Shown: in pieces, positions 1-64,000 of the stretch
Position numbering within the stretch: position 1 is the stretch's first letter
Layout of the letters: every line of letters begins with the position of its first letter
NCBI RefSeq assembly: GCF_905475395.1
Contig: NC_058337.1
Span: 105,394,368-105,458,367, forward strand
Direction of reading: 5' to 3'
DNA from: Chrysoperla carnea
Lineage: Eukaryota > Arthropoda > Insecta > Neuroptera > Chrysopidae
DNA length: 64,000 nt
Notes under the pieces: model-generated
What the model was told of the DNA's origin: nothing
Seen by the model: the letters and a program-made list of their open reading frames with translations, nothing else
Database searches by the model: none
Made by a program: the position numbers and the translations under genes

Positions 1-198
1 TCAACTTTCTATAGGTAGAGTATCAACTTTCTAACTTAATGTGTTATTCTTTCCTTTACCGTTTAGGATCTAAATTGGTTCTAAAAGAAACCCAAAGAAC
101 TAAATCCAATTAGATCCAGATCCAGAAGTTATTTTTTGATTGGTTAACTACAAAACGAGATATTTGGATGTATACATTAAAATGGCCCACCCTGTATA
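1..198 (-). repeat. Partial family B copy, cut by the window edge
   Basis: Read on the minus strand from about 198, the sequence opens TATACAGGGTGGGCCATTTT, then TTGTAGTTAACCAA, and later AGAAAGTTGA. These match, in order, the left part of the element at 52981-53402. The rest of the copy lies outside the window. Nothing else is seen before the twinfilin start codon. Confidence 0.45.
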
Positions 199-417
199 TG
201 ATTGCTTTTGATACCATATTTAAGTTCAGTGTAACAATATCAACAATAATATTAGTTGATATATTTCGAGTTCAGTGAATTGATTAAATGTCATTTGCAG
301 TTATTCGACATTAGTTGAAAGAGTTGTCACGTAATCTAATTTAAAATTTCAATTTTTTAATTGAAAATCCAATTATTTTATAGTAAAATAATTGTACCAG
401 AACAGCACTGACGAACA

Positions 418-3238
418 ATGTCTCATCAAACAGGCATTAAAGGTTTATTAATTTATTTTTTAAATACATTTATTTACAATATAATTCTAATAATAGGGTT
501 AATTTTTCAGCAAACGATTCGTTAAAGAAGTTTTTTGGAAAGTGCCGTGAAGGAAAAATACGTGTTTTTAAAATATCAATAGAAAATGGTAATTAAGAAT
601 AAAATGATGAATTTTTTTCATTAAATTTTTTTAACTATTGTTATACTTTTAGAGGAATTGACATTGTCGGCATACAAGGATGTCAAAAGTACGTGGGAGA
701 AAGATTATGATAAGAAAATTAAACCATTGGTTGAAGAAAATAAGCCATGTTATATATTTTACAGGTATGTGTGTTAAATCTTTCTTTATTGAAAAATAAT
801 TTTTCCTTAGTTTACGATAAGAAAATTAAATTAAAAGAATTTTTCCTTGTAACATAAAATGACAAATAAATTGTTCTGGAAAAACAAATTAACTGATAGA
901 TAATTTTCGAAAAAACTCATTACGCTCCGTTTTTATATTTACATTGTATGTCAAATTTCACAAATATATCGAGAATAATTGTCAAAATTAATAAAAACTG
1001 TTAATGATTCGGGAGGTGTACGAGAAAAATCTGTAGGGACACTTTAATATCGATCAATTTGCCATTTCGTCTTAAGTTTCAATCTAGTATTTCTGATCAG
1101 GAGGAGATATAATCGTTCAAATTTAAAATACGTTTTAGACAGATTTTATAATCTCTCTTGAAATATTTTTGCCCGTGTCTCCTGGACTATAACTATTAAT
1201 TCTACATCGAAAAACTTTTAAAAACTCTTCTACTCAAAACCATTGTCTTTTATGTGCTGTCGTCATAAGATCCCCTATAAACATTTAAAAGGCCCGTTCT
1301 CATTATACTTTAATTATAAAATTTGTAATTAGAGCACCATAAGAATACTAGTTCAGCCAGAGTAGTAGATTTCTGCAACCTCTTACGTTTTATTTATTGA
1401 ATTAAAACGTAAATATTTTTGTTATTATTGTAGATTAGATACAAAAAATGCTTCTGGATACGAATGGCTATTAATTAGTTGGATACCGGATACAGCGACA
1501 GTCCGCGAAAAAATGTTATACGCATCCACAAAAGCAACATTAAAGCAAGAATTTGGTACTGGGTATATTAAGGAAGAAATTCATGGAACTACATTGGTAA
1601 ATTCAATTTTTAGGATTCCGTCATCAAACATGAAAAACAGAACCCTTCTTGAAGAGAGTTCTTTTACTTGAAACTTAACGAGGAGAATACATTTCTGTTT
1701 TAGGACGATGTTACATTAAGTGGATATCAACGTTACAAAACATCAGCCAAAGCACCGGCTCCATTAACTAGTCGTGAAGAAGAGTTACAAGAATTACGTA
1801 AATCTGAATTAAGTTCATGTACTGATTATAGTGTAGATAGTCGTCAACAAACCCTTGGCGGTGTTTCATTTCCAATGACTGAATCAGCAAAACAAGCAAT
1901 TTTAGATATGGCACGAGGATCTTATGACTATTTACAATTTCGCATCGGTAATTATATTTTTAGTAATACTAAACACTCTAACGAAGGTCACGGGAAAGGT
2001 GGGTGTGTGTTATATATCCTTTTCATGGTCCCCAGAACTCAGTTTGTGGATTTTTTGGTTCAAATGAGCTGAAATTCGGTGTGTAACTGGTTTCAGCAAT
2101 GGGGACAGGGTTTCTAGGGGAAAAGGAGAAAAAACGCTTTTTCGCGGTTTTATGAAATTAAAGTTGAGTACAATCTCCCTAAATTGAGCAAGAAGGTTAA
2201 AAATCCGCATGTAAATTAATTTAGTGCCTTAAATGAATTTGCATTAAATATTGCATTTTTGGGAAACACATGGGTAAAGGCATAAATCCCATTCAATAAA
2301 AAGCATTCTATAATAAGAAATATATGAATAAAGAGAGGGGTTATGACTTTAGGGGATTTTAATCTAAAATATAACTTTTTCTAGAAATCGAAGAAGAAAG
2401 AATAGATTTAGTTACAGCAAGTAATATTAGTTTAGAAAAGTTACCATCACAAATACCCGAAGATACTGCACGTTATCATTTATACAAATTTAAGCACACA
2501 CATGAAGGGGATTATTTGGAAAATATTGGTAAGATTTAAAAAAAAATCTGAATACTCTTAAATATTTTTTCATGTTCTTTCCATTTTATTTCAGTATTCA
2601 TATATTCCATGCCTGGTTACAATTGCTCGATAAAAGAACGCATGCTTTATTCGAGTTGTAAGGCGCCGTTTTTAGTTCAAATTGAAAATATGGGATTAGA
2701 AATCGAGAAAAAGGTTTGTATTAATTAATTTTTTTTTTTTTATTCTAATTTGCTGTCTGATCCAGAATGTCGAAGGCAAATATCAAATGGATTTTTAAAT
2801 TTAAATTACAGTTATTCGAATATTCTATCCTCTCGATTGGGTGTAGTGAGCTTTAATTTGTGGAAATTTATTTTAATATAGTTAGGTGTTGAAGTAGTAT
2901 ATTACAAGCCGAGAGAGACAAACATGAAATCTGAGACATTATTTACTTGCTCCCCTAGTGTATATCAGATAGTGAAGAAATGGAAGTTACAGTTTAGATC
3001 TAGAAAGATAAAGATTGTTGGTTCGATCCCCACCAAGATCTTAATAATGTTATAAATTTTTTTAAATTAATTTTTAATCATAACATTTTAGTTAGAAATT
3101 GAATCCGGCTCTGAGTTAACTGAAGATTATTTGCAAGATGAAATACATCCAAAGAAAAATTTACATAGACCAAAATTTGCAAAACCAAAAGGACCACCAA
3201 ATCGAGGTGCCAAACGATTAACTAAAACGACAAATTAA
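418..3238 (+). CDS. twf: Twinfilin, 8 exons, complete
   Basis: Exons by splice signals and phase: 418-442, 511-588, 653-764, 1434-1596, 1704-1947, 2385-2528, 2595-2713, 3092-3238; total 1032 bp, 343 aa, the usual length for insect twinfilin. The start gives MSHQTGI, the conserved family N-terminus. Two ADF-homology domains lie at about residues 4-140 and 175-312, joined by a linker (exon 5, [14 protein letters not shown]). The basic tail [16 protein letters not shown] onward is the conserved capping-protein and phosphoinositide-binding segment. Known family role: binds ADP-actin monomers, caps or depolymerises barbed ends and regulates capping protein in the cortical cytoskeleton. Every exon joins in phase, so the gene looks intact. 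Intron 3 (765-1433) is the longest. Intron 5 (1948-2384) holds a piece of an interspersed repeat. Identity is secure; the terminal exon borders are inferred by reading. Confidence 0.95.
1990..2110 (+). repeat. Interspersed repeat family E, copy in twinfilin intron 5
   Basis: Contains GTGTTATATATCCTTTTCATG and TTCAAATGAGCTGAAATTCGG. The same two blocks, same order, occur in reverse orientation at about 10970-11135 inside the AGXT2-like gene. An open frame of 65 codons that starts in twinfilin exon 5 and runs into this repeat is a frame extension, not a gene. Confidence 0.4.
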
Positions 3239-3253
3239 TCATAAAACCGAACA

Positions 3254-3259
3254 AATAAA
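3254..3259 (+). terminator. Candidate polyadenylation signal, twinfilin
   Basis: AATAAA 16 bp after the twinfilin stop; would give a very short 3' UTR. Another AATAAA lies near 4126, so the true site is open. Confidence 0.25.
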
Positions 3260-3399
3260 AACAAAACAAGACTTCGTCAATGATAATGATTAAAAATAAG
3301 ACTTAAATTATGATATATCATATATTTTTAAAACTGTTAAAACAGTTTACTATTTAGACATTTTTTTATCAATATAAGAGTAATATATAGAGTGTCCTT

Positions 3400-3440
3400 T
3401 TTTTAAAAAAAAAAAAAAAAAAACAAACAAACAAACAAAA
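3400..3440. repeat. Poly-A run followed by (CAAA)n
   Basis: About twenty A residues followed by three CAAA-type units, about 160 bp after the twinfilin stop. Could be a microsatellite or an old retro-insertion tail. Confidence 0.6.
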
Positions 3441-5297
3441 AGTATTTATGTAACAGCAGTAGATGCAATTATTTTAGCTGTAAATGAAAACTTGAAAAAA
3501 AAATGTCCACATTCTTAATTTTAGTTTATTACAAAAAATTAACAAAAATTTGTGCTGAATAATGGCCACAATGCGCCATATTGAAGTTTCCACGGCGTCA
3601 TTTATCTTATGCCAAACAATCACTTAGCATTTGATTATTTTTTGACTCTTTTTGAACTAAATTGAGCGTGATTTTTTCTAGACTAAAAAAAATTAAAAAT
3701 TTGTATTTGCTCATTCAAAAGTTCTAGAATTCAGACAGATCAAGTGGTGCAAAATGATTTTAACGATTTGAATCTTTTATTATTTCTTTCTAAGCGATAA
3801 TTATACGTATATTAAGTAAGAGTAGTTTTTTTTTCTGTTTAATTACAAGTGAAGAATATTTCCTGGGAAAAAGCAATTTGTTTTAGAAAACTTTTAAGAA
3901 TTTTTCAAGTATTATATTTTTTATTTGAGGAAGTATTCTATTTTTTATATGATGATGATTTTAATGAGCCAAATATGTCATCTATCCGAGCCATTCAATC
4001 TAGGAGCATGCAATATGGGATCAGGAATTCAGGAAGGTTCCTTATGACTTCTTAGTTTCAAAAAATAACGATCATATGCACGCAAGTTAATTCAAACGTT
4101 AAGCTCATTTTACGCCTACCGTATAGAATAAATAAGACACAGTATTCATTAATTTTAAATAAATATGCAGGCCCGAACTTAAAAATATTTAAGACCTGTA
4201 GAAAGTAGTGGGTCATAATTATATATCTTAGCTTAAAATATCTAAGTCATATTAAACCCTAGGGAAGAGCTCAACCGTTGATAAGAGATATTTATCAAAA
4301 CGAGCAATAGATGTTTCAAGCGTCTTTTATATTTGCCTGGATCTTGATCTGGGTCCATAAAAACAATATTTTATTCATGAAGACATTCTATATATAATAA
4401 TAAACATAATTTTTATGATACTGAAATTAATAGCTAAATAATGGTGCAATGTAAAATTTTAGCTAACATTTTTAAATACGTTTTTATATATATTTGTGTA
4501 CTTTTTTCACGTTTCTATTATTATTTAATGTTGATTTTATATGATTGGAGCCGTGGCGGGGAGGAGATAGTAGAATCAGACAATAAAAGCAGATAATGTG
4601 ATATATTAATTTATAATTGCATGACCAACGATCATAAGAAAAGAGTCTTTAATTTTTTTTAGTTTAAAATAAAAGATTCCTTATAGCTATGCAATTATAG
4701 AACAGCGATATTCTCGACTGAATGCCGATCTCTGTCATTTTGTCAGGTTTTATTATTTTTTAATAGTATTAAATCCGGGAAATTGATATTTAGAAATGTT
4801 AAGCTAAAATAATAAACGCATAATGCGCTGCTTTAAATTGCATTGTATTTGTTTTGTATAAATCGTGGGCCTAGCTTAGTATTAATAACTCAAATATATT
4901 TTTATACGTGCTGTGTTTATTATCAAAAAATATAAATTATAATAATTATGTTATTGGAAATTTAGATAATTAAATTGTGATCGTAGCTACATTCAGATTT
5001 ATTTAGTTCAAAAGCTGATTTTCGAATAGCCACTCTAAAATTTGTATAAATATTTTTCGACTTAATTAAAGTTATTATTTCTCTAGGCAGCAATTAAGAG
5101 GCCATAAAACTGCGTGATATTGCTACGTGATACACGTTTGGCTTGTTTCACAAATAATGTTGACGATTATGTACCAATGGTTTATGGATTCAGACATAAA
5201 ACAATACAGACTACAAGCTCATGTTGAAATTTTTCGGGTAAAATAATCCACAAGGAATCATGTAGAAAAAGATGTTCCTATATGTAAAATTAAGTTT

Positions 5298-5486
5298 AAG
5301 CACGATGGCGTTAGTTTCGCGTGGTACAAGTGAGTAAAGGTGAGAATATGAATGTCACAACTCTTGGTATCTCACCTCTGCACCATCAGCAACGACGTAC
5401 ATATTTGATGGTACAGGGGTGGAATATCAAGGGGTATGGCATTCATATTCTCACCTGTACGACGCACAACTGACGCCATGGTGCTT
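5298..5486. repeat. Imperfect hairpin repeat, about 190 bp (MITE-like)
   Basis: AAGCACGATGGCGTTAG on the left pairs with CTGACGCCATGGTGCTT on the right, and AGGTGAGAATATGAATG with CATTCATATTCTCACCT further in. The loop region has a second partial pairing (TGGTAC / GTACCA type blocks). No gene. Confidence 0.5.
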
Positions 5487-8400
5487 ATACTCTCATTTTG
5501 AATCATAACTTTAATTACATTATGCTATTTTACTCAACAATACCTTTACTTTATTTATATTAGTTAAATTTAATAGTGCCCATGTCTTCTTAAGTATCGG
5601 CTTTTGAAGGAAAGTATATTAGTTATTTGCGACTTAAAATTGTCAAAAGAATATCCTTTTAAACTATGGTCATTGAGTCACGAGATGTCTGTATAAAGCT
5701 CATTTCTTCCATAAAGAGATTTGATAAGAGTTACAGGGTTTGGTGATAGTCAAACATTTTTTAAGATTTTCTTGATAACAAGCACATTATAAGAATTATG
5801 CAATATAATATAAAAATTTTGCTATACATAAATTTTGTGTTGTCGCTCAAGATATTGGCTTGTTATTTTTAGCAATATGTTGCAGGTTAATCTTAAGGTT
5901 GCTTAGTAAAATACATAGCTTTAGATTGTAGCACCAAAGTGACTAAATAGAAAAAAGTTGGATCGATCAAACAGATTATGTTCAAAATTGTGCTACCAGC
6001 TTTTCGGCTAAAACAGCAACTAGCGAAGCAATGCAGAGAAACATTTTATTGCCTAGTTTTTTTTTTTGTGTTGCTTTGTTCAGTATTTTAGCAATGTTAT
6101 CAACTATTTAAACTTTGTAATCACTGAAAAATTAAATATGCATTGAGTAACCATTGAGTCTCTCCACAGGTCCCGTGAGTTATTACGAAGGTTAAATTTT
6201 AATCGTTATTTGAATTACGCCTTATATAAAAGGATGTGTATACCATAAAAATTATAAAAATCGCAAAAATTTGATTTTTTTGAATACCATATTTCGTTTA
6301 TTTCGTTTTCCTTAGTTCTTAAAAATAATTTTGAAAATTGGACAATTTTATTTTGCTATGCTATGAATTTTGCATGTTATATATTTTGTTCGACTTAACT
6401 AAATCACATTTTGGCGAGATTATCTGCACTAGTAAATTAATTCGAAAGTGTGTATTAAAATGAACGTGAAAATTTTAAATCTCGATGATGGAAAGCACCT
6501 TGTAATTAAAATACACACTAATTAAATTTTTTAAATCTAATTTTAAGTATAGTTTTGAATACTTGCCTGATATTTTGACGATTAAGTTTTTAATAAATAT
6601 AATCTGGTTTATTATTTTTTATAAAATAAATTATGCGTTTTGATTTTATTTAATCTAAAAATTTCGCTATTGTGCAATATAGAAAATTAATTTATCAGTT
6701 AAAGAAATGAGTACGTTTTCGAGTTCTGTAATCAGACAAGAAACTTCAATTAGGAAAATGTTTTAAACCATTTATGAAAACTCTTTCGGTGGATTCGAAT
6801 ATCGAATTCCATATTTATAGTTCAAAAATAAGAGATGATACTTACTTTTGGTAGATTTTTACTCTATTTTTAAATATCTATCTCACGATATTTGCGGAAA
6901 TCTATGTGCAGTTTTATTTATAAAGCGATTCTTCCTATTAGTACAAACAGGGATTGAAAATTTTTCTCTTCTCTCATCACAACGTCATCATCACAATCCT
7001 AAATTGAAAATCGAATATAAATTTGCCTATGCATTTTCTTCTCGGGTGCATATTTTATCAGGTATAAGCTACCTAACGCTTGTTAACGCCTTATAATTGT
7101 GATAAAAAATTTTTGCAATAATATTTTAGTCCTAAAAGTGAAGGAATATTTTGATTGAAGGATCAAGTAAATTCGAAAAATTCTTTGTGGTGAGATTGCT
7201 ACTATTTGAAACCGTCGAAAAAGTGTGGTACGATAATTTTTTATGAATCACTCTTCGAAAATGATAGTAAAAAAAGAAGAAAATGCGATCGCCATTTTTC
7301 TTTCAATAATCACGTAATTTGATTTATTATAGCTCACCATATTTGGAACAAATGGTTTGAAATTTTGTTTTACGAAATTACGAAATGAGTGTCTATTTTT
7401 GATTACAGAACTCTAAAAATGATCGACAATACTTTTAATTGTATACAAATTTGCCAATAATTATCTAAAAAGTATATTTAAATAATGTATTTTGATGTCT
7501 ATAACAAATGAACAAAGTATCTATTACCATCCGTTTACATTCTAGTATAACTAATATAAACAATTTCATCTTAATTTAAAAATTTTAGTTGTATTATAAT
7601 TTATTTTACAATAAACAAATTTCTAGCATTTTAATGTTTCAATTTTTATCTTTATTTACAAAATAAGTACGTTATTAAAATTGAGATGGTCAAAACATTC
7701 CCATCGTTAAAAATTCATTCCTAAACAGTTATCTTTAGTTCATTTTAACCTAAGCGTATCCTCCTTCGTGTTCCATACATGTAATAAACCTTTTTCATGA
7801 AAAACAGAAATGCTTTTAAATAATTTTTTATTAAAATATAGGTCGAGTAGAGCCTGTAACTCGAAAATTACGCATTTTTAACAATAAAAACGTTATGAAA
7901 AAAATTTTAAAAAAGTCACAATATTTGAAATAATTTCAAACGATTTTTTTTGGCTCCACCGCACACGTGATCTGTGATGTCAATCCGACAAGCAATGACA
8001 ATAAAACAGTGTTAAAGGTCCTATTAATATATCATTATTATCAAGTTTAAATGACGTCAAACCAACCCTCGTGTAACATCGTGATTTTCATTGTCTGTTT
8101 TCTCGGTTATATGACTTCAAAAAAATCGGGGAAAAAAATTAGCCCATTTATCAAGAAGACATTTACTTTCATTTAAAAAAAGTTCTTTTATAAAATTGTT
8201 TAAATTTTTTTTCGTAAACCTTATAATAAAAAAGTTATCCATTTGTAGCCAACTCAAGCCAAACTTAAGAAGAACTTGTATATAAATTGATTTGACACCA
8301 GTAATTTTAAATAGATAGTTAAATTAAGGTTGAAAAGGAGAGCTATTCAGGAAATTAACTCGAATATCTACAAAATAATTTTTTATTTTTATTTAAAACA

Positions 8401-9045
8401 ATAAAATATCTTATCAATATAATGTAAAATACATTTCCTTAAAAATCTTACAATTAAATTGTACAAAAAAAAAATTCATTATATACAAATTCTATGATAT
8501 CTTTATAAATTCCATAATTAATTAAAGTTTGCGTAATAAATAATAAATACAATAATTATGAATGGCTCTACCATTCATAACAATAATATACACTCTCTCA
8601 TTCATTTTTGAAATATTTGAAGCTATCGTTTTAAAACCATGATACAATGTACAATATTTAGTGTAGTTCGGTTGTTTTGTCAACTGTTTTGTCAACTAGG
8701 CAATTTGTATGACGTAAATGTAATAAAATGCTCTAAAAATATCGTAAAAGCGTCAAACACCAATTTTTTGTATAAACACAATCTGTGATAAATTTTTTTC
8801 ATGATGAAAACTTTTTTGAAGCTCAATCACACAATTTTTGTACAATTAACTTTATTGTGAATTTTTTCATAAGGTACTGTGTTAAAAATCACAAATTTAA
8901 AATGAAATATTTCAAAATTTTTACCTGCAAGAGGCTCCAAAACTGTGTTTATTGTGATCAAATGGCTTTGAACTATCATTTACCGCAAAAAAAGAACACT
9001 CACCGTTTTTGCTCAAACAGAACTACTTTAATTTATCTTATAGCT

Positions 9046-9051
9046 TTTATT
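9046..9051 (-). terminator. Candidate polyadenylation signal, AGXT2-like gene
   Basis: AATAAA on the minus strand about 215 bp past the stop codon at 9267. Position plausible; not otherwise supported. Confidence 0.3.
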
Positions 9052-9266
9052 TAACGTGTAAAATTCAAATTACGCTAATTGAAAGAAGTTGACAGGTTGT
9101 GTTTCATAAAATCACGGTAGCTAATATAAAAAAACAAAGAAATACTTTCCCACTACCTCTTATTTTTCGACTGTTAACACGACGAGAATCATGGTTTAAA
9201 ACTGAATATATCTAGCTTAATACATTTCCATAAATAAAGTTTTAAGTAGTAAGCTCATATAAATAA

Positions 9267-14387
<5,121 letters not shown>

Positions 14388-16533
14388 TTTTTAATGAAAA
14401 AAACTTTTACAAATTAATTTATCTTATGAAAAATACTTCCGTATCTTGATTTATGCAATAATTGTTGACCCAGTGTTTCCTTGCGTCGTACTTGTATAAG
14501 TGTTAGTTTATGCACGTTCAGTGACGTCAATATATACTGATTATAGCCGGTATATACCTTCTATGCATGTTCATTTACGCATGTGTAGAAATTTTTAAGA
14601 GGGCCATACACTAGCATATCAATCATTTGTGATAATTATTAGCTTTTGATGATAATAATTAATAATACATCATGATAGATAATTTTGTTGAATGTCTAAT
14701 GTACGATGTCCTAAATAATACTTTATTTCAGAAATAAATCGTGACTTATTTTTGGTGGGCTGCTACTAGTAAGCCCAACTACAGTATTTAGATCAACTAA
14801 TCGCTTTGAATGATGTCCAATTTCGCAGCTTGGTAAATAGTATAACTGCCTAAAAAGTTCAAAATGCCAATTAACGTTATCGTAAGCCGATATCCAAGGA
14901 GTTATTTAATTTGTCAAGTACGGGTAGGTAATTATCTATTCGAAATTTGAAGCCTTGGTTCTCTTTCGACCAGGAGAGCTTAATCGAACCGCTTCTATGT
15001 AGCTCCGAATATATTTTTTCCTAAATATTAATAATAATCGAACGATCATTCCTTTATTCTCCGAACGACGATTTTTCAAAATTTGCCCACAAATTTTTGT
15101 GGGGCCTATAGGTGGTAAATCCGACACTGCGTACTAGCTATATATTGTGCTTATTTCTAATGGTTTAAGCGTTACAAGCAAATGGAATGAATGTTGCACT
15201 TGTACAATTAGTGTTCCGCACAAAAACTTTGAAAAGTCCTTAAGTTAAGATCAGTCACACTTTTGGCTCTTGTTTATAAGCTCCCTTTAAAGAATAATAA
15301 ATGAGGCAATGGAGTAACCTTGATTGTGCCCATGTCTGACCCAGGCGAAAATTGGCATTGTTAGTTTGTCTTACCTACGACACGACACGTAATTCCATCT
15401 TGACAAGTTATAACAACAGGATTTCATTAAATTGTAGATAACGTTAAAATAATAAAAATTTCTTAATACCTTCACTTATAGCCGGGAAAGCGTTCTATTC
15501 TAGAACCAAGATGTCAAAGTTTTAGGAAAAAAGAATATGATTTTGAATATTGCCAAGACGGCTGCTAATAAAAATTGGAAATTTGTTGGCATACAATTTA
15601 TCAAGCATAGGGTATTGCATAAGATATATTCTATTTGCATTCTTGCAATAAGGTCAGTGGCACTAGAAATTATTTTCCCAAAATGGGTTACTAGCACATC
15701 TATATCTCCACCACTGTTTCTCGTAATTTATTTTTATCAGCCTTAAATCATGAAGGATCCTTAACTCATATCGTCAAATTTTCAATTTTTCTACGCAGAC
15801 CTGGTATTTTCTTCCAAAATATCAACACACTGTACCTAGAAAAGAAAATTTTCCCGGCAATAAGTGTATTGCGAAATCTTCATTATTTTGACTATTGAGA
15901 TAATTATTTTTTGTTATAACTTGGGCCACCTGTATAAACTTTTAAATATTTTGTTTTTTCAATTTTTTAACGAGTTTTCGTCACGTTAATTAAAATGTAA
16001 TAATAACAATTAGATTAAAAACTTAAAAAGTATAATAATAATACTTAGATATTTATGACATAAATGTTTTTTTTTTGGAGACAATAAACATTTAAGATTG
16101 TAATATTTATGTAATAATAAAAATATATTTTTCTGTTGATTAAATTTTGAAAAAAAAAAGTTTTAATTCGACGTAACCTATGGCAGAAATCACCCATGAC
16201 CTTTTATTACTTAATTTTCATATTTTTGAAATTGAGTGAACAAGTGATCATTAGTACAAATACAATGACCAGCCTCCAATATTAGCCTTGAATTTCATAT
16301 ACATATAATCTATTATTTCGATAAAAAATCTCCAAAGGTTTTTGTTTTTGGTCCTGACCCTTTTTCTTAATAATTATTATCTTGAAAAAGTTAATCTGAT
16401 TTATGCTACCAGTTTCTGAGAGGGAACGGTGATCAAATTTGAAACTTCTGACTCTATACAGGCGAGAGTTCTAGTCAATTGACTACAGCAGGGAATATCG
16501 ATTTTTTTTTTAATCTAATAAAAGGTCATTCAT

Positions 16534-16840
16534 GTAAAAAACAGCGGAGAAAAATTATTTTATTTAACTATAAAAACAACCAAGATATAAGCCATCAAAG
16601 ATTTGTTTGTATCTCTTTCTAACAAAACAGAATTTAGCTTGGAGTTCTTATATCAAGCATAGTACATATATGACCTCAAATACTATTCCCGCTGTCTAAT
16701 TAGTAGTCTAAAATGCTTATATCATCCATATTTCTTGGCCGATTTAAAATAATTTCACTTTTTGCCATCTCTTTTACGGTATTTTCATATTTAGTTAAGA
16801 AATGCGAAAAAAATCATCGATATTGCTTATTCTTCCTCAG
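16534..16840 (-). repeat. Interspersed repeat family A, copy 2 (reverse)
   Basis: The reverse complement contains TATGAAAATACCGTAAAA, GGATGATATAAGCATTTTA, GACTACTAATTAGACAG, ACAAATCTTTGATGGCTT and CTCCGCTGTTTTTTAC, matching the copy at 33197-33472 in order. Uninterrupted at the point where copy 1 carries its insertion. Confidence 0.6.
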
Positions 16841-16859
16841 CTCATGTATTTTTATCCTA

Positions 16860-16873
16860 CCCCCCCCCCCCCC
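16860..16873. repeat. C homopolymer, 14 bases
   Basis: Fourteen consecutive C in otherwise AT-rich DNA, just after family A copy 2; slippage-prone and a possible assembly-length error. Confidence 0.7.
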
Positions 16874-17889
16874 TACTGAACCTGGATTTACGATGTGCCA
16901 AAATATTGTTGAATTTATTAAATTTTTAAATAAAAATTTCTATTATTTTCCCTTTCTGGACCAAAAATGATTGTTTTTCCCACCCCCTTGAACTAAAAGT
17001 TAGAGATACGCCCATGTGCATTTTATTTTGATTTGAATAATTTTCAAGTATTGTCCACTTTTCATGTGTTGGCACAGTTTCTGTAGACTTTGAAAGTTTT
17101 ACTCAATAAATAGTTCACTTCTAATGTTTTTTATACGTAGTATTACTTTTTATTACTTTCAGAGCCCAATTAGTTTTCTGAAAATTCTCATTTTCCGACA
17201 GATGAGTATGAAATCTTCAAAAATCAATTCTACGGATCAAAAAACATACCGTCTAAAACTTTCAAAGTGTTAAATTTTGTAACGAGTACACTTTATTAAA
17301 TTTAAAAAAATTTTCTTTATTCCTTTTTTCTGCATTTTTTTTTTTGAGGCTAGCACTGATCACTAAATAAAAAAGCTCCATTAGATAGGAACTTTCAAAT
17401 AGCTGTGCGTCAAATGAAGGTAAGAAGTCAGTAAATCAAATTTTGATCATTACCTAAACTAGTGATATTGTTATCAATAAAACATTATTATTTATAATAA
17501 AACGGATATCCGAAGGTCATTTATCATTTTTCAAATTGATGATTATATTATGCATTATTATTAAAAGTAAATAATTATCTATTCAATTAAACCATAAAAA
17601 ATAGCAATATCTTATTAATTAAACTAGAAATTGAACACTTATTATTATTTTGTATTAATTTAACTTGAATAATAATTTATAAGATAATTATTATGTAATT
17701 TTTACTACCTGGTTTTAATTATTGGTACAATTTATTAATAACAGAGAAATGATTGTCTTTGTTTTTTAATTTATTGAAGAGTTTAAGTCGACAATGCACA
17801 AGCTTCTTAAAAGCATTCGATCAGATAATAGGAGGAAGAGTGTAATATTAGGGATCAAAATTCTTATTAGCCATAAATTGTATCTCGTT

Positions 17890-18084
17890 CACTATTTTTA
17901 CAGAAATTTTTAATTTATGCTTTACAATGATATTTATAGATGGCTCGCAGTGAAATGCCATTGTTTTAATTCTGATATATGAGCTATATTATTGCAAAGT
18001 TTCATTAAAATCCATTCAATAGTTTTTGCGTAAAAACAAACACACAAACAAACAGTCTTACTTTCCCATTTATAATATACAAGG
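17890..18084 (+). mobile_element. 3' end of an RTE-like LINE (or a SINE sharing that tail), degraded
   Basis: The order CAAAGTTTCATTAAAATCCA, TTCAATAGTTTTTGCGT, AAACACACAAACAAACAG, then CCATTTATAATATACAAGG is the standard 3' tail of insect RTE-type elements (a phrase ending in TATAATAT-ATA). The 5' limit is uncertain and no reverse transcriptase frame precedes it. Confidence 0.5.
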
Positions 18085-18134
18085 ATAGGGATTCAAGCCA
18101 TCTTTTAAAATATATAAATGGAAGTAGTCTCTGT

Positions 18135-18422
18135 TTAAAGTACTATTCTTCCTACACACTGTGTATTTTTCCCAAAAGAACCCAACGATAACAATATTAC
18201 ATGGTTACAAATTTTGAGTATTTCTAACGAAACTAAAAGTGTCTCATTTTTATTTTTGCTAAGTGTGTTATCCACGCGATTGACTATTCTCTCATTTAAA
18301 TCAATATCGAATTTCACTTTTGTCCCTTCTGACGCAAAAGCGGAAAAATAAGGATCTATGGTCCCCTTACGACCTGCTAGTTGAGGTACCGGTAAATACC
18401 TAATAAATTTTGACGAGAACAT
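18135..18422 (-). CDS. Unrecognised 95-codon frame
   Basis: Starts MFSSKFIRYLPVPQLAGRKG and has fairly even composition for so AT-rich a region, with FDIDLNERIVNRVDNTLSK in the middle. No motif, signal peptide or membrane segment is apparent and no splice partner was found. It directly follows the RTE-like LINE tail that ends at 18084, so it may belong to transposon debris. Low confidence as a gene. Confidence 0.12.
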   Translation of the reverse strand: MFSSKFIRYLPVPQLAGRKGTIDPYFSAFASEGTKVKFDIDLNERIVNRVDNTLSKNKNETLLVSLEILKICNHVILLSLGSFGKNTQCVGRIVL

Positions 18423-21400
18423 TTTATCAATAGTATAGATTCTGATGAATGTATAATGTATTCCCAGCCTTACATTAGGAGTACTTGTTCACTAAATTCT
18501 AATCATAATGCAAATATAATTAACTATTCATGTGTTAATCAATAAACTAGCACACGTGGGATCAGTGACGTAGGCAATTTCCATTTTAAGAGGGGCTGAA
18601 TCTGTGGCAGAAGATAAAACAGATAGCAATTATATATAATTTCTTCTTCAAGATCTGTACGGACTTCCTATCAGTCTCTTCCGCATTCAATAGACCCAAT
18701 CCATGGCCTAGAGAATATAAGCTGAGTACATGGTCCCCAAATTTTGTACATTTTTTACGTGTATCTAAATTTTTTTAAACGCCTCATATTATGTGAAGGA
18801 GATATTCTTACTATTCAACTACGAATGGGCCACTAAATAAAACCAGTTATAATAAATGATTGTAGAATATTGTGAAACCTGTCTCAAAATTTCATCATCC
18901 AATGCTTTACGGACTTTAATTAAGTAAATGCAAATCGATTAATAATGTATAAATGTGACTTAATCTCCTCCAATTAATGCTTTTTTAAATCAGGTCTAAG
19001 CTCCACACTACCTCTATCTTCATAGGGTGTTTCAGAATTGCACGACACTCTTTTAAGTTATCTGTTCTCTTTCATAAAATAATAGTAACTTTTGGCAGAG
19101 CTTCCATTTTTCGATTCCTTATCTAGATTCCTAAGCACATTTCAAGTGGTGACTGCTTGACACATCCAAAGACATTTGCTACATTAACTTTTTTTCTTGT
19201 TTCCAAGAGCAAGAGATGTACCTACATTAAATGGTGCCGTACATTCTGAAACACCTTGTATACATGTGAGTATGCTCGACTAGTAATGAACGTAATTCGA
19301 AAACGTTGGGATTGGGCTGAGAGACAGATTAGTAGAAAGCTAAAAAAAACACCTTTACAATTAAGTAAAATTAAAAATTGTTTAATAAAAATTCCACTTT
19401 CTCTGGCGTTTTATTACACCAGTCAAATTCTACATTAAAACCGAATCGTAAAATACGATGTAAAGCTGCTTTCTTGGTATGTTATTTGGATCGCTTAGGG
19501 GAGCATAAAACTACGTTTTGTAAGCAATTTTGTAAGCAAAAAAAATTTCGGATAAAAGAGCAGTATATAAAAATCTTTATGTACGTGGAGCTAAATTCGG
19601 TTCTGCACACAACGAATACTAGAAGTAGTTAATAAAAAATAAGTAATTCTTCCATCACGTGCTAACAATGTGTCGGCCGATACACTATGATAAATGTGGT
19701 TTATATTTCACATGCTTCAAAGTGTTTACATATTAAGTTTATCTAAAAATGCAGGGTTGGAATCAATTAAATTTTTTTAAAAGCCTTGAAATTTTATTTG
19801 TAAATTTTGAAATTCCTCTTTTCAGTCCCTAATTACACAATTATTTTTAAGCTTAAAATCAATTTAATGGATTTTGAAGAAATTTTAAGGAACTATTATT
19901 TATCGTTTTTAACCAAAAAGGCTTTAAGTTATAATGAACTTATTCAAAAGTTATTTTCGAGATAATTATTTAATTAAATTTGTAGAGGTTTTATATTTGA
20001 GTTAAAGATGGTTGGGTTTTTGAGAATCCCTAAAATACCACCCCTCTCTGTAGCATTTTGTTTATTTCAATGATCTAAAATAAATTTTTTTTTTAATTTT
20101 TAATGTTGGGATTTGACTTAGGAAATTAGAACATGTAAAATAAAAAATTGATTAGATTAAAATTTTTATAACGATTGAGTCTTAAAAACATGAAATCTTA
20201 AAATAACATTATTTATCATATACTAATAAGTTCAATTTATTATTTTTATATTAATAATTATATTTTTATTAATAACACGTTATCAATGGCCCCAAAAGTA
20301 TAAACAAAGACACATTTTACAATGTGGTTTAAAAATAAATTACATTAACTATTTTTTAAAGCACAAGGTTTTCGTTATTTTTAGTTAAAAGTTGATAATA
20401 AAAGATGCCACGAATTTTTTTCATTATTAAAAATTTAAATTATCATTCTTCAAAATTTAAAATAAAGGCACTAATAATCTGTTTACTAGAGACAAAGTCC
20501 GCTGTTCAGAACTATCGAATTTACCAGACGGCAATTTATGTTTAATAGTGAGTCCCGAAAAATTATACGATTTCTGGCTACTCCCGGTCCAACCTGGAGA
20601 GGTAACCTTACTCCTTATCTTATAGGCTAATAAGTATACTTAGCGCTAATGCAGGACCATAATTAGGGCGTGGCAATGAAGGCACGCGCCCCATATTAAA
20701 TAAATTATAGGCGCATATATCTTTTTTTCAAGGTCAAACTCATGAGTGTAATATTTTCAATTATATTTTCTTTAAATTCCTAGCATAATTTTCAAGTACA
20801 AGTAAATACCTACTGTTAATAATTATTTTAATTAAAATATAATTTTTAATTAAAAAATCCTTGTTAGGTAAAATGTCACCAAAAAACACAATCTAAATTA
20901 TTGCCCCAATCGCCGTGAATCCTCATTACAGCCCTACGGTAATGATCTTAATTGCCTGATATTTGTTTGCTTAGAACTAGGAAAAGATTGTGAATGTTAA
21001 ATTAACCTTCCTTCGTTGATGAGTACATGAATCCAGCCAAACTTATTCCGTTTTTTTATTTAAATTTTAATTAATTCCCCATAACAATAATTACAAGGGC
21101 CATAAAAATAGAGGAATTTTTAAGGGGGCGGTTATTCTTAGCATCTACTCAAAATTTTAGTTCATTCTGTAAAATTAGGTTTCCAGACGTAGACATTCTA
21201 TCTTAAATAAATGAATAATAGAATGGGCCTCATCTGTTAATAAGACAGCTAGCTATAGGTATCCTATCGATTTCTAAGTGATACGAACTTGGTTGGGAAA
21301 TTCCTATACAAAAATACAGTACAATACATGCCAAGTATGTACATAATTCGAATCAAATGAAATGCCACGTGTAAAATAAAAATAAAAATATTAGAGAGTA

Positions 21401-22424
21401 TCTACAAGGGCGGCGGCAACATACGCTTACAAGTCTAATTACACGTGATTTATAACTGGCTTGCATATCTACTCTAAAAGTAACAAGCCGTGGGTAGGGT
21501 TTGGTGCGATCCTTGAAGTCCACGCGAATAACTTCCCTGTATAATAAATAGTTATAACAAAAAAACTCGACCGTTTCGAATATGACTCGAAATTCTGTTC
21601 GGATAATAGTTTAATCATGGTTGGAAAAAGATATATTCCATCAAGATTCTAGACTGTTTAGCGCACCGCTAGCATACACAAGATACGGTCGTTTCGATAA
21701 CGTAAACACATAGTGAAATGCTCTATCTATTAACAAATTATGTATCATAATGGAGTTTGAAGATAATGAATTACACAGAATCCATTTCAATCAATATGGA
21801 CACACCTCTAGGATGATCAACCTAATGCTTTTATAAATAATCCCTTGGGTCGCTCATTTTGCATTGTAGTCCATGTAATTTTATTTTTTGCCATAAATAA
21901 TACCGTTTTTCCAAAAATAAAAACAATCCACAGTTTTTTATTAAAAAACTGAAAAGACCCCTTAAGCATTTTGTTCTAATTTTTAAATTGTTTTTCGATT
22001 GCCATGAACATACCTACGTACTCAAAGGACCTTGTCAAATAAATACTATAATGCATCTGATAAAACAAAAATCTAGAAACAATAACTTTTAAAATAAAAA
22101 TTTGATTATTTCTTAACAAGAGAAGATAAATAATAGATTGATTTTTGACAAATAAGCCAAGGGCGTAGCCGCACAGTTGGACTGCCAGGGTTATGTTTCC
22201 CGAAAATTTTGGCATATGAAATAAAATTTCAAATTTGGCTCAATTCCTACATAAATTGTGATTTGAAAAGTTCATTGGTACTTTGTTAGTTTAATTAGTT
22301 AAAATGTGCTAATTAGTATCAGTTGAGTGAAATTTTTAGTGATGCTTCTTTTTTTCTTTGTTAATAAACGTAGAACAAAGTTATGTTGTTTTGAATTTGA
22401 GATCTATGGAGAAAATGGACCCCA

Positions 22425-22773
22425 ATTTTTACCCTAATTTGTACTCTCACGGGTAAACAGTGATTTTTATGATAAAATGTTTCAAAAAAAAGTTGTTTAC
22501 TTTTTTATAAGGGACATTTTTACATTAAAACTTTTGTTCTATCTCTAACGGTTTACAAGATAGGAGAGAAGACCCAAAACCCAATTGACCTATGTTGCTC
22601 ATTTGCAAACTTAGCCTCACTTATTACGTCCTATGCACCCTATAAAAATTTCAGATTGATATCTCTTTTCGTTTTCGACAGGCGGGTAAACGGACAAACT
22701 AACAATTAAGCGTTACAAACTTGGGACAGAACTTAGTATACCTTGATATATATTACATATATACATGGTATAA
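22425..22773 (-). repeat. Interspersed repeat family C, copy 1 (reverse)
   Basis: The reverse strand reads TATACCATGTATATATG, AAGGTATACTAAG, CCCAAGTTTGTAACGCTTAA, GAAAAGAGATATCAATCTGA, AGGTCAATTGGGTTTTGGG and GTTAGAGATAGAACAAAAG, in the same order as the other two copies. Ends just before the possible exon at 22784. Confidence 0.6.
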
Positions 22774-22783
22774 AATAATCACC

Positions 22784-22900
22784 ATGAGTTCAAAACCAGA
22801 GTTCTCATGTGATCAAATCTATTCCGAATATAATATTGAAGAATCCCATGGAAATTCCATTGAAATATCAAATGAAAAATCCGTACAAAATCCCGGGTAA
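22784..22900 (+). CDS. Possible first coding exon, 38 codons, unrecognised
   Basis: CACCATGA is a good start context. The frame gives MSSKPEFSCDQIYSEY and continues with mixed, protein-like composition (E, S, N, I) to TAA at 22898-22900. A GTAAAA donor-like signal overlaps the end (CCCGG|GTAAAA at 22897), as expected if this were a 5' exon of a spliced gene. I found no following exon within the next 7 kb and no family resemblance. It starts 10 bp after a family C repeat, so it could equally be a chance frame or a transposon-carried fragment. Confidence 0.2.
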   Translation: MSSKPEFSCDQIYSEYNIEESHGNSIEISNEKSVQNPG

Positions 22901-23668
22901 AAAAAATTCATCATCAAAATCAGATATCTACAGTTTTAACGAAAATGAACATTTTCTTACATAACGAATAAATACTTTAAATATTTTAAAATTACTTCCT
23001 TTAAACATGAACAAAGATGCGAGGTACAGCTATTATATATAGATAGAACGGATATAAAAAATCGATAATTTAAATAAATAATTCTTATCAAATAGTTTAA
23101 CGTATGAAGTGTTTTTTGTTTAAGTAATTTTATTTAATTAAAACGATTGAGATCAACAATTTGATTATCTATATTTTATCTACACGTAAATACTTTAAAT
23201 AAATATTTTTTTGGAAAAACAAAATTCTGACAAAAGAAAAATCATAATCTTGAATATATAAATGTAATAAAACAACCTTATCGTAAAAGCATTAAATTTA
23301 TTTATAAAAAATCAAAACTTTACTTTAATAAGATAAAATTAAATAAATAACATATTAATTTGTTTATCTAATAAATAAGTAATTATTTTTATAAATCAAA
23401 AATAAATAATAGTTGTCATCAATAATCCAGTTTCTTTGTAATTATTGATTATTTCCAATGAATTGAAGAGGAATCCAGTTATATCAAAAACTATTTTTAT
23501 TTACTATAATTTTTTATTCAAATTGACTAATCGCGATTACTCACTCAACTATCATATTTTTAACATTTACCTTGATCTTCCTAACTTTAAACTTTTTAAA
23601 TTTTGTCTCTAGATTTATACCCTTAATCAGTACTGTAATCGTAAAATCAACAGAAGGTATATGATATA

Positions 23669-24125
23669 CTAGCTGTGTACTACTCGCTTCGCTGAGTAAC
23701 TTCAAATTTAAATACAAAGATTATTGTGTTATAACTTTCATATGTTATGTCGTCACTTATCCTCCGTTTGTTCACAATTTTATCGATTTTATTATTTTTT
23801 GGTGTGGAACCCTAATTTTTGGGCAAAAGCCCTAGCTGTACTGCCACACTTCGCTGTGGGACATTATGTTTGCATAGAAATAGATGAGAGGTTTCTGGTA
23901 AATTTTATGAAATTTGGTAAATCCCCGATAAAGAGTTCCGATAAGAGAAATTGTCAGATCAAACCACATTACACTGGGTTATTGAATCTTCACATTCTCG
24001 GATTTGGATTTTCAGAACTACGAGGATGTGTTCTTGAAAACCTTAAATTGGATCAAATTTTACCAAGCGGCATCGTTTTCGCGGAGTCCAAATTAGTCAA
24101 AAACCAAGTTTCTATCAAATTCTGA
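23669..24125 (-). mobile_element. TE remnant with Helitron/RTE-like terminus
   Basis: Read on the minus strand the remnant ends ACTCAGCGAAGCGAGT...CAGCTAG followed by T, like the 3' end of the intact Helitron (hairpin with GCGAAGC, then CAGCTAG/T). The upstream part holds another CCACACTTCGCTGTGGG hairpin. No matching 5' terminus is visible, so it is truncated or a different class. A 133-codon + strand frame at 23724-24125 crosses it but resembles nothing I know. Confidence 0.4.
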
Positions 24126-25455
24126 ATTAAATAAATGTTCTCAAATTTTTCATCACAGTTGCATATAACGATCATAAATTTAAATCTATCCTAAAGTATA
24201 GGTAGGAAAATTCCAAAATAGCAAGTATCCATATGAATAATTAATCATTTTTTCAAAAGATTAATTTTTACTTAAATTTTCTAATCCAGTAATTAATTTT
24301 TTTTATCATTTAATCAGTTCTCCAATATCTAGATAAAAACGATTGTGCAGCTAACAATATATTTTATTATTTTTTTAATTAAAAAATTGTTTTTGTTTAA
24401 AAATACACTTATTTTGATTTTAATCTTTTGCCAAAAAAGTTAAGAATAAAATCAGTGAAAAAATCACTCAAGTACTAAATTGGTAACCAGAAACTAATAA
24501 AACTTTTTGACATCGTAATGATGAATGAGAATATCCGCCAAAATGTAAGGCATAAACTTCTTAATACAAATTTTATCGCCAGGCCTTGCACCTCTGATAA
24601 ATTTAATACCAAATTAAAAAAAAAAATTTTCTAAATAATTTTTTGTTACATTTACGGTAAAAAAACTACAAAAATTAATGGCTATGCGTGTTTTAAAACA
24701 TGTTTAATCTGCCATACTTATAGGTCAATTGATTAATGTTCAATTAATCACGCAACCGATTAATGCGCTTATCTATTAAGACAACTATATTATGAAAAAT
24801 CAAGTGAAAAACACATCCGTACTTCGTATAGAACAGTTACAACAAAAGCTTTATTACCAAAAACGTAATAATCATTAGTCTCCATGATTTCCGCCACTGA
24901 TCGCACACAGTCATCAATTTTCTGTTTTCCATATTATTACATCTTGAATGAAGTATTGCAATCGTAATTTGAGCATTCCTAAATTCGTTTTGACTATTTT
25001 CGGTGTGACATCATGTACGTACGGTATGTATAATGTTCTCTCATATTTAAAAAAACAATTCTACCTAGAATGTTGAAATTTTGAATTTAGAACTATTGTA
25101 ATATTTGCACTTTCTATTTTGGGAAAATGGGAAATTTAGAACGGGGATTTACAGTAAAGCCAAACACACAATTTGGAATTTCTCGGTAAATATCAGCATA
25201 ATGAATTTTTTTATAAGCAACTAGAGTATTCATTTTTTGAACAATTTACTTCTCTCCTTTATTAAATTAGCGGTATCTGTTTTCATCTTCAAGTTATTAA
25301 CAAAAAAAAAAAACATTTTTTCTCGCTTTTTGTTTGAATTTATAAAAATTCATTCTTGAAATTATTTAAGTTATTAAAAACAGGCCCAGGGGAAACAGGG
25401 GAAAAATAGGCAAATTTTTCAAAGTACATATAGTAGAGTGAAATTACGCCTTGTG

Positions 25456-27440
25456 TATGGATTAAAAGTTCGAGCAGTGAAACTTTGGGGTTTTTCTTTT
25501 CACATCAAAAGAAGTATTTTTTGAAATTTTTTACTTTCCCGGAGTGGTGCAACATGTTTAAAAAACAAAATGGCGTCAAAAATGAAATTTTTTTCAGAAA
25601 TTTTATCATTTTTATTTTATATTCGCAAAAGGAGACATCGGTGCATATCCAAATTTGGTAGGTTTGTAGTCCATGTTAAGAACTACTCCTCATAATTTTT
25701 TGGTGGGGTTTCGTCCCTTCCCCTCCCAGTTATATATATATGTATACATACATATGGTAAAACAGTTCATTTGACTATAACTTGAAAAATATTCGATTGA
25801 TTTTAATGAAACTAATATCAATAGTAGGTTTTATTACTTACAACTTTCGGTTAAAATTTTAGCGAAATCCGTTAAATAGTTCGGCCCAAATTTCCAATTT
25901 AGGGAATTGCTTAAAATGGCTGCCATTTTATGCCATTTTGTCCTACGAGGTTAAATTTTTTTTTAAATTGTAGCATTTTTTATTTTCTTTCGATTTTATA
26001 ATAAGTGGCTTACCCGTAAAATAACTCCTTGATCCATATTTTTGCGAAAAACGGAAAATTTAACACTTTCTGGAAATAATTGTTTGGGGGGTGTATGGAC
26101 TGGCTTTGGGGGGTGTTTTTTGCTTTGGCATGAGAAAACTATTTTTAAAAGAGGTCTATATGGTTTAAAGCGAAATTTTTAAGTTTTAACCCCCGCGCTG
26201 TAAGGGGGAAGGGGTGTATGAAATAAATGTATCTTAAAAGATTTTAAAAAGAGGTCAAAATAGTTTAAAATGCTAAAGTAACCCAAAATTTTAGATGCTT
26301 TTATTAATATAGCACTTTTTACAATATCCACCCCTTCCCCTCCCGCTTTCATATTTTTTGCAAATTCAAAATTTTTATGACGTATAAAGGGATTTTGGGG
26401 GTCGCTGATCTCGAACTTTTGGCCCAAATAAGTACACCCCCTAAAAATATTACAATTGTTTTTGATAATCTATTGCAAAATTCGAGATCAGCGACCCCAA
26501 AAACCCCTTTATACGTCCTAAAAATTTTGAATTTGCAAAAAATATGAAAGGGGGAGCGGAAGGGGTGGATGTTGTAAAAAGTGCTATATTAATATAAACA
26601 GCTAAAATTTTGGGTTACTTTAGCATTTTAAACTATTTTGACCTCTTTTTAAAATCTTTTAAGATACATTTATTTCATACACCCCTTCCCCCTTACAGCG
26701 CGGGGGTTAAAACTTAAAAATTTCGCTTTAAACCATATAGACCTCTTTTAAAAATAGTTTTCTCATGCCAAAGCAAAAAACACCCCCCAAAGCCAGTCCA
26801 TACACCCCCCAAACAATTATTTCCAGAAAGTGTTAAATTTTCCGTTTTTCGCAAAAATATGGATCCAGGAGTCATTTTACGGGTAAGCCACTTATTATAA
26901 AATCGAAAGAAAATAAAAAATGCTACAATTTAAAAAAAAATTTAACCTCGTAGGACAAAATGGCATAAAATGGCAGCCATTTTAAGCAATTCCCTAAATT
27001 GGAAATTTGGGCCGAACTATTTAACGGATTTCGCTAAAATTTTAACCGAAAGTTGTAAGTAATAAAACCTACTATTGATATTAGTTTCATTAAAATCAAT
27101 CGAATATTTTTCAAGTTATAGTCAAATGAACTGTTTTACCATATGTATGTATACATATATATATAACTGGGAGGGGAAGGGACGAAACCCCACCAAAAAA
27201 TTATGAGGAGTAGTTCTTAACATGGACTACAAACCTACCAAATTTGGATATGCACCGATGTCTCCTTTTGCGAATATAAAATAAAAATGATAAAATTTCT
27301 GAAAAAAATTTCATTTTTGACGCCATTTTGTTTTTTAAACATGTTGCACCACTCCGGGAAAGTAAAAAATTTCAAAAAATACTTCTTTTGATGTGAAAAG
27401 AAAAACCCCAAAGTTTCGCTGCTCGAACTTTTAATCCATA
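25456..27440. repeat. Near-perfect 1985-bp palindrome (long inverted repeat / foldback-type element)
   Basis: Left arm 25456-26415 pairs with right arm 26481-27440 (960 bp each) around a 65-bp loop. Paired positions sum to 52896 at the outer ends, at the TATATA-rich block near 25756/27140 and at the core (26401/26495), so the arms have no net length difference; mismatches are scattered single bases. The outer ends read TATGGATTAAAAG and its complement, which fits a TA target duplication (25456-57, 27439-40) around an element 25458-27438. I recognise no protein in it. A non-autonomous DNA transposon with very long terminal repeats is the likeliest reading. Confidence 0.85.
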
Positions 27441-28404
27441 TAACAGCCTTTTTTTGCTTAGATTTACTCCAGTAATATACAAAAATGTATTTAGAGAAGA
27501 CCCAATGCGTCTCAAAAATTTTATGGCAAATCATAATATGATTATCATAATTCAGGGACGGATACACACACATGCTCTGTATGGCCATGACCAAAACCTT
27601 TTCAGACATCATTCTGTATAAATTTCCTTTTCGGCTGGGTTGTGTAATAGTGGCTTGAATGGAGTGATTAGTCTTGATTACCGTGACGATAAACTGTAAC
27701 TAGGTGAAGCAAATATGTACGTATTTTTCTTGCTTACACAGTCGAGTCAATCATCTGACTTAATATGCCTTAAATTTCATTATAAACAAACTTCACTGTA
27801 TCTACTTTTAATGACGTCCGCTTACTATAACACCTAATTGTAATTTCCCTTCGATATCATTATAAAAACTATATAAAAATAAAACATGCCACTGCAATTT
27901 TCAGGATGCATTCAATTGATCACAAGGCAATAATCATTTCAAATAATTAGAACCAGAGTATGAATTTGTAAACACCTTTAATTCAATTAATATAATTAGT
28001 TTACATTTTTAATTAACAAAATTGCAAAGTTGATATAAGTTTATTATATTTTTTAACATAATATTTATTATAAAATAAAAATAATATTATTTAATATCAT
28101 AAATATTATTTAAAAAAAAGCTATCATAAATTCAAATAAAACACTTAAGATAAACGAAATGAATTAATTCTTTTTGAAAATTTTCCTAAACTCAAATTTA
28201 CAACATTTTGGAAAACTCCATTCTGATAATATTCTTAAATTTATTTATATAAATCTTCTTATATTTTATGCGTAGGCTGTAACAAAGTATTAAATTCAGG
28301 TTAATGCCCTTTCAAAATCGATACAGGATAGATAGTGTGCAATATTTGCTTACTATGTCCGTGATGTGCGGACATATGCGGACATAACGAGATTTATAAT
28401 ATAG

Positions 28405-29060
28405 GTAATAGAAAAGTTCGTTACTTTTGTCCATAAGGCAATTATTACAGGAGTTATTTTTTTAAAAGTAAATTCAGTATCACGTACTGAATGTAAATGC
28501 ACTTTAGAAGTTTGGAGGGAAAAAACCGTATCGATCTATATCTCCGTAATCGTGCATTTTAGGCAAAATGATAATAATCTTTATCGTAAATAATTAAATT
28601 TCGAAAATTTTTTGACCAATATAATGGTAATAATTTTAAAATTTAAAAATTTCCTACTTTTACTTTAAAGTTATTTATGATGTTCTACGCGTGCAAGGTT
28701 AATAAAAAGGAGGTATGCAAAAGGCATGAAAATTAAGTAAATATGTAAAAAAATATTAATGATAGTGACATAATTAGCAATAATTTGCCTTCTTATCTGC
28801 AGAAACAGCGACTATCCGTTGAAATTTTTTTAATGATTGAAATAAAAAATATTTAACAAAAAAGATAGGAAATTTAATTATCTACATAGTGCACGTTTAC
28901 GGAGATATAGACCGAAACGGTTTTTCTCAAAATGGTGGTAATTCCGGATTGAAAATTTGTAGGGATTGTGATTTGACATTCAGTACGTAATACTAAACCA
29001 TTTTTTTTTAAATAACTCCTGTAATTTAGTGCAAGAAAAAATTCTCTATTTTCTGTAGTA
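28405..29060. mobile_element. Diverged inverted-repeat element
   Basis: ATTACAGGAGTTATTT near 28443 and AATAACTCCTGTAAT near 29018 are reverse complements. So are the blocks GTACTGAATGT / ACATTCAGTACG and CTATATCTCCGTAA / TTACGGAGATATAG. The arms are clearly homologous but diverged, with a loop near 28570-28870. Ends are approximate; no coding capacity. Confidence 0.5.
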
Positions 29061-29174
29061 TTATGCGAAGTGCATTGTACTTAGGAGTGGTGAAAAAGAA
29101 AATTTCCCGCCGTGAGTGGAACAACCCAAACTATAAAAAATCTCGTAGCCAAAGGAATCGCTACGATAATTATG

Positions 29175-29214
29175 AATAGTTGGAAATATAAATTAATTTA
29201 TATTTCCAACTATT
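29175..29214. repeat. Perfect 40-bp palindrome
   Basis: AATAGTTGGAAATATAAATT is followed at once by its exact reverse complement, with no loop. It lies about 115 bp after the inverted-repeat element 28405-29060. Could form a cruciform; function unknown. Confidence 0.8.
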
Positions 29215-30332
29215 TACTTTTCCACTATCACTTGTCGGATTAAATAAAATATTACCAAGGTTATTGAGAAAATTGTTCCAGTTGCAGGAAACGTCTTCGA
29301 AATTATTAAAGAAAAGTGAAAGAGTACTAAAAGGTATTATTAACATTTATCATGAATTATAAAATTACAAACCACTTTTACCCGCGACTTCCATCGAGTA
29401 TGAATTGAATAACAATAGATTCAATGACGGAGACACAGAAAGTTTAATAAACATTCTTGAAAAAATTGGCAGCACTGATTAGTTCCTTCTTAACCCGTTT
29501 GGTAATAGAACTAGCTCAGAAAACTATGTCGGATTCCCTTAAATAATAACGCCCATATTTTCCCCAAATTTTTTAACTATTATCCTCTACTCTTTTTCAC
29601 TTTTCATCCAGAAATCTGATTTCCGTTTATAAAGATCGATTCCAAAATCAACTAGTAAAATAAAATGATTCTGGTGATTGAGGAAGTGAATTTTTTTCTG
29701 GTATTTTAACAATTTTCTTTCAAATATTTTATTTTATAATTTTAGAAGAATTTTATTTTATAATTTGTTATTTGCACTGTAACTATCCTGCGTGAGTTTT
29801 GAAGGGAACTTTAATATTCTGAAAATATAATATGATCTGTTCTTATAAATATTTATTGAACAATTAATAACTCTATTTTCTGGCATAAAATTGGTATAAT
29901 TTTTAGGTTTCTGTATCAAAAAATAAATAAATATTGACTAAGTCTACCTGGCATATTTTAAGCCAAGGTCTCAGCTTCTGATTTTAGATGCCTTTTATTC
30001 GGATGTAAAGATAGTCTTTGAAAATAATAATTTTAACGAAATTCAAATTTTGAGAAAATACCTTTGTTGATAAAGTATTTCTTTTTTTCAATTTAAAAAT
30101 TGGCACAATTTTGACGTCATGGAATAAAAATACCTGAAATGATTTTCAGTCACTCGAAATTTCGTTCTCAAGAAAGATTTCTAACACTTTAAGTGAAACT
30201 CTAATATCACGATTTTAAAGGAAATTAAAAGGACGGATACAAAAATATTTTTTGCAGATCTTTTGATTCAGAGAAGATGATCATGGTCCCAAATATTCAA
30301 GAAAGTCGGCGGTTTAAAAATAATATATTAAG

Positions 30333-30338
30333 TTTATT
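30333..30338 (-). terminator. Candidate polyadenylation signal, KIF23
   Basis: AATAAA on the minus strand about 112 bp past the KIF23 stop at 30450. Position plausible; motif is common in this AT-rich DNA. Confidence 0.35.
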
Positions 30339-30449
30339 ATCTTATAAACGGGATTACAGAAAAACCTATTTAAAAGTACAAAAAAAAAATTATAAAATAC
30401 GAATGCAAAATTAAGTACACATTCCATTGAATAAATATAAAAATAAAAA

Positions 30450-33400
30450 TTATGATTTTGAACGTTTACTTGTATTGTGACCCTCGATACCAATTGAACA
30501 TCGAGCGGTTAATTCTGAACTATTTGGGGGTATGGATCGTTTCCGTGGACGGGTAGGTGAATCTTGACGTAATACTTCAACATCATTAAAGATTACTTGA
30601 GCTCCTCCACCAGTTGTTTGGATGACATCACCCTGAAACAATGCAATAAAATTATTACATATTTTTATCAGCAAATTCGCTATTTCTAAATTTGAGACGA
30701 CAAGTATTACGAAAAAACTTCCACTTTTTCTAAAAATTGATACACATTATCACACTAGACTGTACATTTTATTGCCCTCCCCCCTTCATCCCTATTTCTC
30801 TTATTTGCGTGACGTAATAAATGTTTACTTACTTTAACTACTCGAGTTTCAATTTCCCCATCGGTATCAGGTTCTTGTGAAATTAGACAATATTTCGAAA
30901 CAGATTTCACAATATCGTTTGGCGTAGTCAACTTTGTTAAAGTTTTTGTCTTTTTCATTTGTGGCTGTAAAAGTGTTCCTAAATCAGTTGCCAGTCCACT
31001 ACGATGTTCCAACCATCGTTCACAAGGTCCTACAGAACGTGATCTTCGTCGAACAGGTGTATTACCACTCCACATCTGTTTGAATAAAAAAATAAATAAA
31101 AAAATTTCGTAGTTTCCATCATTTCTAGTCCTTCAGCGAACATATTTTCGAATTATTTGCAAAGCTGGCGATATGATTATTCTGGGTTAATATTTATTAC
31201 TTACCTTCGGCATATATTGATGTTGCTGTTGATTAGAAGCCGGTGCTGTCCTTGGTGAATTAACAGCATTTAAATCTAGCTCCGTTAAAACACGATGTTT
31301 ATCACTAGGTGTACCTTTAAGCGCAAGTAAATCTAATTCACTCGATGCGGTCGAATTTGCTTCATCAAGTACAATTTTTCGAACTTGACGTATTTTACTT
31401 TCTTTATCTTTCATACGCTGTCGTAAATTTTCACGTTGTTCACGTAATTTCTGTTCAAAATCTTGATGTAATTTTTCTTGATGATTAATTAATTTCGTAT
31501 CGTATTTTTTCTTTTGTTTTTCCTTTTCCAGCACAGTTTGACTTACAATTAATTCTTTCTCATTGATCTCAATTTGTTGAGCATAAATTTGTTCATTTTT
31601 ACGTTCGATCGCTGTGTGTAGCTCGTCACGTTCTTTTTCTGTGTCTACTAAACGATTTTCCAGTGTGTCAATTCGTTCAAGGTATTGATTACTCGCTACT
31701 TTTAAAGATTCGATTTCTGCTGCAGATGATAATTTATAAACATCGTATTCATTACATAATTTTCTAAAATGAGACTGTCGTGTTCTAAGATCTTCTAACA
31801 ATTTATTCCGCTTTGTCATTCGCTGCTCCAACGCATGGCGTAATTCTTTCAAAAGCTCATAATCTCCGAAACTAGCGATCTTGACTCTTGGTAATTCATT
31901 CAAACTATAAACTAAACCATAATCGACATCTTTATCAGACTCCAAACATATGGGATCCGGTTTTGATGGAGGTGGCATTATTTGACGACATCGTCTTCGA
32001 TCAGTTATTACAGTCGCTGAACGGGCAGCTGAAGTTGGTGGTAACGCATATCGACCATTCTTGGGTGTTTCAATATCCGTTGGTTTCACTCGAGGTGTCA
32101 CTTCCACATCGATTTTCATCGGTGTCGGTTTCGCAATTTGTACGTCTTGAGACAACTCAGCGAATTTCATTACTTGTAACGATTCTTCGTAATCTAATGA
32201 GCTAGGATTTACGCATACAATCATTCGAACATAGCCTCCACCCTCGAAATACATTTTAAATAAGTGTGTCAATTTGTTATCGCGATATGGAACTAATCTG
32301 GTTCCACCTGTTACATAATTTTCTCTTAATATTTCTAAGCAAATTCGTAAATTAAGCAATGAATTGTTTATGTTGGAAGCTTCCTTTAAACGGGCTCCAG
32401 TATTTTTGGTGCGACTTGATCTTTCACTTCCGGCTAAATCCACAAGAGAAAGTTGACTTATCGTAATTTGTTGGTTTTCATCACAGTTAGCGGAGGTTTG
32501 CACTAGACGAATTGTAAAAATTGAGTGACTCCGACTGGATTCTGCGTTCAAATCTGTGTAAGCCATTCGTTTACGCTTTTGTCCCCTGCAAAATAGCGTC
32601 ATCGCTTCCGATGGCGATTTCACTTCGACTTCAGTGACACCATGTACAAACATGTTATGCATATAATCCTCGCGTATTATTTTATTTTGTAACGATTTCT
32701 GATTCTCATCGAGTAAGTCGAATACTCCATTATTATAAATTTCGACGAATGTTATAAAGACTGAATAGACATTAGAGGTATCGAGACCTTTTAAGGAATA
32801 TATTTCGCTGCCTGATAATGAAGCTAAGCTACTTTCTGATGATGATTTAACAAGCGGAGGCGCACGACGTTTACTTCTAGCGTCATCGGATCGATCACTC
32901 TGTGCATCAGCATCGGTTTGCATTTCAAAACCGTTTAAACGGTCTGGTTTAAACACGTATTTTTCAGCTTGATAATCGCCGATTGTTTTGAAAAGTGTTT
33001 GAATGCAACGTGGCATTATTCCAGCTGACTTGCTATCGCCAGTCATCGTGTATGTTTTTCCACTTCCGGTTACACCATATGTAAAAAGTAGACCATTTTT
33101 ACCTTGAATTAAACCTTCGACTAACGGTTGAGCTACCGTTTCGAAGACCTAAATGAAAATTATCACAACATGCATATTAAAAAGACGGCGCAAAAAATAA
33201 TAGGGAATATTCATGAATTTTTTTTTTCGTAGCAAAATATGAAAATACCGTAAAAAAGATGATAAAAAGTAAAATTTAAGCCAAGTAAAACGGATGATAT
33301 AAGCATTTTAAACTACTAATTAGACAGAGATCGAACATAGTATTTGACGTCATTTACTAAGTTTGTCATGAACCATGTTTTGCTAGACAGATATGCAAAC

Positions 33401-34320
33401 AAATCTTCGATGGCTTTTATCTTCATCGTTTTTGTAGTCAATCAGAAAATTACTTTTCTCTACTGTTTGTTACAAGAATAAGGTTTAATTAAAACAACAT
33501 CAGAGCCGAAAGTAGAGCTAAAAAGACCCCAAATCAAAACCAAATTTGGAAATGATTATTTTTGCAAAATTCCCCCCTCAATAAAATTTTTTGCACATGT
33601 GGGATTGATGGGGACTTTTCACAATTCATTTATAATAGTATTTTGAACATTCATACCAATTTTTAGCTCTATGGGAATTTTTGTAACCTTATACTTATAT
33701 TTTATGGACTAATTTGACTGGATAAATTGTATAGGTAATTCATTCAGTCTGTGATTAGTTACTCAGTCACATAACTGATGCTAACGTTATTCGATTATAG
33801 AAAATTCACTTTCCTTCGAATGTCTTAAAATTGTATGTCCTAAAGTGATACCAATAAAAAAGATGTCACAAAACAAGCAATTTTGATTAAGGTTTTGAAA
33901 TTCTGGTTAATCAATAGCGTTGGCTTTTGAGCACTCTATACCTCGTTAAGTCTTAATAGGCAAAAATAATTGAGTAAATCAAAAATGTATACCTGTTGTT
34001 GTGTAGTATCCGGTATAAATACTTCTTTGAACATAAACTGACTTTCTTTTGAAACCCCACGATAATTATAATTATTTGCATTATCAGGCGGGAATACACA
34101 AACCACTGAGGATGATAAGACTCGCATACATACTTCTTGATTTGTTGGTCGTAAACGACAAAATACTTGTAATGCATCTTTTTCCAAAGCATTTATATTT
34201 TTCGGTCGATTTTTTGGTGTTTGAGGGTATGGTTTTCGACTAATGTTAAAAACATTATATTAATATTATAAATAATACAAATCGTAATTGAATTTTAATA
34301 GTTACTCACGCTGATTTCAT
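30450..34320 (-). CDS. pav: Kinesin-6 KIF23/MKLP1 (pavarotti), 5 coding exons, complete
   Basis: Exons on the minus strand: 34320-34310 (only 11 coding bases, ATG AAA TCA GC), 34239-33993, 33148-31205, 31075-30833, 30632-30450; total 2628 bp, 875 aa. Motor domain about residues 25-425: DALQVFCRLRP, P-loop GVTGSGKT at 111-118, switch I NAESSRSH at 287-294, switch II DLAGSE at 323-328. A Ser/Arg-rich kinesin-6 insertion follows the P-loop region. A long coiled coil spans about 518-690. The C-terminus has RRRSRSVG, matching the Aurora-B/14-3-3 site region of MKLP1, then GDVIQTTGGGAQVIF and a basic RPRKRS stretch like vertebrate KIF23. Known role: the motor half of centralspindlin with RacGAP1/tumbleweed, bundling midzone microtubules for cytokinesis. 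Intron 2 (33149-33992) carries an interspersed repeat copy at about 33197-33472. Identity is firm. Confidence 0.95.
33197..33472 (+). repeat. Interspersed repeat family A, copy 3, in KIF23 intron 2
   Basis: Contains the same ordered blocks as the other two copies, including ACTACTAATTAGACAGAG at the site used by the nested insertion in copy 1, and ACAAATCTTCGATGGCTTTT. No coding capacity. Confidence 0.6.
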
Positions 34321-36335
34321 TTTTTCGCAGTATTTTATATAATTTTCTGTATTTATATATAAAATTATTAAATTTTTATGCAGTTAAAAAGTTTCTTTTA
34401 ACAGTTTTAAAAATAACATTTCATTTGTAGTAAACACGTCTGTGATTGGTTGATTCTTTAACGTTTTTCAACGAATATGTCATCTCAAATGATACAAAGG
34501 GTTGAGTCTTAGATATATTTACAGATGGCAGCACTTATTAAATATATAAAATTCAAATAAAAGCCAATAAAATATTCAAAATCAAAAATCAAATAAAAAT
34601 TTTTTTCTTAAATTGGAGGTTTTCGACTATCTCGCTTTAATAAAAAATATAACGGTCCGAAACATCGGACAAGACTTTATAATATTATAAAATTGATTAT
34701 TCTTGTAACATTTTTATTGAAAGCAGCCAATTGTAAGAATTATTTAAAAACAAGTAATGAGGAACAGGCTTAGGTATTTATTGGATTTAATATAATATTT
34801 AGAAGGATGTAGTTGGGTAAGGGTGAGGTTAAGCAAAGATTACCAAGTTACAAAAGTTACTTAATGGACATTTTAAATAATATTTGATCAATTTTTGGTA
34901 TAATTATAATTTAGGGTTGATTTGACCACTTTTGACGATTTCATGCCCTCCGGCTCCACGGCTACAGGGGGAGGGGTCCCAAGGGGGAGTTATATCAAAC
35001 CTAGAACTTGTTGATATAAACCCTGATGCGAAGTTTCACTGCTGTCCCCTCAGCCTCTCCCTAGAAAATCCCATTTTCCTGTATTTGGAAAGGTTTTCCC
35101 TAGGTATAATTATAAATGGAATTGATGAAAAGGGAGAATTGAATAAAAAAAGCTCAGATTATTTTTCCACTTTTATTAAAACGCACGCGCACAAATTAGA
35201 TACATCAATGTACTGTGACCGATATATTTATATATATAAAAAACACTCGCATCTAGATTATAAACAGTTAACGAAACATATTTAGATACGGTGAGAAAAG
35301 GTTAATATTTGTTTTTAAAGTCCTACTTAATTTGAAATGTAAATTTTCAAATAAACAAAGCGGATTTTTTGTTCTTGATAAAATTATGTAAAAAATATGT
35401 AAACTGCACTACCTTTTTTAAAATTATAAATCGGTATTATTATGGCGTCTGTTAATTGCGTTTCTAACTGAAATAATTTAAAATTATTTCATTTCCAAAC
35501 ATATATTTTAATTTCATGTAACTATGTCATGGAAATGCTACGAATTTTTTTCTTTATTCCTCGTTTATCAAGGTTCATGCTTATAATCACTCGAGTCGTT
35601 AAAACAGTATGGATATATATACTTTCCACCGTTATTGCTAAAATTTCTCATTTCATGGCAAGTAAACAATGTTACTTGGGATAGTCTAATTCGAAATGTA
35701 TGTGGAAAAAAAAGGACAGATGTCAGTTTATGAGCCTAATTTGCTTGAACTAGCTATTAACGAATATTTTTTCTTAAGAGTAAGAGCTTACGCTTTTCTT
35801 CAAAAAGTCCTAGTGTGCAGTAATTTTGTAAATTATTCTATAATTTATTTTGAAGAGCGATAGTCTTTATATAAGAAATGCACCCTAATGCATTTAATCT
35901 AATCGTTTGTCTGTATGCTTTGTTGCCACTGTTAAGTACTGTATTTGATTTTAGTCGACGATTGTAACTACATTAAAAAAAAAAGCTATTATGGTTTTCT
36001 TTTTCCATGAGTGAAGATAAACACCATTCGTATTTCGGAGTTAATTTAGAAAAATCAACTCCAAGTAGTAAATTTCTTACAAACGTGTGATTTATTTTAT
36101 AATATTACTAGATCGTTAGATGGCTTTTAGAAAAAGGTGCCATTATAATATAAGTTATACGTTTTCGAAAGTTCTTCGATTGTGAATTTCAACGGTCTAA
36201 CTTATCGAGCGATTTCCAACATATTAAGGTCACGTAGTATCTAGTTTAGATAGGAGACGTTTTAGATTTACCTCCCTTTACAATGATACCGTTTGGCGCT
36301 ATAGGTATCAAATTTATTAGCTTTATATTGCGTCT

Positions 36336-36460
36336 GTTCCTAAATAAATACCATCCATCATGTTGCCCACCACAGTTTTGTCTTTGTCCTTCTTATGTTA
36401 AGTATATAGGAATGACAAAGACAAATCGTGATGGGCAGCATATGACTTGTATTAAGGAAC
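36336..36460. repeat. 125-bp hairpin (MITE-like)
   Basis: GTTCCTAAATAAATACCATC...GTTGCCCACCAC and its partner GTGATGGGCAGCAT...ATTAAGGAAC are inverted repeats, and GTTTTGTCTTTGTCCTTC pairs with AATGACAAAGACAAAT across a short loop near 36397. An 80-codon frame (36283-36525) runs through the hairpin and is not credible as a gene. Confidence 0.55.
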
Positions 36461-39400
36461 AAACCAATTGTATGTGTTTATTCGCAACTCCAAGAAACTA
36501 TAGGTTGCACTGTAATGGCGGTTGAAGAGGGTAAAAACATCTATCTTCATGGTATAAACAAGCAAAAATCAATATTCAATTATGTAATATGTTTTGATAA
36601 GTTGCTTAATTTACTACTTGTGGCACTAGCTGTTTTGCACGCAATAAATTGGTGCAAGCTTTCATGGAAAACCACAAAAATTAATATATTATTAACAAAT
36701 TTATCGTTTTAAGACTCGAGTGGATGGCAAAATGGCAAAAAAATAAAATAAAAATGGTAAAATATTTTTTTTAGGTAGTACAGTGTGTTTATTTATGTGA
36801 ATACATAAAAAGTAAATATTTTATTAAATATATTTAATTTAAATAATAATATCCTCACTTTATTCGGTCAACGAAATGACGTTATTCAAAAAAACTTTGG
36901 AGGAAAAATGCTGAGCAATATACATATTATGATATGACATTTGAGCTTCATTTGAAATGAGCGTTAAATGGCGTGTTGATTGATGTATGTGATAAAATTA
37001 TCGATTTAATATGACAAATATATCATACACTTTAATATTTTATATCTAAAATTATAATAATATTTATATTTATATATATATAGAGATCATTCATCAAAAA
37101 ATAGATAATCAATATTTATTTTTACTTAAGCCTTATATTTAAATATACATACTAAATTTTATCACATACACAAGAATACGTACCAAAATATTTTTTGAAT
37201 ATATTTACATATTGAAAATATTTTTATTTGAATTTTAAAAACGATAATTTACTGGCAAAATATGAAATCACGCAGATATTCTGGAAAAAAAATCAGACCT
37301 GGATGGTTGTAAAATAATCCCGTCATCAAAAAAAAGACAAGCCAGGTCATTCTCTGTCACCGAAAAGACCAAATTTGACCTGTGATATTATAAACTGAAA
37401 TATAGCACAACAATAACACGTGTATTGGTTAGTCACTTCCACTCAGTGACGGTCGTTGTCTCTAAGAAAGGTGCTTCCTTTAAAAAATGTCCTACATGTT
37501 CTTCAGTTCGAAAATAGAAAAGTGATTTGTAAATCTTCATATTGGAATGATACTGATCAGATTATTGGGCTATGCATTTTTTTGTGTCAGATTTTCAACT
37601 TTTCCACGATATATCATATATACTTGAAAATTTACTTGACAGAGAAAAATAACCGATTTTGCTCAAGAGATTGATCTTTTCCAGACTACCAATATTTTAT
37701 ATTTCGCCATAAATAATTTAAATCTGGATTCATATCAATTAAAGAAATTAAACTAAAAAACAAACTACAGTTCGTAATATTCTAATTGACTTTACGTACA
37801 AGACTTGAAAAAACGGTTATCATTTTGAATAAAGTCACTTCGCAACTTACTGCTTTTTTTTAATCAGCTGTTTTTAACGACATGCTGCACAATTAATAAA
37901 ATGTAATCAATATATTTTTTATTTTATTTTATGTGAATTCATAATTTTTATACATTATCATTTTGTTATTCATCTCATCTTATCTTCTTAATCATCCATC
38001 GGAATTTTATCTAAAAATTTTTTAATTTTTGTTTCGTTATATTTTTATATTTATATATTATTTATTGTAATATATTGCCTAAACGTGTAAAAATATTGTT
38101 TTAAATATTGAGATAATGCATAAAAATAGTTTATAGTTTATGTTTTTATCTTTTTAATTTAAATGTAATTCTTAGCTACATTGAAATATTTTTTTGTGGT
38201 TTTTTTAAAATTGTTTTTTTTTCTTCTTGAATATACGAGTGTATATATGAGACATTATTTTCTAAGGTTACTTATAATTATGTAAGGTTTTTTAATGTTA
38301 TGAAAATTAAATTTTATTTTTATTTAGTTAGTACAGATTGATCAATTTTGATTATAAGAAATTTTTTAATCACTCAATATATCTAAAATGAATAAATATT
38401 AGGTGATAGAATATCGTTATCCAGTTTTAAGTGGGATTAAGTGGAATTATTCTGATTATAATATGGTAAGCGCGTAACATCTTGAAAGAATCAAGTCAAA
38501 ATGAACATTCGATCTTTTCAGTACATCATTTGTTGTTCGAAGATAGTTCAGCACACCACATGACATTATAAACGTTAGAGCGTTAGAGGCCACACTCTGA
38601 TAAATCAACTTGAAATCAAGTCTTATAATGTGGATATCAGTCTACATTTAATGTATATCTGTGGGAAAAATTGAAAAGTAAATCAAATTTATTGTGGTAT
38701 AAATGTTGGTAGAATGAAAATTGGTCTGTAATTAAAATCAACAAACGACATAGGTACATTTGTCATTTTTAAAAAGAGATGCAAAATTTTACCCATTCTA
38801 ATATATTTTTGGACTTAACGAAGCTTGTTATTTCAGAGTATAAGGTCTCCATCGCTACTGGGAGTAACTTAACTCCCATGAATTAATGACTATTAATTAT
38901 CAAACTTTAATGTTTTTGCATAAGTATTACAATTTTTTGAGGGGTATCTTACGTATTTTACGAAAATTACTTGTTTGGCGTCGTCAATATTAGTTTACTA
39001 TCTTAAAACCAACTGTTTTTATTAGCCAATTAATTAAATATTTTTGTTTAAGCAACTGTGGTCACTCAGACCTCCAATAAAAATAAAATTTTACTTCATA
39101 ACTTTTGCCTCCTTACTAATTAATATATTTTTATTTATATTTTTTATAGATTTATATATGTTTAAAAATCGAACTTTTAATCTTAAATACAATTATGAAA
39201 TATAATATTATTATGTATATGTATTTCTATTCAGACAATAATATTAATTAATAAAATAAAAACGTAAAATTGTAAATAATTTCTTTCAATCTGTGATAAT
39301 ATTATTGAAACATTTATAAAATCGAAGAGATCAACGTTGATTTACCATTTTATGTTAATATCAAGACTCGAACAAACAGAAAACGATCAGATCTCGTGCA

Positions 39401-39715
39401 CTCTTCTAAAAATCGTGCGGGTAGAAGATAGCTCTCTATTTGTCCAAGCTTTAATGAATGAATAATACAGTCCGCAATTCTAAATCATAAAAGTGAAAGA
39501 TCAATTTTATTTAAACTAATGATAGAGCATAAAAAATTGCGGTCAAATTATTTTTAATTTGCCTTATTGAGCTTTGGCTTATTCAAAACAGCATACATTT
39601 TATAAATTTGCTCAAGCCACAATTCTCAAACTCATAATTTGCTCTAGTCTGCAACATTTGTTTATGTGAAAACTATGATATAGATTTAGTTTTGCAGCTT
39701 CTTGTACTAAAAATG

Positions 39716-39748
39716 TTGTATTAAATCATGTTTAATGATTTAATACAA
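39716..39748. repeat. 14-bp perfect stem with 5-base loop
   Basis: TTGTATTAAATCAT and ATGATTTAATACAA are exact reverse complements around GTTTA. AT-rich setting; may be chance. Confidence 0.5.
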
Positions 39749-42700
39749 AACCAATTTGGTCTATTTGTTATTCAATATTGTTTTTGAAAAAAAGCAAATT
39801 TTGGAGAAAAAAATTAAGCTGCTGTATATGACAACAGGAATGACGACAAGCTTAAATACGTAGTCATATTATGTTAAAGTAGAGAAGCAAAAATTTAATT
39901 TACACAAAGTTGTTATATAATTACTAATATTTTTTGTTCGAAACATTTTTACGTAAACCGAATAGATACGACATTAAATATTCATTCTTGAATTTTTTCA
40001 CATTGAATTAAAAAATAATCCCTGGATCAGTTTTTATTAAATTTAAAAACCCTATAGCGAGTTTATAGGCAAGAGGTCAAGAAATTTTACACAATTCTTA
40101 CAAGAAACAATGTAAATATTCCTGATACTATAGGCACTGTTAAAAGTTAAGAATGAACACAGTTTTAAAAATATAAATTTAGCTTAAATTAGCAAATATC
40201 ATACAAGTTCTTAATTTCGCCGAAAATATATGGACAATTTTTAACGTTATGCGTTTTTCCAGGGTTGTAATACCCAATTCTACTTTTCAAATTGAAATTA
40301 ACTAAAGCGCACCGCGCGGCGTTTAGAAATTCAAATATTACCAGAAGTTCAGTTCACTTCGAGTAAATCTTTGTTTTATGCGTATGCTTATTTTATTATC
40401 CGTTACTTATCAAATCTAGTTTCTACTCAATTTTACTCTACTCGAAGTGATCTTTATGGACACAGCGCTAAAATTTATCGGCGTATCTTTATTGTAGAAT
40501 GTCGCTTCTTTATCGTACGTTTTTCATCTGTCAACAACAGCCAATAATTTTTTTATTTTTATTAATGAACAATACAGATGCCTTTAGCGTAAATTAAAAA
40601 ACAGTTTTTAATATATTCCAAAAATTTTAAATATGAAATGAATACGTTAAAATTGTCTAAAAATTCAAAATTAATAATCGCCTTAAAGTAAAAAAATTGT
40701 TATCAAAATATTGTTAAATTAACTATAATAAATTATTACTAAAAATCGGCCAATTATAAAAATGAGATACATTAAAACTTCGGTTGGATAGCACACACAA
40801 TGAATGGATTCGTTTTAGAACGCTTAAGTTACGATTTTTCATAAAATCGATCCCTGACTAATTGCTTTTAAATATTGAGATTATAATTTTGCCTTAAAAA
40901 TAGATATGTGCAAATAAAATTCATGTACAATTTTGCAATGGTTAAATATAAGTCTGGTTGTGTCAACCATATTGACAGAGTGCCATCGCGATGAAATCTG
41001 TTTTTATGTGCCGTTTCTTTTGTCCGTCTTTTTAACTGTACAAAGTGGTTTACGGCTGAAAAACCATATTAATCGCAATGGCAAAAACAAAATTACTTAA
41101 CGATTACTTATCAAATATTCGAACATCAACTAACATTTTCGCCGTTGGACGCCAATTTCATACGATAGAATATCTTCTAATCGATAATATATCAGGTTAA
41201 AATATTGAAACACATGTAAAATTTCAAGCCTTTTTTCATTGAATTCTAAACTAGAAACTAGTTACATAGTCTGCCAATTTCTATTCGAAGAGTGTTTATA
41301 TCGTTGAAAAACGAATCCACTTCAATTGTATGCTTTTTACTAAATATTATTTATATATTTGTTCATATTTGGTTTTTATCGATTTGGGGAGGGTGGGGGT
41401 ATTGTTTTAAATAATAACTAAAAATATACGTTTTTATGAACAATATTATCATCAATAAAATGTTCTCTCTTCTTCGTGTTTCGAAACTACAAATATATAT
41501 ATATATGTAAAATGAAAAGTTAAAAATTGATACTTAACAGTTAGAGACATATAATTAATAATTATATTTATATAAAATCAGCCCTTGATTCTCTCATTGA
41601 TTTAAACTAAAAAATATTTTTTTTAAATAAAAACACATTCGTTATATTATTTTCATTTTGCAATTAGTCTAAGCTGTACATAATATTATAATGCATATTT
41701 TGAAAATATCGTGTTTTTATAAAATTGTAGTTTTTTAATCCAACAGGGTCAATAATCTGAAATTACTTCGATTCAAAAGCAATCGGAATTTAATTTCGTT
41801 GCCTCGTTATACATTCGAATTTCAACGCCAATTTTTCAATATCGAATCACTATTTTATTACTTAATATCTCATTAAAACTTTCTATTCCTGACTAATTTA
41901 TCCGGTGACCAACCGGGACGCTATTTTGAAAATTTAAATAATTATGCATATATTTGTACACATTTGTTTATTTTTTTATTTCCTTTTTCTCCATGAAAAA
42001 CACGAATTGAGTCCAAATATGATTTCAAGTATATGCTCCCTGTGCCTGATTTCGTTACATTCACAATAATCGCTGTTGGTTTATTGACAGAATGCTACGA
42101 TATACATTTATAATGAACTTTTTCGTCCCCCAATTGAGAACCGTAGAAGAGCTTCAACAAGATTGCACAAGATGTTACAAGTCGGGCGTCTTATTTACGT
42201 AAATTTTAAATATGCCTCTAAGTTAGCGTAGCTAAACCGTTGGATTATTCACTATGGGAATACTTGAACCTGCATGTCAAAGAAAGCGCTGTTCAAGTCG
42301 ATGATTCGAATATTTAATTTTCTGCTCCAAAATATATCAAACACTGGAATATATACTAAAAATTTTATAGACAAAGGTGACAGTTTTTATTGGATTATTA
42401 GGTTTTAACTACAATTATTCAAAAATTCAATCAATAATCAAAAAAATGCACAAAAACATACTTTTTTAAAGTTGTCACGTACCGCTTAGACTATTTATAA
42501 AAACGACGACGAAATATATATATATTTTATTTTGTGTAAATGTAAAAGACGTTGTATTGCTCTTATAATCAGATTAACCACAAAATAGTGTTTCCGATTG
42601 TTTTTCCTGAAATATATATTTGTTTGGAATTACTACTGATTTAGTTTTTTTCTAATTTTTTTTTTAATTCTTATTATTATTTAAAGTTTTCTACTGAATA

Positions 42701-45569
42701 ATTCAATATACAGAATAATATAATTTTTCTAAAAAAGACTACACCCTATTCAGGCATACGACACATAAACATCCAAATTAAGTTCCATTGCTTTATGCTT
42801 GTTTATTGCTGAAATTCGATTTTATTTTTTCAAAATGGAAGCTATATGGATATTACAATCGTTTGCCAAAAAACACACGAAATATTTTAAAAAATTATTA
42901 AAAACATCGCAAATGTTTTTGTTTTTGATATATTTTGTAAAATAAATAAAAATGTTTGGGTGTCGAAATTGATGGAAACGTAGAATCCAATATTTGCTTA
43001 TGAATCAAAATCAAAAGCCGATGTATGTGAAAATCGTTCAAAATACGTAGAAAAGGATACGTAAAAACTTAAAATTATTCAATTACATTTAACATACTTG
43101 GTAATAAACCTCTACAAAATTTCGTCTTAAAGTATTTAACATTTTCGGTTGATATCGTACTTCTTTTGCTAATTAAATTAAACTTTGAAAAATTCATACA
43201 AGTTTTTTAGACGAATGTACAAATCAAAGTATTTAGCCAGCTTTATATTTTACGTAAATTGTTGGTATAGTCCCTGTGCCCGTCAGCATATTCTATTATT
43301 GATAAATACATCTATTGAAATTCTTGTGTACCTTAATTGTGCTTAGCGTAACAAGTTTTCCCTCTTCGAAAATTGTCGCAAATAGGTTGTTCTATTTTAT
43401 GGGGCACGCAAAATTTTTGATTACGTGAACAAGCTTAAAATTTGCAAGCATCCGGTTTTTTTTTCTTATTTTAATAGAAAAATAATTGAATAACAAATGG
43501 GCAAATCATTTTTACTGTCACTCTATAAAACGGAATGTCCGTTGATCGACACTCTGAATTGGGAACTTACGTTCAAAGAGACTAGAAAAATTAAACGAGA
43601 TGTCTCCTAAAAAAAAAATATGTATCTTAATTCTTGAATTCTGAAGAAAGGAATCGGCTTTTGATTGACAAATTTTGATCGATTTTAAGATTAAACAATT
43701 ACTTATAAATATATTTTTAGCGTACGACGTCTTTACGTGAACGAAAATTAGTTTATGTAGTGGTCTTGCTTTTCAAAAGTAAGTATGAAAATTTACTTTT
43801 GAAGAAAAATCACTTAACAAAAAAAAAAACATGGTTATCCAATAATAACTTGAGGGGGGAATATATGTTTTTTTTAATAAAATGCGATGAAAATTTAATG
43901 CTACAAGATCAAATTTAAAATAGAAATTTGCATGTTAAATCGCAAACATACAAAATATATAATATATTTTTATTTATTTATTTACTTATATAAATCGTTA
44001 TTACGAGTATTTTTATGCTAACTACTTGTTTTAAATTTTTGTTTTTTTTTTTGGGTTTTTTTAAATATTTTTTGTGTGTGTATTTTTAAGATTACTGTTG
44101 TTAAAATTTTTCCGATATTTATAATTAATTTACAATTAATTAATTTTAATAATTTTTTACGTGTTTAATTATATAATGATTTTTTATATACGAAAAAACG
44201 ATTGAAGAATGTTACTTGCTTGTTCAGTTTCATGATTGGAACAAAAACAACCCATAAACGTAACGGAAAAAGTTTAAAAAATAAAATTAATTATTTGTTC
44301 CATGTTTGTCTGAACCTCTAGCAACAATGAAGGCAGAATCGGTGTGGTCTCCTGAGGCTTGTCGTCTAAAACACACTAACAATCCGAAAATACCTAAACT
44401 GTTTTTTATATTTTTTTTTTTTTTTTGGAATTAAAAAAAGATTACATAATCGAAAATACTTATCCATAATGGTTTTTGATTTCTTTTTAAATTTTGACCT
44501 GAGATAGAAAACTTGACATTAAGTGTTTACTTTATCCTATAAAATATTATGCATGAATATGAATAAATATGATTAAAAAATATACAACAAGAATTCACCA
44601 TCCTCCCCCGTAGATAATATTCATGTACAGGTGCTGTTTCAATACTTTAAGAAAATTTAACTTTTACAGAGATTTATCCATGGTAACAGTTTTTATTTTA
44701 GCCTGCTTTGCGACATTATCCTAAATCATAACAGATAATAAAGAATACTTTTCGCTGTAATGAATCGTTTGCGTAATAAATTCTGCCAATAACGACCTCA
44801 AATCTGATCAACTGTTACTGAATTTAAGGTAACACCAACTGTTGAATTGGAAACCGAAATTGCCAAAGGCATTTTCGTACTCTGTGTACTTTGTTCGTAA
44901 AATTTCATATTTTTTCTTGACTCGATTACAATAACTTTTAGTGCAAAATGGTAATAAAAGTTAAAATGAATACGAACTTGTCACCATGGAAACATCAATC
45001 TAAAATAGCTCGAACGAGCATTACAAGCAAAATTTTAGGAATATTTGAATCCCAAATTCTTTCATTTTGATTGTTTATTTTTCGATTTGTGTGATTCAGA
45101 TCCATCAAACTTTTAAATAATTCGTACACTTCAAACTTTAATTAGTAGATATGCTTATTCGCACAAATAACTACTTAATTAATAAATCGATTAATATTAT
45201 AAGTCGATACTAAGTCTGCCATGTGCGATTTAATCTCCTTTTGTTTAAAAATTTGATAGTAACTACCAAGTGCGTAAATTAAAAGTAGAAAAATCATTGA
45301 AGACACAAAAATGATTCAAAAAGCATATTTTCTTTAAATTTTCTTTTCATTTACTACAGTCTGTACACTTTTCACATCACATTTTAAACCAAAAAAATTT
45401 TACGAATTACGTCACAAAATAAAGATGTCGATGTTTTAAAATAAATAAAATACAATTGAATTGTAATATTTTTAAGTACAAACAAGGAGATGATGATGAA
45501 ATAGTTCATTATGAAGAAGTATTTTTTACTATGACACAATATTTTTGCCTCCTTGCACATACTGTAGTG

Positions 45570-45604
45570 ATAGTAATAATAATAATGATAATAATAATAA
45601 TTAA
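45570..45604. repeat. AAT-type microsatellite
   Basis: GTAATAATAATAATGATAATAATAATAATT just downstream of the second in-frame stop of the ZSWIM8 extension. Confidence 0.7.
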
Positions 45605-45623
45605 AACGTCCAAAAACATTAAA

Positions 45624-46103
45624 TCAACTTTCATTTGTTGAATAGTTGAGCATATTCATGTCAGACTGCAGCACTTGAGGTGGTGGATACTCTCTTGTTG
45701 TAATAAAATGTTGTTCGTTGATGGGTGGAGGTCCACGATGGTCTCCAGATACAGTTAAACGTGGTGGTGGTTGTTGATCACTTCTCATTGGTATATTTAT
45801 AAGCATTTGTACATTGTTAGGCAGTTCCATTGTTGTTGTTGTCATTGTTGATGTTGATGATGTAACGAACACCTCAGATACTGATATTTGTTGTGGATCC
45901 GTTCCACCATTTGGTGTGTGTGGACTCACAATGGCTGGATATGCATTATTTTGTTGTGATGATGATATTATGTTGATGGGAACGCAAACTGATTGGACGT
46001 CTTGTAATTGATCATCGGAGGGAATCAACATATTGTTATCTAATGGCACTCTATTTATGTTTGTTGTTGCACTAAATTGTGTTGATACTAAGCCTGACCT
46101 TTG
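45624..46103 (-). other. In-frame 159-codon open extension after the ZSWIM8 stop (readthrough candidate)
   Basis: Directly after the TGA at 46106-46104 the same frame stays open for 159 codons to a second TGA at 45626-45624. The base after the first stop is C (UGA-CAA), a context known to be leaky in insects. The translation starts QRSGLVSTQFSATTNINRV and continues rich in S, T, Q, N and P, with no recognised domain, like the disordered parts of ZSWIM8 itself. The next 7.8 kb downstream shows no frame of 60 codons. It could instead be reached by alternative splicing, or be a chance open frame over GTT/ATC-type trinucleotide repeats in the 3' UTR. Confidence 0.5.
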
Positions 46104-49100
46104 TCATTTACTATTTGCTTGTAGTGCTGAATTTATTTGTGCCCATAAATCTTTTTTACATGATTTTGATCTGAAACATTCAATTTTTACACTAAGTATG
46201 GATCAAGAATTTAATCAAGAGGGATTTTAAAACACTAAATTGTGGTACAATTTATTTCGTAAGACCGGACCTGACAATGGTTTGTTTTTGCAAATTTGAG
46301 TTTTAAATATTATAAAAGAAATTTCATTGTCCAGTTGGTCATTAGTAACAATTGTTTTTCTGTAAATTTGTTGCTGTTTAAGTGTTTGAAAAAAATACTC
46401 TGTATTTCAAAATCGTGACGGACTAAAATTTTGAAAAGGTTCCTGGTGTCTTTATTTTGAAAGAGAAGTCATTTATTTAATATAAGCAAATTGATTTCCT
46501 TTGGACAACAAAACGACAATGGATATTCAATTGTTTTTATGGCGAAAAATGTGTTTTATCACAGGCTTAAAATTAAATATACACCAATGATTGCCAGCAT
46601 ATTCTTGGTATATGCGCGTTGTTAAACCTACCCCGAATATTTATAATGAAAATAAACGATATATGCAACCCATCCGCCCGAAGTTAATATTCAATGGTAT
46701 TAATTTTGCGCCGATCAATAGGCCCAGACCTACAATCATTCTTCAACTTGTCGAACCAACATGACTACCTCACCAGTCTTAATGATATTACTTAATTTTT
46801 AATTTTATGTTTTAATTATATTTAAAACAAAAACAAAATTATATTGTAATTATTTTTAACAATATCCATTGCTTTATTTTATAGTTGAATAACAAGCATT
46901 CTTTGACCAAAATTGATTACAATAAAAGCAATATAAATTGTTATCAAAAATATACAGTTATTAAAGTGAAAACTTGAGACTGATACCGGAACATAAAGAA
47001 ATTATAGTATTTTATTGTAACTAAGTGTAAACCAACAATAAATAATTAATTAAATTAATTACAATACCTCTGAGCAAATTGTTTAAATTAAAAAATATAA
47101 AACACAACAAATTTAATAATGATTGAGAATACAATTGTAAAATTCAACGCGGTTAGAGAATTGACATGAGATCAATACCTACTTCAAGCGATTCACTTTA
47201 GGTATTTGATTGACTAATGAACATTATAAATTTATGAGTTACAATGAAATCTCTGGAACTGTTTCTTACATTGTGTTATCAATCTTATTTAAAGTCTTTG
47301 ATTTTTTATTAACTATCGTACTCCCGCGAAAATGGAGTTTCTAGTTTCAATTATGACAAAATTAATCAAATAAATAGAATAAGAGTCTGTAGGACTAAAA
47401 AGCCAGTAAATAGCTTTGTTACATATAAAATTCTAATTATTGTATAAACACTCTTGGTGCTAAAAGAAATAAATGGCCGAAATATTCAGCGAAATCTGTA
47501 AATCAGTTTTTATAAAAACACATGGTTAAAAAATTTATATTTTTGCGGATACAAAACGTAATTTGGTTAAACTTCAACTGGAAAATTAAGCACATCAGCC
47601 TAGACATAATAATTCCTATATACCTGCGTATCGATTGAAGCCATTCTTTAAATTGTGCACTTCCTTCAGGTGTCAGTTGGAATGCAGATCTTGCCGCACA
47701 CACAACATTCACAAAATCTTCATAATCATTGGATGTTAAGTGATATAATTTCTGGTGCATACATTGTATATACATTTGTTGACATTTTTGAACAAGTGGT
47801 GTTAAAGTTGTTCGTAAATGTTGCATCACTAATGTTGGATTATTTCGTCCAAGATATTGAGCTGCTTCAATTGCAACATCATGCAAAACAAATGGACTGG
47901 CAATTGAATTTACTGCACACACACATAATTGATGAAGGTAATGTGTGCCTGAAAATAAAAAAAATTAACCAAGAGTTAAATATTTATCAAGGTCGTATAT
48001 TTTAAAAGTCATACTTCGAGATCTTAAATCACTATATCGGAGAGTAAAAAAATAAATTCAAAGTAACGACTTTCTTTTTTCAAAACTTTATACAAATAAT
48101 TAAAAACAAACGTTTACTGTACCTAAATGTTTTGAAATACGTAGAAGCCATTTAACATCTTCACCGAGCGGCTGTTTGTCATATTTCGTTTGATGTCGAT
48201 CATCATAAAATCGTCGTGCAGCGGTTTCTAACGCTAACATTCCCACTCGATAAACAGCCAATAAATATCTCATTTGTGTCGGGCTAAAATGTTGTGGTTG
48301 TCTCGGCGGAGCGGGTTGAGCGGGTCTGGCTGATTGTACAGGCATTGGATACACAGATCGTACCATAGGTCCTTGATAAAATTGTGCTGCGCCCGGGGGT
48401 GCTGTGGCATAACCAACAGGTGGGGGTTGCGGTGCGGGCTGATTTGGTGGTGCACCATACGGTTGTTGATTCGTTGAATGTGGTGGGGGTGGATATTGGA
48501 ATTGTGATGGTGCTATTGCATACATTTGAACATGGGGCGGTGGAGGTAATTGTACTGTATGCGGATGAACAGGTGTACCGAACCCAACATGATGAGTATG
48601 ATGCGGATGAATTCCTTGTACAGTGAAACTGTATGGACCTACTGTATAAGGCATTGGGACATTGATTGGAGCAAGTGTAGTCGCCGGAGGGTGTTGATAT
48701 GGTGGAGGTGGGGCTGTTGTTACAACAACTGCGGAATTTGCGGCTAGAATTTGTGGACTTTGTGGTGGAATATTTGGTTGTATTTGTGGCATCATCTCCA
48801 TAGGAGGTGGTTGATTTGGCTGTTCCATAATTCCCATCATTGGGTTATTTGTATCCAATTGTAATGGATCATGAATCTCTTCATCGATAAGTAATTCTCC
48901 AGGCGGAGTGTGACTCTTATATAAATCATACCAATATCTCGCAACATTGAACAACACTTCTGGATTGATTCCTCCACCTTTTGCAGCGTTTTCAACGGTT
49001 AAGCAGGAATATTCTAACATAACATCACTCTGTTCTTTACACTGTAATATAGCACGATTAATTTCACCAGGATTCAATGCATGCGCATGTGGTAGGCATG

Positions 49101-52100
49101 ATAATGCTAAATCTGCTGCCGCGCGACTCATATTTGCATCGCATCCTCGGGAAGCTCGATCCGCAATACTAACAGCTTCTGGTGGTGTTAAATGTCCTTC
49201 CCAAGTGTCTATTAAGAACGATATCGCTGGTGCACCAATTTCCATTGCTTGCCCCGTAATCCATGATACATGAGACGAGTATGTTCGGCTTAACCAATTT
49301 GGACTGACACAGTTATGTAATCCTAATGCGTATAGTCCTAATTGAAAAGCACACATATGTAAGCCACGATGCGGTCCTAAATGGTTTTGACTTGTTGATG
49401 CCTGAGTAAATAACGATGTACTGCTGGTCCCACCAGCTTTGGTTAGCACGGTTTTTGCCAATTCAATCATAAAATGAGCACCGGCTTCTGATGGTTGATT
49501 TGGAATAGAGGGATACGCTCGTTTTCCTTTATATCTAGATTCTTTTGTACGTGATTGACCAGCTTGTAAAACGGGTGTTTGAGATGTTGATGGTAATGTG
49601 GGATTGCCAATTGATAATCCGGCCATATTTTGATCCAATTCTGCACTAGTTGAACTGTGTGGTCGACTTGGGAAACCAACTGAAACAAATAAAAATTATT
49701 ATAAACTTAATAAAAAAACAAAAATTGTGATGTACAAATTTATCTTTGATACATTTACTTACTTATAGGATCACATGGGGAAATTGGATCACAAGGTGGT
49801 TTAAATGATAACGCTGATGGCATAGGTTCACCTTCTCCACGTCGTCTTCCAATTAGCTGACTTCGAATAGGTGGATTATTCGAATAATATGAACTTAGCA
49901 ACGGACCTTTTATAAGTGTATGCACTTCACGGTCCAATAATTTTTCCATAATTTTCGCTATTTTACAAGGATCGTCTTTATAATGCACCAATAATGTTAC
50001 AGCCAATTCCCCTCGTTGTCTTCTTGTTCCCTCACATAACAATGGATGGTCAGCTTCGGAAACATTTGCTTTAAGTCCCAATGCAGCAACAGCAGCCTCA
50101 AAGCAGAGTGCTTCATCGGTAACGTAACGACCATTCGTATCAAATATTTTATTTCGAATATCACATTTAGTCGGTGTCATCAGTGAATCAAAAATAAAAC
50201 TAGCGAGCATAATTGGAAGCATAGCTTCCCCACGTGATTTGAGTGTACCATCACGTAATTGTTCGGCACGATTTCTAATTACTTTCAACTCTTCTGGGCC
50301 CAGATGTAATCGTTTCAATAACGTTACAATTTCCTGCTCTTGATTCGCCAATTTCACTTCTAACGGTTTTGTACTTGCTGGCGGCCGTGGCAATTCTAAT
50401 GCAAATATACCAACACGAAAAGCTAAATGTGAGTAATCAGCGTTTTCTGCTAGAACCGTGCAAATAAATGAACATTTACTTAGCGTAGCCGATGCTAAGC
50501 AGGTTAACTGATGTGACGCAGGATTCACTTGCTGCTTTTTCCCCTTTCGTTTCGGTAACGGAGGTATATCTATCATTAGATTTGGTGGATTTGCTAACAG
50601 TTCTTCAGCTAATCGAATACCTAACAAACATGCTTCTTTTCCATGACCGTGAGCATATAATCCTTCAGCTCGAGCAAACAATACATCCCAAGGATCATCC
50701 GTTCGTTTGATATTCGCAAATACGTCCGTTTTCTCAGGTGATTCTTCAACTAATTTATTTTCTTTACCTTCTTTATCATTTTCATCGTTAACTGATGCTT
50801 TTGGATCGTAATAATAAACATTGTACTCATCGCCTGATTGTGGTGATTCTGAGTTCGATGAAGATAACGATTCATCCTTGGAAGGCCGTCGAGAACATTC
50901 TTTAACATCTTCTGAGGGCGAAGCGTCTGATTCAGTTTCCGGTGATTTTTTACTACTTCCCAGGGTTGCTTTAACTGTAGATTTTTGCTTTGCTTCAGGA
51001 TTTCGTTGTGTTGATTGAGCTGCACTACTAGCTCCACTACTACTCGCCGCGTCGCTTCCACCACCTTCTTGGGAATCTGAATCAGCAGATCGAGCACTTT
51101 GTCCAACCAATATGTTAGCTTCATCTTCGTTTTCACAAAAGCCTTCACTACTGACACTCGATCTTGTACCATTTGGCATATTATATCGCATAAAATCGAC
51201 TAAACCAAGACGTGCTGCATGTGGATGTCCGGGCAATAACGGATGAAATTGATGATGATGATGGTGATGATGTGTGTGGTGATTTAAAACGGCCTGACTC
51301 GAATTCACTTGGGTCACTGTATCGGATTTAGCGTCACCCGTATGACGGAAACATGTAAACGGACAATGATACATTGGATTATTATCCTGAGTGTATGTAA
51401 TTCCAGGCATTGGATAATCATCCCAATCTAAGTAGCATGCTTCAATTGCTGGCTTAAAACCTAAAAATACTTCAATATCTGCACGCAGTACACTGGATTT
51501 ATTTGAATGATTATTTGTTGTGGCCGCTGCTTTACTCTTTGTTACTTTTTCGATGATTTTTAAATGCCAATTCGTGAATTGATTATGAAAGAGATCACGC
51601 TCGTTGGGTGCTAATCCTGGGTTTAAGGCTGCTAAACGCCATAGCACAACAATTTCATCACATAATGACGAACATGCATGCTGTGATGCATGACTGTTGC
51701 TGTTGACGTTACTATGTTTACCCCCACCACCTGAACCGTGGCCAGAACTGCCATTTACTAATGCTACTTTTGTATTAAACCACCATACCAAAATCTGCAA
51801 TTCATAAGTTTCACTCTCATATATTTTATATAAACTAGAGTTGCTATTTAAGATATTTGATAATTCGGTACAATTATTTACAATTTATATTTCGGACGAG
51901 CTTTTAACTTGTCGCCGAATTCAAAGCAATTAAAACTAGCATACTTCTAAATAATATTTTGGGAAATGAAACGTAGAAAATAACTTACTTGTTCACAAGC
52001 CATACATTCTTCAGTAACGATTTCCAACAACGGAACTGCATTTCTATCGTTTCGTTTAAACATTTCTCGAACTATACTTAACAAATTCCACATGCCTTCT

Positions 52101-55100
52101 GGTTCTCGTCCACGCAACGGTCTTAATAATGAAGACCATTCCGCGGCAGCTGGAGGTGCAGATGTGCTTAAATAATTTACATCACTGTAAACAGAAATAA
52201 CAAACATAAAGTTACATAAGCGTTCTTTCGAAAAGTCCACCATTATAAATTTGATATGTCTTACCTAAAAACAATTGGAGCTGGTACACAAAATTTGATT
52301 AAGATTTTCTTAATATTATCATGTAACGCCCTCTCATCCAGATACCAAGACGTTTGATCATTTACTGAAGCACCAGCGGTTGGATCTGGTGCTCCACATA
52401 CAGAGTTGATAGCTGATGGTTGCGAACTAAGTAATTCGTCTAATAATCTTTGGGCTGTTGGTAATATTTGTTGTGGAAGTTCACTGATTAAATACTGAGC
52501 AAACTTTTGTAATTGATCTCGATGTAAACGTGATAGTGATTCAGATACGGGTGCACGTAATGTTACATAATTCGGCTGAAACCAGAAAGAGAATTATCTT
52601 TATTTTGTGATACAAACCAAACAAAAGCCTCAATCTTAAGCCTAATCCAGACAGAGACGGACATCTTCATCTCTACCTGGATTAAATTAACAGTATTTTA
52701 TAATTTGCAGAAACAAAATATATTATTAGACAAGGATTTCGTATAATTCGTTGTTTAAAATATTTTTCTCTGGCAGTTTGCGCCAGAGGTCAAAACTTAT
52801 GCTTAAAAAAGAATGTAGTAGGACCAAGCAACGATTGAATCAAATGAAGATCCTAATTTGCAAATAAATATTCATTTTCAAAAGCAATTGTCTAAATTTG
52901 CCGGGAAGCGGCGGCGAAAATACTTTTCCAAAAAACTGGAATTTTTAAGGGAACTTTCAAGAGTGGATGTTGAGTTTTTATATACAAGGTGGACCATTTT
53001 AATATGTAATGGCTAATAACTTTTTTTGTAGTTAACCAACCAAATAATAGCTTTAACAAAAGTTGCAGAAAGTTGATCCTCATAAAAAACTAACATTTCT
53101 CATCTAAACCTCTTTTTCAAAAATTTCAGCTTTTGGAGGAAATGCAACCTAAAAATATGCCATTATTGCATTTAATCGAAAGAAAGCACGGAAACTACGG
53201 AAAAATAATTTAGCCAAAAGTTGTCAAGGGCAACAGAGTACATTCACATATGTGCGTAACTTTGACCTAAAATTATCGATAAACTTTCTTTTTTTTCCGA
53301 TTAAATGCAAAATTGACATATTTTTAAGTCGCATTTCCTCCGAAAGCTATTATAGATTAGAGCTATAAGCTATTATAGATTAAAATGTCCCACGCTGTAT
53401 ATAAGGTGGTGTAAAGGGTTCCCGATCTCTAAGAGAGGATCGGCATTAGTGGCGAACCTTTTAACTTAAATTAATCCACTCTTAATTCTTATCTAACCTA
53501 AAAAGAGTTTAATTTACTCATAACTGTGTTTGTTTATAAGTTGTTACATCGGCATTTGGAGCACTTTTATTTCTCTTCAAGTATTTTCTTCACACTTACC
53601 ATATGTATACGATATAAGCACACTGCAACCACATGTGAGCACCAATACGCTGGTGATGTACATGTACAATTACATGATGAAATTTTTCTACGATCAAATG
53701 TCACCGCTACATTATGAGTTGTTCGTACTTGTAGTGTGGTACTTGGTTGGCAAACACTTGCAGACAAATGAAAACCTAAGACAAAACAACAATGTAATTA
53801 AATTAATAGTCTGAGAAGCAGTAATGAATTTCGACATTGGATATAATACTGAGTCACCATTTACATTCTAAGACTATTGACAGTTGAAGACATGGAAATT
53901 TTGGAACTTTTATCTCAGTCAGATAATTTTGAGTTGACAGTAGACTTTGATAGTCGCAATTGAGTTGTTGAACAAAATTGTTTTTTGACAAAAATGGAAA
54001 TCGCATCGTTCAATATTATTCATGATAAATATTAGACACAAAATGAAAAATATTTAATGATTATTTTCAACAACTCAATTCTAATGCACAATTATGCATA
54101 CGCTAGCTGTTAGTAATTTTGGGTACAGTCTGCGTTTTATACCAGTCTTCAAAAGAATTGAAAGTAGAATATTACATATCTAGGTCTATCTATCTAAGAC
54201 ATTCTTTACTTGCTCCCGTGGTGTGTATACTATTGTTCTACTCGGCGGAGGCGGAAAGCGGCAACTTTGTTTAGCATATGCGGAACGAAAGTTGACACTC
54301 TCCACCCGGAGGAAAGAAAAATGAGACCTGATAGTCTAAGATCCCAATTAGGATCGACCTTCACCCATCTGTTTACCGAATGAAAGTTATTTTTTATGAA
54401 ATATAAAAGCTTAACAAATATCCCTGCAATGGGTTGCCTAAAAAAATGTGGTCAAGACTACTTTTAGTGAAAATATCAAGAGTAAAATTTTTGAAATTTT
54501 TCAGACTTGCATATCTAACGAATATTGATCTACTTGAAAGTAAAAGCAAAAAGGAATATGCAGCAGCTATGCTGTCTGCCTCTTTTCGTTCACTATTTTC
54601 GCATTTATACAAGTTGTGAATAGTAATTACGTTCATCTGCTAATTCATTGCCTCACATATATAAATAAAGATAATTTTATTGCAAATACGATGCTATATG
54701 ATTGTCCACAAAATATCAGTCAAAAAATAAAATTTACAAGCTTTCCGAGTTTTGATATTTTTATTAAAAGTTGTCTGGACCATATTTTTTAGGGCAACCC
54801 ACAACAGGGATATTTGTAAATATTTTACATTTCATAAAAAATAACTTTCATTCGGTAAACAGATGGGTGAAGGTCGACCTTATTTCGGATCTTGTACTAT
54901 GAGACATTCTTTACTTTTGCGCCTTAGATGTGTAATATACTATTAATTTCACCTGTGTCAATATTTCTTGTAAACAATGGCATTGGTAGAGGTAAAATGT
55001 TTAAGCAAATGTTAAATCGAAATTGTTTATATCCTTTGCTAAATTATTTGAAAATGGTGCATTAATATTACATCGATAAAAATTTTCACTTGCTTCTGGA

Positions 55101-55390
55101 GTATAAAAACCTAAAATGTCGAAACAATGACAACTTACCTATCTGCAAGGCATCTTTAACACTTCGCGTACGAAATAAGTGTTCACCACGTTGAAATTCA
55201 TCAGCTGAGCCATTTGCTAAACATGAATATAATCTAATATCTTCTTCATTATCTGGGAAACTCCAAAATGCAATACGTAATTGTAATTGTTCGGGGACTG
55301 GTGGATATATATGTTCCACTAATTCGAATGGTATGTGAGATGCTACACATCTTGCAGTTAATTCAGTTAATGAAGCTACGCCACTCGTTT
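46104..55390 (-). CDS. ZSWIM8: Zinc finger SWIM domain protein 8 (dorado/EBAX-1 type E3 receptor), 5'-partial
   Basis: Exons in view (minus): 55390-55139, 53775-53600, 52575-52265, 52184-51989, 51794-49763, 49679-48123, 47948-47624, 46170-46104; about 1637 residues, all phases consistent. The first exon in view opens with two bases of a split codon and holds the BC-box/cullin-box region (SLTELTARCVA, then HIPFELVEHIYPPVPEQ), so the acidic N-terminal exon is missing. Exon 53775-53600 carries the SWIM zinc ligands CNCTC...WCSH. Later exons have family blocks WSSLLRPLRGREPEGMWNLL, LAFRVGIFALELPRPPAS, WLSRTYSSHVSWITGQAMEIG and KCQQMYIQCMHQKLYHLT. A His run (HHTHHHHHHH), a Ser-rich acidic linker and a Pro/Gln-rich stretch look disordered. 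Family role: substrate receptor of a Cullin-3 RING ligase driving target-directed microRNA degradation through Argonaute ubiquitination. The reading ends SALQANSK with TGA at 46106-46104, aligning with the vertebrate C-terminus. Confidence 0.95.
46171..47623. other. Last ZSWIM8 intron
   Basis: 1453 bp, AT-rich, between exon ends AG|GTATAT (47624) and TTTCAG|A (46170). I see no further exon or repeat in it. Confidence 0.7.
52981..53402. mobile_element. Inverted-repeat element in a ZSWIM8 intron (family B)
   Basis: The left end TATACAAGGTGGACCATTTT matches the reverse complement of the right end (TATACAGCGTGGGACATTTT). An inner pair, around 53130-53192 and 53300-53352, shares GGAGGAAATGC and GCATTTAATCG. 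The element sits between ZSWIM8 exons 53600 and 52575. A related end occurs at the start of the window. Confidence 0.55.
54351..54879. mobile_element. MITE with about 125-bp terminal inverted repeats, PIF/Harbinger-like, in a ZSWIM8 intron
   Basis: Left end GGATCGACCTTCACCCATC and the reverse complement of the right end (GGTCGACCTTCACCCATC) match, and similarity continues inward for roughly 125 bp (to about 54478 and from about 54752). Both sides are flanked by TTA (54348-54350, 54880-54882), the 3-bp target used by PIF/Harbinger elements, whose termini also start with GG. It is 529 bp long and has no transposase frame. It lies between ZSWIM8 exons 55139 and 53775. Confidence 0.7.
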
Positions 55391-55937
55391 CTGAAAATGG
55401 ATAAAGAAAATCATATTAGTATGTTTGTTGAATAAAATTAATTAAAACTATTAAAAATCTATTTAATAATATCAGAGGAAATACAACTAAATTCGATTGT
55501 ATATCTTTTGGCAATAATTTCTAAAACTTACTTTATTATTTACGGGATAAATCCCATATAATAAAAAAATACACATCTTTAAAAATGCAAATGCATTCAG
55601 TAATAACAGAAAATCAATATATTTTTTTCGAGTGTTTGAGATGCGGAAAGTGACCTTTATCAACCCACCTATTATTAAATAATATTTGTTCAAAAAATTC
55701 ATTAACTTAGATAATTAGGTGTAGCTTTAGTTCAACAAGTATGTAATACAAGTTGTCTAATATGTGCTCTTGAAATGATGTGAAAACATTTGATTTTATA
55801 ACCAACTATAGTACAGAACATTATATTTTAGTTATTTTACCGAGGTCAACTTTTTGAACTTTAAAGTGTGTTTTCGAACCTAATAATACAATTTAATTGA
55901 TTCGAATTCATATTTTTGCTAAGTGTAAATAAAATTA

Positions 55938-56465
55938 TTATACCATGTATATGAAATATACCAAGGTATAGTAAGTTTAGTCCCAAGTTTGTAACGCTTA
56001 AAAATATTGATGGTATGAACAAAATTTTGGTATAGGGGTTCATAAAATCACCTAATTAGTCCATTTAGGGTTGTCTGTCTGTCCGCCTGTCATCTGCCCG
56101 ACTGTCATCACGATTACTCAAAAACGAAGTAAAATTACCTAATTAGTCCATTTAGGGTTGTCTGTCTGTCGTCTGTCCGACTGTCATCACGATTACTCAA
56201 AAACGAAGAGATATCAAACTGAAATTTTGATAGCATGCTTATTAGGACGTAAAAAGTGGGGTCAAGTTCGTAAATGAGTAACATAGGTCAATTGGGTCTT
56301 GGGTTCGTAGGACCCATCTTGTAAACAGTTAGAGATAGAACAAAAGTTTAAACATACAAAATGTTCCTTATAAATAAATAAACAACTTTGGTTTGAAACA
56401 TTTTTTCGTAAACATCATTGTTTTCCGTGAGAGCGCGAATTATGCGCAATTTGTCTAGTATATAT
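55938..56465 (+). repeat. Interspersed repeat family C, copy 2, with an internal 87-bp tandem duplication
   Basis: Begins TATACCATGTATATGAAA and runs through GTAACGCTTAAAAATATTGA, AGGTCAATTGGGTCTTGGG, GTTAGAGATAGAACAAAAG and CGTGAGAGCGCGAATTATG. The block CCTAATTAGTCCATTTAGGG starting at 56051 is repeated at 56138, giving two 87-bp units rich in TGTCTGTC. No coding capacity; superfamily unknown. Confidence 0.6.
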
Positions 56466-57170
56466 TAAATGGGTATATATCAGTTGTATGTGTGTAACAC
56501 GTACGTATGTGTAATGTGACAGAGTAATCAACACTGTCTATACATGGTATTTTAACAATAAACTCAGTCCAAAAGATCCCTTACTCAACAAGATGCATAA
56601 TCTGAACATGAAATTCAAAAATGCACATCGAAATACAATGTTGGAAGACTTCAGAGTATCGGAATTGATCGCATAATCTTCATTAGAAAAGAAAATTTTT
56701 TTTACATTCTTAAGAAAACCATTAAGTCCCTTCCTGAAGAGATGCATAAAAGCGCAAAGAAAATCCAGACTAAAAGTATTACATGCAATAAAAATAAATG
56801 TGTCTGAAGTTTTTATAGCAATAAATTTCTGGATATCATCTCCGGTAATTGTGAAGAAATAAATCAAAAAATATATGACCTAGAAAAAAACTACATGAAT
56901 CATTAAACGACACAATGATAGGTATCATCTGAATTCTTACTCATCCAAAACATCACCTTGTCTAATTGATCAAAACAACGGCCGATTAAATATCTATACA
57001 TTGAATTCATTCAAGCGAAAATATGATATTTTACCAGGTGCTCAAATTAAAATTTATTATCTTGAAAACAAAATGCTTGAGAAAGACAGTTATTGGAATT
57101 CAATACTTCGAGTCACGAAATAATTTATCTCAGGTCGGCTAGATTTTGGATATTTCTTTCCTTAATAATA

Positions 57171-57829
57171 CGCCAATCATATTCTACATTAAAATCGCAA
57201 AACAAAATGGATGCATTAGGGGAGTGCGCAACTTTTCAAGCAAAAGTTGTGCTACCTGCGTAATACGTGCAAAATTTTCGGACTTTTTTCTGTTTTTGCA
57301 GTTCAGTTCAAACTTTTTTCTCGTTCCTTTGAAATATTTTCCATAAGGTTTACTAGTTAAAGCTACCAACGAATTTTCATTTCTCTATCTTTTATATTTT
57401 TGGAAAAAATGGACACTCTATTTTTTATAAAGATCATTTTTTACATATAGAATAAAAGTCTATTTCTAACGGTAACTTAAGCAAAACTCAAAATTTTAAC
57501 ATTTCTAAAAACCATGTAAATTTTCAAGCATAATATCTCAAAAACAGTTAGACATGCGGAGCTGTGGGTTGACTTCAATTGTTTCAAATTTAATATACTT
57601 TCAAAACGATAGCAGCAACTAATGTCAAAAGCCCATAGTTTTTGAACTGAACTGCAAAAACTGAAAAAAGTCCAAAAATTTTGCAGTTTTTCATGTATTA
57701 CGCAGGTAGCACAACATTCTTTTTGCTCATAAAACGTAAAGGGGTCCAAAAACATACAAAAAAGCAGCTTTACATCGCGTTTTGCGATTTTAATTTTTTT
57801 TTTTTTTTTTGGGTAAGATTTTACTGGCG
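57171..57829. mobile_element. Inverted-repeat element, TA-flanked, 659 bp
   Basis: The left part (CGCCAATCATATTC, AAAATCGCAAAAC, TTGTGCTACCTGCGTAATAC, TTTTTGCAGTTCAGTTCAAA) returns as its reverse complement in the right part (57640-57829). Ends CGCCA...TGGCG are bordered by TA on both sides (57169-57170, 57830-57831). A long homopolymer T run (about 57789-57810) interrupts the right arm. No coding capacity. Superfamily unknown, TA target compatible with Tc1/mariner-type MITEs. Confidence 0.6.
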
Positions 57830-58740
57830 TATAAAGTTAGGTAGAAATGAAGTACGCCTGACGCTTAAGGTCGGTTGGGTTCACTATACCTGAAAAAAGT
57901 TGCTGATATAGCAATATAATTATACTTGCCAGACAGTTTTCCGTTGCTACATTAACAAACTTTTGGAGAGGAACGGGAATTTCTTATAAACTGTACGGAT
58001 AAAAAAAGAAGCGAAAGTGAAATGCTAAAGGAAGTGTTTTTTTGTTTCCTTTGATGAGAATCTGATTGTAATTAGACATACTTTTTTGTTACATTTTGTA
58101 TGTGGGGGAGGACAAGGGTAAGTAGGTTGTTTATTGTTGTTTGAAATCATATTTTTGATTTAGAATAGTGTTGAATAAAGAGGGCAGGTATGTGTTATTA
58201 AACATCTGTTCTTAATTACAAATTCATTTATCATAATGTCAGCTAGTATACATTAATTAAAAACAATATTTTTCCAACGTTTTTAGGGTTCCGTAATTAA
58301 TCAGGAAAGTCTTCCCATACATTAAACTACTTGCGGACTTCCATCGTATTAGAAAATATACCCCCCTCACGATGTCGTTTTTATTATCCGAAGTCTTATT
58401 CTGTAGGCTCACTTTAATTTTTTGAATAACAAATAAAATTAATAGATCAGAATAAAATATATCAAAGTTTATAATATGAAAATATCCAAATATTTTGAGG
58501 TTAACTGCTAATTACAATAAATATTTTCCCAAAAATAATTATAAAATATGTGTATCATCTATATATATAAAAAGAGAGTGTTTGTTTGTATGTCCCCGAT
58601 TTTCCCTAAAACTAACCATTGACCTTCGGTAGGGGATTATGTCATTGGGTAGCCCTTAGGCTCCCATTGTGAATAAGGGAGTTTGGTGGGGGTGGAATTA
58701 AAAATGATCTAGGAATTTATAGAAAATAGATTAAAAAATA

Positions 58741-58901
58741 GTTCTAATAATTTTCAATAGATGGCGGCACTGTCAATAGTACAATTTTCACTAGATGGCG
58801 CTACTGTCTTCCGATTTTTTAGTTCTAATAATTTTCAATAGATGGCGCCACTGTCAATAGTACAATTTTCACTAGATGGCGCTACTGGCGCAAATGTCTT
58901 T
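58741..58901 (+). repeat. Two tandem 81-bp units with four AGATGGCGS motifs (CTCF-core-like), inside the Helitron
   Basis: The block starting GTTCTAATAATTTTCAATAG at 58741 repeats at 58822. Each unit holds two AGATGGCG motifs: 58759 and 58793 in the first, 58840 and 58874 in the second. Three read AGATGGCGC and one AGATGGCGG; two sit in CACTAGATGGCGCTACTG, close to the insect CTCF core. Motif resemblance only. Confidence 0.7.
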
Positions 58902-58907
58902 CGATTT

Positions 58908-59242
58908 TTCTCGAAAATTCTGGAATGTTCCATGGATTTCTATCGAATTTTCTAGAACTTTCTCGAATATTCTCGAATGTTGTATGGATTTTTATTGAAT
59001 TTTATCAAACTTTCTCGAACAATCTGGAATGTTCCATGGATTTCTGTCGAATTTTCTAGAATTTTCTCGAACATTCTGGAATGTTCTATGGATTTCTATC
59101 GAATTTTCTAGAATTTTCTCGAACATTCTGGAATGTTCTATGGATTTCTATCGAATTTTCTAGAATTTTCTCGAACATTCTGGAATGTTCTATGGATTTC
59201 TATCGAATTTTCTAGAACTTTCTCGAATATTCTGGAATGTTC
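58908..59242 (+). repeat. 52-bp minisatellite built of phased GAA/TTC modules (heat-shock-element-like array) inside the Helitron
   Basis: Units begin at 58945, 58997, 59049, 59101, 59153 and 59205, exactly 52 bp apart, with a partial unit before (58908-58930). In the last four units 38 bp consist of GAA and TTC alternating eight times, each pair separated by two bases: the inverted nGAAn pentamer pattern bound by trimeric heat-shock factor. The unit at 58945 has seven of eight modules; that at 58997 is degenerate (five); the partial one has five. The remaining 14 bp of each unit (TATGGATTTCTATC-like) are spacer. Binding is inferred from the motif, not shown. Confidence 0.9.
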
Positions 59243-59430
59243 CATGGGTTTCTATCGATCTTTCCCTTACTTTTCCGTACACACAGAGAGTGTAGACATA
59301 ATATTGGGATCGGCCAAAAAAATCTTACTGTTCCGTACACACAGAGAGAATTTAAAAAAAAGTCTTTCATTTAACAATTTTGATATTTAAATGTGCAAAA
59401 ACAACCCAGCGAAGCGGGTTTAACAGCTAG

Positions 59431-62400
59431 TGGATTATAATTATTATTGACTTAATCATATTAATTTTCTATAATTATACCCTTTATATGAGAAATATAT
59501 ATCAAGGTATACTAATTTTAGTCTTAAGTTTGCAACGCTTTGAAATATTGATGATATGAACAAAATTTTGGTATTCGCTCCGAGCGTGAATTTCGTTTCC
59601 ATGACAACGATACACTACTTTAATTATAGAATTAATGGATGCATATATAATTGTGTGGATTGCATTGAAAACTTACATTTAAAATTTAATATTCTTGTTT
59701 CACAAATTTAAATAAATAATTACGATAATTAACATTTGAAAAATAATATTTGTACAATTTGATTTCTTATTTTCACAATTTTTAATGCATTAAGTTTAAT
59801 TAATTAGTGTTTTTCAATCATTTTAATTTGACAGTTTCTATATCATTAACATGTAAAGAATTGCAAATTAGTCATAACAGCCCACTTTATCTCCAAAATT
59901 TTTCACTTAAAGCGCTGGCATCGATTTTATTATCCCTACCATGACTACGCACACAACGAATAGGTGTTCATAAAATCACCTACTTAATCCATGTTTAGTT
60001 GTCCGTCTGTCTGTCCGTGATTACGATAACTAAAAAACGAAAAGAGATATCAAGGTGAAATTTTTATTGCGTGCTCAGGAAGTAAAAAGTGAATTTGATT
60101 CGTAAATGAGCAACATAAGTCAATTGGGTATTGGGTTCGCAGAACCCACTTGTAAACTTTTAGAAATAGAAGAAAAGTTTAATTGCAAAAAAATAAACAA
60201 CTGTCTATATGGGCTATTTCAACAATTAACTCAGTCAATTGTTTGTTTTCACATGTTTTATAAACACATTGGACATAATTCAATTAGAAAAATTTTATTT
60301 GGCATTCCAAGCGGAAAGCAAGAATGAATTAAAATTTTAAGCACTTTTTCAAGTCTTATTGGAGATTTTTTAAACGTTTCTTAAAATATTTAACTCTAAA
60401 ATGGTCGTTTTGATGGAATTTTAATTGTTAACCATCTCTTAAAATATTGTTATCTTATTTGATTTTGTTTTGAAGTGTTCGTTATTTGTGGTCACAAGAC
60501 CCTACCGCATCAGTGCATTCGAATTCACATTTAATCGATTTTATTTTATATTATTTATGATTTTGATTTAGAGATGGGTATTATTAGTATTTATTTTTCG
60601 TGGGTGTTTTGTAACGTCAGAAGTATATAAAATTTAAATTTAGAGAGTCAATTTATACCAACCCTCTTGATTCTGCCCCTAACACGCAAAATATTGGAAA
60701 TAGCTTTAAGCATAAATATTCGCATAATTTTAACGAACCCTGTATAATAATGTTGTTTTATACTTAGAAGATGACATAGAAATCGCATAGACTATTTCCA
60801 TTCTACCATATTATCATATATAAAATATTATTATAACTTAGTTCGAAAAATTTTTCTATACACCATTATGAAGTTAAGGTAGTTTATTCATGAAATTATT
60901 TCGAATTTGTCAGTTCATTGTCTTTTATGTCTTTGAGAAATCAGTCATCATTAAAAACTTCCAAAAAATATTTAAAAGTGGTCTGTTTTTGAAAAAATAA
61001 TAAATTGTCTTTAAATTTTCTTTCACCTAGTTGGGTTTAAAAGATTGAAAGACAAAAATAATGAATCAAGTTACGATTAAACTGAGATTAATAATTTTTG
61101 CTTTCCACATTTGAATGGATTTTCTCAAATGAGGTATAGTACATCGTGGAAGGATTCAAACATAGAGATATTACCATAGAGCTGTAGAGACATAGGAAAC
61201 GCAATAAGGAGACCCCCGGTGTTAAATAAAAAACGTAAATTGATTCCTTAACGTGTAAGGAATAAGTTTATAAAAGTGTTTTTTTAATTCAAAGTCGTTA
61301 CAATGATACAGCAGTTAAAAGAAGCAGGTGTTGGCAAGTTCAGATAAGTAGGTACTTGGAACTTAAAACGCATTATTCTGAAAAACTGTGGTTTTGAAAT
61401 TTCCATCATAACTCGAGAACGATTCAACCGACTGTCAAAAATTTATTTTTTAATATTTTCATCTTATTTTTGTTCATTCGATGCATTTGAACTTCTAGAT
61501 TAAAATGCCGTTTTGTTTTTTTCTTTCAGATAAGCCAATCAGTCAAAATCGTGAACGAAGTTAGCTTCCTTTTTTTCGAAGCGGGTGTCTTCGGAGAGGT
61601 ACAACTTCCGTTCCAATGAAGATTTTACTTAGAAATTTTTTTTACATAATCTTAAAATAAAAATAAATAAATGATAAACATTTCAAAGTTCTAACTTTAT
61701 TTTGTTCGTCAAAATCAATTCTCAAAAAATGCTTAAAAAATGGGCTGGCACAGAGGTGGACCCCCGTAAGTGAATTCTTGGCCAGGTATTGCAATTGTAG
61801 ACGTTCTTCTCTCGCAGCCAATAATAATTGCAACTACAATCAAGTGCGCAGACAATGACACAAGTTTTGTATATATTACTATGGTTATAGATGGCGCGGG
61901 GCGACAACACATTTTATCTGTCTCACCCTACTGCGATCAAGGAGTTTGGCCGCGACTTTGCAGCTCTATCGTATTATCTCTATGGATTCAAATATAATTA
62001 ATAAACGAAATAATATCCAATACTTTTATTTCCGATTTTTAGGAGTACTCACGCACAAACTACCTTAACATAGAATAAACATCTATATTAGCACGCTGTT
62101 TCTCTATATTCGTAGAATGCACATTTGTAGGATTTCATATTATGTTTACTTTTAATTTGTGTATGTTCTACAAACATCCCTTTTATATTCTGTAAATACA
62201 AACAGCAAAAAGTCTGCGCATCACACAGCCTCCGTATACACTCTTTGTTAACAGCGGTTGGGTAATAGTCTACAGTTCCAAGTTCTTAAACAAGTAGAAA
62301 CACGCGCTTCGTTATGGTGAATCTAAAACAGTTTTTTTAATCGAAAAACTCTGGAAAATAGAAAGTTTTCTTACACGGAACTTCAAAAATTTTCAATTGT

Positions 62401-64000
62401 ATCCGAATCTTAAAATTGATAGTTCAATAATAAATAGAAAAAGGATGGACATCGACGGTAAAAACAGAGTGGCGCCGTCCGACAAACCAAAAATTTTTGG
62501 GGGTAAAACTCCTTAATTTGAATAATTTTTAACGATTTATTTTAAAATACGAGGATTGAAGTAAACAAATTTCTTTTAATTTTTAAGATTAAATTAAAGT
62601 TATTCGACTCTTGGACACATAATCTCTTTATTCCATTCAAAAAATTATTGTAGCTTGAACATGGAGGTTATATGTAGAATATTATTTTATTTATTATAAT
62701 TTGTGTAATTAATTCAACGCCGAGAACACTTACAAAATTAAAAGTTTGTTAACATGTTTATGTGTTTGTATTTTCTAAATAATCATGAATTTTTGTAGGA
62801 GGAATACAACAAAACTATTTTGTAATCAATTATTATATACAGGGTGTAATAGATAGCGTTCAGCTACATTACGACCTAAAACGTTGATATTTCTATGGAA
62901 CTAACCAATCCAAAGTCATCATTTGTTACGTCGCATAACATATTCGTTAAGTGAATATTAGATGGAGGGTACAGCTAAATCGATCGCGGCGTTGTCATCG
63001 TATAAAATTGGCAATAATTTTACACGTAATTATATAGTAAATGTCAAATAATATTATTGAAAAATAACAATTAATTATATATGTTGCATTAGAAATTGCA
63101 TAAATAATATTTTTAAATATAAATTAATATAATAACTTATTTAAATTTGCTCATAAAATATTATTAAATTTTTAATGTAAAGCATATATGCAATACATAG
63201 ACTTATATGTCCAATCATAAAATTATATTAATATAGTAGTCATGGAAATACTTGCAAGACGTAAAAAATTACCCGTGACATATGAGCAAGTCAGAAAATT
63301 AAAACATTCCTAGATATACTATTTCGACGATTTTATATAGTTACAAAAGATAGTTACAAAAATTACCAATTTTAGACACATATTTTTGACGGATTTGATA
63401 TTGAAAAAAATCTACGACGAAATAGTTTTCTTTTGATGTTAGAACTATTATTGATCCAAGTTTATTTGTAATTTTTTGAGTTCCAACCTCAGGGAATCAC
63501 TTATATTCCTGTTTAGACTACAATGTTTAAAATAAAATATATAGAACAAATATAGTTCCGGAATAGATAACAGTTATATGCATTTGTAAATAAATAATAG
63601 ATCATAAAAACATACTTTGAAATAAATCAAATAATTGAATGACATATTAATAGTGATATGATAGTAAATATACACGGTGGCACAAAAATAATCACCAACT
63701 TTATCGAAAGATACCCCCATTAGTCAAATTTTCAAAAAACATAACGAGGAGGGATTGTATCATATAACAAACCCTTTTTTAGCTGTTAGAACACGATTGA
63801 AATCCAGTAAGTTGGAGGGGGCTACCCTGGAAGAAAATCACTTTTATCAATATTTTAGTCTTTCCAAATTTTTTGAAATGGCCACCGTTACTCCTTCTGG
63901 ACATTTGTAAGAGAGGAGAGTGAAACATTTGTATACACGTTCACTTAGTGTCAAGGAAATGCTTTTTGGGAGTACCAATTTCTCAGTGTTCAGTATGTCT
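59431..64000. other. Right flank, no gene recognised
   Basis: Contains family C copy 3, a GC-richer patch at about 61740-61980 with one more TAGATGGCGCG motif (about 61888), a TATATACAGGGTGTAATAG terminus-like phrase near 62838, and TATACACGGTGGCACAAAA near 63670, resembling a DNA-transposon end that may continue past the window. AT-rich otherwise. Confidence 0.5.
59476..60215 (+). repeat. Interspersed repeat family C, copy 3, interrupted
   Basis: Matches copy 2 from ATATATATCAAGGTATACTA to ATGAACAAAATTTTGGTAT (59573), then resumes at AGGTGTTCATAAAATCACCT (about 59961) through GTCTGTCCGTGATTACGATA, AAGTCAATTGGGTATTGGG and AGAAATAGAAGAAAAG. The 385 bp between is absent from copy 2 and is probably an insertion. 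It begins 45 bp after the Helitron. Confidence 0.55.

Follow-up and report, generated by a model that had tools for sequence, protein, structure and literature searches.

A tandem array of phased GAA/TTC modules resembling heat shock elements on a dispersed non-autonomous Helitron of Chrysoperla carnea

The Helitron and its surroundings

The window, meaning the whole stretch of 64,000 nucleotides of Chrysoperla carnea DNA that was analysed, holds a non-autonomous Helitron of 873 bp on the plus strand (58558..59430), placed between A and T and delimited through its termini, its copies elsewhere and their flanks. The nearest gene found is represented by ZSWIM8-like exons on the minus strand (47503..55415), the most 5' of these being separated from the Helitron by 3.1 kb, which places the element upstream of the gene or, if a further 5' exon exists, within an intron; a short motif search for such an exon found none. 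The G+C content is 30%. Beginning with the 5' TC of Helitrons, the element reads TCTATATA from 58558 directly after the flanking A, and its 5' terminus (58558..58570, plus strand), TCTATATATATAA, is common to the autonomous group described below. At the other end it closes with CTAG at 59427-59430, followed by T, in agreement with the 3' CTRR of Helitrons, and 10 bp upstream of CTAG stands the hairpin AACCC-A-GC GAA GC-GGGTT (59403..59420, plus strand). The folding energy of this hairpin is not better than that of shuffled sequences, 33 of 200 shuffles folding equally well, and a second hairpin figure from the same comparison is 58 of 200. The intact Helitron termini read earlier from the sequence alone are borne out by these ends, and the Helitron anatomy of the element can be regarded as virtually certain, judging by its sequence features.

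A second Helitron 3' end is found in the window on the minus strand (23669-23695), with the hairpin TACTC-A-GC GAA GC-GAGTA and CTAG before T. The stems of the two hairpins differ by paired, compensatory changes, and no phased runs of at least three modules occur within 8 kb of this second end.

The 873-bp element has no coding capacity, its longest open stretch being 92 codons; a coding reading of the array was rejected, since the period of 52 is not divisible by three and none of the frames is longer than this. Ahead of the array lies an 81-bp tandem duplication of 1.8 copies (58739..58887, plus strand) with four TAGATGGCG(C/G)(C/T)ACTG motifs at 58758, 58792, 58839 and 58873, and each of 30 copies of the element carries two to four occurrences of TAGATGGCG. 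These motifs resemble the core of the CTCF site, a likeness at the level of the motif.

The phased GAA/TTC array

The array occupies 58893..59256 on the plus strand and consists of seven units of 52 bp with 5, 7, 5, 8, 8, 8 and 8 intact phased modules, all in one register. The sequence-only reading had described four consecutive 52-bp units with eight alternating GAA/TTC modules each, separated by exact 2-bp gaps and covering 38 of 52 bp, and this was reproduced between 59049 and 59242, where units 4 to 7 carry plus-strand eight-module runs of 38 bp at 59049..59086, 59101..59138, 59153..59190 and 59205..59242. The three weaker units reported ahead of them are likewise present with 5, 7 and 5 intact modules, including exact phased runs of five (58908-58930) and seven (58945-58977), and the estimate of roughly fifty half-sites in 335 bp (58908..59242) agrees with a count of 25 GAA and 29 TTC. 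Tandem Repeats Finder (TRF) gives 6.8 copies of period 52 with 90% match, and the period, said to be close to five DNA turns, amounts by arithmetic to 4.95 turns at 10.5 bp per turn. If a heat shock element (HSE) is defined as at least three inverted nGAAn modules, contiguous and in 5-bp steps, the runs of 5, 7, 8, 8, 8 and 8 modules all qualify.

Chance is excluded as the source of this exact phasing. A six-module pattern matches at nine places in the window and is absent from all 100 shuffles, and random 52-bp units drawn under three composition models (3 x 2,000,000) include none with six modules and 24 with five. When 32 trinucleotide/complement pairs were scanned at nine gaps, only GAA/TTC with a gap of 2 exceeded two modules inside the array; outside it, the same scan of the window reached a maximum of five modules, from AAA/TTT and ATA/TAT.

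Within a full unit all 24 module letters are kept and the spacers vary, 7 of 18 spacer comparisons being identical. A test of this within-unit constraint against equal divergence gives P 3e-6 at the best divergence estimate and 0.011 at its lower bound, values that hinge on the divergence assumed. Between the units of the window copy the modules are not significantly better kept than the rest, with changes at 4/144 module positions and 13/168 others (p 0.078), or 4/24 and 9/28 when counted by column (p 0.34); this estimate of decay is too weak and was replaced by one from genomic copies.

Phased GAA/TTC runs are also found in prokaryotes, bacterial and archaeal loci (L016-L056) showing 7 to 20 modules, often as a single repeated decamer, examples being from Methanosarcina (L029, 20 modules) and Neolewinella (L022, 19). 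Among 41 prokaryotic loci with at least seven modules, an exact decamer is repeated in 19, and all spacers differ in two (L018, L034). A phage contig (L006, IMGVR 3300007770_000813) carries ten phased modules at 4004-4051 within a replication-initiation frame, and this run is 92.5% identical to a unit of the array over 40 bp, with closely similar spacers; there being no heat shock factor (HSF) there, phasing alone is no proof of HSF use. The scans of viral contigs, genome contigs, phages and plasmids returned no relatives of the element outside its own genome, their matches being prokaryotic or phage runs as judged by run structure (L001-L058). The loci L057, L058 and L106 were inspected and set aside.

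Copies through the genome

The genome searched has 559,487,470 bases in 337 contigs, and six contigs of 38.6-140 Mb account for 94% of it. In this genome the seven-module pattern occurs at 914 sites per strand and its reversed control at none, and GAANNTTCNNGAANNTTC occurs at 3657 sites, compared with 65 for the reversed pattern. Since a canonical copy yields about nine seven-module matches counting both strands, an estimated 200 or so copy-equivalents are present. A DNA search with the element gave 322 first-look candidates, of which the best 40 were scored. Copies elsewhere align over 1-872 of the 872 query bases, the query being one base short of CTAG; all 30 fetched copies end in CTA followed by GT, and 24 of the 30 match the 5' end from query base 1. 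Both termini were recognised in 39 of 45 copies tested, each of the 39 being preceded by A and followed by T. This count compares occupied sites, and two pairs of copies within it have flanks in common and do not represent independent insertions. The proposal that the host Helitron can spread the array is upheld by these full-length copies with their Helitron ends and A/T flanks, together with the 914 seven-module sites set against none.

The sequence-only reading had called for a search for all copies and a count of modules in each. This was carried out on 54 copies (the 30 top full-element matches, the 10 that followed them in that search and, from contig C1, 14 places with arrays, leaving out isolated four- and five-module sites at L218 and L219), which hold 1 to 9 units, with seven units in 37 of them, and 8 to 61 intact modules, with a median of 48. 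The usual order of intact modules across copies is 5, 8, 7, 5, 8, 8, 8, from which the window copy is off by one unit. The array family looks clustered on the first 9.66 Mb of contig C1, 17 array copies lying at C1:0.9-9.66 Mb among the matches listed and some three to four being expected from the estimate of about 200 copies. On contig C6, a broken Helitron_like_N fragment (C6:4358977-4359210) ends 60 bp from an array copy (C6:4359271-4360152, L187).

Decay of the modules after insertion

The copies allow the fate of module letters after insertion to be followed. Private changes in 342 of the 345 units from the 54 copies amount to 65/7197 in modules and 68/9576 in the rest of the unit, the latter divided into 32/4788 in spacers and 36/4788 in the gap (p 0.18-0.19). 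Of 30 copies, 23 have seven regular units; here departures from the majority number 30/3381 for modules, 23/2254 for spacers and 17/2254 for the 14-bp gap, and the end regions of the element differ more (126/4122 and 186/3973, together 312/8095). Since change is just as infrequent in spacers and gap as in modules, the low rate belongs to the array as a whole, through homogenisation, or is an effect of alignment or subfamilies. Module letters are not spared after insertion, and their decay matches that of the rest of the unit, so that the sequence-only reading here met the very outcome it had named against itself, namely phasing that decays neutrally in the copies.

An autonomous group with a heat shock element in its leader

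The genome has 64 Helitron_like_N matches, and one of these loci, L255, is a complete Helitron that begins with TCTATATATATAA after an A at 1220 and ends with CTAG before T at 6536. Its open frame (2025-6410) encodes a protein with Helitron_like_N and PIF1 helicase domains, and its 3' hairpin is CCCGG-GCGAAG-CCGGG. The leader of L255 contains, at 334 bp from the 5' end, an HSE of five modules, four of them exact, GAAATTTCTCGAATATTCTAGAG. A TATA box, TATATAAG, follows 14 bp downstream of the HSE, and on the upstream side, at 59 and 131 bp, stands GGCGCCATCT, the complement of AGATGGCGCC. All five leaders read, which share descent, have this arrangement. Four exact modules arise by chance anywhere in the 8.8 kb of L255 in 1 of 100 resamples; such a run should be rarer still within the leader alone, just upstream of a TATA box.

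The 23-mer GAAATTTCTCGAATATTCTAGAG has 16 sites in the genome and its control none. Thirteen of these stand upstream of, and on one strand with, a Helitron_like_N match, at a distance of about 1.5-1.75 kb, and three are near no listed match. The matches so preceded include all 11 at 197.5 bits, whose open frames span 566 to 1528 aa, with 1462 aa in six cases, and 51 of the 64 matches are without such a site. Two of the four transposase loci for which 8.8 kb were read, L256 and L257, have no comparable HSE run. Another locus, L258, has decayed phased GAA/TTC arrays at 8432-8658 (C6:11863931-11864157), of 10, 18 and 13 modules when one mismatch per module is allowed and of 5, 6 and 7 exact modules; they lie about 2.75 kb upstream of a minus-strand Helitron_like_N match, and their best run is reached in 0 of 100 resamples.

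Similarity between the array element and the autonomous group is found at several places and is weak at each: 94% over the first 16 bases of the 5' end (E 0.38), 91% over 23 bp between array and promoter HSE (E 0.002), and 78% over 32 bp, in inverted orientation, in the region of AGATGGCG (E 0.005). In both, AGATGGCG motifs adjoin an HSE, inverted in the autonomous leader. As the 3' ends of the two differ, the autonomous group is a candidate partner of the array element.

Host heat-shock machinery

On the side of the host, one HSF DNA-binding-domain exon was detected in the genome at 42 bits, above the cut-off, and Hsp70 genes are present, three pairs of them divergent. In the three stretches between the divergent Hsp70 pairs, the longest run is of three exact modules, or of five at one mismatch per module. 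Capture of the autonomous leader from an hsp70 promoter was considered and dropped, as the leader matched none of these three stretches at E 1e-3.

What the array may be

The arrays are most likely HSF targets, as far as their sequence allows a function to be assigned. Descent of the array from functional HSEs is highly probable, and binding of HSF to it in vivo is likely too, if with a little more reserve. The fuller reading, in which a real HSF-type HSE array has been amplified and scattered by a non-autonomous Helitron, is bound by HSF and brings the element some heat-linked benefit, is the one towards which we lean. The anatomy and the copies support an intact-ended Helitron that has spread the array, in a genome with an HSF exon and Hsp70 genes, and the earlier reading gains strength from the autonomous group with its HSE ahead of a TATA box; the part of the earlier claim that gave way is the maintenance of the phasing, which decays neutrally. 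We take it that neutral decay counts against copy-by-copy selection only and leaves the HSF reading standing, because the copies are young and a selfish mechanism depends on the sites of its source copies and not on those of each insertion.

In such a mechanism, heat shock would lead HSF trimers to occupy the arrays cooperatively and, by analogy with Caenorhabditis, HSF would drive the transposase of the autonomous group through the leader HSE; occupied non-autonomous arrays could then open their chromatin while the transposase is being made, which would favour mobilisation. As a by-product, genes adjoining the copies could turn heat-responsive, and the array would be maintained by its effect on the element lineage, without selection on each inserted copy. 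A heat-coupled life cycle of this kind is a tentative proposal that falls just short of an even chance. More tentative again is a two-part heat-coupled system, in which an autonomous Rep/helicase element run from an HSE-TATA promoter is accompanied by a non-autonomous element with the same promoter parts expanded; its array of HSEs and insulator-like AGATGGCG motifs would recruit HSF and render the element accessible at the time when transposase is made.

HSF binding could also be passive, the array being a minisatellite that grew from a single HSE by tandem duplication and acts as a sink or bystander enhancer with no effect on transposition, which we consider unlikely, if a serious contender. 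The range of one to nine units across copies, the identical neighbouring units that bespeak recent duplication, the neutral decay of modules in the copies and the lack of coding capacity all fit such growth, which on the other hand leaves unexplained the first eight-module unit with its diverse spacers; the independent occurrence of an HSE-TATA arrangement in the autonomous group and the recurrent pairing of HSE with AGATGGCG moreover suggest a regulatory history. The phasing might instead be a structural or mutational accident, a self-complementary, A-tract-phased decamer or palindromic repeat whose HSE likeness is incidental and which may matter as DNA secondary structure in rolling-circle replication. 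Phased runs in prokaryotes and phages without HSF point that way, as do the failure of copies to spare their modules and the folding of the array single strand, which at -43.8 kcal/mol is far better than the shuffle mean of -25.9 kcal/mol (z -5.35). A slipped decamer would, however, give uniform spacers where those of the array vary; the G/C edges of the modules are always kept, neither folding nor A-tracts require exact 2-bp gaps at seven steps, and the HSE of the autonomous leader is positioned as in a heat-shock promoter, so that an accident of this sort appears improbable.

Use of the array by another factor is more improbable by far. Every full unit contains GGAATGT and TTCTATCGAA, which we take to be TEAD-type and STAT-type motifs respectively, the latter with a 4-bp spacer, and the element holds six GGAATGT and five TTCnnnnGAA; yet these motifs overlap the GAA/TTC modules and occur once per unit as any motif would in a 52-bp repeat, and neither predicts eight modules with 2-bp gaps.

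Significance and relation to known systems

Should the two-part system be real, it would represent a second origin of an alliance between HSF and Helitrons, outside Caenorhabditis, and several thousand HSE modules would have been placed near host genes. A second lineage with an HSE-led autonomous partner would reveal that the heat-shock response has been recruited by Helitrons repeatedly, and heat could control both the element and the genes adjoining its insertions. The natural copies with one to nine units would allow HSE dose to be compared with heat response, and the question of whether sites for a stress factor help the transposon itself or are a mere by-product becomes directly testable.

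Non-autonomous fly Helitrons, the DINE-1/Helitron elements of Drosophila, have internal minisatellites or tandem repeats, and we know of no HSE array in them. In Arabidopsis, ONSEN is reportedly a heat-activated LTR retrotransposon driven by heat shock factors through HSEs; it resembles the window family as a mobile element with HSEs and differs in being a plant LTR retrotransposon, without a tandem HSE array on a non-autonomous Helitron. Tandem repeats serve as HSF targets also in human satellite III and in further satellites bound by HSF1 (excerpts of PMC9032817). Satellite III is a pericentromeric satellite, whereas the array of the window belongs to a dispersed transposable element.

The closest parallel is in Caenorhabditis, where, in the excerpts of PMC6927752, HSE-bearing Helitrons include Helitron1_CE, Helitron2_CE, HelitronY1_CE, Y1A_CE and Y4_CE. 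According to the same excerpts, HSF-1 binds the Helitrons that are rich in HSEs, transposase RNA increases in an HSF-1-dependent manner and genes adjoining the copies join the heat response (PMC6927752); HSF-1 has also been placed on Helitrons upstream of fbxa-215 (excerpts of PMC12062965). Longer HSEs are bound cooperatively by HSF-1 DNA-binding domains, at most five per site, in nematode work (excerpts of PMC9148306). A survey of UCSC metazoan genomes found enrichment only in its three Caenorhabditis species, from which restriction to the genus was suggested (excerpts of PMC6927752). The string printed in the Results of that survey, NGAANNTCCNNGGAN, has no match in the window, and the string of its Methods, NGAANNTTCNNGAAN, matches 16 times per strand in the array; the idea that the survey was blind to the array through its search string was dropped, as the Methods print NGAANNTTCNNGAAN and NGAANNTCCNNGGAN is likely a misprint (excerpts of PMC6927752). 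The density that had been put forward as without equivalent in an insect has examples that are at least comparable in Caenorhabditis, where eight HelitronY4_CE copies carry more than 100 HSEs (excerpts of PMC6927752), and no report of an HSE-bearing Helitron in an insect was found in the open-access literature. The two cases are alike in having mostly non-autonomous Helitrons that supply clustered HSEs, here in high copy number, and also HSE-bearing autonomous copies, which in Caenorhabditis are heat-responsive (excerpts of PMC6927752). The window family is of the same kind as the Caenorhabditis case, and new in it are another genome, a different array, built of eight-module units in a 52-bp repeat and accompanied by AGATGGCG motifs, and a promoter-bearing autonomous group with its HSE-TATA leader.
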